From Bacteroidota bacterium (lineage in GTDB: Bacteria; Bacteroidota; Bacteroidia; Chitinophagales; JADIYW01): a stretch of 50,363 nt of DNA. The notes beneath the pieces are model-generated. The model did no database searches, had not been told where the DNA came from, and worked only from the letters and a program-made list of their open reading frames with translations. The number at the start of each line of letters is the position of its first letter. The stretch's first letter is position 1. Below are positions 1-50,363 of the stretch, piece by piece. Made by a program: the position numbers and the translations under genes. The stretch is taken from positions 1-50,363 of the forward strand of contig JAQBNI010000051.1 in the NCBI GenBank assembly GCA_028288625.1. Direction: 5' to 3'.

Positions 1-1
1 C

Positions 2-661
2 CACCTGACGCCGGCACAAATTGCAAACGGCGATTATATTTCCTACATCATCCATTTTCAGAATAAAGGAAATGACACTGCGTTTAGGATAATTGTTGTA
101 GATACGCTGAGCGCGAACGTTGATGTGAGTTCGTTGCAAATCATATCAGCTTCCGCGCCGTATACTTTGGAAATATTGCAAGACAGGATTTTGAAATTTA
201 CTTTCGATAATATCAGGTTGTCCTTTGACACGCTGGCACTCAACAGTACAGGTTATATTGCCTATAAAATAAAGGCTAAGCCAACAGTTTCACTGGGAAA
301 TACAATTGATAATACCGCTAATATCTTCTTTGATTATAATGCTCCTATCAGGACGAATACGGTGCAGACGCAGATCGTTTTATTATCGGCTGTGAAGGAA
401 ATAAAAAAACAAAACGGAAAGATGAGCATTTATCCGAACCCGAACAGCGGAACTTTCACCATCAGTTATGAGAAAAAGAGTAAGGCTGAGCTTAGACTGC
501 AGTTGATCGATATCACCGGCAATATTATTTACGAAGAAAGAAAACAGCATTTAGATAAAACAGAATTTGTTCTTCGCCAAAATGATCTCGCAAAAGGAAT
601 TTACTGGATAAAATTAAATGATGGAAGTACTGATTATACAAATGCTATTATCGTGCAATAA
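2..661 (+). CDS. T9SS type A sorting-domain protein, 3' part (5' end outside window)
   Basis: The frame is open from base 2 to the TAA at 659-661, giving 219 residues of the C-terminal end of a secreted or surface protein. The first ~110 residues form a beta-rich module of the kind found in many Bacteroidota surface proteins (DUF11/DUF7619-like), with the phrases IIHFQNKGNDTAFRI and NIFFDYNAPIRTNTV. The last ~80 residues are a T9SS type A sorting domain, marked by MSIYPNPNSGTF and KGIYWIKLNDG, which directs export through type IX secretion and cleavage at the cell surface. The DNA is almost the same as 2897-3554 of the next gene, so the two are tandem paralogs. The function of the missing N-terminal part cannot be read here. 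Confidence 0.9.
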   Translation, partial: HLTPAQIANGDYISYIIHFQNKGNDTAFRIIVVDTLSANVDVSSLQIISASAPYTLEILQDRILKFTFDNIRLSFDTLALNSTGYIAYKIKAKPTVSLGNTIDNTANIFFDYNAPIRTNTVQTQIVLLSAVKEIKKQNGKMSIYPNPNSGTFTISYEKKSKAELRLQLIDITGNIIYEERKQHLDKTEFVLRQNDLAKGIYWIKLNDGSTDYTNAIIVQ

Positions 662-668
662 TATTTTA

Positions 669-699
669 TTGGATTCAATATATAAATATTGTAAATTCG
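669..699 (+). promoter_or_regulatory. Candidate Bacteroidota-type promoter for the 942-aa gene
   Basis: A TTG at 669-671 is followed after 20 bases by TAAATTCG at 692-699. This resembles the Bacteroidota sigma-A consensus (TTTG, about 19 bases, TAnnTTTG) with one mismatch in the -7 box. It lies 26 bases before the ATG at 726. Weak motifs of this kind occur by chance in AT-rich DNA. Confidence 0.35.
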
Positions 700-725
700 T
701 AATAACCAACGTATAAAAAAATTAT

Positions 726-3554
726 ATGAAAAAGCTATTTACCGTTTTTTTGTCTTTCACATCGCTTGTATGCTTTTCGCAAAGACTCGTTGAAGAAGTT
801 TGTTTGGGCACACCGAATTCAGACTTGATTGTGGGTTTCCACGAAAACAACGATTCCACGACTACGATCATAAAAACGCTTCAAACGTATGATACTTTAG
901 GAGTACCTTATTTTACCTATGAGCTTCTGAAGCTGGATAAAAGCATGCACCTAGTTTACAGCAAAAAACTTGATTTGATAGTCAGTTTAAACAACAATTC
1001 GTGGGCATCCAGCGTGCTAACTGATGCAGATGGAAGCATGCTGATATTCGGAATGGTGAATCCGCTTGCCTCCAAATATGATCCGAATGGAAATTTTCTC
1101 TGGAAAGCGGACAGCATTGAACTGATTAATACATACGGATCTATAAACGCAATCCAAAAACCCGACGGCGGCTATATTTTTTACAATGGCACTGGACCTG
1201 AGAGAGATATACTGTCCGTTTCGAATACAGGACATTTTATCTGGAGAAAACATTTTTCACTTACGGATATTTTATCTCAAGACATCAGTAATCAACATTT
1301 TTTATCTGTAACACCTCTCTTTAATAATAAAACGCTCGTAACAGGTACCATAAAAAAGGTTACTGTTAGCGGCGTTGGATTCGATACGATCAGAACCGTC
1401 CACTACCTGCTCAATTCATCCGGCGCAATCATAGCTACTAACGATCAGTATACTTTACCTTCCCTGATTATTCCGGATTTTTCTTCTCATCATGATATTG
1501 TACTCTTTGGAACAACGCAGTCTATACCAATGGGCGGCATCGTGCTGCTTGATCCGAATAATTTATCGACGGTGCGATACGATACAATGATCGCGCCTAT
1601 CCAGGTGAACATGACTACTTACAATAAGAAGTTTGAAGACACCTCACATATTTATTCTTTTCACAGTAATTGGAGCGACTATAATGACAGCATGATCTAT
1701 TGCCAGGACATCAATTTAAATATGCTGTGGTCGTACCGGCTTCATCACTTTGCTTATTACGGCAGACCGGAAACTACGCCGCTGCTGCTGGATAACAACC
1801 GCATATATGCAGACCGCTCGCTGATTGACAATGGCGTGAAGATCTGGGAAAGCAATGTGGAAGTAAAAGATACCATTTATTATAAGGGAAAGATGTGGTT
1901 TAACAACAGTTACATTATTAAAAAAGATTATAACGGCAAGGATATTTCTTACGTTCTGGATTATGCTGATCAAGTTTGTTTTTGTTTAAAGATAGAAACT
2001 ATATGGCTGGTACAAATCATAGATATTCAAACAGGCTTGGTGAAAGAAAAAACGATCATTGATCCCAAACCGCGGCAGTCGGGGTGGCTCCTTCATTATG
2101 GACCTGGGCAGATATTTTTTGCTGCGAGCGATGAAACGCCCTGTAACTACGGCAGCGATGATGTTTACCTCGGTTATTATTCCGGCATCTACAATTCAGT
2201 ATACGGTGTCGCCTTTATCGACTATAACAACAACAACGTGAAGAATGCGGGCGAACCGACGTATCCATGGGGATATGCGTACACCCGCAGCGCAAGAGAT
2301 TCGCAAATGACACATCTTTACAGCACCGGGCAATTTTTATTTTACACGGATACCGGAAATTATAACACGCATATTTCTTTATACAATGATTATTTTACGA
2401 TCAGCCCCGCACAATTTAATTCGTCGCATACTACTTACGGACATGCCGATACCGCATATTTTGCATTGCATCCGATCCCGGGAAAAAATGACCTTGAAAT
2501 AAAACTGCTCAATAATTGGTGGACGCGTATGGGAAGGGTAAACAAATATACGGTATCACTAACGAACAAAGGCGCGTTCCCTGCCAGCGGCAAAGTTAAG
2601 CTTGTCTTAGATCAACGGCTCTTATCGCTTACTGCAACTCCGCCACCCACGTCGATGAGCGGCGATACTATGATCTGGTCCATTACGAATCTTCCTCCGG
2701 CGCAAACAGTGTCTGCTGTTCTTCATTTTACAGGAGCTACGCCACCGGTATTGAACGCAGGTGATACTTTATTTTCGCAAGCATGGATCATCAATGATTC
2801 TGTTGATATAGTTCCGGCAGATAATTACACAACGCTGAAGGAAGCGGTATTATCTTCTTATGATCCGAATGAAAAAACAATTTTATCCGGCAGCAACCTG
2901 ACGCCGGCACAAATTGCAAACGGCGATTATATTTCCTACATCATCCATTTTCAGAATAAAGGAAATGACACTGCGTTTAGGATAATTGTTGTAGATACAC
3001 TGAGCTCAAATGTTGATCTGAATTCTTTACAAGTTATAGGTTCATCTGCGCCATATACACTGGAGATCATACAAGACAGGATTTTGAAATTTACTTTCGA
3101 TAATATCAGGTTGTCGTTTGACACGCTGGCACTCAACAGTACAGGTTATATTGCCTATAAAATAAAGGCGAAGCCAACAGTTTCACTGGGAAATACCATT
3201 GACAATACTGCGAATATCTTCTTTGATTACAACGCTCCTATCAGGACAAATACGGTGCAGACGCAGATCGTTTTATTATCGGCTGTGAAGGAAGTAAAAA
3301 AACAAAACGTGAAGATGAGCATTTATCCGAACCCGAACAGCGGAACTTTTACGATCAGTTATGAGAACAAAAGTAAGACTGAGCTTAGACTGCAGCTGAT
3401 CGATATCACGGGAAATATTATTTATGAAGAAAGAAAACATCATTCCGATAAAACTGAATTTGTACTTCATCAAAATGATCTTGCAAAAGGAATTTACTGG
3501 ATAAAATTGAATGATGGAAATACTGATTACAGCAGTGCGTTCATCGTACAATAA
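726..3554 (+). CDS. T9SS type A sorting-domain surface protein, 942 aa
   Basis: The ATG opens a signal peptide (MKKLFTVFLSFTSLVCFSQR), so the protein is exported. Residues ~25-490 look like a beta-propeller-type or WD-like region with no recognised catalytic motif. Near residues 495-520 there is a SdrD_B-like stretch (VAFIDYNNNNVKNAGEP) with the Asp/Asn spacing of a calcium-binding loop. Two beta-sandwich modules follow, and the last ~80 residues are a type A T9SS sorting domain (SIYPNPNSGTF, KGIYWIKLNDG). The product is probably released or anchored at the cell surface. Its last 219 codons are nearly identical to the preceding partial gene, in a patchwork that suggests gene conversion. The next gene starts 8 bases after the stop, so co-transcription is likely. 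Substrate or partner unknown. Confidence 0.92.
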   Translation: MKKLFTVFLSFTSLVCFSQRLVEEVCLGTPNSDLIVGFHENNDSTTTIIKTLQTYDTLGVPYFTYELLKLDKSMHLVYSKKLDLIVSLNNNSWASSVLTDADGSMLIFGMVNPLASKYDPNGNFLWKADSIELINTYGSINAIQKPDGGYIFYNGTGPERDILSVSNTGHFIWRKHFSLTDILSQDISNQHFLSVTPLFNNKTLVTGTIKKVTVSGVGFDTIRTVHYLLNSSGAIIATNDQYTLPSLIIPDFSSHHDIVLFGTTQSIPMGGIVLLDPNNLSTVRYDTMIAPIQVNMTTYNKKFEDTSHIYSFHSNWSDYNDSMIYCQDINLNMLWSYRLHHFAYYGRPETTPLLLDNNRIYADRSLIDNGVKIWESNVEVKDTIYYKGKMWFNNSYIIKKDYNGKDISYVLDYADQVCFCLKIETIWLVQIIDIQTGLVKEKTIIDPKPRQSGWLLHYGPGQIFFAASDETPCNYGSDDVYLGYYSGIYNSVYGVAFIDYNNNNVKNAGEPTYPWGYAYTRSARDSQMTHLYSTGQFLFYTDTGNYNTHISLYNDYFTISPAQFNSSHTTYGHADTAYFALHPIPGKNDLEIKLLNNWWTRMGRVNKYTVSLTNKGAFPASGKVKLVLDQRLLSLTATPPPTSMSGDTMIWSITNLPPAQTVSAVLHFTGATPPVLNAGDTLFSQAWIINDSVDIVPADNYTTLKEAVLSSYDPNEKTILSGSNLTPAQIANGDYISYIIHFQNKGNDTAFRIIVVDTLSSNVDLNSLQVIGSSAPYTLEIIQDRILKFTFDNIRLSFDTLALNSTGYIAYKIKAKPTVSLGNTIDNTANIFFDYNAPIRTNTVQTQIVLLSAVKEVKKQNVKMSIYPNPNSGTFTISYENKSKTELRLQLIDITGNIIYEERKHHSDKTEFVLHQNDLAKGIYWIKLNDGNTDYSSAFIVQ

Positions 3555-3562
3555 ATAGATTC

Positions 3563-5461
3563 ATGAAAAAGTTTATCGTTTTATTTGTTATACTTTTTAC
3601 CATTACTTTATCAAATGCACAACAAATACTTTGGGATCAATGCAACGGAATTTCCGGCTTTAATAATTTAATTGAAGATGTTTCAGGAAATATTTATACC
3701 TATACTTATTCAGATTCAAGCGAACAATATATCGGCATAAACAGGCTTTCGAAATTTGACAAGGACATTCAATTGATGTGGACTAAAGATTCAGATTCAG
3801 GCGAGTATTTTATAAAATATATTGAGGATGATCAGTCATTTTTTTCATTGGTGAGAATTAATGATTCTTCAGTAGTCATAAAAAAATACAACAGCAATAA
3901 AAACCTTCTATGGATTACTGATACTCTTTCAATCTCACGCTATTATTATTCAATTAATGAAATTAAAAAGACGGCGCAAAATAATTACCTCTTCGCATTT
4001 GGTGGCTTAAACAGATCTGTTATTATCTGTACCGATCATAACGGCAATTCCAAATGGAGAAAAGATCTAGATATCACAGAAAAATACCCCGTGAGTTTGC
4101 CATTTTTTGGTGCCAATTATTTATTGGACCTGGTAGAAAATAATGACAAGGGCATAATGACCGTAGAAAATTTCTTTTTTGGCGGTGATTGGAATCCGGA
4201 TCGATATATTACTGTAAAACAATTGATCGACAGCAATGGCGTGAAGCGAAGAGCAGATACAAGCCTTAGCTTTCCGGATCATCCTTCCAACTTTCTTATG
4301 GATAATAACTTTTATAATTATCCATTCTTTAAAGAAAATACATCGCATTACTATCCTGAGTTCTATTCGTCATTATATTATAACAAAGACGAACTTATTT
4401 TTAAAGTAACCAATTCAGATCTTGATGTAATCAGCCTGGATACAATTGAAAATTATATTGATATTGAACAGGAAAATGTTACAAGGAAAATTAATGACAG
4501 CTCCTATTTTCTTTTCGCAAAATTTATCGATTCTCACCGGGATACGATTAATTATGTTGAGAATGGCAGGGTTGAATTCAGGATATACAATATTACCGGC
4601 AACCTGGTTTGGAATTACAATACGCCATTTTACGTAAATATATCTTCATATAATAATGCTGCCATTTATCAATTATCTGAAAAGAAATTTTTAGTTGAAT
4701 TAAATGATCCTCTCGATAAAAAAATATATCGTTTTCTATTTGATGACCTTCAACTAAAATGGCAGACAGTCTCTGCGGATTCTATACAAGGAAATCATTT
4801 TAACTACCATGCTATAATAGATTCTTATCATATAGCCAGTATCAGCAACAATCCTTCTTCTCATTTCAATACTGGAGATGATACCTCCTTTTATACCTTG
4901 CAATCTTTTTGGGGAATTGACGATAGTGAATATGCCCATGTAATCAGCTATGTATATGGAATAAATACAGTAAATGGAAATGTAGAAAAATTTATGCGGA
5001 TAGACAGCTTTGCATTGCCTAAGTATTACTACACGGCAAATAATATCAATTTCTATGATACCTACTACGCTGTCAATTTCTTTAAAGTATTGCCCGATGA
5101 TAAATTATTCTTATCTACTGTAGCGTATAATAAATGTAATTCCGGCAACCTCAATTCTTATTTAGCAATACTTGGGCGATTAAATACTTCCGTAAAAAAT
5201 TCTTCTGCCTCCACCGGCAAATTAAATATTTATCCCAACCCGTCTAATGGTTTATTCAAGGTTGATTTTCACGATGATAATATCTCCACCTTACACTTTC
5301 AATTGATAGATATTACCGGAAAAATTATTTATACGGAAAGTAAATTACATCAATACAAAACAGAATTTACTATCAATACAGCATCTTTTTCGAAAGGCAT
5401 TTACTGGATAAAATTGAATGATGGAAATAATATTTACAGCAATGCAATAATTGTTCAATGA
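3563..5461 (+). CDS. T9SS type A sorting-domain protein, 632 aa
   Basis: The ATG at 3563 gives a signal peptide (MKKFIVLFVILFTITLSNAQ), and the C-terminus (residues ~553-632) is a T9SS type A sorting domain with LNIYPNPSNGLF and KGIYWIKLNDG. The ~530 residues between are rich in Asp, Asn, Tyr and Ser with repeated short beta-strand patterns. They resemble the N-terminal region of the preceding protein in style but lack its SdrD_B-like and beta-sandwich modules. No catalytic motif is visible. It starts 8 bases after the previous stop and probably shares its transcript. The sorting domain is close in wording to that of the two upstream paralogs, so this is a third, more diverged member of the cluster. 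Confidence 0.9.
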   Translation: MKKFIVLFVILFTITLSNAQQILWDQCNGISGFNNLIEDVSGNIYTYTYSDSSEQYIGINRLSKFDKDIQLMWTKDSDSGEYFIKYIEDDQSFFSLVRINDSSVVIKKYNSNKNLLWITDTLSISRYYYSINEIKKTAQNNYLFAFGGLNRSVIICTDHNGNSKWRKDLDITEKYPVSLPFFGANYLLDLVENNDKGIMTVENFFFGGDWNPDRYITVKQLIDSNGVKRRADTSLSFPDHPSNFLMDNNFYNYPFFKENTSHYYPEFYSSLYYNKDELIFKVTNSDLDVISLDTIENYIDIEQENVTRKINDSSYFLFAKFIDSHRDTINYVENGRVEFRIYNITGNLVWNYNTPFYVNISSYNNAAIYQLSEKKFLVELNDPLDKKIYRFLFDDLQLKWQTVSADSIQGNHFNYHAIIDSYHIASISNNPSSHFNTGDDTSFYTLQSFWGIDDSEYAHVISYVYGINTVNGNVEKFMRIDSFALPKYYYTANNINFYDTYYAVNFFKVLPDDKLFLSTVAYNKCNSGNLNSYLAILGRLNTSVKNSSASTGKLNIYPNPSNGLFKVDFHDDNISTLHFQLIDITGKIIYTESKLHQYKTEFTINTASFSKGIYWIKLNDGNNIYSNAIIVQ

Positions 5462-5515
5462 ATTCATGCATAAAAAAATCTTCTTTTATTTTGTAAAAAC
5501 TTTTCGACCTTCATG

Positions 5516-5545
5516 ATTCCACATACTATTATTCCACATACTATA
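5516..5545. repeat. 15-bp direct tandem duplication
   Basis: ATTCCACATACTATT at 5516-5530 is repeated immediately at 5531-5545 with one change in the last base. It lies in the convergent spacer between the T9SS gene and the histidine kinase gene, where no clear terminator hairpin was found. Confidence 0.7.
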
Positions 5546-5551
5546 AAAACT

Positions 5552-7858
5552 TTAGTTTCGATTTGAAGGTATATAAATATCAAAGGTTGCACCTTTGTTT
5601 AATTCCCCTGTTGCAGTGATAATACCGTTGTGATTCTCCACAATTTTTTTCGCTATGGCAAGCCCGATTCCTGTGCCTTTTACTTGTTTATCATGAAGGC
5701 GTTGGAATAATTCAAAGATGCGGTCTTTGTATTGAGGTTCAAAGCCAATGCCATTGTCGGAGACGCTGATATGACAATACTTTTTTTGAGGAGAAAGATT
5801 TTCGTTGTTGAGTTTTATACCTTCCGTTATTACGCTATTTATTTTTATATGAGGTGTAATATTTGATCTGGAAAATTTTAATGAATTGCCAATAAGATTG
5901 TGCATGAGCTGGCGAAACTGAAATGGAATTATATCTACATCACACAGCTCGTTTGTCTCAATAACAGCCTGTTTAATGTTCAAATCATCTTTCAAATCTT
6001 CTTTTACTTCCTCAAGAATTTTATTGAGGTCAGTAGTTTCGTACTTGCGTTCTGTGATCTTGGTTCGTGAGTAAGCAAGCAAATCCTGGATGAGCGTTTG
6101 CATACGGTTGGCTGCGTTGTTTATTTTCGCAAAATATTGTTTGGCTTTGTCTGATAAGTTTTCCCATTCATCACTATTGATACGTGAAGAAAAGTTTTGT
6201 ATTTGCCGAAGTGGCTCCTGCAAATCGTGACTGGATATGTAAGTGAATGATTTGAGTTCTTCGTTCATCTTTTGTAACTCAGCATTAGTTATTTCTAATT
6301 GTTGCGCTTTGGCTTTGTTTTCTTCTTCGGCAAGTTTTCTTTCTGTAAGGTCGCGGGTTACTTTTACAAAACCGATAATGTTCTTGTTATTGTCACGAAG
6401 AGCCGTAATTACAACGCTGCCCCAGAACTTACTTCCATCTTTTCTCACGCGCCAGTTCTCATCAGTTGCTTTTCCAATTTCTGATGCCAGTGCAAGAAGT
6501 TTTTGAGGAACATGATTTGCCTGGTCTTCCGCCGTATAAAATGCAGAAAAGCTTTTTCCAATGATTTCTTCTGCTTTATATCCCTTAATATTTTCGGCAC
6601 CTTTATTCCAGTTTTCAATAATTCCTTGTTCATTCAATAGTATGATTGCATAGTCCTGGACTTCTCCAACCATACGATGATATCTTTCTTCGCTGAGCGT
6701 AAGCGTTTCATTTATTTTCTGAAGATCTGCAGTTCGGTCTTTTACTTTTGTTTCTAAAGAGAGCGCTAATTCGCGGTATTGTTGTTCGCTTTCTTTTATT
6801 TTGTTATTTAATAATGCCTGTGAAGTTACCTCTGTGGCAATGATGCCAATACCGTCCACTTCATTATTTATATTTCGCTGCGGATAAAGAATAAAATTAT
6901 AATACTTCAGGGTTGTTACTCCGTCTTGTAAAATATGTACAGGAGTTTCAACGGCATTGAACGGAATACCTGTTTTATATACTTGTGCAAATACGTCTTT
7001 ATAGCCCTGTTCCGCTAATTCAGGCAACGCCTCAAAATAGGATTTGCCCATTATCTCATCTCCCTTTCCCCAAATTGCTATGATGGGTTTATTGGCTATT
7101 GTTATGACCAAATCTTCTCCATATAAAATACCAATGGCAGAAGGAGATGAATGAATGAGATGATGGTAACGCTGTTCGCTTTCTTCAATTTTCTTTCTCA
7201 GGAACTGTTCCTCTGCAACATTTATTTTTAGCCTGTCTGATGTTTTTAGTTCCTTTAAAATTTTCAGATAGGATGCAATAAGAATGATGATTGAACCGAG
7301 GATCAAAAAAATTGTAACCAAAGGAGTGATAAATGCGGATTTATTCAGCGATTCAGAACGAACATTTAGAAGTTTATCCTCCTGGTTCTCCATGACGTTA
7401 ACTTGTCTGCGAACAGCATCCATTAGTACTTTGCCTTGTAATCTGCTTTCAACCGTTACTTTTGTTGTATGTAAAGCAAGATTGCGATTCATGTGTTCCA
7501 TTCTTTTAAAAATAGCGGTTCGCAATACGGCTAAGTTTTGTTGTTGAAGCGGATTATCTTTTGTGAGTGTCTTAATGTTATTCAGATACAAATTAAGATT
7601 AGAAGTTTTGGCGGCAACAGGTTGTAGAAAAACAGAATCCTTAGTAAGCATATACCCACGCTCGTTTGATTCTATTTCACTGAGTGTGCCGATAATTTTT
7701 CCAAGTTCTAATTTAACTTGTTGGGTATGATTAATCAAGTCACCTGTTTCAATAAGATTTTGAATCCTGAAATAAGACAAAATAGACAGTGCGATCAAAA
7801 AGATAGATGCGAGCAGGAAAATAATTTTAACGCGGGTATGTTGTACTTTCTCAACCAT
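5552..7858 (-). CDS. Membrane-bound hybrid-sensing histidine kinase (CHASE3-PAS-PAS-HisKA-HATPase)
   Basis: This 768-residue sensor kinase has a membrane segment at ~12-29, a CHASE3-type periplasmic region (SEIESNERGYMLT pattern) and a second membrane segment at ~176-199. PAS domains lie at ~227-345 and ~390-506, and a short coiled coil leads into HisKA. The phospho-acceptor is His544 in SSHDLQEPLRQ. The N box (NLIGNSLKFSR), G1 (DNGIGFEPQ), F box (IFELFQRLH) and G2 (GTGIGLAIAKK) of the ATPase are all present, so it should be active. No receiver domain is fused and no response regulator gene is adjacent, so its partner is elsewhere. The open frame extends to a TTG at 7885, but the ATG at 7858 is preferred because it starts just before the first membrane helix. 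Its signal is not predictable from sequence. Confidence 0.93.
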   Translation of the reverse strand: MVEKVQHTRVKIIFLLASIFLIALSILSYFRIQNLIETGDLINHTQQVKLELGKIIGTLSEIESNERGYMLTKDSVFLQPVAAKTSNLNLYLNNIKTLTKDNPLQQQNLAVLRTAIFKRMEHMNRNLALHTTKVTVESRLQGKVLMDAVRRQVNVMENQEDKLLNVRSESLNKSAFITPLVTIFLILGSIIILIASYLKILKELKTSDRLKINVAEEQFLRKKIEESEQRYHHLIHSSPSAIGILYGEDLVITIANKPIIAIWGKGDEIMGKSYFEALPELAEQGYKDVFAQVYKTGIPFNAVETPVHILQDGVTTLKYYNFILYPQRNINNEVDGIGIIATEVTSQALLNNKIKESEQQYRELALSLETKVKDRTADLQKINETLTLSEERYHRMVGEVQDYAIILLNEQGIIENWNKGAENIKGYKAEEIIGKSFSAFYTAEDQANHVPQKLLALASEIGKATDENWRVRKDGSKFWGSVVITALRDNNKNIIGFVKVTRDLTERKLAEEENKAKAQQLEITNAELQKMNEELKSFTYISSHDLQEPLRQIQNFSSRINSDEWENLSDKAKQYFAKINNAANRMQTLIQDLLAYSRTKITERKYETTDLNKILEEVKEDLKDDLNIKQAVIETNELCDVDIIPFQFRQLMHNLIGNSLKFSRSNITPHIKINSVITEGIKLNNENLSPQKKYCHISVSDNGIGFEPQYKDRIFELFQRLHDKQVKGTGIGLAIAKKIVENHNGIITATGELNKGATFDIYIPSNRN

Positions 7859-7906
7859 ATTTAAAGAGGCTACGGTCAACAGCAAGAAATATCTGTTGCA
7901 TTAATT

Positions 7907-7937
7907 ACAATGTAAGCATAATTTTTAATACCGCAAA
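7907..7937 (-). promoter_or_regulatory. Candidate promoter for the histidine kinase gene
   Basis: On the minus strand, TTTG (7937-7934) is followed after exactly 19 bases by TACATTGT (7914-7907). This matches the Bacteroidota -33 box and spacing perfectly and the -7 box (TAnnTTTG) in six of eight positions. It lies about 50 bases before the ATG at 7858, which also favours that start over the upstream TTG. Confidence 0.45.
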
Positions 7938-8083
7938 TTCACGGTAAATATTGAAAATTGGTTCTGTTAAATTGAAAAATGTTAAAAAATAAATCCTCTT
8001 CCAGGTATGGATTTTGCTCTGCGGATGTAAAAAATTTTAGTTAAATTCGATAGTCGTAAATTTTATCAATCCTAAAAAATAAA

Positions 8084-9040
8084 ATGAAAAAACTATTTCT
8101 CATTATTTCGGCTGCAGGTATGTTATTTACCGGGTGCCAGAAAAACAATTTAACCGATCAAACTCAAACTGCTGCGGTTCCTTTACAAAGGACGTGCGCA
8201 TCCATGGAAGTATTGTCGCAATTAATGAAGGATGATCCTACACTGGAAGCGCGTATGAACGCATATGAAGAAGTTGTACAAAGAAACATGGCGAATAATA
8301 CAAGCGCTCGTCTTGTAAACGGCGTTATTGAAATTCCTGTAGTAGTGAATGTACTTTATAAAACCACTGCGGAAAATGTTTCTCTTGCGCAGATCCAATC
8401 GCAAATTGATGTATTGAATGAAGATTACAATGCAACGAATTCAGATTTTAATAAAGTTCCTTCTTTGTTTGCAGGTGTAAAAGCAAACGTCGGTATCCGT
8501 TTTGTACTCGACCAGGTGATCCGAAAATCTACTACAAAGAAAAGCTGGAGCACGAACGACGCGATGAAAAAATCAGCTCAAGGCGGTATCAATGCGACAT
8601 CCCCAACAACAAAATTAAACCTGTGGGTTTGCACATTGAGCAACGGCGTTTTAGGATACGCTCAATTTCCGGGCGGTTCATCTTCAACGGATGGCGTCGT
8701 AATTTTAAATACCGGCTTTGGTCGCACGGGAACTGCGAGAGCTCCTTATGACAAAGGCAGAACTGCAACACACGAAGTTGGACACTGGCTGAATTTACGC
8801 CACATCTGGGGTGATGCTACATGCGGAAATGATTTGGTGAGCGATACACCCACTCAACAAACTGCAAATTTCGGATGCCCCGTATTCCCTCATAAAACCT
8901 GCAGCAACAGCGGAGATATGAGTATGAATTACATGGATTACACAGATGATCTTTGTATGTATATGTTCTCCGGCGGACAAAAATCCAGGATCATGGCAAC
9001 ATTTGCTTCCGGTGGTCCGAGAAATAGTTTTGCAAAATAA
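8084..9040 (+). CDS. Secreted lipoprotein zinc metalloprotease, M43 (pappalysin-like) family
   Basis: The 318-residue product begins with a lipoprotein signal (MKKLFLIISAAGMLFTGCQ), so Cys18 is probably lipidated and the enzyme sits outside the inner membrane. The metzincin zinc site is complete: HEVGHWLNLRH at ~230-240, with the three His ligands and the catalytic Glu. A Met-turn follows (SMNYMDYTDD). Cysteines near 270-290 match the disulfide-bearing region of M43 enzymes such as ulilysin and cytophagalysin. It probably cleaves extracellular peptides or proteins. It has no T9SS sorting domain, unlike many M43 relatives in this phylum. It stands alone and ends in a terminator shared with the convergent suhB-like gene. 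Confidence 0.92.
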   Translation: MKKLFLIISAAGMLFTGCQKNNLTDQTQTAAVPLQRTCASMEVLSQLMKDDPTLEARMNAYEEVVQRNMANNTSARLVNGVIEIPVVVNVLYKTTAENVSLAQIQSQIDVLNEDYNATNSDFNKVPSLFAGVKANVGIRFVLDQVIRKSTTKKSWSTNDAMKKSAQGGINATSPTTKLNLWVCTLSNGVLGYAQFPGGSSSTDGVVILNTGFGRTGTARAPYDKGRTATHEVGHWLNLRHIWGDATCGNDLVSDTPTQQTANFGCPVFPHKTCSNSGDMSMNYMDYTDDLCMYMFSGGQKSRIMATFASGGPRNSFAK

Positions 9041-9058
9041 TTTCTTTAGTTATAAAAT

Positions 9059-9088
9059 AAAAAGGCTGTCTTACCGACAGCCTTTTTT
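9059..9088. terminator. Bidirectional intrinsic terminator
   Basis: The stem GGCTGTC (9064-9070) pairs with GACAGCC (9076-9082) across a 5-base loop. A-runs on the left and six Ts on the right extend the stem to 12 pairs and provide a U-tract in both directions. It separates the convergent M43 protease and phosphatase genes. Confidence 0.9.
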
Positions 9089-9106
9089 ATTTTCTGAAAA
9101 GATCAC

Positions 9107-9901
9107 TTAAACGAAATTCTCTTTTATTAATTTTAATATTTCTGCAGATATCTGCGGATTACTGCCGAGGATTTGTCTGCCGTACAGCCAGTTATTTCCA
9201 CCATTGAAATCATAAATTTTTCCGCCAGCCTCCCGGAGGATCAATGCCCCGGCAGCTACATCCCATGGAGAAAGTGAATATTCAAAGAAAGCATCAAAGC
9301 GCCCGCAGGCTGTGAAGCAAAGATCGATCGCTGCGGAACCGAGACGGCGGATGCCTCGTGTGCGGGTCATCAATTTTTGAAACACTTTAATATATTGATC
9401 AAGCAGATCGAAATCGTAATACGGAAAACCTGTTGCAATTAAACTGTCGGATAATTGTGAAGTGCTTGAAACGCTGATCTCATTTCCATTCATATAAGCG
9501 CCGTTATCTTTCACCGCATAAAAACATTCATTGCGGTTTAATTCATACACCACGCCCACTACGATCTCATCATTATGCTTTAACCCTACTGAAATTCCGA
9601 ATACAGGAACCTGGTGAATAAAATTTGTAGTGCCATCCAGCGGATCGATGATCCATTGCCATTCACCTTGCTTGCTTTCAATTGTATTTTCTTCCGTTAA
9701 GAAAGTTGCCTGCGGTAAAATTTGCTGCAATTGCTGCACCAACAATTTTTCCGATTCTTTATCTACATAAGTAACGAGGCTGTTTAATGACTTTGTTTCA
9801 ATATCTTTTTGATGGATTTTCCCGATCTCGCTCTGAATAAAGATTGCCGTTGATTCTACAACACTTATCGTTTGTTCCTGTATGTCGATTAAATTGATCA
9901 T
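9107..9901 (-). CDS. suhB: Inositol monophosphatase family protein (SuhB/CysQ-like)
   Basis: The 264-residue protein has both metal-binding signatures of the family: WQWIIDPLDGTTNF near residue 81 and WDVAAGALILREAGG near 213, together with the EEN of the first metal site near residue 65. These enzymes are Li-sensitive, Mg-dependent phosphatases acting on inositol-1-phosphate or related small phosphates. In bacteria the true substrate varies, and CysQ-type 3'-phosphoadenosine phosphatases look similar. Its ATG lies 3 bases after the stop of rsmI, so the two are co-transcribed from upstream. The length is typical. Confidence 0.9.
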   Translation of the reverse strand: MINLIDIQEQTISVVESTAIFIQSEIGKIHQKDIETKSLNSLVTYVDKESEKLLVQQLQQILPQATFLTEENTIESKQGEWQWIIDPLDGTTNFIHQVPVFGISVGLKHNDEIVVGVVYELNRNECFYAVKDNGAYMNGNEISVSSTSQLSDSLIATGFPYYDFDLLDQYIKVFQKLMTRTRGIRRLGSAAIDLCFTACGRFDAFFEYSLSPWDVAAGALILREAGGKIYDFNGGNNWLYGRQILGSNPQISAEILKLIKENFV

Positions 9902-9904
9902 ATT

Positions 9905-10573
9905 TTATTCTTTCCCTTCCATTACTACAACAAACTCGCCTTTTGGTTCTTTCGATGAAAAATATAAAAGCACTTCCGCCACAGTTCCTCGAACAGTTTC
10001 TTCAAATTTTTTTGTTAACTCGCGGCTCACAGAAATTTTTCTTTCTTCTCCAAAGTGTTCCTTTATTTCATTTAATAATTTAAGTATGCGGTAAGGCGAT
10101 TCGTAAAAAACGATCGTGCGCTGTTCATCTTTCAACGACAATAATCTTTTTTGCCTTCCTTTGAGATGCGGTAAAAATCCTTCATAAATAAATCTATCTG
10201 TAGGAAAGCCTGAGTTTACTAATGCCGGCACGAAAGCAGTAGCGCCCGGCAAACATTCGACTTCAATTCCATGCTTCAAACATTCCCTGACCAATAAAAA
10301 GCCGGGATCAGAAATAGAAGGCGTGCCCGCATCTGAAATTAAGGCGATAGAAATCCCGGATCTTATTTTTTCCACTACATTCTGCAAGGTCTTATGCTCA
10401 TTATCTTTATGGTAGGATTGCATTTGCGTTTGTATAGAAAAATGCTGACAGAGATATTTACTGTTCCGCGTATCTTCTGCAAGGATCAGCTGTACACTTT
10501 TCAATACTTCAATAGCACGAAACGTCATATCCTGTAAATTGCCGATTGGAGTTGGAACGATGTAGAGTTTCAT
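9905..10573 (-). CDS. rsmI: 16S rRNA 2'-O-methyltransferase RsmI
   Basis: The 222-residue protein begins MKLYIVPTPIGNLQDMTFRA, the standard RsmI N-terminus of the tetrapyrrole-methylase fold. It also has the motifs LAEDTRNSKYLCQHF, ALISDAGTPSISDPG and CLPGATAFVPALVNSG. RsmI uses S-adenosylmethionine to methylate the ribose of C1402 in the 16S rRNA decoding centre. The open frame extends 15 codons further upstream, but the ATG at 10573 is chosen because family homology starts exactly there. It is followed by the phosphatase gene after 3 bases. Confidence 0.95.
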   Translation of the reverse strand: MKLYIVPTPIGNLQDMTFRAIEVLKSVQLILAEDTRNSKYLCQHFSIQTQMQSYHKDNEHKTLQNVVEKIRSGISIALISDAGTPSISDPGFLLVRECLKHGIEVECLPGATAFVPALVNSGFPTDRFIYEGFLPHLKGRQKRLLSLKDEQRTIVFYESPYRILKLLNEIKEHFGEERKISVSRELTKKFEETVRGTVAEVLLYFSSKEPKGEFVVVMEGKE

Positions 10574-10633
10574 TTTATATAGTTGCATGTAATTTAGATA
10601 TATTACGCAACAAATCAAAAATGCACGAATTAA

Positions 10634-11206
10634 TTAATGGATCACTTTTATTAAAAGGTCATCGAGGTAAGAGATCAAATGATAGGGTTTATATTTCCGC
10701 CAGTTGATCTCGTTGTATCTTTCATTGATATTGATATAGTGATGTATCCGGCTTTGTTGAATTTCTTCGAGGATATGCGTTCTGAAATTTATGGCGATGA
10801 TCCATCCATCCTTATCTTTAATATCATCATACCATTCTTCGTAGTATTCATTACTCGCTCCGAAGAATTCCAGTATATTTTCACCGATCAGTACAAATTT
10901 TGAAATGCCGTTTTCCACTAAAACATCTATCACTTCTCTTTTCAGGAACATGACATCGTTCTGGAGACAATCATTCCATTCACCAATAAATTCAATTATC
11001 GCAGAACCATGCTTGTAATCTACAAACAGCAATTTGAGGTATAGTGTGTCCGAACCGAAATAATCCCATTGCGGATGAATATAATAATTGTAGATGGTAT
11101 CAGAAAATTCAAACTCGCTGTATTCGCGACCGAAGAACGGAGATTTTTCATCTTCTTCAGCTGTATAAAAATCGCGCCATTTCCAATATGGTTCTATGTT
11201 GTGCAA
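10634..11206 (-). CDS. Hypothetical protein, ~190 aa
   Basis: The protein is soluble, acidic and rich in aromatic residues (Tyr, Trp, Phe), with no signal peptide, no membrane segment and no motif I recognise. The N-terminal phrase PYWKWRDFYTAEEDEKSPFFG has the look of a conserved Bacteroidota family of unknown function. The start is uncertain. The listed start is a TTG at 11206; there is no ATG until about residue 80, and the frame is open a further 11 codons upstream. It lies 60 bases before the rsmI start on the same strand and may belong to that transcript. Confidence 0.75.
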   Translation of the reverse strand: MHNIEPYWKWRDFYTAEEDEKSPFFGREYSEFEFSDTIYNYYIHPQWDYFGSDTLYLKLLFVDYKHGSAIIEFIGEWNDCLQNDVMFLKREVIDVLVENGISKFVLIGENILEFFGASNEYYEEWYDDIKDKDGWIIAINFRTHILEEIQQSRIHHYININERYNEINWRKYKPYHLISYLDDLLIKVIH

Positions 11207-11273
11207 TGCTTGTCGTTGAGTTTTTAATAATAACTGAATTTAGAATAAAATATTTTAATCCGCAACACAACTT

Positions 11274-12119
11274 TTATTTTGCAATAAAATATTCGGCAAT
11301 ATCATCGATCGGGCGTTTTACAAATTTACCAAGCTCACAACCGAATTTATCTGCAACTATTTTTAATTCATCCTTGAAGTTATAGGCTATGGAGCCAACA
11401 AAACCTACCCGATAGCGCTGATAATTATCATAGGTAGCAACACCGTATTTAAAAAATTCTTCAAATGAGAACGCAAGGAAATGCTGCACGTATGGTGTAT
11501 CTCTGAAAATAGTCAACACCGGTGCAAAACCTGCTAAATAGCGGTTTGGTGAAGGACGCTTATAAACCTTTTCAAGGATTTCACTCTTCGTTAATTTCAT
11601 TTCTTCTTTAAGATGTTTTTGAATTTCCGCCGGAAGTATTTCATATAAAAAATCCCTCAAAAGATATTTTCCCATAAACGCGCCGCTGCCTTCATCACTC
11701 AAAACATAACCCATTCCAATTTTGGATTCCACCCAATTGTTTCCATCAAATAAAATTGAATTTGAACCCGTACCGAGTATACATGCAATGCCCGGAGCAC
11801 CGGAGGTAACTGCAATTCCCGCCGCTTTCATATCGTGATCGACATATACCTGTGCATTCGGAAAATTGATCTGCAATACATCACGAACAATATCGTTTCG
11901 CTCCGTACTCGAACAGCCTGCACCAAAAAAACGGATAACTTTTACATCATCCTTTAATTTCAGGAGATCTGCATTTTGATTAATGATCTCATTTATTTCA
12001 TGGTGATTTTGTATCACCGGATTTATTCCAAGCGTTTCAAAATCAGATTTCTTTTTTGTTGAATCGTTGTAAAACAACCAGCTGGTTTTGGTAGAACCGC
12101 TATCTGCAAATAATATCAT
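11274..12119 (-). CDS. BadF/BadG-type ATPase, N-acetylglucosamine kinase-like
   Basis: The 281-residue protein has the ASKHA fold signatures: phosphate-1 motif LFADSGSTKTSW at the N-terminus, a second motif with CILGTGSNSILFDG near residue 130, and the DEGSGAFMGKYLLRDFLY segment near 160-176. This pattern matches the BadF/BadG/BcrA family, and the closest functional group is N-acetylglucosamine kinases, which phosphorylate GlcNAc at O6 in cell-wall sugar recycling. The length is normal for the bacterial short form. It is a single gene divergent from the NAD(P)-binding gene at 12231, with 111 bases between them. Substrate is inferred from the family only. Confidence 0.85.
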   Translation of the reverse strand: MILFADSGSTKTSWLFYNDSTKKKSDFETLGINPVIQNHHEINEIINQNADLLKLKDDVKVIRFFGAGCSSTERNDIVRDVLQINFPNAQVYVDHDMKAAGIAVTSGAPGIACILGTGSNSILFDGNNWVESKIGMGYVLSDEGSGAFMGKYLLRDFLYEILPAEIQKHLKEEMKLTKSEILEKVYKRPSPNRYLAGFAPVLTIFRDTPYVQHFLAFSFEEFFKYGVATYDNYQRYRVGFVGSIAYNFKDELKIVADKFGCELGKFVKRPIDDIAEYFIAK

Positions 12120-12230
12120 GCAACAAAAGTAACTAGTTTTTTTTACGAGTAGAAGGAACCGGTATTTATATTTTTCCTATATAAAAAGTAGTGCGAGCCG
12201 TTTTTTTAGTAAATTAGATGAAAATATCTT

Positions 12231-12881
12231 ATGCCAACAGCTTTATTAATAGGCGCCACGGGATTAGTCGGCGGAAATGTGCTTGACCAATTGTTAGCCG
12301 ACAATGATTATTCGCAGGTAACCGTTCTGACACGGAAAACACTGAATAAGAATAATCCAAAATTAAAAGAAGTGCTGATCAATTTCGATAAGCTTGATGA
12401 GCATGCGGGTGATATAAAATCCGATGCTGTATTTTGTTGCTTAGGTACTACTATTAAAACTGCAGGCTCGCAGGAAGCATTCAGGAAAGTGGATTATGAA
12501 TATCCGCTTCGCGTGGCAGAAATAGCAAAACAAAACGGGACGAAAAGATATCTATTAATTTCTGCATTAGGTTCTTCAAAAAGCTCGATCATTTTTTATA
12601 ACCGGGTAAAAGCGGAAGTGGAAGAAGCCATTGCAAATTTAAATTTTGAAGCATTTCATATTTTGCAACCATCGCTTATTCTCGGCGAGCGGGAAGAGAT
12701 GCGCATCGGCGAAGAAATTGCACGTGTTGCCGCGCCGGTCATGAATGTACTGATGGTTGGTCCGCTGAATAAATATAAAGCCATCAAGGCAACACAAATT
12801 GCAAAGGCGATGATCTACTATTCCAAAATGGATCTACAGGGAATTTTTAAACACGAAAGTAATGATCTGCAAAAAGTGTAG
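12231..12881 (+). CDS. NAD(P)-binding Rossmann protein, HTATIP2/atypical SDR-like
   Basis: The 216-residue protein begins with a clear dinucleotide-binding loop (LIGATGLVGGNVLDQLL), followed by VFCCLGTTIKTAGSQEAFRKVDYEYP and LLISALGSSKSS. Its YNRVKAEVEEAI carries the Tyr-x-x-x-Lys pair of short-chain dehydrogenases. This arrangement is typical of atypical SDR proteins related to human HTATIP2 (CC3/TIP30). The reaction and substrate are unknown, and many members act as NAD(P)H-sensing or quinone-type reductases. The gene stands alone, and its stop is followed within one base by a REP-like palindrome that may also act as a transcript end. Confidence 0.85.
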   Translation: MPTALLIGATGLVGGNVLDQLLADNDYSQVTVLTRKTLNKNNPKLKEVLINFDKLDEHAGDIKSDAVFCCLGTTIKTAGSQEAFRKVDYEYPLRVAEIAKQNGTKRYLLISALGSSKSSIIFYNRVKAEVEEAIANLNFEAFHILQPSLILGEREEMRIGEEIARVAAPVMNVLMVGPLNKYKAIKATQIAKAMIYYSKMDLQGIFKHESNDLQKV

Positions 12882-12913
12882 AGTGTCAGAACGGTTTAAA
12901 ACCGTCTGACACT
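12882..12913. repeat. REP-like palindrome 1 (inverted orientation)
   Basis: AGTGTCAGaACGGTTT pairs with AAACCGTCTGACACT almost perfectly, with one bulged base. Read on the minus strand it contains CAGACGG and CCGTTCTGAC, the same core as palindromes 2 and 3 around the RAYT gene. It directly follows the stop of the NAD(P)-binding gene. Confidence 0.75.
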
Positions 12914-12935
12914 TAAAACCCCAGCTTAATATTTA

Positions 12936-12965
12936 TGGTACAGACGGCGCAAGCCGTATTGACCA
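12936..12965. repeat. REP-like palindrome 2, left of RAYT gene
   Basis: The inner stem ACGGC/GCCGT surrounds the loop GCAA, and an outer stem TGGT/ACCA closes it. The core reads CAGACGGC...GCCGTATTGAC. It ends 27 bases before the RAYT start codon and is in the same orientation as palindrome 3 on the other side. Confidence 0.8.
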
Positions 12966-12992
12966 TAGCAGTAGATAAATAAATATTATTTT

Positions 12993-13568
12993 ATGACTGT
13001 CATTGAAGATGAGATATATCATATTTATAACCAGGGAAATAATAAACAACTAATCTTTTTTAACGGAGAGAATTATTCGTATTTCATGAAATTAGTTGGC
13101 AAACATATTTTTCCATATTGCAATATTTTAGCTTATTGTTTAATGCCCAACCATTTTCATTTCTTAATACATACAAACCAAATAAGTATAACAACAATAA
13201 AACATGGAAATATTGAAATTACAAATCTCTCAAATGGATTCAGAAGATTACAAAGTGCTTACGCGCAAGCTATAAATAAGCAGGAAAATAGAAGTGGTTC
13301 ATTATTCAGACAAAATACTAAATAAAAGCTTACAGATAAAGATTATTCTCTGACGTGCTTTCATTATATACATCAAAATCCTTTAACAGCCAAACTGGTT
13401 TCAAGAATGGAAGAATGGACATTTTCTTCATTTAAAGAGTATACAAATAATGCATACCTATATTGTAATAAAGAAATTGCAGAACTTTATCTAGGTATAG
13501 GTAACGAGAATTTCTATGATGAGTCTTATAAGATAATAGATGAAGAAAAAATTAAAAATTTATATTGA
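12993..13568 (+). pseudogene. REP-associated tyrosine transposase (RAYT, Y1/IS200-like), single in-frame stop
   Basis: The frame encodes ~190 residues interrupted once by TAA at 13323-13325. The first part (110 residues) contains the HUH metal motif in LMPNHFHFLIH and the region with the candidate nucleophile Tyr (RRLQSAYAQAINKQ...GSLFR). Past the stop the same frame continues with CFHYIHQNPLTAKLV and EWTFSSFKEY, which are characteristic RAYT sequences, and ends with TGA at 13566-13568. RAYTs are single-copy domesticated relatives of IS200 transposases that process REP palindromes. Here the gene is flanked by three such palindromes. The stop removes a conserved part of the catalytic domain, so the gene is probably inactive unless the stop is a sequencing error. 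Confidence 0.88.
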
Positions 13569-13577
13569 TCCATGATA

Positions 13578-13608
13578 TGGTGCAGACGGCTTCAAGCCGT
13601 ACTGACCA
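13578..13608. repeat. REP-like palindrome 3, right of RAYT gene
   Basis: The inner stem ACGGCTT/AAGCCGT has a 1- to 2-base loop, and an outer stem TGGT/ACCA closes it. The core is CAGACGGCTTC followed by AAGCCGTACTGAC. It is a direct repeat of palindrome 2. It begins 9 bases after the RAYT stop and ends one base before the rocD stop codon on the other strand. Confidence 0.82.
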
Positions 13609-13609
13609 A

Positions 13610-14869
13610 TCATATCGCAACACCAACAACCTGTTCAACAGAAGTCTTAATTATATTGACCGCTTCTTTTATTTGCGCCTCGTTAATAATTAATGGCGGT
13701 GCAAAACGGATAATGTTGCCGTGCGTGGGTTTTGCGAGCAACCCGTTATCGCGCATTTTTAAACAAATATTCCATGCGAGCTCGCCGGGTGTATTCCAGT
13801 TATGTTCCCCGCTCTCATGTGTTTTTATCACGATCGCATTCAACAAACCTTTACCTCTCACTAATTCCATGATCGGCATTTTATTTTTATTTAATTCATT
13901 GCGAAACACCTCTCCCATTTTCGCAGCATTCTCCGCTAATTTTTCTTCCACAATTACCTGCAAGCTTGCAATAGCCACACGGCAAGCCAACGGGTTACCG
14001 CCGAACGTAGAACCATGTTCTCCGGGCTTAATTACAAGCATAATATCATCATTTGCCAAAACCGCGCTTACGGGCATCGTGCCGCCGCTGAGGGCTTTTC
14101 CTAATATCAAAATATCGGGCTTTACATTTTCATGATCGCATGCCATCATTTTTCCTGTGCGCCCGATTCCTGTCTGCACTTCATCAGCAACCATCAACAC
14201 ATTATACTTCGTGCATAAAGCTCTTACTTTGGTTAAGTATCCCTCATCAGGAACAACCACACCTGCTTCGCCTTGTATAGGTTCCATCATAAATGCCGCA
14301 ACATTTTTATCCTGCAATGCTTCTTCGAGCGCCGTAATATTATTGTAAGGAATTTTTATTATCCCCGGCAGGAATGGTCCAAATCCGCCATAGGAAGATG
14401 GATCTGTAGAAGAAGAAATTGCAGCCATTGATCTTCCCCAGAAATTATGTTCAGGAACTATAATGATGGCTTTATCTTTTTCAATTCCTTTTACATCATA
14501 TCCCCAGCGACGTGCCAATTTGAATGCCGTTTCACCTGCTTCCACCCCGGTATTCATGGGCAAAACTTTATCATAACCCAACAACGTTGTAATATATTCC
14601 ATATATACGCCCAGCAAATTACTGTGAAAAGCGCGCGATGTTAAAGTGAGAATTTCCGCCTGGTCCTGCATTGCCTTTATGATCCTGGGATGACAATGTC
14701 CCTGGTTAACTGCAGAATATGATGATAAAAAATCGAGATATTGTTTTCCTTCCACATCCCAAACATGCACGCCCTTACCTTTCGCCAAAACCACCGGTAA
14801 CTGATGATAATTATGCGCACCATATTTTTCTTCCAAAGATATAATTTGCTGTGATGTTAAACCGCTCAT
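13610..14869 (-). CDS. rocD: Ornithine aminotransferase
   Basis: The 419-residue class III PLP aminotransferase converts ornithine and 2-oxoglutarate to glutamate-5-semialdehyde and glutamate, linking arginine and proline metabolism. Diagnostic stretches are [15 protein letters not shown] at the N-terminus, [36 protein letters not shown] (the Asp contacts the PLP ring nitrogen) and [12 protein letters not shown], whose Lys forms the Schiff base. The open frame extends to 14902, but the ATG at 14869 ([17 protein letters not shown]) fits the family start. Its stop codon lies against REP palindrome 3. It diverges from the membrane protein at 14946, with an inverted repeat between them. Confidence 0.95.
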
Positions 14870-14912
14870 TTTCGCTATTTTTACCCTACAAATATACATC
14901 AAAAAAAGGAGA

Positions 14913-14938
14913 ATATTAGTTGTTATAGCAACTAATAT
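14913..14938. promoter_or_regulatory. Perfect 10-bp inverted repeat between divergent genes (possible operator)
   Basis: ATATTAGTTG (14913-14922) and CAACTAATAT (14929-14938) are exact reverse complements separated by 6 bases. They lie between rocD (minus strand) and the membrane protein gene (plus strand), 7 bases before the GTG of the latter. The position and symmetry fit a dimeric regulator's operator or an RNA hairpin at the start of the plus-strand gene. Confidence 0.45.
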
Positions 14939-14945
14939 CAGCTAA

Positions 14946-15326
14946 GTGATACATTTACAATTGGAAATAGAAAAATCAATACCCGTACTTATTCCATCAA
15001 AAACATGGTGGGAAATGCGTCGCCTGAAATATAATATCCTGGTTGGAGTTGTAGGAATGATCATTGTAGCGCTGCTCAATATTTACATAAAAAAAGGCAC
15101 TACTTTTGATCCGGTTTTCTTTTTTACTTCGCTCGCATTTGCACTCATCTACGCCATCATTTGTAATCTTACATATACCGGCATATGGCTGTTAGATAAT
15201 CTTTCATTTGGAAATGAGCTGATCAACTTTCAATCTCCGAAACGCACCTTTATTCTATATGTTTTTGTATTTTTGTCGTGCCTGATCCCGTTTGGGATCA
15301 TGGTGTTAGTCAAAAATTTATTGTAA
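14946..15326 (+). CDS. Small integral membrane protein of unknown function
   Basis: The 126-residue product has three strongly hydrophobic segments, at ~28-48 (ILVGVVGMIIVALLNIYI), ~55-80 and ~100-122, and a short N-terminal amphipathic region. I recognise no family. The start is a GTG (first codons GTG ATA CAT TTA); no ATG occurs before residue ~24, and starting there would leave only the helices. It is followed after 35 bases by the M61 peptidase gene on the same strand, so they may be co-expressed. Confidence 0.7.
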   Translation: MIHLQLEIEKSIPVLIPSKTWWEMRRLKYNILVGVVGMIIVALLNIYIKKGTTFDPVFFFTSLAFALIYAIICNLTYTGIWLLDNLSFGNELINFQSPKRTFILYVFVFLSCLIPFGIMVLVKNLL

Positions 15327-15361
15327 CCCCGCTCCCTTCATTTACGAGTTGAAATAAAAAA

Positions 15362-17071
15362 ATGCAATTAAAATATATCCTTTCTTTTCCTGAGCCTCAT
15401 ACGCATTATGTGCAGGTGATCATGCAGATTTCAAATATTTCTGCTGCTTCCTTAAATTTAAAAATGGCAACCTGGACACCGGGAAGTTACCTGATCCGCG
15501 AGTTCCAGAAAAATATTGATTACGTTGAAGCGACGATCAACGGAAAAACATCACGCGTTGAAAAGACAAATAAAAACACATGGAAGATTGATACAGAAAA
15601 TGCGGAAAATATTATCGTGCAATACGCGGTCTATTCTTTTGAATATTCAGTGCGCACCAATTTTGTAGATGACAGTCACGCATTAATAAATGGTGCATCT
15701 ACATTTTTATTTTTAGAAAATTTTGAAAATATCGGGAGTGAGATTAAAATTGAACCACATCCTTCATGGAAAAATATCTCTACCTCTTTAAATTCAATAG
15801 ATAATAATAAATGGACACGAATCTCACAAAGTACAGATGAATTAATTGATTCTCCTATTGAGATTGGAAACCATATTTCTCATTTCTTTGAGGTGGAAAA
15901 TATTCCGCATGAACTTGCCATGTATGGCAAAAGCAATTGTGATATTGAAAAGCTCATTGCTGATCTCAAAAAAGTAATTGCGGAAGAAATAAAACTTTTC
16001 GGATCGCATCCATGTGATCACTACGTATTTATTATTCATCATACGGATAATAACTTTGGAGGTCTGGAGCATTTATATTCTTCTGTGAACCAGGTTCCAC
16101 GATGGAGTTATGATCAAAAAAAATACCAGCAGGTGATCAGCTTGCTTGCACATGAATATTTTCATTTATGGAATGTAAAACGCATACGTCCTATGAGCTT
16201 GGGTCCGTTTGATTACGAGAATGAAAATTATACGACATTGCTGTGGTTTTTTGAAGGCATTACCAGCTACTACGATGACTATCTTTGTTACCGGGCGGGA
16301 ATTACAAGTAAGAATGATTACATCGATATCCTAGAAAAAAACCTGAATACTGTTTTGAATATGCCGGGGATTGAAGTGCAAACTTTAGCCGAATCCAGTT
16401 TTGATACATGGATCAAATACTACCGCAAGAATGAGAATTCAAATAACTCGCAGATCAGCTATTATACGAAGGGCGCAATAATAGGAATCATTTTTAATTT
16501 TATTATTCTCGATGCTACAAACGGAGAAAAAAGCTTAGATGATGTAATGAAAACTCTTTACGATCGTTTTTTAAATCAACCGGAACGGGGAATAACAGAA
16601 AATAACCTACTTGAGATATCTAATGCAGTGAGTGGTATAGATTTTGCGCCATATTTTAATAAATATATTCATGCTCCGGGTTTGCCGGATATTGAAATTT
16701 ATTTTGAATTAGCGGGTATCGAATTAAAAGATATTAACGAGCAGGAGAATATCTTTTTAGGAATGTCGACGGAATGGAAAGATGGAAAATTGTTCGTAAC
16801 GGAACTCGATAAAAATTACGGCGCATTCGGTGGTGGCATAAATATCCTGGATGAAATTGTGTTTATTGATGATTTCAGAACGATGAAAGATTTTACAAAG
16901 TTATATGCAAATAAAATACCGGGAGATACTGTGAACATGATTGTTGCAAGACAGGGAGCAATAAAAACATTAAATATTACGTTAACTGTAGATAAAAGAA
17001 AACATTTTAACCTGATATTCCCTCAAAACATTTCCGAAAGGAAAACTGTTATTTTGAATAGATGGTTATGA
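15362..17071 (+). CDS. M61 family glycyl aminopeptidase-like metallopeptidase with PDZ domain
   Basis: The 569-residue protein has the N-terminal M61 beta-domain (MATWTPGSYLIREFQKNI), the zinc motif LAHEYFHLWNVKRIRP with HEYFH at 264-268, and a third ligand Glu at ~298 in WFFEGITSYYDD. A C-terminal PDZ-like region from ~450 may bind peptide C-termini. Relatives remove N-terminal glycine or alanine from peptides. No signal peptide is evident, so it is probably cytoplasmic. The stop overlaps the start of a tiny secreted peptide gene (ATGA at 17068-17071), linking their translation. Confidence 0.92.
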   Translation: MQLKYILSFPEPHTHYVQVIMQISNISAASLNLKMATWTPGSYLIREFQKNIDYVEATINGKTSRVEKTNKNTWKIDTENAENIIVQYAVYSFEYSVRTNFVDDSHALINGASTFLFLENFENIGSEIKIEPHPSWKNISTSLNSIDNNKWTRISQSTDELIDSPIEIGNHISHFFEVENIPHELAMYGKSNCDIEKLIADLKKVIAEEIKLFGSHPCDHYVFIIHHTDNNFGGLEHLYSSVNQVPRWSYDQKKYQQVISLLAHEYFHLWNVKRIRPMSLGPFDYENENYTTLLWFFEGITSYYDDYLCYRAGITSKNDYIDILEKNLNTVLNMPGIEVQTLAESSFDTWIKYYRKNENSNNSQISYYTKGAIIGIIFNFIILDATNGEKSLDDVMKTLYDRFLNQPERGITENNLLEISNAVSGIDFAPYFNKYIHAPGLPDIEIYFELAGIELKDINEQENIFLGMSTEWKDGKLFVTELDKNYGAFGGGINILDEIVFIDDFRTMKDFTKLYANKIPGDTVNMIVARQGAIKTLNITLTVDKRKHFNLIFPQNISERKTVILNRWL

Positions 17072-17238
17072 ATAAGATTATAATATTGATATTGTTACTT
17101 TTTGGAGCTAACATGTTTTCGGTAGATGCAAAGCCAAGAAATAAAAATTGTCCGAAACGTGTATATGGTACCGCAGACAATTACAGAGGGCATAAATGTC
17201 CGCCGAAAAGAAAAATAATTAATGCGAAATATTACTAG
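17068..17238 (+). CDS. Small secreted basic peptide with two cysteines, copy 1 (56 aa)
   Basis: The ORF overlaps the M61 stop by ATGA, strong evidence that it is translated. It starts with a signal peptide (MNKIIILILLLFGANMFSVDA). The predicted mature part of about 35 residues is very basic and contains Cys28 and Cys44, which could form one disulfide bridge, and it ends in NAKYY. No family is recognised. The gene at 17255 encodes a peptide of the same design and length, so this is a paralogous pair. Possible roles include an antimicrobial, signalling or envelope peptide, but nothing in the sequence decides among these. Confidence 0.72.
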   Translation: MNKIIILILLLFGANMFSVDAKPRNKNCPKRVYGTADNYRGHKCPPKRKIINAKYY

Positions 17239-17254
17239 CATTTAAACTATTGAC

Positions 17255-17428
17255 ATGAGACCTAAATTCATTATAATATTACTCACGTTATTCCTGTTTA
17301 CAGAAACCGGGTTTTCACTTCCCCGCGACCGCCGTCCGAAAAGCTGCTCTAAAAAAGTTTTACTTCCGGGACAATCAAAGGCGGTAAAGTGCTCCAAAGC
17401 GCGGAAAATGAAAAATAACTATTTCTAA
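17255..17428 (+). CDS. Small secreted basic peptide with two cysteines, copy 2 (57 aa)
   Basis: The ATG at 17255 follows copy 1 by 16 bases. The signal peptide (MRPKFIIILLTLFLFTETGFS) is followed by a basic mature part of about 36 residues with Cys31 and Cys46 and an aromatic C-terminus (KNNYF), matching the layout of copy 1 (one residue shorter between the cysteines). Sequence identity outside this layout is low, so the two copies have diverged while keeping charge, cysteines and the aromatic end. Both are likely co-transcribed with the M61 peptidase. Confidence 0.68.
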   Translation: MRPKFIIILLTLFLFTETGFSLPRDRRPKSCSKKVLLPGQSKAVKCSKARKMKNNYF

Positions 17429-17464
17429 TATTCCCGATCCGATTTATTTTGTACTTTAGTTTTG

Positions 17465-18448
17465 ATGAGTTACGCTAAATCTTTTTTTGGAAAAGAAATA
17501 CCTGATATCACGTATGCTGATGTAGAAAATTTCTTTAAGGAAGAGAAAGAGGAATCGGATAAAATAGAATTCAAATCTTATTACACCGTTTTTGAAAGTC
17601 ACTTTAACCAAAAGGAAAGCGGTGTGATCCGTGCCATTTGCGGTATGCTGAATTCGGAAGGCGGCTTGATCATTTGGGGCGCACCCCGCGGTATCCCCGT
17701 TAACGGGAAAAAAGAAAAAATTTACAAAGGTGAATTATCTCCGCTGGATGCACTGATTGAAAAAGATGCATTTGTTAGCAAGGTGACTAACCTCATCACG
17801 CCATCACCAAAGGGCATTATTTTTCAGAGGCTCGAAAACAACAACCGGTATGTTTATTTGATAGAAGTTCAGCAAAGTCAATACTCGCCACATCAATACA
17901 ACAATACTTATTACATGCGGATTGACGGTCAAACACGCCCCGCGCCGCATCACTATATTGAAGCGCTTTTCCAAAGAATTTCTTATCCGAATTTAGAAGG
18001 CAAATTGATATTGGATAATGTGTCTGGTCAGCTGGATATTTTTACGAACCTGAGGATAAAGATCGATATTTCCAATAAATCCATGTTCCAGAATGAACAC
18101 GATATTTATATCAAACTTTTATCTGAAAACATCCAGATCGAATCAAATGATTTTAATATTCCTTTGCGGCAAAATAAAGATAAAACAGGAAGTGAACTGG
18201 AGATCAACAATGCCCGATCGACCTTATATCACCTGGCGCCGCTAAGAAATTATTTCAATATCAATATTGCCCAGGAAACAAAAAAAGGATCTCTTGTTTT
18301 GATATTCGGCGGTAAAACTTCACCATTAAAAATGTGTAAATATTTGTTGCGTAGTTCGGGAAACCCGAAAAAGTTTTCATTAACGCCGGAATTTGAAAAT
18401 GTATATTTATTTGAGCTGAACAGATTGAATAAAATTGCGGCAAGCTAA
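17465..18448 (+). CDS. AlbA_2 (Schlafen-type divergent AAA) domain protein
   Basis: The 327-residue protein starts at ATG 17465; the frame is also open at a TTG one codon earlier. Residues ~25-165 form an AlbA_2 domain, recognised by DKIEFKSYYTVF, the conserved AICGMLNSEGGLIIWGAPRG and YVYLIEVQQSQYSPHQYNNTYYMRIDGQT. This domain is found in Schlafen-like proteins and in some transcriptional regulators, where it is thought to bind nucleic acid or nucleotide. The C-terminal half shows no recognised domain and no wHTH is apparent. The end overlaps the convergent trpC by 42 bases. Function unknown. Confidence 0.85.
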   Translation: MSYAKSFFGKEIPDITYADVENFFKEEKEESDKIEFKSYYTVFESHFNQKESGVIRAICGMLNSEGGLIIWGAPRGIPVNGKKEKIYKGELSPLDALIEKDAFVSKVTNLITPSPKGIIFQRLENNNRYVYLIEVQQSQYSPHQYNNTYYMRIDGQTRPAPHHYIEALFQRISYPNLEGKLILDNVSGQLDIFTNLRIKIDISNKSMFQNEHDIYIKLLSENIQIESNDFNIPLRQNKDKTGSELEINNARSTLYHLAPLRNYFNINIAQETKKGSLVLIFGGKTSPLKMCKYLLRSSGNPKKFSLTPEFENVYLFELNRLNKIAAS

Positions 18449-19195
18449 CCCGGGATTGTCTGTCTTCATAAAATTTTCACCGATCAAAAAACCATGAAAT
18501 CCATTTTGTTTTAACAGTTTCATGGTTGCTAAATCAGAAATTCCACTTTCCGCCACTTTAACCACATCGTTTCCCAGTTTTTCCGCCATGCGGATGGATT
18601 GCTCTATATCTACCTCAAAAGTTTTTAAATTCCTGTTGTTGATGCCCACCATATCCACCATGTCGTTTACGTGATCGAGTTCACTTTCATCATGAAGCTC
18701 CAATAAGACTTCCAGTCCCAGGTTTTTTGCAAGCCCGGTAAATTGTTTTACCTGTTGCGGCGTGAGGATCGCTGCGATGAGCAAAACAACATCAGCGCCC
18801 CAGCTTTTCGCTTCGATGAACTGGTACTCATCGATCATAAAATCTTTTCTAAGTAATGGAATATTAACTTTATTTCTTACAGCGATCAAATCATTGCTGC
18901 TTCCATTGAAAAATTCTTCTTCGGTGAGAATGGAACTTCCCGCAACACCTGCATTTTCATATTGTTTCACAACTTCTACAACATCCGCCTTCGCATTTAA
19001 TATTCCTTTGCTGGGTGAACGGCGCTTAAATTCAGCAATGATACCTGAAGAATTATCTGCTAATAAATTTTCTGTTAGAGAAATCGTATTACGGCAGAAA
19101 AAAACAGTTGCTTCTAATTCTTCAATAGAAATGTTTCGCTTAGCTTCCTCTATCGCATTCTTTTTATGAACTATTATTTTATCAAGAATTGTCAT
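18407..19195 (-). CDS. trpC: Indole-3-glycerol-phosphate synthase
   Basis: The 262-residue TIM-barrel enzyme converts CdRP to indole-3-glycerol phosphate, the fourth dedicated step to tryptophan. Motifs are IIAEFKRRSPSKG, LTEEEFFNGS, PLLRKDFMIDEYQ, VGINNRNLKTFEVD and VAESGISD. The ATG at 19195 overlaps the trpD stop by ATGA, so this start is preferred over the in-frame ATG at 19225. It is the last gene of the trp block in the window; trpF, trpB and trpA are absent. Its last 14 codons overlap the convergent AlbA_2 gene. The encoded ending (NPGLACRNFIQSVQLK) fits the family, so the overlap appears real. Confidence 0.95.
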   Translation of the reverse strand: MTILDKIIVHKKNAIEEAKRNISIEELEATVFFCRNTISLTENLLADNSSGIIAEFKRRSPSKGILNAKADVVEVVKQYENAGVAGSSILTEEEFFNGSSNDLIAVRNKVNIPLLRKDFMIDEYQFIEAKSWGADVVLLIAAILTPQQVKQFTGLAKNLGLEVLLELHDESELDHVNDMVDMVGINNRNLKTFEVDIEQSIRMAEKLGNDVVKVAESGISDLATMKLLKQNGFHGFLIGENFMKTDNPGLACRNFIQSVQLK

Positions 19196-20184
19196 CGACA
19201 AAATTCTTTTAATTTTTGAAAACATTGCAGCGCTTTGCCGCTGTATAAACTTTCTTTTGCTTTCGCGATCCCTGTTTCTACATCACTTTTATTATATACG
19301 GCAATTGCCATTCCTGCATTTGCGATCACCACATTATTTTGTGCACCGGTACCACATCCCTGTAATACATTTAAGAATATAGCCGCATTGCTTTCGATGG
19401 ATTCTCCACCGTAAATCTCTTCCGGCGTGATCTTATCAAATCCAAATGCATGAGGCGTGATGAGATAATCCCTCTTTTTGATATGCACTCTTGTATCATC
19501 CGTTAAAGAGACCTCATCGTAACCATCGAGCGAATGAATGATGGCGAAATTAATATCTGTTTTCTTTAGCACCTGCTTATATAACTTTGCAGTTACTTCA
19601 TTATGCACACCGATGACCTGTGTCTTCGGTTCACAAGGATTGACTAACGGACCCAGTAAATTGAAAATTGTTTTTACCTGAAGCTGACGTCGTACATCCG
19701 CTACATTTTTCATTGCCGGATGAAACAGCGGCGCATGCAGGAAAGTAATATTTGCTTCTTCCAACTGTTGAGTTAATTTCCCTTCCAGGCAGGCAAAATT
19801 TATCCCAAAATGTTCTAATACATTTGACGAGCCTGATATGGAAGAAACACCATAGTTGCCATGTTTAGTTACCTTGATATTTGCGCCGGCACAAACAAAA
19901 CATGCGAGCGTTGAAATATTAAATGTATCCTTGCCATCGCCGCCTGTGCCAACAATATCTAAGGTATTTTTGTATTTAAACTTTACAGGCATTGCAAGCT
20001 CCAGCATAGCATTTCTGAAGCCCGACAATTCTTCTGCAGAAGGCATTCGTAAATTATACACGGAAAGAAAAGCCGCAACCTGCGCATCATTTTGGTTGCC
20101 GTTTGCAATGTCAGTCATTGCGATCTCTGCTTCCTGTTGTGACAAAGTATTTCCCGCAAATAAATATTGCAATAATGTTTTCAT
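19192..20184 (-). CDS. trpD: Anthranilate phosphoribosyltransferase
   Basis: The 330-residue enzyme attaches phosphoribosyl from PRPP to anthranilate. The PRPP-binding loop DIVGTGGDGKDTFNIST, KHGNYGVSSISGSSNVLE and IFNLLGPLVNPCEP are standard TrpD motifs. The gene begins 8 bases after the trpG stop and ends in an ATGA overlap with trpC, so the block is translated as an operon. TrpD is separate from TrpG here, not fused. Confidence 0.96.
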   Translation of the reverse strand: MKTLLQYLFAGNTLSQQEAEIAMTDIANGNQNDAQVAAFLSVYNLRMPSAEELSGFRNAMLELAMPVKFKYKNTLDIVGTGGDGKDTFNISTLACFVCAGANIKVTKHGNYGVSSISGSSNVLEHFGINFACLEGKLTQQLEEANITFLHAPLFHPAMKNVADVRRQLQVKTIFNLLGPLVNPCEPKTQVIGVHNEVTAKLYKQVLKKTDINFAIIHSLDGYDEVSLTDDTRVHIKKRDYLITPHAFGFDKITPEEIYGGESIESNAAIFLNVLQGCGTGAQNNVVIANAGMAIAVYNKSDVETGIAKAKESLYSGKALQCFQKLKEFCR

Positions 20185-20192
20185 AAATTACT

Positions 20193-20756
20193 TTAGCATT
20201 TAAACAGCCAGTTTTCAATGATCTTCATACCGGTTGGTGTCATTACACTTTCGGGATGGAATTGAACACCGCGCACATTATATTTTTCATGCTTTATTGC
20301 CATCACTAAATCATCATCATCCACTGCAGTAACGATGAGCGGACTTTTTATATTTTTAATTGCCCATGAATGATATCGTCCGCTGATAAATTCTTTTTCC
20401 ATTCCTTCAAATAAAATATCTTCCCCGATCACTTTAGTATTTTTTGCTTTACCATGTATAACATTCCCCACGTTGTATAACTCTGCTCCGAATACTTCGC
20501 CAATTGCCTGGTGACCCAAACAAACACCGAGAATTGATTTTTGAGCGGCATATTTTTCTATCAACGGAATTAAAATACCTGCTTCATTGGGCACTCCGGG
20601 ACCCGGTGATAAAATGATCTTATCGAATTTATTTACATCTTCGAGAGAAATTTTGTCATTTCGGTGCACTTCACATTTTACGTTGAATGCTTCTATATAA
20701 TGCACAAGATTATAAGTGAATGAATCGTAGTTGTCTAGTACTAATATAGATCTCAT
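20193..20756 (-). CDS. trpG: Anthranilate synthase glutamine amidotransferase subunit
   Basis: The 187-residue class I amidotransferase supplies ammonia from glutamine to TrpE. The catalytic Cys sits in ILGVCLGHQAIGE, the His/Glu pair in GVQFHPESVMTP, and the start MRSILVLDNYDSFTYNLVHY is typical. A single protein may also serve 4-amino-4-deoxychorismate synthesis (PabA). The operon position behind trpE, with a 4-base ATGA overlap, supports the trp role. Confidence 0.95.
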   Translation of the reverse strand: MRSILVLDNYDSFTYNLVHYIEAFNVKCEVHRNDKISLEDVNKFDKIILSPGPGVPNEAGILIPLIEKYAAQKSILGVCLGHQAIGEVFGAELYNVGNVIHGKAKNTKVIGEDILFEGMEKEFISGRYHSWAIKNIKSPLIVTAVDDDDLVMAIKHEKYNVRGVQFHPESVMTPTGMKIIENWLFKC

Positions 20757-22153
20757 AGTGTATTTGCTAATTCAATTGCTTTATTCAAAGCTGCTAATTT
20801 ATTTTCTACTTCCTGCAATTCATTTTCGGGAACAGAATCTGCTACCACGCCTGCACCCGCCTGGAAAGTAAGCGTATTGTCCTTGCTTAAAAAACTCCTG
20901 ATCATGATCGCATGGTTGAAATCGCCATTAAAATCGATATGACCGATGGCGCCTCCATAAGATCCGCGGCTGCAATTTTCATATTCATCTATCAATTTCA
21001 TGGCTTTATATTTTGGTGCGCCGCTTAATGTACCTGCAGGAAATGTATCGCCAATGATCTTTATTTTATCGGACGCTTCATCTATCTGTGCAGTTACTCT
21101 TGAAACCAAATGAATCACATGAGAGAAATACTGCACCTCCCGGAAAACTTCCACTGTTGTATTTTTTCCTCCACGTGACAGATCATTTCTTGCGAGATCT
21201 ACCAGCATAATATGTTCGGCATTCTCTTTCGGATCATCGGAAAGCTTTTGTGCTAACAGCGCATCTTTAATATCATCTCCCGTCCTTTTAAAAGTACCCG
21301 CGATCGGATGAATGGTAACCTTGTTATTCTTAATAATTAATTGCGATTCGGGAGAAGAGCCCATCAACCTGAAATCACCAAAATCAAAATAAAAACAATA
21401 AGGTGAAGGATTTATACTGCGCAATGCACGGTATACATTGAAATCATCTCCGCGATATTTTTGTTCAAAACGGCGCGATAAAACGATCTGGAAAACATCG
21501 CCGCGGTAGCAGGAATTCTTTCCTTTATTGACCATCTCGAGATACTGCTCGTCCGAAAGATTTGAAGTTTTTTCATTTTCCGCAGCAAAATTATCGAGAT
21601 GAAGCGGCTTGTATTTTATGATACTTTCAATCTCATCCAAAGTTGTTGCATCTGCTTCAAAGCCCTCCACATCATTTTTTATAATGTACAATTCATGATT
21701 AAAATGATTGAAGGCAATGATGTACCGGTAAACAAAATATTGCGCAAGAGGTATTTCTGGTTTCTGGTGATGAAATTGTATGTCTTCAAAATACTGCACA
21801 ATATCGTACGTCATGTAACCGAAGAGACCGTTAGAAATAATGTTGAATTTTAAATGTTGAATGTTGAATGAAGAGATAAATGAATTTATGAGATCGGTTA
21901 GCTTGTTTTCTTTCAACGATTTTTCTTCTTCTTTTTGATCGGGATACGTTGCTGTAAAATGCTCATCCTCTACTTTAAATCCGGCAATAGGTTGAAAGCA
22001 TATGTAAGAGAAATTGTGTTCATCCCCATGATAATCGGAGCTTTCGAGCAATATTGCATTTTTAAATCTCGAACGCAGGCGCAGATAAATACTTACCGGC
22101 GTAAGCATATCCGAAATAATTTTTTTGTGAGTGGTTTTAAATTTGTAATTCAT
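20753..22153 (-). CDS. trpE: Anthranilate synthase component I
   Basis: The 466-residue protein makes anthranilate from chorismate with TrpG. Chorismate-binding motifs include GDVFQIVLSRRFEQ, HPIAGTFKRTGDD, HIMLVDLARNDLSRGG, DTFPAGTLSGAPKYKAM and QAGAGVVADSVPENE. The N-terminal LLES (~35-38) and the later NPSPYCFY contribute to the tryptophan feedback site of the family. Residues ~94-105 (SSFNIQHLKFNI) are encoded by a five-unit heptamer array that seems to have replaced ordinary sequence in a linker. A leader peptide with three Trp codons and an attenuator lie upstream, predicting control by charged tRNA-Trp. Confidence 0.96.
   Translation of the reverse strand: MNYKFKTTHKKIISDMLTPVSIYLRLRSRFKNAILLESSDYHGDEHNFSYICFQPIAGFKVEDEHFTATYPDQKEEEKSLKENKLTDLINSFISSFNIQHLKFNIISNGLFGYMTYDIVQYFEDIQFHHQKPEIPLAQYFVYRYIIAFNHFNHELYIIKNDVEGFEADATTLDEIESIIKYKPLHLDNFAAENEKTSNLSDEQYLEMVNKGKNSCYRGDVFQIVLSRRFEQKYRGDDFNVYRALRSINPSPYCFYFDFGDFRLMGSSPESQLIIKNNKVTIHPIAGTFKRTGDDIKDALLAQKLSDDPKENAEHIMLVDLARNDLSRGGKNTTVEVFREVQYFSHVIHLVSRVTAQIDEASDKIKIIGDTFPAGTLSGAPKYKAMKLIDEYENCSRGSYGGAIGHIDFNGDFNHAIMIRSFLSKDNTLTFQAGAGVVADSVPENELQEVENKLAALNKAIELANTL
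21839..21873. repeat. Five-unit heptamer array inside trpE
   Basis: Five consecutive 7-base units start with AAT (consensus AATGTTG on the plus strand) over 35 bases. On the coding strand they read as ATTCAAC-like units and are translated in three phases as SSFNIQHLKFNI. This is one of several period-7 arrays in the window. Confidence 0.8.
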
Positions 22154-22198
22154 TAAGCTGCTACTAAGTTTATTAAGATCCCTCGCTTCACTCGGGAC

Positions 22199-22228
22199 AA
22201 AGAAAAAGCCCGCGTTTTACTGCGAGCT
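22199..22228 (-). terminator. trp attenuator terminator hairpin
   Basis: On the minus strand AGCTCGC pairs with GCGGGCT (one G-U pair) across the loop AGTAAAAC, followed at once by the U-tract TTTTCTTT. It lies 45 bases before trpE and about 36 bases after the leader peptide stop. GCGTGTT at 22262-22256, just after that stop, can pair with the 5' arm AGCTCGC (six of seven positions) as a competing antiterminator. Confidence 0.85.
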
Positions 22229-22263
22229 AATATACTATTTTGGAAATAGAATCTGAACACGCC

Positions 22264-22311
22264 TTAACGCCGCTTAAAATTCCACCACCAAATATTGTTT
22301 GTCATTTTCAT
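22264..22311 (-). CDS. trpL: trp operon leader peptide with three tandem Trp codons
   Basis: The 15-codon ORF encodes MKMTNNIWWWNFKRR, followed by TAA; an internal ATG at 22305 is an alternative start. Three consecutive UGG codons sit at positions 8-10. It is placed between hisB and trpE, and is followed by an antiterminator candidate and a terminator hairpin. The design is that of transcription attenuation: ribosome stalling at Trp codons when charged tRNA-Trp is scarce would free the antiterminator and allow trpEGDC transcription. When tryptophan is plentiful, the ribosome reaches the stop codon and covers the antiterminator segment. It is too short for ordinary gene calling. Confidence 0.88.
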   Translation of the reverse strand: MKMTNNIWWWNFKRR

Positions 22312-22349
22312 TGTGTAATAATATCAATTAATAATGAATTTAGCAATAG

Positions 22350-23474
22350 CTACAATTTCCCCTTGGTTGTCGGCAGCTCAGTACCATCACGCTTTACCGC
22401 CATTTTAATTGACTTTGCCACGGCTTTAAAAATAGCTTCAATTTTATGGTGCTCGTTAGAACCTTCCGCTTTTATATTCAGGTTGCATTTTGCAGCATCC
22501 GTAAATGATTTCCAGAAATGATAAAACATTTCCGTCGGCATCTCTCCTATTTTTTCTCTTTTGAAATCCGCTTTCCATACCAACCAGCTTCTTCCTGAAA
22601 AGTCTATAGCAACCTGGGCTAACACATCGTCCATCGGCAACAAAAATCCGTAACGCTGAATGCCTCTTTTTTCTCCGAGTGCCCGGTGAAATGCATCACC
22701 CAAAGCAATGGCAGTATCTTCTATGGTGTGATGCTCATCAATCTGCAGATCGCCTTTCACTTTGATTTCAATATCACAGCCTGAATGTTTTGCGAGCTGT
22801 TCGAGCATATGATCAAAAAAACCCAATCCTGTTTTAATGGACGATCTTCCTGTGCCATCTAAATTCAGCGACACATTTATTTTTGTTTCGTTGGTGTCTC
22901 GCTGTACGATTGCTTTCCTGGGGGATGTAGTCAAAAATTCGTAAATATCTTTCCAGTTATCTGTTTGTAAGGCGATCGTTTCCTTAAGCTCATTCTGTTT
23001 CAATTTTTTATCATCGGTTTTATCCTTACTTCTGCCGATCAATATTCCTTTTGCGCCTAAATTTTTTGCCATCTGAATATCTGTGAGCCTGTCGCCGATC
23101 ACAAACGAATGCTGCAGATCACATTTTCCATTCAGATAAGCCGTCAACATGCCGGTATTGGGTTTTCGGTTTGGGTGATTGTCTTTTGCAAATGACCTGT
23201 CAATAAAAACATCCTTAAAAACTATGCCTTCATTCTTTAATACTTCCAGCATAAAATTTTGTGCGGGCCAGAATTTCTTTTCTGAAAATGATTTAGTGCC
23301 TAATCCGTCCTGGTTGGTGACCATCACCAATATATAATCGGTTTCACGAACGATCTTCGACAGGTAATAAATTACATTCGGTATAAATCTCAATTTCTCA
23401 AAGCTATCGATCTGGAAATCTTCCGGCTCATGGATCAATGTTCCGTCACGGTCAATGAATAATACTTTGTACAT
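22350..23474 (-). CDS. hisB: Bifunctional histidinol-phosphatase / imidazoleglycerol-phosphate dehydratase
   Basis: The 374-residue fusion catalyses two steps of histidine synthesis. The N-terminal HAD phosphatase (residues ~1-165) has [13 protein letters not shown] and [13 protein letters not shown] plus a zinc-loop-like C-x-H region and [16 protein letters not shown]. The C-terminal dehydratase (~175-374) has [31 protein letters not shown] and [15 protein letters not shown], with the metal-binding His residues. It follows hisC by 9 bases. The trp leader region begins 38 bases downstream, and no hisB terminator is seen before it, so some his transcripts could read into the trp attenuator. 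Confidence 0.95.
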
Positions 23475-23483
23475 AGCTTAAAA

Positions 23484-24539
23484 TTAAGAATTATAGTTGT
23501 TCAATGCATTTATAAATTTTTCGTTCTCTTCTCTTGTTCCTACTGTTACGCGCAAACAACCCTCACATAGAGGCGCCTTACTCCTGTTGCGCACAATGAT
23601 CTTTTTTGATAATAAATACTGATACAGTTTATCCGCATCATCTACTTTAAATAAAATATAATTTGCATCTGATGGATAAACCTTCCTGATAAAAGAAACT
23701 TTTGATAATTCGTCCTGCAAATATTTTCTTCCATTAATTAATTCTTGTATAAAATTATTTTTCTGATCGATATTATCTAATGCGGTTAATGCAAGGCGCT
23801 GCGTGTATTCGCTAACATTATAAGGCAACTTGATCGTATTCAAATAGTGAATGATCTCCGCATTAGCATATAACATGCCCAATCTCGCGTCAGCCATTCC
23901 ATATGCCTTTGAGAATGTTTTTATGACCGCCAGATTTTTAAAAGCTTTCATTCTTTTTATCCAGCTTGTATTATTTGCAAAGTCATGATAGGCTTCATCT
24001 ATCAATACCAAACCATTAAACGACTTTAATATTTCTTCAATGTCTTTGTCATTGAAGAGATTTCCTGTAGGGTTATTCGGCGAACAAAGGAAAATGATCT
24101 TCACATTATTCATCTTTTCCCGGATTGCTTTTACATCCAATTGAAAAGTTTCCGGTATCAATAAAACTTCAGTCACTTCAATATGCTGTGAATGCGCGGA
24201 ATGTTCATACATCGAAAATACAGGAGGGCAGATCATGATCTTATCTTTCTCCGGCTCACAGAATGCACGGATCAGCAAATCAATACATTCATCACTTCCA
24301 TTACCCAGGAATATTTCATCTATATCAACATTTTCTAACGCTGCTAATTTTTCTTTCACCTTTATTTGCAGCGGATCGGGATAACGGTTATGCAATTCAC
24401 CGCACACAGAACCCAGTGAATTCTCGTTAGCATCTAAAAAAATACCTTCATGACCTTCATACTCCAAACGCGCAGAAGAATAAGGCTTCATATCGATGAT
24501 ATGCGGACGAACAAGATCTTTTATATTGATATTCTGCAA
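23484..24539 (-). CDS. hisC: Histidinol-phosphate aminotransferase
   Basis: The 351-residue fold-type I PLP enzyme transaminates imidazole-acetol phosphate to histidinol phosphate. PLP-site sequences include FLGNGSDECIDLLIRAF, FLCSPNNPTGN, DEAYHDFA and KTFSKAYGMADARLGM (catalytic Lys), with a C-terminal GCLRVTVGTREENE. The start is taken as TTG at 24539 (LQNINIKDLVRPHI), 6 bases after the hisD stop, because the family N-terminus begins there and the next ATG would cut it by 16 residues. Confidence 0.94.
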   Translation of the reverse strand: MQNINIKDLVRPHIIDMKPYSSARLEYEGHEGIFLDANENSLGSVCGELHNRYPDPLQIKVKEKLAALENVDIDEIFLGNGSDECIDLLIRAFCEPEKDKIMICPPVFSMYEHSAHSQHIEVTEVLLIPETFQLDVKAIREKMNNVKIIFLCSPNNPTGNLFNDKDIEEILKSFNGLVLIDEAYHDFANNTSWIKRMKAFKNLAVIKTFSKAYGMADARLGMLYANAEIIHYLNTIKLPYNVSEYTQRLALTALDNIDQKNNFIQELINGRKYLQDELSKVSFIRKVYPSDANYILFKVDDADKLYQYLLSKKIIVRNRSKAPLCEGCLRVTVGTREENEKFINALNNYNS

Positions 24540-24545
24540 TTTTAA

Positions 24546-25826
24546 TTATTCATTGTTGAGGCGAATAGACACGGCATTTTTGTGTGCTGATAACTTTTCA
24601 TTCTCTGCCATTACTTCAATTGTTTTTCCAATTTGCTGCAAGCCTTCTCTTGTTAATTTTTGAAATGAAATTTTCTTTACAAAACTATCTACAGAAACTC
24701 CACTGTATGATCTCGCAAAACCATTCGTCGGCAGGGTATGGTTTGTTCCGGTGGCATAATCTCCTGCGCTTTCCGGGGAATAATGACCAATAAAAACAGA
24801 ACCTGCGTTTATAACTTTATCCGCAATCATTTCGGCATCGCGTATTTGCAGGATCAAATGTTCGGGCGCGTAAAAATTACTCAACGCTATCGCTTCCTCA
24901 ATATCTTTCACTAAGATCAGCTTGCTGTTTTCCAGTGCTTTTTCCGTTGTTTCTTTTCTTGGTAAATTTTTTATTTGCTGGTCGATCGCGAAATGAACTA
25001 AATTCAGATACGCTTCATCGGTCGTAACAAAGATCACCTGGCTGTCTTCGCCGTGTTCTGCCTGTGATAAAAGGTCAGCAGCAATAAAATCAGGTCTTGA
25101 CTCATCATCTCCGATCACTAATAATTCGCTTGGTCCTGCAGGGAGATCAATCGCAATGCCTACCTTATTTACCAGTTGTTTTGCAGCAGTAACATATTGA
25201 TTCCCCGGACCGAAAATTTTATATACCTGCGGAATTGTTTTCGTTCCGTAAGCCATCGCTGCAATTGCCTGCGCGCCCCCAACCTTATAAATTTTTGTAA
25301 TGCCGCAAACAACAGCAGTGTATAGTATCGCAGGATGAATGCTGCCGGTTTTATCGGGCGGCGTACATAAAATAATTTCACGGCATCCTACAATTTTTGC
25401 AGGGATCGCCAGCATCAATACAGTAGAAAATAAAGGCGCTGTGCCGCCCGGAATATACAACCCAACTTTTTCAATACCAACGGATCTTCGCCAGCACTCC
25501 ACACCCGGCATCGTTTCAATACTTTCCTTCGTATCAACCTGGTGTAAATGAAATTTATGAATGTTTCCGTATGCGATCTTTATTGCTTCTTTCAGCTCAT
25601 CAGTGACAAGTGCATCAGCATCCTGCATTTCACTTTTTGAAACTGAAAAATTCTCCAGCCTAACACCATCAAATTTCTCAGAAAAGATTTGTAAGGCTTC
25701 ATCGCCGCGTAATTTTACATCCTGCAAGATCGCCATAACTTTATCTTCCATATCTTCCAGAGATTGTGACGGACGTTTTAAAAGTTCCTGCCAAGTAGAT
25801 CTATCCGGATATTTTATTATTTGCAT
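24546..25826 (-). CDS. hisD: Histidinol dehydrogenase
   Basis: The 426-residue zinc enzyme oxidises histidinol to histidine in two NAD-dependent steps. Recognisable segments are GLYIPGGTAPLFSTVLM, KVGGAQAIAAMAYGT, KIFGPGNQYVTAAKQ, DLPAGPSELLVIGD, DLLSQAEHGEDSQVIFVT and NFYAPEHLILQ, containing the Gln, His, Glu and Asp residues of the active site. It sits 42 bases after hisG and 6 bases before hisC. The length is typical. Confidence 0.96.
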   Translation of the reverse strand: MQIIKYPDRSTWQELLKRPSQSLEDMEDKVMAILQDVKLRGDEALQIFSEKFDGVRLENFSVSKSEMQDADALVTDELKEAIKIAYGNIHKFHLHQVDTKESIETMPGVECWRRSVGIEKVGLYIPGGTAPLFSTVLMLAIPAKIVGCREIILCTPPDKTGSIHPAILYTAVVCGITKIYKVGGAQAIAAMAYGTKTIPQVYKIFGPGNQYVTAAKQLVNKVGIAIDLPAGPSELLVIGDDESRPDFIAADLLSQAEHGEDSQVIFVTTDEAYLNLVHFAIDQQIKNLPRKETTEKALENSKLILVKDIEEAIALSNFYAPEHLILQIRDAEMIADKVINAGSVFIGHYSPESAGDYATGTNHTLPTNGFARSYSGVSVDSFVKKISFQKLTREGLQQIGKTIEVMAENEKLSAHKNAVSIRLNNE

Positions 25827-25868
25827 TTCATCCCCCTTTATCCCCCTTAATAAGAGGGAGGCTTTAGT

Positions 25869-26726
25869 TTAATAAATTAATTTTTCAATCGGCATGACCA
25901 GGATTCCTTCCGCGCCGGCTTCTTTTAACCTTTGTATTTTCTCCCAGAAATCTTTTTCTGTAATTACTGAATGCACAGAACTCCAGCCTTCTTTTGCAAG
26001 CGGCTGAACCGTTGGTGAATTGATTCCCGGCAACAATGAAATAATTTTCTCCAGGCTTTGATTCGGCGCATTCAACAAAATATATTTATTTTTTTGTGCG
26101 CGTTTTACAGATTCCAAACGGAAGAGCAATTGCTGAAGGATCGCTTCTTTTTCCCGGGATAAACCTTTATGCTTTACAAGTACTGCTTCCGACTGGAAGA
26201 TCTGTTCCACTTCTTTTAACCCGTTGCTGAGTAATGTAGAGCCGGTACTCACAATATCACAGATCGCATCCGCAAGCCCGATGCTTGGCGCAATTTCTAC
26301 AGAACCGCTGATGACATGAATCTCCGCTTTTATATTTTTAGAGTCGAGATAATTTTGCAAAATTTTCGGGTAGGAAGTTGCGATGGCTTTTTGTGAAAGA
26401 TCATTAACGGAAGTATAATCCATGTTTCTCGGAACCGCCAATGATAAACGGCATTTCCCGAAACCCATTTTGATCACTTCATCCACATCTTTATCCGACT
26501 CCACCAAAACATTTTGTCCAACGATTCCAAGGTCTGCAACGCCATCCTGTACATAATCAGGAATATCATCGTCCCTAAGAAATAATATTTCCATCGGAAA
26601 TTCATATGCCGCGGAAACCAGTTTGCCTGAACTATCCGGGAACGATATATCACACTCATTGATCAGCTTTATGGATTCATCACTTAAGCGACCTTTTTTC
26701 TGTATGGCTAGTTTTAATTTTTGCAT
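25869..26726 (-). CDS. hisG: ATP phosphoribosyltransferase, long form
   Basis: The 285-residue enzyme starts histidine synthesis by joining ATP and PRPP. It begins MQKLKLAIQKKGRLSDESI and has VADLGIVGQNVLVE, LADAICDIVSTGSTL and a C-terminal ACT-like regulatory domain (~210-285, LNAPNQSLEKIISLLPG...VLVMPIEKLI). The long form is inhibited by histidine and does not need HisZ. It is the first gene of the hisGDCB block. hisH, hisA, hisF and hisI are not in the window. A possible leader peptide containing His codons lies upstream. Confidence 0.96.
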   Translation of the reverse strand: MQKLKLAIQKKGRLSDESIKLINECDISFPDSSGKLVSAAYEFPMEILFLRDDDIPDYVQDGVADLGIVGQNVLVESDKDVDEVIKMGFGKCRLSLAVPRNMDYTSVNDLSQKAIATSYPKILQNYLDSKNIKAEIHVISGSVEIAPSIGLADAICDIVSTGSTLLSNGLKEVEQIFQSEAVLVKHKGLSREKEAILQQLLFRLESVKRAQKNKYILLNAPNQSLEKIISLLPGINSPTVQPLAKEGWSSVHSVITEKDFWEKIQRLKEAGAEGILVMPIEKLIY

Positions 26727-26794
26727 TTAAACAAAATTAGTTTGTATTACTGAAATAAATAGAAAGATAAAATAAAATTAGATTAAATAATATG

Positions 26795-26831
26795 CACTCC
26801 ATCAGGAGTGATGAAAAAGGTGGGATGGCAT
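26795..26831 (-). promoter_or_regulatory. Possible his leader peptide and hairpin (weak)
   Basis: On the minus strand the short ORF MPSHLFHHS (ATG at 26831, TGA at 26804-26802; a GTG at 26849 would lengthen it in frame) has three His codons in nine and four in fifteen. Its end overlaps a 6-bp hairpin (CACTCC, loop TGAT, GGAGTG, 26810-26795). No U-tract follows and no antiterminator is obvious, so an attenuator is not proven. The hairpin could also be a dispersed palindromic repeat. Confidence 0.3.
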
Positions 26832-26875
26832 ATGTTGCAGTGTGTTCACTGGTGTAAATATAAAAATTTAAACTG

Positions 26876-26883
26876 TAACTTTG
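26876..26883 (+). promoter_or_regulatory. Candidate -7 box for the DUF885 gene
   Basis: TAACTTTG is a perfect match to the Bacteroidota -7 consensus TAnnTTTG and lies 15 bases before the ATG at 26899. The expected TTTG about 19 bases upstream is poor. A transcript from here would have a very short leader. Confidence 0.4.
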
Positions 26884-26898
26884 GATATATTCTTTAGT

Positions 26899-28632
26899 AT
26901 GAAAAAGCTTATCCTTCTCCTCCTTACTATTATTTGTTTTATTAAACCCGTTTATACTCAAAAAACAGAGGTTTCTAACGCCACTTTCGAGACTTATAAA
27001 AAAGCTTTCGTCGAACGTTTTTGGAAGATCTATCCGAATTGGGCAACTGCTTTGGGATATCATAAATATGATAGTGTATTGAATGTCCCAAATGCAGCAC
27101 AAACCGCAAAAGAACTCACCTTTGCCAGTAATGAATTAAAACGGTTAAAAAATTTCAGGATAAATGAACTGTCAGATGCAAATAAAATTGACTTCCATTT
27201 AATTGAAACGAAACTGAATGACATTACCTGGCAAATAAAAGAATTAAAAGAATATGAATGGAATCCCGCAACTTATAATGTGGGTGAAGCTTTTGCATAC
27301 ATATTAGCGGAAAATTATGCTCCTTTAAAAACGCGAATGAGCAACCTCTTAATTAAACTGAGGAATGTTCCTGCGTACTATGAGACAGCCAAACAAACTA
27401 TTAAAAATCCTTCGAACGAATACCTGCAATTAGCAATTGAACAAAATGAAGGCAACTTATCTATTTTTGAAAGTGATCTCGTAGATTCTATAAAGCTATT
27501 GCATTTATATCCCGAGTCCGAGGATGCCTATTTAAAGAGAGCAAAAAATGCTGCAGACGCCATTCGCTCTTACATCCAGTTTTTAAAAGATTACAAGAAT
27601 GATACCCCACGAAGTTTTCGATTAGGCAATGAATTGTACAACAAAAAATTTGAATTCTATCTCGAAAGCAGTTATACGCCCGATGAAATTTTCAAAGCTG
27701 CATTGGATCGAAAAGAATATCTCCATTATGAAATGGGAAAGATTGCTGTAAATCTATGGCTTAAATATTTTGGAAATCAACCCATGCCGACAGACCGGCT
27801 GGTCTTAATAAAAAAAGTAATCGATACGATCTCGGTACAGCATGTACGTCGCGAAGATTTCCAATCAGCAATAGAAAAACAATTACCTGAACTTACGAGA
27901 TTCGTAAAAGAGAAAAACCTGGTCTATATGGATCCTTCAAAACCTTTAAGAGTGCGCCAGGAACCAGGTTATTATGCAGGGGTTGCAGGCGCTTCGCTGA
28001 GTTCGCCCGGACCGTATGAAAAGACAGGAACAGCATATTATAATGTTGGATCTCTTGAACACTGGAGTGCAGATAAAGCGGAAAGTTATCTACGTGAGTA
28101 TAATAAATATGTACTGCAGATCATGAATATACACGAAGCGATCCCCGGTCATTATGTGCAAATGATGTATAACAATAAATCTCCGGATATCATCAAATCC
28201 ATATTTCAGAATAATGCAATGATCGAGGGTTGGGCTGTATATGCAGAACTGATGATGCTGGAAAACGGTTATGGAAACAATGAACCGGAAATGTGGCTGA
28301 TGTACTACAAGTGGAATTTGCGAAGTGTTTGCAATACGATCCTCGATATCAGTGTTCATACCAAAAATATGTCGAAGGAAGACGCTATGGACCTTTTGGT
28401 CCGACAGGCTTTTCAGCAACAAACGGAAGCTGAAGGAAAATGGCATAGAGTGCAGGTTTCAAACGTACAGCTTTGCTGTTATTTTACCGGCTTTAAAGAG
28501 ATCACGGACCTGCGTGAAGCGTATAAAAAACAACAAGGAAGCGCATATAAACTGAAAGAATTTAATGAGCATTTTTTAAGTTATGGCTGTGCACCCGTGA
28601 AGTATATCCGTGAACTGCTGTTGAAAAAATAA
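26899..28632 (+). CDS. Secreted DUF885 family protein, metallopeptidase-like
   Basis: The 577-residue protein starts at ATG 26899 with a signal peptide (MKKLILLLLTIICFIKPVYTQ). An in-frame TTG at 26881 would put extra residues before it. DUF885 proteins are helical and carry an HExxPGHxxQ-type motif, here NIHEAIPGHYVQMMYN near residue 412, with IEGWAVYAELMML further on. Both resemble the zinc site of M2/M3-like gluzincins. Peptidase activity is inferred from the motif and not established for most members. The length is typical, and the gene is followed by a good terminator at 28720. Confidence 0.88.
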   Translation: MKKLILLLLTIICFIKPVYTQKTEVSNATFETYKKAFVERFWKIYPNWATALGYHKYDSVLNVPNAAQTAKELTFASNELKRLKNFRINELSDANKIDFHLIETKLNDITWQIKELKEYEWNPATYNVGEAFAYILAENYAPLKTRMSNLLIKLRNVPAYYETAKQTIKNPSNEYLQLAIEQNEGNLSIFESDLVDSIKLLHLYPESEDAYLKRAKNAADAIRSYIQFLKDYKNDTPRSFRLGNELYNKKFEFYLESSYTPDEIFKAALDRKEYLHYEMGKIAVNLWLKYFGNQPMPTDRLVLIKKVIDTISVQHVRREDFQSAIEKQLPELTRFVKEKNLVYMDPSKPLRVRQEPGYYAGVAGASLSSPGPYEKTGTAYYNVGSLEHWSADKAESYLREYNKYVLQIMNIHEAIPGHYVQMMYNNKSPDIIKSIFQNNAMIEGWAVYAELMMLENGYGNNEPEMWLMYYKWNLRSVCNTILDISVHTKNMSKEDAMDLLVRQAFQQQTEAEGKWHRVQVSNVQLCCYFTGFKEITDLREAYKKQQGSAYKLKEFNEHFLSYGCAPVKYIRELLLKK

Positions 28633-28645
28633 TATGTTAAAATAG

Positions 28646-28698
28646 TTGCGCTTGTCGCAAATAATATCCAACTTAATATTAAGATTGCAATCTTAATA
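28646..28698. repeat. Two palindromes behind the DUF885 gene
   Basis: TTGCG/CGCAA with a 5-base loop spans 28646-28660, and a perfect 22-base palindrome centred on GATTGCAATC spans 28677-28698. They precede the terminator at 28720 in a 190-base spacer. They could be REP-like remnants or protein-binding sites. They do not share the REP core of the RAYT locus. Confidence 0.5.
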
Positions 28699-28719
28699 AA
28701 AGCAGACTAAAATAGTTCT

Positions 28720-28744
28720 AAAGCGCCTTATGGGCGCTTTTTTT
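28720..28744 (+). terminator. Intrinsic terminator after DUF885 gene
   Basis: AAAGCGCC (28720-28727) pairs with GGCGCTTT (28733-28740) across the loop TTATG and is followed by more Ts. It ends the DUF885 transcript before the PI-PLC pair. Confidence 0.88.
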
Positions 28745-28771
28745 ATTTAACTTAATTTTATCAATTCAGCG

Positions 28772-28801
28772 TTTCTCACTGTATATAATTACCTATCTTT
28801 A
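28772..28801 (+). promoter_or_regulatory. Candidate promoter for the PI-PLC pair
   Basis: TTTC (28772-28775) and TATCTTTA (28794-28801) are separated by 18 bases. Each differs from the Bacteroidota consensus boxes by one base. The ATG is 20 bases downstream, and the site follows a strong terminator, as expected for the start of a new unit. Confidence 0.4.
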
Positions 28802-28820
28802 ATAACACAAAAAATTCACG

Positions 28821-29993
28821 ATGAAAACTTGTTACCTAGCCTGTATTTCCTTCTTATTCCTAATGAGTTGTAAAAAAGAAAATGCCTCTGATTCAAATCA
28901 TGACCAAACCGAGATCAACAAACTTAAGATCAACCAGATCCAGATCCTCGGCAGCCATAACAGTTACCATAAACACATGGATCCCAAGTTGTTTTCCTTC
29001 CTGAGCTCTATCAACTTTTTATTACCGGATAAATTTAAAGTGGAAGCACTGGATTATTCGCATGAGCCATTAGCGGATCAACTGGATATTTATCATTTGC
29101 GGAGCTTTGAAATCGATATTTATGCAGATCCGCAAGGCGGCAGGTATTATAACCGCCAGGGAAATGTATTCATTGGAAAGCCGGTAGCTTCCGGAATAGA
29201 TGAATTGCGGCAACCGGGTTTCAAAGTTTTACATATTCCCGACATCGATTTTGAAACTCACTTTTATACTTTCAAAAGCAATTTACAGGCGTTGAAAGAC
29301 TGGTCGGATGCACATCCTGATCATTTACCGATCTTTATTTTAATTGAAAGCAAGGAAGAAACCGTTGGAGATATTCTTGGCTTCCTCGGATTTATAACAG
29401 CAATAAAATTTACACCGGCATTAGCGGATGATATTGATACGGAAATTAAATCTGTATTTGGTAGTAGCTTGGATAATGTGATAACTCCTGATAATGTAAG
29501 GGGCACTTATGCTACTTTAAAAGACGCTGTGTTAGCAGATAACTGGCCAACCGTCGGATCATCACGCGGCAAATTTTTATTTGCGATGGAAGGACCCGCA
29601 ACGACAGATTACCTGAACGGTCATCCTTCATTACAAGGGAGGGCTATGTTCCTGATCACAAATGCGGGACTGCCCGAATCTGCTGTTATTGGTGAAGACG
29701 TACCGGATAGATTTCAATCCAGGATAATGGATGAAGTAAAGCAAGGATATATTATCCGTACACGCGCCGATGAAGCAAATCATGAAAATCTAACCGGTGA
29801 TTACTCAAGACAGCAAGCTGCATTTGCGAGTGGCGCACAAATGATCTCCACAGATTATTACCGCCCGGATCCGCGCTACCTGACGGATGGGAAGTACAAA
29901 AATTATATGTGCCAGTTTCCGAACGGAGATCTTGCAAGAATAAATCCTGTAAGCGCGGCTGACAAACAAGGAATCGGAGTGATTGCAGAATAG
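28821..29993 (+). CDS. PI-PLC-like lipoprotein (Ca-dependent phosphoinositide PLC family), copy 1
   Basis: The 390-residue protein has a lipoprotein signal (CISFLFLMSCKKE), so it is anchored on the periplasmic or outer side. The PI-PLC TIM-barrel start is seen in IQILGSHNSYHKHMDP (first catalytic His region), followed by RSFEIDIYADPQGGRYYNR, FKVLHIPDIDFETHFYTF and IFILIESKEET. The ending carries YIIRTRADEANHENLT and GAQMISTDYYRPDPRY, which fit the bacterial Ca-dependent PLC-C1 group. It may cleave phosphoinositide-type or other phosphodiester lipids; the substrate is not known. It is paired with a close paralog 28 bases downstream. Confidence 0.88.
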   Translation: MKTCYLACISFLFLMSCKKENASDSNHDQTEINKLKINQIQILGSHNSYHKHMDPKLFSFLSSINFLLPDKFKVEALDYSHEPLADQLDIYHLRSFEIDIYADPQGGRYYNRQGNVFIGKPVASGIDELRQPGFKVLHIPDIDFETHFYTFKSNLQALKDWSDAHPDHLPIFILIESKEETVGDILGFLGFITAIKFTPALADDIDTEIKSVFGSSLDNVITPDNVRGTYATLKDAVLADNWPTVGSSRGKFLFAMEGPATTDYLNGHPSLQGRAMFLITNAGLPESAVIGEDVPDRFQSRIMDEVKQGYIIRTRADEANHENLTGDYSRQQAAFASGAQMISTDYYRPDPRYLTDGKYKNYMCQFPNGDLARINPVSAADKQGIGVIAE

Positions 29994-30021
29994 TTATTTT
30001 TCGATCTTTTAATTTTAAAAA

Positions 30022-31194
30022 ATGTTTAAACGATATTTTAGTTTATTAATACTCATCATTTCTTCATATTATTTTACGTGCGCAAAACAAACTATTGACA
30101 CTTCCACAGCAATAGATGATCTGAAAATTAATCAGCTGCAACTTCTCGGCAGTCATAACAGTTATCATTTAAGGGCGAATAAAAGAGTATTGAATTTTTT
30201 AAAAGCTATCAGCTTTGCTGCACCGGCAGCATTTAATCCAAAGGAACTGGATTATGAGCATGAGCCGCTCGATTTACAACTCAACACTTATAATTTACGG
30301 AATTTTGAGATCGATATTTATGCAGATCCGAAAGGCGGTCAGTTTTATAAAAGGAAAAAGAATGATCTGTTAGCACTTCCAAAAGCATCTCATATTGAAG
30401 CATTGAAAGAACCCGGCTTCAAAGTATTTCATATCCCGGATGTTGATTATAATACGCGCTATCTCACTCTAAAAAGTATGCTTACCGCTTTTAAACAATG
30501 GGGTGACGCGCATCCTAACCATTTGCCAATTTACCTGCTGATAGAATCGAAAGAAGAAACGATTGCAGATAAAGTCCATAAACTGCATTTTACAAAAGCA
30601 ATACCATTTACTCCTGCAATCAGTGATGATATTGACACCGAGATCAAATCGATATTCGGAGAGAATTTAAGCCAGATCATAACGCCGGATATGGTTAGAG
30701 GAGATTACGCGACCTTGAACGAAGCAGTCCTGGCAAACAACTGGCCTACAATAAAAGAATCGCGCGGCAAATTTATTTTCGTGATGATGGGACCTGCATG
30801 TGACGATTATCTCGTTGGTCACCCTTCTTTGAAAGGGCGCGCCATGTTTACCTTTTCCGATCCCGGAAATCCGGAAGCCGCATTTTTAAAATTTGAATAT
30901 CCTGTGAATGAACAAACGCTTATTAAGGAATTTGTGAAACAAGGATATATAGTAAGAACAAGGGCGGATGAGGCTAACAAGCAAAACAGGAGTTGTGATT
31001 ATACACAAATGAATGTGGTATTTTCCTCGGGAGCACAAATTGTTACAACTGATTACTATAGAGCTGATCCGCGATATAAAACAAAACCAAAGAAATTTAA
31101 AAACTATTTCTGCAAATTTCCAAACAGCGAACTGGGAAGAATTGATCCTGTAAATGCTGCGGATAAACAGGATATCGGAAAGATTGTAGAATGA
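30022..31194 (+). CDS. PI-PLC-like protein, copy 2
   Basis: Also 390 residues, with the same order of motifs as copy 1: LQLLGSHNSYHLRANK, RNFEIDIYADPKGGQFYKR, FKVFHIPDVDYNTRY, IYLLIESKEET, YIVRTRADEANKQN and QIVTTDYYRADPRY. Its N-terminus (SLLILIISSYYFTCAK) also has a Cys that could be a lipobox, but the residues before it are less typical than in copy 1. It begins 28 bases after copy 1 with no terminator between, so they form a two-gene unit. Equal length and even divergence point to an old tandem duplication with both copies kept functional. It ends 3 bases from the convergent esterase gene. Confidence 0.88.
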   Translation: MFKRYFSLLILIISSYYFTCAKQTIDTSTAIDDLKINQLQLLGSHNSYHLRANKRVLNFLKAISFAAPAAFNPKELDYEHEPLDLQLNTYNLRNFEIDIYADPKGGQFYKRKKNDLLALPKASHIEALKEPGFKVFHIPDVDYNTRYLTLKSMLTAFKQWGDAHPNHLPIYLLIESKEETIADKVHKLHFTKAIPFTPAISDDIDTEIKSIFGENLSQIITPDMVRGDYATLNEAVLANNWPTIKESRGKFIFVMMGPACDDYLVGHPSLKGRAMFTFSDPGNPEAAFLKFEYPVNEQTLIKEFVKQGYIVRTRADEANKQNRSCDYTQMNVVFSSGAQIVTTDYYRADPRYKTKPKKFKNYFCKFPNSELGRIDPVNAADKQDIGKIVE

Positions 31195-31197
31195 TCT

Positions 31198-32445
31198 TCA
31201 ATGTGAAACTGAATTCACAATACTTATCTTAGAAAGATAAGTTTGCTTTTCGCTTTTTAATGACAGTAAATAAATCCCGCTTGGTACATCCAGGTAAAAT
31301 TGTAAGAAAGTTTTATTTGCCACTGATGCGGTATAAATTTGTTTTCCCTGCATATCCGTAATTTCTATTGTACCATCTTTTGACTGAATATCCTTAGGAA
31401 TTTCAATCGTAAAATTTCCGTCGGAAGGATTTGGATATATTGAAATGCTTTTTAAATTTCTATTGATTACAGAAACGACATCTGGATTCAATATTTTGTA
31501 CAAAAACTGAGAGGTTGTCTGCAGTATAAATCTATGGTTTGAAGTGTCATCATAAGCATCTACAGGGTGACCGGCTTTATTGATAGTATGAAATTCCATA
31601 TTCATTCCTAAACTTCGCGCTTTCATGGCGACCCGGTTATCTCCGTAAAAATATCCAAGATGACAGAACACCGTAGTAAAACAACCAATATCATACGGTA
31701 CTACAAAATCAGGGCTATTATGAAAACCAAGATAAGCGATATCGGTATTGTTTTCGAGGTAATTCACATTATCAACAGCGCCACTGCAGCTCACCATGGC
31801 TTTAATCCCTTTAATGTCATAGCCCGGGTTTCCGCTATTGCCGTCTAATCCGCCTAGATCTTTATAAGCTGTTTTAAACCTGGCACTCATTTCAACAGTG
31901 TCATCCAGGAAAACAGTAATCAAGCCTCCAATGGCGCCAGCGGATGAACCGTAAATAAATATTTTCGAAGTATCTACTTTATAAGAATTGCCGTTGAGCG
32001 CAGCGTCTTTTTTAAAATACCGGATCGCTGCTTTCAGATCATGCGTTACTCTTGCAATGGCTTTGTAAAAATTTGCCGGATCGCCAAAATCAACATAAGG
32101 AGAAATGATCAGCGTTTGTTCTACGCGGTATTCAATATTTGCTGTAACGTATCCTTTCTGAGAAAAATATTCCGCTGTTTTATTTATAGACTGATCTGTT
32201 CTGCTTCCGCCAACAAAGGAACCGCCATGCACAAAAAATATAATTGGACGAAGTGCAGCGGTATCGCTTTCCGGTTCATAAATATCCATGAGTAACGGCG
32301 TCAGATTATTTTTACTATCGTAATTGCTGCCATATTGAATATCCGTATGCTTTACAAAATTGAAAACAGAATCGAGATAACGCGTTTGCGAAAATCCTGA
32401 AAAATAAAATATGAAGAAAAGAAAGGATGTAAAGTCTTTTTTCAT
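31198..32445 (-). CDS. Secreted alpha/beta hydrolase (carboxylesterase-like) with T9SS type A sorting domain
   Basis: The 415-residue protein has a signal peptide (MKKDFTSFLFFIFYFSGFSQ). The oxyanion-hole motif PIIFFVHGGSFVGGSR and the nucleophile elbow IFIYGSSAGAIGG (Ser in GSSAG) place it in the HSL/carboxylesterase group, and a His near NKAGHPVDAYDD could complete the triad. The last ~75 residues are a type A sorting domain (ISIYPNPSDGNF, VPSGIYLLSLKS), so it is exported by T9SS to the surface or medium. It probably removes acyl or acetyl groups from extracellular material. No close operon partner. Confidence 0.9.
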   Translation of the reverse strand: MKKDFTSFLFFIFYFSGFSQTRYLDSVFNFVKHTDIQYGSNYDSKNNLTPLLMDIYEPESDTAALRPIIFFVHGGSFVGGSRTDQSINKTAEYFSQKGYVTANIEYRVEQTLIISPYVDFGDPANFYKAIARVTHDLKAAIRYFKKDAALNGNSYKVDTSKIFIYGSSAGAIGGLITVFLDDTVEMSARFKTAYKDLGGLDGNSGNPGYDIKGIKAMVSCSGAVDNVNYLENNTDIAYLGFHNSPDFVVPYDIGCFTTVFCHLGYFYGDNRVAMKARSLGMNMEFHTINKAGHPVDAYDDTSNHRFILQTTSQFLYKILNPDVVSVINRNLKSISIYPNPSDGNFTIEIPKDIQSKDGTIEITDMQGKQIYTASVANKTFLQFYLDVPSGIYLLSLKSEKQTYLSKISIVNSVSH

Positions 32446-32491
32446 CGCGTTGATTTATTCTAATAAAGTTAGAATAAATTCAGCGATTTTA

Positions 32492-33799
32492 CTATTTATT
32501 CATCAGCCATGTTTTGAAGACATCGAAACTTGGAGACATCGTAATGGACTGCTTTTTACCGCTGATGATCGATTTCAACCTATCCGGAATATGGATGTGC
32601 GCCTGTATCAGCGGCTCAACCACATCCCCAAATTTTACCGGGTGAGCGGTAGACAATACAATACCGTTGATATATAATGGATTCAAATCATTCTCATAAA
32701 CAAATTCATCCATCGCCAGATAACCCACTGAAGTATGCGGGCACATCAGGTAATTAAAATCTTCAAAAACTTTTTTAATTCCATCTGCAGTTTGCTCATC
32801 ATTGTAGCAATATGCTGTGATTTCATTACGCACATTTTCCAGGTGATTATCGTACATATCCATGATCCTTGCAAAGTTGCTCGGGTTTCCAACATCCATT
32901 GCATTCGACAAAGTTGTTACGGAAGATTTGGGTTCAAACCTCCCCGTTTCATAATATAAAGTGAATACATCATTTGAGTTGTTCGCAGCAATCATTTTTG
33001 TAACGGGTAATCCCATTTTCTTTGCAAACAAACCTGCCGTAAGGTTTCCGAAATTTCCGCTGGGTACAGAAAAGTATAACGGCAAAGTTTTATCATCCAG
33101 TTGTTTGTAAGCGTATATATAATAAAATGATTGCGGGATCAATCGCGCGATATTAATGGAATTTGCTGAAGACAACGTCAATTTTTCATTGAGTTCTTTA
33201 TCGAGGAATGCCTGCTTTACCAGCGATTGACAATCGTCGAATGTTCCATCAATTTCTATCGCAGTAATGTTAGCGCCGAGCGTAGTAAACTGTTTTTCCT
33301 GGATGGCACTCACTTTTCCTTTTGGATAAAGTATAGTTACTTTAATGCCTTCTACATTTAAAAAACCATGAGCGACTGCGCTGCCGGTATCTCCGGAAGT
33401 GGCTACAAGAATATTTACTTCCTTATTATTGTTGCGCAGAAAATATCCCATGAGACGACCCATAAAGCGCGCACCAAAATCTTTGAACGCAAGTGTTGGA
33501 CCGTGATACAATTCGAGAACAGAATAATCACCGACTTCTATTAACGGCGCATCGAAGTTATATGCTTCCTGAACAATTTTATTTAATTCTGTTGATGGAA
33601 TATCATCTCCGATTAAATGCTGTGCAATATGAAACGCCATTTCCGTATAACTATAATCATCGAGATGATCCCAGAATTTCTGAGGTAAAGGGTTTATTTC
33701 ATACGGCATATATAAACCATTATCTGCCGGAAGCCCTGTTAATACTGCTTCTTTCAAATCTACATCCGGAGATTGGTGTTTTGTGGAATATAATTTCAT
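32492..33799 (-). CDS. thrC: Threonine synthase
   Basis: The 435-residue PLP enzyme converts O-phosphohomoserine to threonine. Motifs are YHGPTLAFKDFGARFMGR (catalytic Lys), LVATSGDTGSAVAHGF and SVPSGNFGNLTAGLFAKKMG. The start MKLYSTKHQSPDVDLKEAV at ATG 33799 is preferred over the in-frame TTG at 33808. It is the last gene of the thrA-thrB-thrC set but is separated from thrB by two small opposite-strand ORFs, so it may need its own promoter. A period-8 repeat lies directly upstream of its start. Confidence 0.95.
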   Translation of the reverse strand: MKLYSTKHQSPDVDLKEAVLTGLPADNGLYMPYEINPLPQKFWDHLDDYSYTEMAFHIAQHLIGDDIPSTELNKIVQEAYNFDAPLIEVGDYSVLELYHGPTLAFKDFGARFMGRLMGYFLRNNNKEVNILVATSGDTGSAVAHGFLNVEGIKVTILYPKGKVSAIQEKQFTTLGANITAIEIDGTFDDCQSLVKQAFLDKELNEKLTLSSANSINIARLIPQSFYYIYAYKQLDDKTLPLYFSVPSGNFGNLTAGLFAKKMGLPVTKMIAANNSNDVFTLYYETGRFEPKSSVTTLSNAMDVGNPSNFARIMDMYDNHLENVRNEITAYCYNDEQTADGIKKVFEDFNYLMCPHTSVGYLAMDEFVYENDLNPLYINGIVLSTAHPVKFGDVVEPLIQAHIHIPDRLKSIISGKKQSITMSPSFDVFKTWLMNK

Positions 33800-33806
33800 T
33801 TTAAAC

Positions 33807-33846
33807 AATTGGAAAATTATAGAATTGTAGAATTATAGAATGTGAA
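33807..33846. repeat. Five-unit period-8 array upstream of thrC
   Basis: Five 8-base units starting AAT (consensus AATTATAG) cover 33807-33846, starting 7 bases upstream of the thrC ATG (minus strand). The layout (five units, AATT start) parallels the heptamer arrays elsewhere in the window, but the period is 8. Confidence 0.7.
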
Positions 33847-33974
33847 GATGAGAAAATGAATAGAAATTTGGAAGAATTACGTATTAATTAATTTCAAATT
33901 CTGTTGTGTACAAAAAAATTAGATTTTTTTATGGAAATCAACCCAATTTTGACTCTGTATGGGAAAGAGAATAA

Positions 33975-34187
33975 ATGGATGGTCATGATAAATTATTGAA
34001 AGAAATTTCCAGGTACGAGAAACTAGTGTCTTTATGTGAAAAAAGGATTGCTAAAATCGAATTCTTATTGAGTACAAATCAACCTGATGATATTCAAGTC
34101 GAACTTAATAAACAGCATGATATGATTATTGATGAATGGTATATAAATTACCAGATATTAACACGCCTGAAATCAATTTTAGAATAA
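33975..34187 (+). CDS. Small hypothetical coiled-coil protein, 70 aa
   Basis: The product is highly charged and predicted helical (MDGHDKLLKEISRYEKLVSL...), with heptad-like leucines and a Cys at ~20. There is no signal peptide or membrane segment. It is followed 19 bases later by another small same-strand gene. The pair lies between thrB and thrC on the opposite strand. No family is recognised. The coding potential looks real because a full-length ORF with balanced codons fills most of the gap. Confidence 0.55.
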   Translation: MDGHDKLLKEISRYEKLVSLCEKRIAKIEFLLSTNQPDDIQVELNKQHDMIIDEWYINYQILTRLKSILE

Positions 34188-34206
34188 AATTCATTAATTT
34201 TAAACT

Positions 34207-34452
34207 ATGAAGAATAAGCTTTTAATAGAAGACTATGTGAATGCACTTGTAATAGGGGATTCGAGTTTTTTATGGAAACATAATGACTTTAATAAAAAAA
34301 TAACCGAAGCTGAGGAAATTGCCTATTTAAAGAATTTATTAATGGAGCATCTCGATGAAATGAGTACGAATTCGCAAAAACAATTTGAGAAAAATGAACA
34401 GCGATTCAATGATTTTCTAAAGGAAAATAATTTAGATAAAGTTTTCTCTTAA
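34207..34452 (+). CDS. Small hypothetical acidic helical protein, 81 aa
   Basis: The product (MKNKLLIEDYVNALVIGDSS...) is soluble and helical, rich in Glu, Asn and Lys, and ends in NNLDKVFS. It begins 19 bases after the 70-aa gene, which suggests a two-gene unit. Its stop lies 3 bases from the convergent thrB stop. No family, nuclease or toxin motif is visible. A toxin-antitoxin role is imaginable from size and arrangement but has no support in the sequence. Confidence 0.6.
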   Translation: MKNKLLIEDYVNALVIGDSSFLWKHNDFNKKITEAEEIAYLKNLLMEHLDEMSTNSQKQFEKNEQRFNDFLKENNLDKVFS

Positions 34453-34455
34453 CCT

Positions 34456-35403
34456 TCAATCAGCCATCGGAAGCACTTTCGGTCCGTGACTGTTTACCTT
34501 ACTTACATAAACTTCAGAGCCAATTTTCATTTCATCCATTATTTTTTTCATCGCATCACCGACGTTGTGCGCAATTTCTTTCCCATGACATAAAGCAAAA
34601 ACACTTGGTCCGCTCCCGCTGATGCTCCCGCCCAACGCGCCTGCATCTTTTGCGGCTTGTTTCATTTCATAAAAACCTGGAATTAATTTACTGCGGTAAG
34701 GTTCCGCAATATAATCCACTAAACTTCTTCCTATCAAATCATAATCGCCGCGCAATAAACCTACCATCATTCCGCCAACATTTGCACTTTGCCGCAATGA
34801 ATGTGCGAGTGGAATTTCTTTCGGCAATATTTCGCGTGCATCTTTTGTCAGTACCACAACGTCAGGATGTATTACCGCGCACCATAATTCTTCAGGCACC
34901 GGAATTTGTAAAATATCCAGGGGCTCATAACTTCTCACCAAAATAAATCCGCCAAATAAACCTGCTGCCACATTATCCGCAATTGCGGCATCGCAGGCAG
35001 CTTTTTCAGCATCCAGTAAGAATGGAAGCATTTCTTCCTTCGTTAGTTTTTCATTACATAGCATGTTGATCGCATACACACCTGCTACCGCGCTTGCGGC
35101 ACTGCTGCCCAACCCGCTGCCACTCGGCATCATTTTCTTCAACCATATCCTGCAACCGAAATCTGCTTTTATAAAATCGAGATAATCCTGGATAGCAACT
35201 GTTGCAGAATTCTTTTTGGGATCACGCGGCAACATGCCTTCGTCACCTTCTATATCTGCGATCTCCACGCCTTTTTGCTTTGTGATCTCCATGATCAATT
35301 CATCGCCGGGCTTATCAATTGCAAATCCCAATACGTCAAAGCCACAAGCCACGTTAGCGACTGTAGCAGGTGCGAAGACTCTTATTTTATTTCCGATTTT
35401 CAT
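34456..35403 (-). CDS. thrB: Homoserine kinase
   Basis: The 315-residue GHMP kinase phosphorylates homoserine before threonine synthase. The ATP-binding loop is MMPSGSGLGSSAASAVAG, the N-terminus is RVFAPATVANVACGFDVLGFAI, and GALGGSISGSGPSVFALC is the conserved C-terminal motif. The ATG at 35403 comes 40 bases after the end of the interrupted four-helix-bundle gene, which separates it from thrA. A heptamer array occupies that gap right up to the start codon. Confidence 0.96.
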   Translation of the reverse strand: MKIGNKIRVFAPATVANVACGFDVLGFAIDKPGDELIMEITKQKGVEIADIEGDEGMLPRDPKKNSATVAIQDYLDFIKADFGCRIWLKKMMPSGSGLGSSAASAVAGVYAINMLCNEKLTKEEMLPFLLDAEKAACDAAIADNVAAGLFGGFILVRSYEPLDILQIPVPEELWCAVIHPDVVVLTKDAREILPKEIPLAHSLRQSANVGGMMVGLLRGDYDLIGRSLVDYIAEPYRSKLIPGFYEMKQAAKDAGALGGSISGSGPSVFALCHGKEIAHNVGDAMKKIMDEMKIGSEVYVSKVNSHGPKVLPMAD

Positions 35404-35404
35404 G

Positions 35405-35440
35405 AGTGGTAGTCGTAAGTTGTAAGTCGTAAGTCGTAAG
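35405..35440. repeat. Heptamer array, left arm flanking the four-helix-bundle gene
   Basis: About five 7-base units with consensus AGTCGTA begin one base upstream of the thrB ATG. The 16 bases AGTCGTAAGTCGTAAG at 35425-35440 are an exact inverted copy of 35806-35821 on the other side of the gene. Confidence 0.85.
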
Positions 35441-35443
35441 AGA

Positions 35444-35797
35444 TTAAGCTGGTTTTAGTGATTTGATTAATCCTCTAATAATTTTTGAGACTTCATCGGT
35501 TTTAGAAATTAAATTCAGCTTCATTTCTTCATTAATATATTTTAATCTTACCGCAAGATATAACATAGATTTTACTTCACTTGCAGATCCTATTCACATA
35601 TATAGAAACCTGGAGAAATCAGCATCTGAACTTCGATCAAATCCCTCCGCAATATTATTAGAGATAGAAACCACTGCACTGCATATCTGATTTCTGAAAC
35701 TAAAATCTTTATCCATTCCAAACACTGTATAAATTTCAACAGCCACATCCTGCGCTTTTTGCCATGCAATTATATCTTCGAAACTTTTAAATACCAT
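35444..35797 (-). pseudogene. Four-helix-bundle (23S rRNA IVP/S23-like) protein gene with one in-frame stop
   Basis: The frame encodes 117 codons before the final TAA, broken by TGA at 35596-35594. Before it, FEDIIAWQKAQDVAVEIYTV and SISNNIAEGFDR are hallmark segments of the TIGR02436 four-helix-bundle family. After the stop the same frame continues with IGSASEVKSMLYLAVRLKYI and a normal end, so the total length matches the family. Members occur in 23S rRNA intervening sequences, beside diversity-generating retroelements and as stand-alone genes of unknown role. Here the gene lies between thrA and thrB, enclosed by inverted heptamer arrays. The lone stop may be a recent mutation or a sequence error. 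Confidence 0.85.
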
Positions 35798-35805
35798 TTG
35801 CTTTG

Positions 35806-35840
35806 CTTACGACTTACGACTCTTGACTTACGACTTAATT
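35806..35840. repeat. Heptamer array, right arm flanking the four-helix-bundle gene
   Basis: Five 7-base units with consensus CTTACGA, the reverse complement of the left arm. The array runs into the thrA stop codon at 35835-35837, so the element's edge falls exactly at the end of the thrA coding region. Confidence 0.85.
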
Positions 35841-38300
35841 CGCCATATAGTTACCTATTGAAATCACTTCCGCAAAAACGCCTGCAGCAGTAACTTCTGC
35901 ACCTGCGCCCGGTCCTTTAATTACAAGCGGATTATTTTTGTAACGCTCAGTCGTGAACACGATCATATTATCACTTCCGCTTAAATTATAAAACGGATGT
36001 TTATTATCCACTTGCTTTAAAACGATCTGTACACTTCCGTTTTCAATCACTGCCATATAACGCAATACATTTCCCTTGCTTTCCGCATCCTTCTTCATCT
36101 TTTCATAAGTCGCATCCATTTCCGGTAATTTTTGCAGGAAAGTTTTTACATCTACACTTCGCAAATTTTCTGCAACCAGATTTTCCACCTTAATATCTTC
36201 CAGTTCCATTTGTGCTCCGGAATCTCTTGAAAGGATCAACGCCTTTCTTGCGACATCCAATCCTGAAAGGTCATCACGCGGATCAGGTTCTGTAAAACCT
36301 TTTTCTTTTGCATCCAGAACCACATCACTGAATTTTAAATTCTCTTTATAAGTATTAAAAATATAGGACAAAGTACCCGACAACACCGCTTCAATCTTTA
36401 ATATCTTATCTCCTGAATTCATTAATGAGTGTAATGTTCCTATAACCGGCAAACCTGCACCGACATTGGTTTCATACATAAAACGTGAATTGGATAATTT
36501 TGCAAGTGCCCGTAATCGAACATACTTTTCCTGGCTCAGTGTATTCGCAATTTTATTTGGCGTAACAATGGAAATACTTTTCTTTAATAATTTTTCATAA
36601 TACTCTACAACGCTTTTGCTTGCAGAGCAATCTACAAAAACTGTGTTTGCAAAATTAAGATCGATCATTTTATTCGTGAATGCATCAAGATCCGAAGCTT
36701 CTCCTTTTTCCTGCAAAGTTTCTTCCCAGTTCTCTAAATTAATTCCATTGCTATGGATCAGCATTTTCTTGGAATTAATAATTCCGGTAACATTTATCTG
36801 TATTGATTTTTCTTTCTTTAAATATTCAAACTGGTTACGGATCTGCTTTAATAATGTTTTGCCGATCAAACCTGTCGGTCCAACTAAAAATACATTGATG
36901 GAATGCACATCACTTTCAAAAAATATTTCATGCAGTGCATTTAATGCTTTCGCTTCATTCACCCTGTCGATGACGGCAGTAATATTTAATTCTGAAGAAC
37001 CTTGCGCAATGGCTTTTACGTTGATACCGTTTTTTCCTAAAGCTTTAAACATTTTTGCGGACACGCCAGGAACATTCGACATGTTTTCACCGATCACTGC
37101 TATAATAGAATTGCTGGTTTCTACTACCAGCGGCTGTATCTGGCGGTTTTGAATTTCATACCTGAATTCTTCTTCTACACAACGCTGTGCTTTCTTTATT
37201 TCGTTAGGAACAATACCGAAACAAATCGAATGTTCTGAAGATCCCTGTGTAAGAAAAATAATGTTGATGCCTGCACGCGATAAGCACCCGAACAAACGTG
37301 ACGCTATACCTACAACACCAACCATGCCTGTACCTTCCATACGCAACACGGCAATATCTGAAATGGAAGAAATCCCTTTTATCACGTTGTTGGATTTTCC
37401 CGAATCCTTGGAAACAAAAGTTCCGGGATGAGAAGGATTAAACGTATTTTTTATGATCAGCGGAATATTGCGGATGTATGCCGGCTGTATACTCGGCGGA
37501 TAAATAACCTTCGCACCGAAGTGTGATAATTCCATTGCCTCTTTATATGAAAGCGTAGGAATTGTAAATGCCTGTTCTACTCTACGAGGATCTGCAGTGA
37601 GTACGCCGTTTACATCTGTCCATATTTCAATAGCTTCTGCTTTCAATGCAGCACCAAATATTGCAGCTGTATAATCAGAACCTCCGCGTCCCAGCGTAGT
37701 CACATTGCCATATTCATCACTTCCTATATAACCCGTAATTACAGCAATGCCGTTGATCGCTTCAAAGAATTCAAAAATATTTTTATTTGTTTTTTCGAAG
37801 TTTACTTTTGCTGAAAGAAAATTAGAATCTGTACGAACGAGCTTTGTTGCATTTACATATATCCCATTTAAACCTGCACTACGTAATGCGCCTGCAACAA
37901 TAAAGGAAGCAAAGCGCTCGCCAAAAGAAACCAACTGTCCTAAAGTTTTATCGGACAACTCTCCAAGCATGTGAATACCTTTCAGGATATCTTCCACGCG
38001 GATCATGCTGTCTACAAACTCCTCCAGCATTTCTGTTTTCACAGCGGAGTCTGCAATTAATTCTTCTATAGCTGCGCGATGTCTTTCTTTAAAGCTTTCA
38101 AAAATTTCAAGATAAGTTACATTATCTTTTTTCTCAGCGAGTTTTCCTGCATTGATCAATTGATCAGTCACCTTACTAAAAGCGGAACAAACCAACACAA
38201 TATCTTCATCTTCCTCCTTTTCTTTGCGGACGATCTCAATAATGCGTTTAATATTTTCAATTGAACCTACAGACGTTCCTCCGAATTTTAGTACCTTCAT
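35835..38300 (-). CDS. thrA: Bifunctional aspartokinase / homoserine dehydrogenase
   Basis: The 821-residue fusion catalyses the first and third steps from aspartate to homoserine. Aspartokinase (residues ~1-290) has MKVLKFGGTSVGS, VTGYIGSDEYGNVTTLGRGGSDYTA and WTDVNGVLTADPR. ACT regulatory domains (~315-460) follow, with GIASRLFGCLSRAGIN and VPGVSAKMFKALGKNG. The dehydrogenase part (~465-821) has LVGPTGLIGKTLLKQI, VTPNKIAN, YETNVGAGLPVIGTLHSL and EKGFTEPDPRDDLSGLDVARK. Feedback by threonine is expected from the family. The minus-strand start is an ATG at 38300, divergent from plsC. It heads the thrA-thrB-thrC set. Confidence 0.96.
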   Translation of the reverse strand: MKVLKFGGTSVGSIENIKRIIEIVRKEKEEDEDIVLVCSAFSKVTDQLINAGKLAEKKDNVTYLEIFESFKERHRAAIEELIADSAVKTEMLEEFVDSMIRVEDILKGIHMLGELSDKTLGQLVSFGERFASFIVAGALRSAGLNGIYVNATKLVRTDSNFLSAKVNFEKTNKNIFEFFEAINGIAVITGYIGSDEYGNVTTLGRGGSDYTAAIFGAALKAEAIEIWTDVNGVLTADPRRVEQAFTIPTLSYKEAMELSHFGAKVIYPPSIQPAYIRNIPLIIKNTFNPSHPGTFVSKDSGKSNNVIKGISSISDIAVLRMEGTGMVGVVGIASRLFGCLSRAGINIIFLTQGSSEHSICFGIVPNEIKKAQRCVEEEFRYEIQNRQIQPLVVETSNSIIAVIGENMSNVPGVSAKMFKALGKNGINVKAIAQGSSELNITAVIDRVNEAKALNALHEIFFESDVHSINVFLVGPTGLIGKTLLKQIRNQFEYLKKEKSIQINVTGIINSKKMLIHSNGINLENWEETLQEKGEASDLDAFTNKMIDLNFANTVFVDCSASKSVVEYYEKLLKKSISIVTPNKIANTLSQEKYVRLRALAKLSNSRFMYETNVGAGLPVIGTLHSLMNSGDKILKIEAVLSGTLSYIFNTYKENLKFSDVVLDAKEKGFTEPDPRDDLSGLDVARKALILSRDSGAQMELEDIKVENLVAENLRSVDVKTFLQKLPEMDATYEKMKKDAESKGNVLRYMAVIENGSVQIVLKQVDNKHPFYNLSGSDNMIVFTTERYKNNPLVIKGPGAGAEVTAAGVFAEVISIGNYMAN

Positions 38301-38418
38301 ATAGCTGAATTACAAATTTTATTTATCTTTTAGGTGTTTAAGCGATATTGAACAAAAATAGCTATTTGAATATAATATTCTTAAACATAAATTTTTAACG
38401 AGGTTAATTATTAATTAA

Positions 38419-39189
38419 ATGTTAGAGGCATTAAGGTTGATATACAGCGTATGGGTCTTCATTACTTTTATGATCATTACTGTTCCCCTCTTATTTTGTT
38501 ATCTCTTCATAAAACTCATCCCTTATAAAAAGCAGATCAATGCTGTGTTCATCGTAAACAGGACCTTCCTGTTTCTATGGTCGATCGTTGTGGGCATGCG
38601 CTACAAGATCAACGGTCTTCAAAATATCGACAAGAAGGAAACTTATGTTGTTGTGATGAACCATCAGAATATTGCTGATATGATCGCTTGTGCATTTGGA
38701 TTGAGAGTATCCTCTAAGCCTTTAATAAAAAAAGAACTTTTATATATTCCTATTCTCGGTCAGATCTTCGGACTAGCATGTTTACCTATGGACAGAAGCA
38801 ACAAGACAGCACGCCACGATAGCAAGCTGCGTTTACTCGGCGACCTGAAACGCGGCATTTCTGTTTTAATTTTTCCCGAAGGTACGCGTAACAGAACATC
38901 AAATCCTTTAATTTCTTTTTATGACGGCGCATTTGAACTGGCTATAGAAGCACAGGTTCCAATCATTCCTGTGGTCTTAACCAACCTGAGAAAAATTAAC
39001 CGGGTTGATACTTTATTAGTTCAACCCGGTACCTTGGAAATCACCCATCTTACCCCAATAACAACGACGGGTTTATCGTTAAATCATGTGGAGCAATTAA
39101 AACAAAACACTTTTGATGCAATGAATAATTACATTCTCCAACATGATCCGTTCTTTAATAAACAAATGACGGACAGTAAAGCTTTTTAG
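38419..39189 (+). CDS. plsC: 1-acyl-sn-glycerol-3-phosphate acyltransferase
   Basis: The 256-residue membrane-associated enzyme transfers an acyl chain to lysophosphatidic acid, giving phosphatidic acid for phospholipids. A hydrophobic N-terminal segment (~7-33) anchors it. The catalytic motif is the NHQNIAD segment (His82, Asp86), and the substrate-binding motif is FPEGTRNRT near residue 153. It is divergent from thrA, and its 3' end overlaps the convergent porP/sprF gene by 35 bases. Specificity among lysolipids is inferred from the family. Confidence 0.93.
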   Translation: MLEALRLIYSVWVFITFMIITVPLLFCYLFIKLIPYKKQINAVFIVNRTFLFLWSIVVGMRYKINGLQNIDKKETYVVVMNHQNIADMIACAFGLRVSSKPLIKKELLYIPILGQIFGLACLPMDRSNKTARHDSKLRLLGDLKRGISVLIFPEGTRNRTSNPLISFYDGAFELAIEAQVPIIPVVLTNLRKINRVDTLLVQPGTLEITHLTPITTTGLSLNHVEQLKQNTFDAMNNYILQHDPFFNKQMTDSKAF

Positions 39190-40183
39190 GTGGTTTTACA
39201 CGCTCTTTAAACAATCTTCCGGAGTATGAAACGGATAATTCTCCGCCTCCGTTGAATTTGCTGACCTTGCTTAATTTTGACACATTGATATCAAAATTGA
39301 AAATAACATTTAAGCCTTTGTATTCTAATTTTACTGCGGGAATAACAGCGTCCATATACCTGTACCATGCGCCAATATTAAACGCAAGCGCTTCCTTCCT
39401 GTCTCTCACCACACCGTATCTCACAAAGCTGCCGAATACAATTTCTCTTGACGGACCTTGTGTCTGAAACATTGCGGAAGGCAGCATCGACCAGTTTCCT
39501 TTCAATCTTACTTCACCTCCTGCGAAAGCGACGTAACGCCTGTATAATCTATCTTCCTGACCTGCATAAAAAGAAATATTTGTGCGCAGCAAGTTGTATG
39601 CTGAAAAGCTTGCATAAAAATTATAATGATCTTTTGGTGAAAAAGAATACAAGCCACCAATAGCTAAACTATAATCGACTTGTCTCGGTTTTAAGCCATT
39701 TTCATTTGGATTAATTCCCTGGTCGAATGCACCAAACCCGTTGAACTGATTTTCAAACGTTGCCTTGCTCATATCAAATTGACGTAACACTAAACCGTTT
39801 TGAAATCCTACGCCTATAATATGTTTTCTCTTGGCATCCAGTACCTGCAAAAATGAAATATTGAGATTGGTTGCAGCTGTTGTAAAATTTGTGGAGCCCG
39901 CGCGATCATACATAAATGATGTGCCGATACCGATGATAGAATTCGGTCGCTTATTTTTCAGTAATGAAAGCTCTCCGGTTGCGCTAAATGTCTGGTAAGG
40001 TGCCGAAACACTGCCCCATTGCGTTTTATATGATCCTGCTGCAAAATAATCATTTGCAAAAAAACCTGTGAATGCAGGATTGATATTTGATGGCACAGAA
40101 TAAAATTGTGATGAATGGAAATCCTGTGCTTGCAGATGCCATCCTGTTAACAGGATGAATATCCAGGTGATGTAGGCTTTCAT
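39155..40183 (-). CDS. PorP/SprF family type IX secretion system membrane protein
   Basis: The 342-residue protein has a signal peptide (AYITWIFILLTGWHLQAQ) followed by the PorP/SprF pattern FHSSQFYSVPSNINPAFTGF and repeated beta-strands with aromatic ends, consistent with an outer-membrane beta-barrel. It ends with KPPKKLYCPSFVY. SprF-type proteins help export or attach a partner SprB-like giant surface protein. The gene directly follows the PKD giant gene (43-base gap, same strand), which is the expected partner. Its end overlaps the plsC end by 35 bases. Confidence 0.92.
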   Translation of the reverse strand: MKAYITWIFILLTGWHLQAQDFHSSQFYSVPSNINPAFTGFFANDYFAAGSYKTQWGSVSAPYQTFSATGELSLLKNKRPNSIIGIGTSFMYDRAGSTNFTTAATNLNISFLQVLDAKRKHIIGVGFQNGLVLRQFDMSKATFENQFNGFGAFDQGINPNENGLKPRQVDYSLAIGGLYSFSPKDHYNFYASFSAYNLLRTNISFYAGQEDRLYRRYVAFAGGEVRLKGNWSMLPSAMFQTQGPSREIVFGSFVRYGVVRDRKEALAFNIGAWYRYMDAVIPAVKLEYKGLNVIFNFDINVSKLSKVSKFNGGGELSVSYSGRLFKERVKPPKKLYCPSFVY

Positions 40184-40226
40184 GTTTTTTTTCGTTTGGG
40201 TTTTAAAAATATTATGTTTCCAAGGG

Positions 40227-43200
40227 TTATTTTAAAAGAGTGACGTCGCCTTTTTTTATTGTGCGTTCACCATTAATACATTCCACATCCATATAATACA
40301 TATAGACGCCGGGATTCAATTCAGTACCGTTAAACGTTCCGTCCCATCCTATGCCACCGTCATTTGTAGTGAATACCATTTGTCCCCACCGGTTAAACAC
40401 CCTGAATTGTTTTACAGAAGATACTCCGGGACCTAAAACTCTCAGCACATCATTCTGACCGTCGCCGTTAGGAGAAAAAGTATTCGGCACATACACCATA
40501 TTTCCTGAACAATCTGAAATGATCCTGATGCGGAGTTCGTCTTTAGATTTACATCCATATTCGTTAATGGCAGTAACCATGTATGTTGTATCATGCTCCG
40601 GTGAAGCCATTGGCGTTTGGCATAATGTACATGATAAATTATAATCCGGACTCCACACATAACTCACTTGGTTTACGGAAGCGGCGTCGATCTGAACTTC
40701 GGTTCCCTTGATGATAATATGATCTTCTCCCGCTTTTACAACCGGCAGTTGATTAACTTCTACTCTTACTGGTATTTTCCGCAGCGGGCACGACCCGTTT
40801 TCAATAAGCGCGTAATAAGTAGTGTTTGTAGTTGGGTATGCCCATGGTTCCGATACAGTTGTACTGGAAAGTGTGTTTTCTTTTATCCAGCTGATCTTAC
40901 TGATATTTAAAGATGTGTTTTCTCCTTCTGCATGCAGCTGCACAGTATCGCCGGTGCAAATTGCCGTATCGGGATATGCCCGGCCTTCCAGCTTCGTGAT
41001 CACTTTTACATTAACAGTATCGTACACCGGGCACTGCACATAATTGTATGCTTTGATGATATACGTTGTGCTTGTATCAGGATTTGCAGTTACATTCATC
41101 GCTGTAGATGAACTCAATGAATTTGTTGGCGACCATTGCACAAAGTCAGGATTACCTGATAGTTTCAGCGATATCTTATCACCCTTGCAGATCACTTTAT
41201 CTTCAACGGATTTCACCACAGGTCTTGTGTATGCACTCACCTTAATGCTATCGCGGTTGATGCAGCCAAATGAATTTTCCGCATATAGTTTCAAATAATA
41301 ACTACCCGGATTAACAGGAATAAATGTATCTCCAACGCCTTCCATCACACGGTTAGTAGAATCGGAATAAGTCCAGTAAAACTGTGTAACCGGGGAATTT
41401 GGTGAGGAATAAACTGAATCCCTGATCTGTATCCTTCCGGTTTCATTACAAACGTTCCTGCTGTCAACATTAAATTCTGTATACAGGCGCGCAACATTTA
41501 TTTTTCTTTCAGAAACGATATTTACCGTACAGCCATAATCATCCTTTAATACTAACGTCGGCGTAAATTCTCCCTCTCTTCTGTAAGTGTATGTTGTTTG
41601 GGTGCTTAGCGTGCGGTCTAATTTTGTATCGCCGTTGCCAAAGTCCCATATTGTTGTAGTTGTATTCTTAAATGTGGCGTTGAAGTTAACATCAAATGGC
41701 GCACAGCCGAAATCCGGTGCGAATGTAAATTTTCCTTCAGGTCCTGCAACAATAATATAATTTGGTTTAATAATCGTATCCGTACAATTGTTGGAATCTA
41801 TAACGATAAGTTTTACATTGAACGAATCAGCCCGTGTATACACGCCCTGCGGGGTTTTGTTATTATCATTACTTGAATTGCCGTTGCCGAAATCCCACAT
41901 GATATTTTTAAACTTCATGTTTGCCGGCGCCTGCAGCTGGAAGTTACTTATAAGATCCGGACAAGTTTTAAATGTCGGGTTGGCTGTAAAATTTACGTGT
42001 ATGTTTTTTATTCTTACAAAGTCCGATTTTACCATAATATTCTCACAACCTTTACCGTCGGAAACTTTCAGCGTTACGGTAAAATTACTTTCGTGCGAAT
42101 ATGCGTGGACCGGCATAGAATCTGTGGATGTCGTTCCATCGCCAAAATCCCATAAATAAGTTACAGCATTCGAAGAGGATTTATTAATAAATTTGATAGC
42201 TCTGCCGCTGCATACATCATTCACATTGATATCAAAATCTGCTTTTACTGTGGCTACGTTTACATTTTTAGTGATGGAATCTTTACAGCCCATTTGATTT
42301 TGAACTGTTAATCTAACCGGGAATGTTCCGATGGCGTTATACGCGTGAGATACTGTAGTTCCTGTTGCTGTTGTATTGTTATCAAATTTCCATGTATATG
42401 AATTGATGGAAGAATTTTTTGAATAACTGGAGTCTGTAAAATTAAATATCGCCGGTATGCATCCATTGTTTTTATCGAAATTAAAATTTGCGTGTGATGC
42501 AAGTACTGTCACTGTATCTCTTATTGCTGATGCGATGAGACATCCGTTTTTGTATTTCACAAAAAGCTTGATGATAAATTGTCCTTCATCGGGGTAGGTT
42601 GCTAAATAATTACTTCCGAAACCGAGTGTGCCATTTCCCTGTTCCCAGATATAATTGATAATGTTGGTATCCTTCGGAACAGACATCAGTACCTGCAAAG
42701 GTTTACATCCCTGGTGTTTAGACAAAGTATATTTTACAGAATCTATACTTGCAAATTTGATTGTCTTTACCACCGTGTCCATGCAGCCGGAAATATTGTT
42801 ATACACCACGAGCGATGCAGTTACTTGTGTAATATTAGCACCATAAGTATGCGAAACATTTTGATCCATGGTGGAAAGCGTAGTACCGTCACCAAAATAC
42901 CATGTGGCAGAAGTATGACCTTTGGATGTATTTTCAAATCCAACCGTCTGGCTGTTACATGTTGATGTATAGTTAAAACTTGCTTTCGGATACGCCACAA
43001 AAATATCCTTGATGTCCAATGTATCCCTGCAATAATTATTTATTGCGATCAACTGTACTAAATATGTTTTCGGCTCCGACGGATCCTGGTAAACGTGTGT
43101 TGTTGTTCTTCCCTGTCCTGTTCCATCACCAAAGAGCCAGATAAATTCCGTTGTCGGTCTTCCTCCCGAAGCTGTATAAGTAACCATTTCTCTGTGTACA

Positions 43201-44852
43201 CATACTTTATTATAATCAAAAGTTCCGCTGAAAGGCACTTTAACTCCAACATGTATCGGTCCGATTTTATCTTCCAATGAATCACAGGGCGCATCATATA
43301 ATACTTTCACTTTTACATAATAATCTCCTTCCGTAGTGTAAGTGTGTACAGGTGTTTCTCCCGTTCCGGTTGTTCCATCGCCGAAATCCCAGACAATACT
43401 TTTCGGTATCCAGTGATGCGTAAGGTTTGCATTAAAATGAACTTTGAGCGGCACGCATCCTTCTTTTATATCTGCATTGGCATTGATCTGGTCCGTCCCT
43501 ATCCATATGTATTGAGGCATATCGAGTTTATCGACACAGCCATTTGCAGAAGTCACAATAAGCGAAACATCGTATACGCCGTTTTTTGGAAGTGCGAATG
43601 ACGGGTTAATATTTGTAGATGTTGCATTGAAACCATTTGGACTATTAATTATCCATTTATATGTAATTCCGTTTAAGGAGTTATTGGTAAAATTCACAGT
43701 ATAAGGAACGCATGATTTCACTTCGTCAGCAGTAAATGCTGCCGTTGGTGCTATATTCACTGTTACATTCTGCTGCATGGAATCTCTGCAGCCTTCCACA
43801 TTGGTTGCCAGCATTTTTACTGTATACACACCGGGAAGTGGAAAGGTAAGCGTAGGAACATTAACAACTGACGTAGTGCCGTTGCCAAAATCCCAGTTGC
43901 AAAAAAATGGATTATAGTTAGAAGAAACTGTCGGCGTGCTGGTAGTATTTGTACAAAAAGGAGTTGGAATACTTGCCGTGATCTTAAATTTATCAATCAC
44001 CACTGCATTAGGAATTGTTTTTACTGTAATACAATTATTCTCATCTTTTACAGCAAGCGACACATTGTAGTTGCCGGAACCTGTATATGCATATATTGGA
44101 TTGGGCAATGCAGATGAATCTCCTGTTCCGAAATTCCATTTATAAGTAACAGGCGTACTTGCCGTAACCGTACTTTGAAAAGTTGCATTGAATGGTATTA
44201 AACAAGTGTGTGCTTTATTTACAGTAAAATCAACAGCAGGCGGAATTGCCTTTGTGATAAAATCTTTAATGGTTAAAGTGTTCTTACAGCCATTGCCATC
44301 CGTTACAATTAATGAAACTGTAAGGTTACCATTGAAAGTATAGGTATGCAAAGGGTTTTGGACAGTTTCCGTTCTGCCATCTCCCATATCCCACAACCAG
44401 TTATTAATTGGCGCATCACCTGCAACAGACAAATCCTGGAATTGTACATTGAAAGGCACACAGCCCGTTCGTGGCAATGCATCAAAAGCAGATGCCGGAT
44501 CTTTAAATACGGTAATTGTTTTTGTTATACTTGATCTTTGCGATCCTTTGAAAATAGTCAGCGTAACATTGTAAACCCCCGGTTGATTAAAAATTGCGCT
44601 TGGACTACATTCATCTGAAGTATTGTTGTTGATGCCCAAATTCCAGAAACAACTATCCTGATTGCCCGACGATGTGTTAGTGAAAGTAACATATAGTGGC
44701 GAACATCCTTTATCTTTGCTCATAAGATAGTTTGCACTTAATTGTGCATACGCTTCTGATGTTGCAAAACTAAAAGAGCAAAATACCAAGGTAAAGTATA
44801 AAGCACTTTTAGAAGACAGAAGCCTTCTTAACAAAGAATAAAAGAAATACAT
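40227..44852 (-). CDS. Giant PKD-repeat surface protein with T9SS type B (gliding-type) C-terminus
   Basis: The 1541-residue protein starts with a signal peptide ending near SEAYAQ. It contains about fourteen PKD-like modules, each with a WDFGDG-type strand (for example WLWDMGDGRT, IVWDFGDGTTG, TIWDFGNGDTK). Two to three Ig-like segments follow, then the type B sorting domain (YVPNTFSPNGDGQNDVL, FRVFNRWGQMVF, GWDGTFNG, PGVYMYYMDVEC). Such proteins form long filaments at the surface in adhesion or gliding and are exported by T9SS with a PorP/SprF partner, here encoded just downstream. Frequent Cys residues near module starts suggest disulfides. Ligand unknown. Confidence 0.93.
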   Translation of the reverse strand: MYFFYSLLRRLLSSKSALYFTLVFCSFSFATSEAYAQLSANYLMSKDKGCSPLYVTFTNTSSGNQDSCFWNLGINNNTSDECSPSAIFNQPGVYNVTLTIFKGSQRSSITKTITVFKDPASAFDALPRTGCVPFNVQFQDLSVAGDAPINNWLWDMGDGRTETVQNPLHTYTFNGNLTVSLIVTDGNGCKNTLTIKDFITKAIPPAVDFTVNKAHTCLIPFNATFQSTVTASTPVTYKWNFGTGDSSALPNPIYAYTGSGNYNVSLAVKDENNCITVKTIPNAVVIDKFKITASIPTPFCTNTTSTPTVSSNYNPFFCNWDFGNGTTSVVNVPTLTFPLPGVYTVKMLATNVEGCRDSMQQNVTVNIAPTAAFTADEVKSCVPYTVNFTNNSLNGITYKWIINSPNGFNATSTNINPSFALPKNGVYDVSLIVTSANGCVDKLDMPQYIWIGTDQINANADIKEGCVPLKVHFNANLTHHWIPKSIVWDFGDGTTGTGETPVHTYTTEGDYYVKVKVLYDAPCDSLEDKIGPIHVGVKVPFSGTFDYNKVCVHREMVTYTASGGRPTTEFIWLFGDGTGQGRTTTHVYQDPSEPKTYLVQLIAINNYCRDTLDIKDIFVAYPKASFNYTSTCNSQTVGFENTSKGHTSATWYFGDGTTLSTMDQNVSHTYGANITQVTASLVVYNNISGCMDTVVKTIKFASIDSVKYTLSKHQGCKPLQVLMSVPKDTNIINYIWEQGNGTLGFGSNYLATYPDEGQFIIKLFVKYKNGCLIASAIRDTVTVLASHANFNFDKNNGCIPAIFNFTDSSYSKNSSINSYTWKFDNNTTATGTTVSHAYNAIGTFPVRLTVQNQMGCKDSITKNVNVATVKADFDINVNDVCSGRAIKFINKSSSNAVTYLWDFGDGTTSTDSMPVHAYSHESNFTVTLKVSDGKGCENIMVKSDFVRIKNIHVNFTANPTFKTCPDLISNFQLQAPANMKFKNIMWDFGNGNSSNDNNKTPQGVYTRADSFNVKLIVIDSNNCTDTIIKPNYIIVAGPEGKFTFAPDFGCAPFDVNFNATFKNTTTTIWDFGNGDTKLDRTLSTQTTYTYRREGEFTPTLVLKDDYGCTVNIVSERKINVARLYTEFNVDSRNVCNETGRIQIRDSVYSSPNSPVTQFYWTYSDSTNRVMEGVGDTFIPVNPGSYYLKLYAENSFGCINRDSIKVSAYTRPVVKSVEDKVICKGDKISLKLSGNPDFVQWSPTNSLSSSTAMNVTANPDTSTTYIIKAYNYVQCPVYDTVNVKVITKLEGRAYPDTAICTGDTVQLHAEGENTSLNISKISWIKENTLSSTTVSEPWAYPTTNTTYYALIENGSCPLRKIPVRVEVNQLPVVKAGEDHIIIKGTEVQIDAASVNQVSYVWSPDYNLSCTLCQTPMASPEHDTTYMVTAINEYGCKSKDELRIRIISDCSGNMVYVPNTFSPNGDGQNDVLRVLGPGVSSVKQFRVFNRWGQMVFTTNDGGIGWDGTFNGTELNPGVYMYYMDVECINGERTIKKGDVTLLK

Positions 44853-44877
44853 TGGACATAGGGGTTTTATGTTGTTG

Positions 44878-44909
44878 TAAAATTAAATTATTCTTCGGAA
44901 ATTGTCAAT
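44878..44909 (-). promoter_or_regulatory. Candidate promoter for the PKD-PorP/SprF unit
   Basis: On the minus strand ATTG (44909-44906) is followed after 20 bases by TAATTTTA (44885-44878), one mismatch from TAnnTTTG. The ATG of the PKD gene at 44852 is about 25 bases further on. No other strong candidate is visible in this 146-base spacer. Confidence 0.42.
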
Positions 44910-44998
44910 GTATCATATTAGCCTAATATCAATACGAGTTCTTTTTTGATCTAAAGCAAAAAAATGCATACATAAATTCGCAAATCAGAACACATTCT

Positions 44999-45691
44999 AT
45001 GAAAGGAATTAATTATTTATCGACAATTCCAATGCGCAGAGAACCAAGCGATAAGGCAGAAATGGTTAACCAATTGCTTTATGGAGAAATCTTTGATGTT
45101 GTAGAGAAACTTGAAAAATGGAGTAGGATAAAATTGCATCACGATCAATATGAAGGATGGATAGATAATAAGCAATATTCTGAAATTAGCAGCAATAAAC
45201 GTCAGCAAATATATACCGTAAATAAGCTGTTTGTTAAGCACGAAAAAATGATCTTGCCGATGGGATCCTTCATTCAAAATTCAAAATTCATAATTCATAA
45301 TTCAGATACTTCTCTATTACAAACTGCAAAGCTGTTTCTTGGTGTTCCTTATTTATGGGGCGGAAGAACATTCATGGGAATTGATTGCTCAGGTTTTACG
45401 CAAGTTGTTTTTAGAAATCATGGAATAAGATTATTGCGTGATACCTATCAGCAGGAAACGCAGGGAAAGAAAATAAAATTTGACCAGTTGATGACCGGGG
45501 ATCTTGCATTTTTTCGCAACGCGGAAGGAAGAGTAATTCATGTAGGAATAATCATCTGTGAAAAAAATACAAAAAACATCATTCATGCATCGGGAAAAGT
45601 TAGAATAGATGTATTTGATGAAGAAGGGATTTATAATGAAGAAACAAAATCATACTCACACCGGTTACATTCTATAAAACGTGTCGGATGA
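44999..45691 (+). CDS. NlpC/P60 (C40) peptidase with N-terminal SH3-like domain
   Basis: The 230-residue protein begins with a bacterial SH3-like domain (residues ~1-80; EMVNQLLYGEIFDVVEKLEKWSRI) and ends with an NlpC/P60 hydrolase domain (~104-228). The catalytic triad is visible: Cys130 in GIDCSGFTQ, His181 in RVIHVGIII and His196 in IIHASGK. Family members cut gamma-D-Glu to diamino-acid bonds in peptidoglycan stem peptides, in wall remodelling or in recycling. No classic signal peptide is present, so location is uncertain. The linker at ~91-102 (FIQNSKFIIHNS) is encoded by a five-unit heptamer array. The stop overlaps the nnr start by ATGA. Confidence 0.92.
   Translation: MKGINYLSTIPMRREPSDKAEMVNQLLYGEIFDVVEKLEKWSRIKLHHDQYEGWIDNKQYSEISSNKRQQIYTVNKLFVKHEKMILPMGSFIQNSKFIIHNSDTSLLQTAKLFLGVPYLWGGRTFMGIDCSGFTQVVFRNHGIRLLRDTYQQETQGKKIKFDQLMTGDLAFFRNAEGRVIHVGIIICEKNTKNIIHASGKVRIDVFDEEGIYNEETKSYSHRLHSIKRVG
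45271..45305. repeat. Five-unit heptamer array inside the NlpC/P60 gene
   Basis: Five 7-base units with consensus AATTCAA or AATTCAT are translated as FIQNSKFIIHNS. They fall in the linker between the SH3-like and catalytic domains. It is the same class as the array in trpE and in the spacer at 47896. Confidence 0.82.
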
Positions 45692-47202
45692 TAAAAATAT
45701 TGAACACCGAACAGATCCGAAAAGTTGATCAGTATACCATCCAGCACGAACCCGTTTCTGCCATCCTGCTTATGGAGCGCGCTGCAAAAGCATTTGTAAA
45801 ACAATTTGAAAAAGATTATTCTGATAAAAATATTCATAAGTATGTGATCTGCGGAAGCGGCAATAACGGCGGAGACGGATTAGCTATTGCGAGATTATTA
45901 TTAAACCGATCACATAAAGTAACCGTATTTATTTTTTCATCAAAAAAACGATCTATCGATTGTAATAAAAACCTGGGTCAGCTTCAAAAAAAATACAAGC
46001 GCAACATTCATACTATAAGTGATGCTGATTTTCTTCAGCGTATTTCAAAAGATGCGATTATTATCGACGCCATATTCGGGACCGGATTAAAGGAAAACAT
46101 AAAACGGAATTCATTGCTTTATAAAGTCATTAAAGAGATCAATACCAGAAATTTAAATGTTATTTCTGTAGATATTCCAAGCGGTTTATATGCCGATAAG
46201 ATTTTGGAGGGAATTGCTGTGAATGCGAATAAAACCTATACGTTTCAATTTCCAAAGCTGGCTTTCCTGTTGCCGGAAAGTGGCACATATGCGAACAATT
46301 TTACCGTACTCGATATTGGACTGCATCCCGGCATTATTAAAAACACACATACTCCTTATTATTTTATTCGTGCTGATGATATTCAACAAAAGATTAAGTC
46401 TCGTAAGAAGTTTTCACATAAAGGAAATTTTGGACATGCATTCATCATTGCAGGAAGTTATGGAAAGATTGGGGCTGCTGTATTATGCAGTAGAGCATGT
46501 TTACGCATCGGGACCGGTTTAGTTACGTCACATATTCCGGCTTGCGGCTATGAGATCTTTCAATCTTCCGTACCCGAAGCCATGTGCAGCACAGATAAAA
46601 ATAATAACGAGATCACAGAAAATCTTTACGATGAAAAATACGATGCGATTGGAATTGGTCCCGGTATTGGTACACATAAAAACACAGTTGCAGTATTCGA
46701 AATGCTTTTAAAAGATAATAAGAAGCCAATTGTAATCGACGCGGACGGATTGAATATATTATCAAAAAATAAAAAATTATTAAACTTACTGGCGGTTAAT
46801 TCTGTTTTAACTCCTCACCCAAAAGAATTTGAAAGATTGGCAGGAAAATGGAATAATGATTTTGAGCGACTTGAATTGCAGAGAAAATTTTCAAAAAAAT
46901 ATAAAGTGATCATAGTTTTGAAAGGTGCACATACTAGTATTTCAGATATTGATGGAAATGTATATTTTAATTCCACCGGGAATGCCGGCATGGCAACCGG
47001 TGGCTCAGGCGACGTATTGACAGGTATTATTACCGGCTTGTTAGCGCAGCGTTACAAGCCGTTAGACAGCGCAATTGCGGGCGTTTACATTCACGGACTA
47101 GCTGCAGATATTGCCTTAGGAAAACAAAGCATGGAAAGCCTCCTCGCATCTGATATTATTGATCATCTCGGTGACGCGTTTAAAGTAATACAGCGATTGT
47201 AA
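45688..47202 (+). CDS. nnr: Bifunctional NAD(P)H-hydrate epimerase / ADP-dependent NAD(P)H-hydrate dehydratase
   Basis: The 504-residue fusion repairs hydrated NADH and NADPH. The YjeF_N epimerase (residues ~1-215) has AILLMERAAKAFV, CGSGNNGGDGLAIARLLL, DAIFGTGLK and SVDIPSGLYAD. The dehydratase of the ribokinase-like fold (~225-504) has NFGHAFIIAGSYGKIGAAVLCSRAC, GIGPGIGTHKNT, DADGLNIL, LTPHPKEFERL, VVLKGAHTSIS-type strand and NAGMATGGSGDVLTGIITGLLAQ. It overlaps the upstream NlpC/P60 gene by 4 bases, and the sirtuin gene starts on the base after its stop, so all three share a transcript. Confidence 0.96.
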   Translation: MIKILNTEQIRKVDQYTIQHEPVSAILLMERAAKAFVKQFEKDYSDKNIHKYVICGSGNNGGDGLAIARLLLNRSHKVTVFIFSSKKRSIDCNKNLGQLQKKYKRNIHTISDADFLQRISKDAIIIDAIFGTGLKENIKRNSLLYKVIKEINTRNLNVISVDIPSGLYADKILEGIAVNANKTYTFQFPKLAFLLPESGTYANNFTVLDIGLHPGIIKNTHTPYYFIRADDIQQKIKSRKKFSHKGNFGHAFIIAGSYGKIGAAVLCSRACLRIGTGLVTSHIPACGYEIFQSSVPEAMCSTDKNNNEITENLYDEKYDAIGIGPGIGTHKNTVAVFEMLLKDNKKPIVIDADGLNILSKNKKLLNLLAVNSVLTPHPKEFERLAGKWNNDFERLELQRKFSKKYKVIIVLKGAHTSISDIDGNVYFNSTGNAGMATGGSGDVLTGIITGLLAQRYKPLDSAIAGVYIHGLAADIALGKQSMESLLASDIIDHLGDAFKVIQRL

Positions 47203-47895
47203 ATGTCAACGAAAAAAAATATAGTAGTATTGACCGGTGCAGGTATCAGTGCGGAAAGCGGAATAAAAACTTTTCGCGACAGTGATGGCTTGTGGGAAAA
47301 TCACCGCATCGAAGATGTGGCGACATTTGATGCATGGGAAAGAAATAAGAATCTTGTACTCGATTTTTACAACCAGCGAAGAAAGCAATTATTAGAATGC
47401 GAGCCCAATGTTGCGCATAAACTGTTAGTGGAACTTGAAAAAAAATATGACGTGCATATCATTACACAGAATGTCGACGACCTGCATGAACGCGCAGGTT
47501 CAAAAAATGTATTACACCTTCACGGGGAATTATTCAAAGTGCGAAGTACATTAAACGAACACTTGGTATACGAATGGAAAAAGGATCTGCTTATGGGAGA
47601 TAAATGTGAAAAAGGATCCCAGCTTCGCCCGCATATTGTATGGTTCGGAGAAGCCGTTCCCATGATAGAAGCAGCAGCAAATATTGCGCGCAAGGCAGAT
47701 ATATTTATAGTTGTCGGAACTTCACTGGTCGTATATCCTGCTGCAGGCTTGGTGCATGACACAGATTATACTGTTCCTAAATATGTGATCGATCCGAATA
47801 AGCCTGAAGTTTCTTTTTTGCAGAATGTTGAATACATAACGGAGAAGGCAAGTGTTGGTGTAGCTCAATTAGTAGAGCGTTTAATGAAGGAATAG
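47203..47895 (+). CDS. cobB: NAD-dependent protein deacylase, sirtuin family
   Basis: The 230-residue sirtuin removes acyl groups from lysines using NAD and yields nicotinamide and O-acyl-ADP-ribose. The NAD-binding motifs GAGISAESGIKTFRDSDGLWENH and ITQNVDDLHERAGS, the catalytic His of HLHGE, and PHIVWFGEAVP are present. FYNQRRKQ has the Tyr-x-x-Arg pair typical of SIRT5-like enzymes that prefer acidic acyl groups such as succinyl. The four zinc Cys of many sirtuins are missing, with only GDKCEKGSQLRP in that place, a pattern I believe common in this branch. It begins directly after the nnr stop. Confidence 0.94.
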   Translation: MSTKKNIVVLTGAGISAESGIKTFRDSDGLWENHRIEDVATFDAWERNKNLVLDFYNQRRKQLLECEPNVAHKLLVELEKKYDVHIITQNVDDLHERAGSKNVLHLHGELFKVRSTLNEHLVYEWKKDLLMGDKCEKGSQLRPHIVWFGEAVPMIEAAANIARKADIFIVVGTSLVVYPAAGLVHDTDYTVPKYVIDPNKPEVSFLQNVEYITEKASVGVAQLVERLMKE

Positions 47896-47973
47896 AATTT
47901 ATAATTCTAAATTTTGAATTATAAATTAAATAAAGTGCATTACCGTATAACAAATAACTTATAACCTATAACA
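47896..47973. repeat. Two heptamer arrays in the cobB-Nudix spacer
   Basis: 47896-47930 holds five 7-base units beginning AATT. The outer parts also form a 12-bp inverted repeat (47896-47907 with 47916-47927) that could end the upstream transcript. 47946-47973 holds four units with consensus TATAACN. Together they fill almost the entire 86-base spacer. Confidence 0.8.
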
Positions 47974-47981
47974 ATTAATCC

Positions 47982-48548
47982 ATGCTCGACGAAAGTAAAA
48001 ACCCCTGGCATATAAAAAATAAAAAAGTGGTGTACGATAATAAATGGATCACACTGACACATGAAAAAGTCATCACACCATCAGGAACGGAAGGTATTTA
48101 CGGCAAAGTGCATTTAAAAAATCACGCGATAGGAATTATCCCCGTTGATGAAAATAAAAATACCTGGCTCGTCGGACAATACCGTTATCCCCTGGAAGAA
48201 TATAGTTGGGAAATTCCTGAAGGAGGTGGCTTGAAGGAAGAAGATATACTCGAATCTGCAAAACGTGAGTTGAAAGAAGAAGTGGGATTAACAGCAAATA
48301 AATGGACACAGATCTGTATCACGAATACTTCCAATTCCATAACAGATGAAACCGCGTTTTTATTTCTTGCGCAGGAATTATCACATACTGAAACCGAACC
48401 CGATGAAACCGAGCTTTTACAAATAAAAAAAGTATCTTTAAATGAAGCATTCTCCATGGCAATGGATGGTGAAATTAAAGATGCGATGTCGCTTATCGCT
48501 TTATTCAAGCTGCAACTCATGCTGGAAAAAAAATTAATCACCTTATAG
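47982..48548 (+). CDS. Nudix hydrolase, ADP-ribose pyrophosphatase-like
   Basis: The 188-residue protein has a full Nudix box from Gly to Leu (GGGLKEEDILESAKREL followed by KEEVGL) near residue 77, with NTWLVGQYRYPLEEYSWEIPEG just before it. The QYRxP and WEIPEG elements are characteristic of ADP-sugar pyrophosphatases, which split ADP-ribose to AMP and ribose phosphate. The position right after a sirtuin, whose product is an ADP-ribose derivative, supports that substrate. It is separated from cobB by heptamer arrays but reads in the same direction, and cdd starts 5 bases after its stop. Confidence 0.93.
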   Translation: MLDESKNPWHIKNKKVVYDNKWITLTHEKVITPSGTEGIYGKVHLKNHAIGIIPVDENKNTWLVGQYRYPLEEYSWEIPEGGGLKEEDILESAKRELKEEVGLTANKWTQICITNTSNSITDETAFLFLAQELSHTETEPDETELLQIKKVSLNEAFSMAMDGEIKDAMSLIALFKLQLMLEKKLITL

Positions 48549-48553
48549 AAAAA

Positions 48554-49039
48554 ATGAAAAAAGAACTTAAATACGTAGCTACTTATACATGCTATGAAAC
48601 ATGGAACGATGTTCCTGATCATTATAAAAATCTGATGAAGGAAGCCCGTGAAGCGCTGAAAGGAAGTTATGCTCCATATTCTAATTTTAATGTTGGCGCA
48701 GCTTTATTTTTAAATAATGGGAAAATCATTCATGGCAGCAACCAGGAAAATGCATCTTATCCGATAGGCTTTTGTGCAGAGCGCACGGCATTAAGCGCTG
48801 CGGCATCCATTGCGCCACATGAAAAAATAAAATCGATTGCGATCACCTGCAGCTGTGCGCACAATCCTGTTTCAGAACCCGGCGCTCCATGCGGTATCTG
48901 CAGGCAAACTATCTTTGAAGCCGAATGTAAACACAAACAGGATATAGAGGTGATCCTCATGGGAGAAACGGGCGAAATGTATGTATTCAAATCTATCAAA
49001 GATCTGTTGCCCTTACACTTTGATGCAGGCTTTTTATAA
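48554..49039 (+). CDS. cdd: Cytidine deaminase
   Basis: The 161-residue enzyme deaminates cytidine and deoxycytidine to uridine forms in pyrimidine salvage. The zinc motifs are CAERTALSAAASIAP (Cys-Ala-Glu) and GAPCGICRQTIFE (Pro-Cys-x-x-Cys), with YAPYSNFNVGAALFL as the substrate-side motif. It begins 5 bases after the Nudix stop, so the two are probably co-expressed. The N-terminus is ~25 residues longer than the minimal tetrameric form, as is common in Bacteroidota. Confidence 0.95.
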   Translation: MKKELKYVATYTCYETWNDVPDHYKNLMKEAREALKGSYAPYSNFNVGAALFLNNGKIIHGSNQENASYPIGFCAERTALSAAASIAPHEKIKSIAITCSCAHNPVSEPGAPCGICRQTIFEAECKHKQDIEVILMGETGEMYVFKSIKDLLPLHFDAGFL

Positions 49040-49050
49040 ATATTTGTTGA

Positions 49051-49740
49051 TTATAATTTTGCGGGACAGCCGTAAGATTTGTTTTGTCCGAATTCCCTTG
49101 TATACACTACGATCCTGTCAATATGCCTTACAGATCTTGGAAGTGCAACAACAATTCCTCTGAATGTTTTAGTTTGTCCCGCCTTATAAGTTCTGTCGAG
49201 AAAATCGTTGGATTCTTTATAAACAGTATTCATCTTTTCTGTTTGCTGAGGTTCGGTCAAAAGATAATAAGAACCTAATGAAAGTACTTTTTGAGACGGA
49301 TAAGCTTTCCAGTTGGTTACTGCACTATAAAATTTTAAAGAAACAAAAACAGGCTCTGATCCATCCAGCTTAACATCCGATGTTGTTGTGTTGGTTCCGG
49401 TCATTTCCAGTTCTGCAAGATCATAGGAAGATCTTGAAAATGAGCTGTCGGGCAAAATAAAATTAGCGCCCCTGGGTATGGGAAGACGAACTATTTTGAC
49501 AAATTTCAATTTTATGCCATCCGGCAGAAGAACCTGGTTAGTGTCATCTGCCTGGTAGCTATATAAACCCGCATCATTGGTAAGGTTGAAATAAGCAATG
49601 GAATCCTTTTTGCGAAGCTCCTCCTTTGATTCCTTTGGAGCTGCAACCGGAGGTGACGGTTTTTTGGAATTATCGCCCGCATGGACTGAAAATATGCCGG
49701 TTAAAATAATTATACACAGGGAAAAGATAACTTTTTTCAT
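49051..49740 (-). CDS. Hypothetical secreted protein, 229 aa
   Basis: A signal peptide (MKKVIFSLCIIILTGIFSVHAG) is followed by a Lys/Pro/Glu-rich linker (residues ~23-48) and a beta-rich domain of ~175 residues with a single Cys near the end (YGCPAKL). I recognise no enzyme motif. The gene converges on cdd with an 11-base gap and diverges from the beta-lactamase gene (85 bases between starts). It is probably periplasmic or surface-associated; function unknown. Confidence 0.75.
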   Translation of the reverse strand: MKKVIFSLCIIILTGIFSVHAGDNSKKPSPPVAAPKESKEELRKKDSIAYFNLTNDAGLYSYQADDTNQVLLPDGIKLKFVKIVRLPIPRGANFILPDSSFSRSSYDLAELEMTGTNTTTSDVKLDGSEPVFVSLKFYSAVTNWKAYPSQKVLSLGSYYLLTEPQQTEKMNTVYKESNDFLDRTYKAGQTKTFRGIVVALPRSVRHIDRIVVYTREFGQNKSYGCPAKL

Positions 49741-49825
49741 ATAGCTAAATTAAAAATTTTAATTTTAAATGCAAGTAGTAAGACTAAATTGACTGTTACA
49801 CATCTTTATCTAAATAACAATTTCC

Positions 49826-50363
49826 ATGCCTAAATGGGTCGCCTTATACGCTTTTCAATTTTTAATGATCTGCGCGTATTCTACACATGCACAGCGTCCG
49901 CCTTTATATTATAAAATTGACAAAATTGCCAGGGAAGTAAACGGCAAGGTGGGCGTGGCTATATTAAATATTGAAGATAGGGATACCGTTAATTATAACG
50001 GGAATTCATACTGCGTAATGCAAAGTGTATTCAAATTTCCTATTGCCATTACCTTATTAAATGCAGTGGATAAAGGAAAGATCGACCTAAACAAAAAGAT
50101 CCACATTAATAAAAGTGAGATGACTGCCGATACGTGGAGCCCGTTGCGCGATAAATACCCGGATGGAAATGTAGATGTACCCATTAGCGATCTCTTAAAA
50201 TACATGGTTTCTAATAGCGATGATATTGCGTGCGATATTATATTGAAAACTATTGGCGGTCCAAAAAATGTAGAAGATTACATCCATAATATCGGTATAA
50301 AAGAAAATGCTATGGCAGCTTCTGAAGCTGAAATGCATGCAGGAAGGAATATTCAATATAAGA
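49826..50363 (+). CDS. Class A (A2-type) beta-lactamase, 5' part, cut by window edge
   Basis: The frame is open from ATG 49826 to the window end (179 residues). A signal peptide (MICAYSTHAQ) directs export to the periplasm. The Ser nucleophile motif is QSVFKF (Ser67-x-x-Lys70; Ambler 70-73). The motif usually Ser-Asp-Asn (Ambler 130-132) is Ser131-Asp-Asp in NSDDIACD. The general-base Glu lies in MAASEAEMH (Glu167), as in the CfxA/PER branch. The C-terminal KTG lies outside the window. The substitution at Asn132 would weaken substrate contacts, so activity on antibiotics is uncertain. The gene stands alone in the visible part, with no mobile-element sign. Confidence 0.88.
   Translation, partial: MPKWVALYAFQFLMICAYSTHAQRPPLYYKIDKIAREVNGKVGVAILNIEDRDTVNYNGNSYCVMQSVFKFPIAITLLNAVDKGKIDLNKKIHINKSEMTADTWSPLRDKYPDGNVDVPISDLLKYMVSNSDDIACDIILKTIGGPKNVEDYIHNIGIKENAMAASEAEMHAGRNIQYK

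Follow-up and report, generated by a model that had tools for sequence, protein, structure and literature searches.

Do the tryptophan genes of this Bacteroidota bacterium sense tryptophan through a ribosome that translates a short leader peptide? The question is raised by the minus strand of the window, by which we mean the whole 50,363-nt stretch of DNA that was analysed. A sequence-only reading had placed an ORF with three consecutive Trp codons, an antiterminator arm, a terminator and a U-tract between hisB and trpE, and its coordinates proved exact to the base. It had likened the order of these parts (Trp codons, stop, antiterminator arm, terminator) to that of the enteric attenuators, and both the sequence and the relatives described below confirm this order.

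The leader between hisB and trpE

The features of the locus, in the direction of transcription, are:

22350..23474, minus strand: hisB, the upstream gene (gene family confirmed); its stop codon is 38 nt 5' of the leader ATG
22316..22323, minus strand: degenerate -7 box TATTATTA, 4 nt 5' of the leader ATG, with ATTG 20 nt upstream; weak, matching at 4/6 positions
22264..22311, minus strand: leader peptide ORF of 15 codons, encoding MKMTNNIWWWNFKRR and a stop; ATG at 22311-22309, TAA at 22266-22264
22282..22290, minus strand: three consecutive Trp codons TGGTGGTGG, the presumed sensor
22256..22263, minus strand: antiterminator 5' arm GGCGTGTT, starting ∼ 28 nt past the first Trp codon and including GCGTGTT (22262-22256)
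22239..22249, minus strand: CTATTTCCAAA, which in the ribosome-free fold pairs with TTTGGTGGTGG (Trp codons)
22207..22228, minus strand: intrinsic terminator hairpin AGCTCGC-8 nt-GCGGGCT, arms 22228-22222 and 22213-22207, conserved in the genus
22199..22206, minus strand: U-tract TTTTCTTT, ending 45 nt 5' of the trpE ATG (22153)
20753..22153, minus strand: trpE, the first regulated gene (gene family confirmed)
20193..20756, minus strand: trpG (gene family confirmed)
19192..20184, minus strand: trpD (gene family confirmed)
18407..19225, minus strand: trpC (gene family confirmed)

The leader ORF reads ATG AAA ATG ACA AAC AAT ATT TGG TGG TGG AAT TTT AAG CGG CGT TAA and is followed, 5' to 3', by GGCGTGTT, CTATTTCCAAA, AGCTCGC-8 nt-GCGGGCT and TTTTCTTT; the terminator stem has 7 bp, one of them G.U. 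Upstream of the leader lies the his cluster, hisG, hisD, hisC and, at its end, hisB; downstream lie trpE, trpG, trpD and trpC. The gene hisB also lies 5' of the leader in members of the window's genus (L003-L007). trpA and its neighbours are on a separate contig (C116), which carries none of the genome's WWW sites, so that a second WWW leader at the trpA region was not found.

The 121-nt leader folds more stably than its shuffles (z = -2.65; 2/200 shuffles equally good). Since TGGTGGTGG occurs at 30 sites across the 3.7-Mb genome and is thus not rare, the Trp codons by themselves are weak proof. What exceeds chance in the window is the placement of TGGTGGTGG, the order of the parts and their conservation. 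The pairing of GCGTGTT with AGCTCGC, pointed out in the sequence-only reading, is not significant alone (34/200 shuffles match it) but is backed by the relatives and by the longer hairpin that it closes. In the genus alignment the WWW codons and the GGCGT of the antiterminator arm are invariant, and CYATKTCCAA is conserved at the site of CTATTTCCAAA. The stems are nearly constant at this level: a search of the genus alignment gave no compensatory changes and a single G-C to G-U change. Because covariation within the genus was therefore uninformative, we shifted the test to lineages with unrelated stems.

Trp-codon leaders and their terminators in relatives

The case had been made to depend on Trp-codon leaders in related genomes, and these were abundant. 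A short ORF in which Trp codons cluster precedes trpE in 82/87 non-duplicate loci, drawn from the window's family and a wider set of genome contigs after removal of the duplicate genome records L029, L030, L031 and L034. One further locus, L008, holds the end of trpE only and gave a spurious match; it was excluded (the raw count with it is 83/88). Of the five loci that lack a leader, one offers just 23 nt 5' of trpE and another is masked by N. In a second, even draw of 158 genomes from the phylum, tallied by hand and with two matches ∼ 550 nt upstream excluded for want of a fitting terminator, a leader was found in 32/34 members of the class that have a complete trpE and in 51/94 genomes from the rest of the phylum. 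The leader is thus not universal in Bacteroidota: in this draw the families f11, f14, f16, f17, f25, f27, f29 and f30 are without this type, and they probably control trp by other means. Random 500-nt windows of the same loci give a background rate of 6.5%, a figure that includes true leaders and WWW sites.

Could the hairpin simply end transcription of the his genes, with the Trp-rich ORF there by accident? Its place 3' of hisB, at the end of the his cluster, fits this explanation, as does the lack of a perfect promoter before the window's leader. However, the same leader and terminator precede trpE at loci where no hisB was found upstream, and no Trp-rich ORF was present before trpE paralogues (0/15) or in hisG upstream regions (0/9). 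The comparison of antiterminators that follows weighs against it as well, and we regard a plain his terminator as very improbable.

Close to the end of the leader lies a segment complementary to the loop and upper 5' arm of that leader's own terminator, and these segments are wholly different between lineages. The arm:terminator pairs are TGTGAACAGC:GCTGTTCACA in Cyclobacteriaceae, GTCGTGA:TCACGAC in flavobacteria, AGATGGACG:TGTTCATCT in Dyadobacter and GCGTGACTG:CAGTCACGC in L016; an independent sample adds GGACCGGTGGGCG:CGCCCACCGGTCT, GCGGTGGGCC:GGCCCACCGC and GAACAGTGGG:CCCACTGTTC. The arms were sought beyond the range of -6 to +26 around the stop, as those of Dyadobacter and others sit within the coding end. 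Against dinucleotide shuffles, an antiterminator was supported at p ≤ 0.05 in 34/86 leaders of the first set, many of which are close relatives (Dyadobacter), so that the counts are not independent; in the independent set it was supported at p ≤ 0.05 against shuffles in 46/80. When terminators were swapped among 27 dissimilar leaders, the helix score fell from 16.4 to 13.2 (sd 0.56), and the true value was reached in 0/10,000 permutations. The compensatory stem changes that the sequence-only reading had looked to are therefore absent inside the genus, but unrelated lineages each match their own terminator. A his terminator with an accidental ORF does not account for antiterminator and terminator being matched across lineages.

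Two observations stand apart from these counts. Four loci (L032, L033, L086 and L087) carry a tandem pair of complete Trp leader-terminator units 5' of trpE, the two differing in peptide and in antiterminator pair. L054, whose record bears the title Bifidobacterium breve MAG, has a trpE and a leader of the Bacteroidota type and is probably mislabelled or a contaminated bin.

Folding states, spacing and the proposed switch

Three folds were predicted for the window. With a ribosome at the Trp codons a hairpin takes up the terminator 5' arm, whereas a ribosome at the stop codon allows the terminator to form. The ribosome-free RNA also forms the terminator, its Trp codons being paired with CTATTTCCAAA in a 1:2-type hairpin. 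The predicted terminator probability is 0.30, 0.98 and 0.98 respectively. Over 86 leaders, and on transcripts ending before the terminator 3' arm, the predicted upstream pairing of the terminator 5' arm and loop averaged 0.67 for a ribosome at Trp, 0.12 for one at the stop and 0.40 for shuffled sequences. For most relatives, even the stalled state favours the complete terminator at equilibrium, so the switch must depend on which structure folds first, as the classical model holds.

These results lead us to conclude, with high confidence, that the leader is a ribosome-mediated transcription attenuator of trpEGDC. A Trp-codon ORF lies 5' of the trp genes and a terminator precedes the first of them; an exclusive antiterminator freed by stalling at Trp emerges from computation, though weakly in the window alone. 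The observed basis is the parts themselves, their conservation and complementarity, a fixed spacing and the folds predicted for the three states, from which we infer translation of the leader, coupling of ribosome and polymerase, and a response to tryptophan. In the proposed mechanism, polymerase would transcribe the leader while a ribosome translates the 15-residue peptide. Were charged tRNA-Trp scarce, the ribosome would pause at UGGUGGUGG with its footprint stopping short of GGCGUGUU; the exposed GGCGUGUU would then pair with the terminator 5' arm, no terminator would form and transcription would read into trpE. Were tryptophan abundant, the ribosome would reach the stop codon and mask GGCGUGUU, the AGCUCGC/GCGGGCU hairpin would form and transcription would end at the U-tract. 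In an untranslated leader the Trp codons would pair with CUAUUUCCAAA, locking the antiterminator arm and giving termination by default.

The leader might instead act chiefly on translation of trpE, by sequestration of its start or by translational coupling, rather than on transcription. Leader ORFs near a gene can help its translation (PMC4833913). In the window a terminator and U-tract intervene between leader and trpE, and the trpE start, 45 nt past the U-tract here, lies at a variable distance in relatives. We judge a chiefly translational role to be extremely improbable.

A switch set by a ribosome at the Trp codons should have its antiterminator arm at a fixed distance from those codons, and this is what was observed. 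For 24 distinct arms, the distance from the first Trp codon to the arm is 25 nt (SD 2.6), whereas relative to the stop codon the arms lie between -25 and +7 (SD 9.1; slope -1.07, r -0.96); the search window tracks both Trp codons and stop, and part of this correlation is therefore built in. The independent sample gave a median Trp-to-arm distance of 24 nt (SD 4.9), compared with 32 (SD 11.5) in shuffles of the same sequences. In L271 and L215 the stop lies 18-21 nt past the first Trp codon and in L211, of the same genus as L271, 42 nt past it; despite these differences the arm starts 23, 22 and 24 nt after the first Trp codon in L271, L215 and L211 respectively. The fixed quantity is thus the distance from Trp codon to arm (∼ 25 nt), and the position of the stop codon is free. 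This rule agrees with the geometry of the ribosome footprint. It also predicts ribosome-polymerase coupling in Bacteroidota, where translation starts largely without Shine-Dalgarno sequences.

The spacing bears on a further explanation, in which a protein or a tRNA reads the leader directly, in place of a translating ribosome. Other bacteria do regulate their trp genes by TRAP-like, T-box or repressor means. Here, however, the Trp codons are conserved in frame and the arm spacing is tied to them. Moreover, no TrpR or TRAP family protein was found in the genome, and neither a T-box nor any other Rfam family matched within the window at gathering score. Direct sensing therefore seems to us exceedingly improbable.

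Promoters, known leaders and a His-rich leader

A perfect TAnnTTTG box (TATATTTG) ends 4-5 nt 5' of the leader ATG in L003-L007, which belong to the window's genus, and in L016. In the window, the interval from hisB to the leader yielded only the degenerate TATTATTA. In flavobacteria the TAnnTTTG box spans -12 to -5 (PMC9723704), and the promoter position would accordingly put the start of the leader mRNA at or beside the ATG. Near-leaderless mRNAs are rare in the phylum, leaderless mRNAs making up 5.5% in F. psychrophilum (PMC9723704) and 5' UTRs under 10 nt 3.7% in B. thetaiotaomicron (PMC7366714). With the hisB stop 38 nt upstream and a degenerate box, transcription running on from the his genes may contribute in the window.

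Whether attenuation of this kind had been described for the lineage was left open by the sequence-only reading; for the phylum it has, in silico. The motif RF01692 Bacteroid-trp, 'Bacteroidete tryptophan peptide leader RNA', is among those of Weinberg et al. 2010 (PMC2864571). A 2019 paper likened it to the E. coli trp leader and placed it 5' of trp in F. psychrophilum (PMC6414381), and a 2021 transcriptome of that species gave strong clues of leader-peptide attenuation before amino-acid operons (PMC9723704). Like the window's leader, RF01692 is a Trp-codon leader 5' of trp genes in the same phylum; its consensus covers a Trp-codon hairpin and breaks off within the terminator 5' arm, and the Rfam structure differs in being without the antiterminator and the whole terminator. 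The window fits its description, with Trp codons in a long hairpin, a terminator, trp genes and a Bacteroidetes host. At the gathering score (49 bits) RF01692 matches the relatives L035, L038, L044, L097 and L144 but neither the window nor any genome of its family (0/13), and it does not match 13 leaders from outside the class; it misses 40/45 of the leader loci scanned and could be rebuilt.

Of the sub-threshold Rfam matches of the window, the highest is to RF00513 Trp_leader, the proteobacterial trp leader (E. coli trpL; 20.9 bits, E 0.036; gathering score 41), which is also the best such match of relative L006 (26.0 bits). The two share Trp codons, 1:2, 2:3 and 3:4 structures, a U-tract, and their order and logic. 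They differ in the peptide and stems of the window, in the antiterminator partner, which in many relatives is the terminator loop and upper arm, and in the -7 box, which in relatives lies 4-5 nt before the leader ATG and leaves almost no 5' UTR. The trpL of Sinorhizobium meliloti is a leaderless trp attenuator (PMC7298713). It is similar in that the leader mRNA would start at or near the ATG and in attenuating without known repression, but it belongs to another phylum and has another sequence, and the near-leaderless start proposed here follows from promoter position, the window's own box being degenerate.

The window's leader is therefore a real, conserved and divergent member of an already described kind of trp leader. 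To this kind the sequences appear to add an antiterminator that recurs across the phylum, a spacing rule and a wider range. We see about an even chance that Bacteroid-trp is one old attenuator extending beyond the reach of the Rfam model, in Bacteroidia and families of other classes, with a ∼ 25-nt Trp-to-arm rule, an arm that seizes the terminator loop and upper 5' arm, a free stop codon and a nearly leaderless mRNA, and set in the window inside a his-trp gene string.

A His-rich leader was also seen 5' of hisG (window 26795-26849, minus strand), reading MPSHLFHHS and a stop, or VNTLQHMPSHLFHHS and a stop from a GTG; relatives L169-L173 encode the His-rich peptides MMFSLQTIAHFRHHSK, MLFSAIHHIAHLHHSK and MRIIFFLASHFTHHSK, each followed by a stop. 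A conserved hairpin, CACTCC-4 or 5 nt-GGAGTG, has the leader's final His-Ser codons as its 5' arm; its loop contains the stop codon, and U-rich sequence follows. The his genes could thus be attenuated by a stalled ribosome sitting directly on the terminator arm, with no separate antiterminator. Downstream of it a TAnnTTTG-type box, TAATTTTG (window 26732-26739, minus strand), lies ∼ 5 nt before the hisG ATG (26726) and recurs in L169-L173, suggesting a separate near-leaderless promoter of the his genes.
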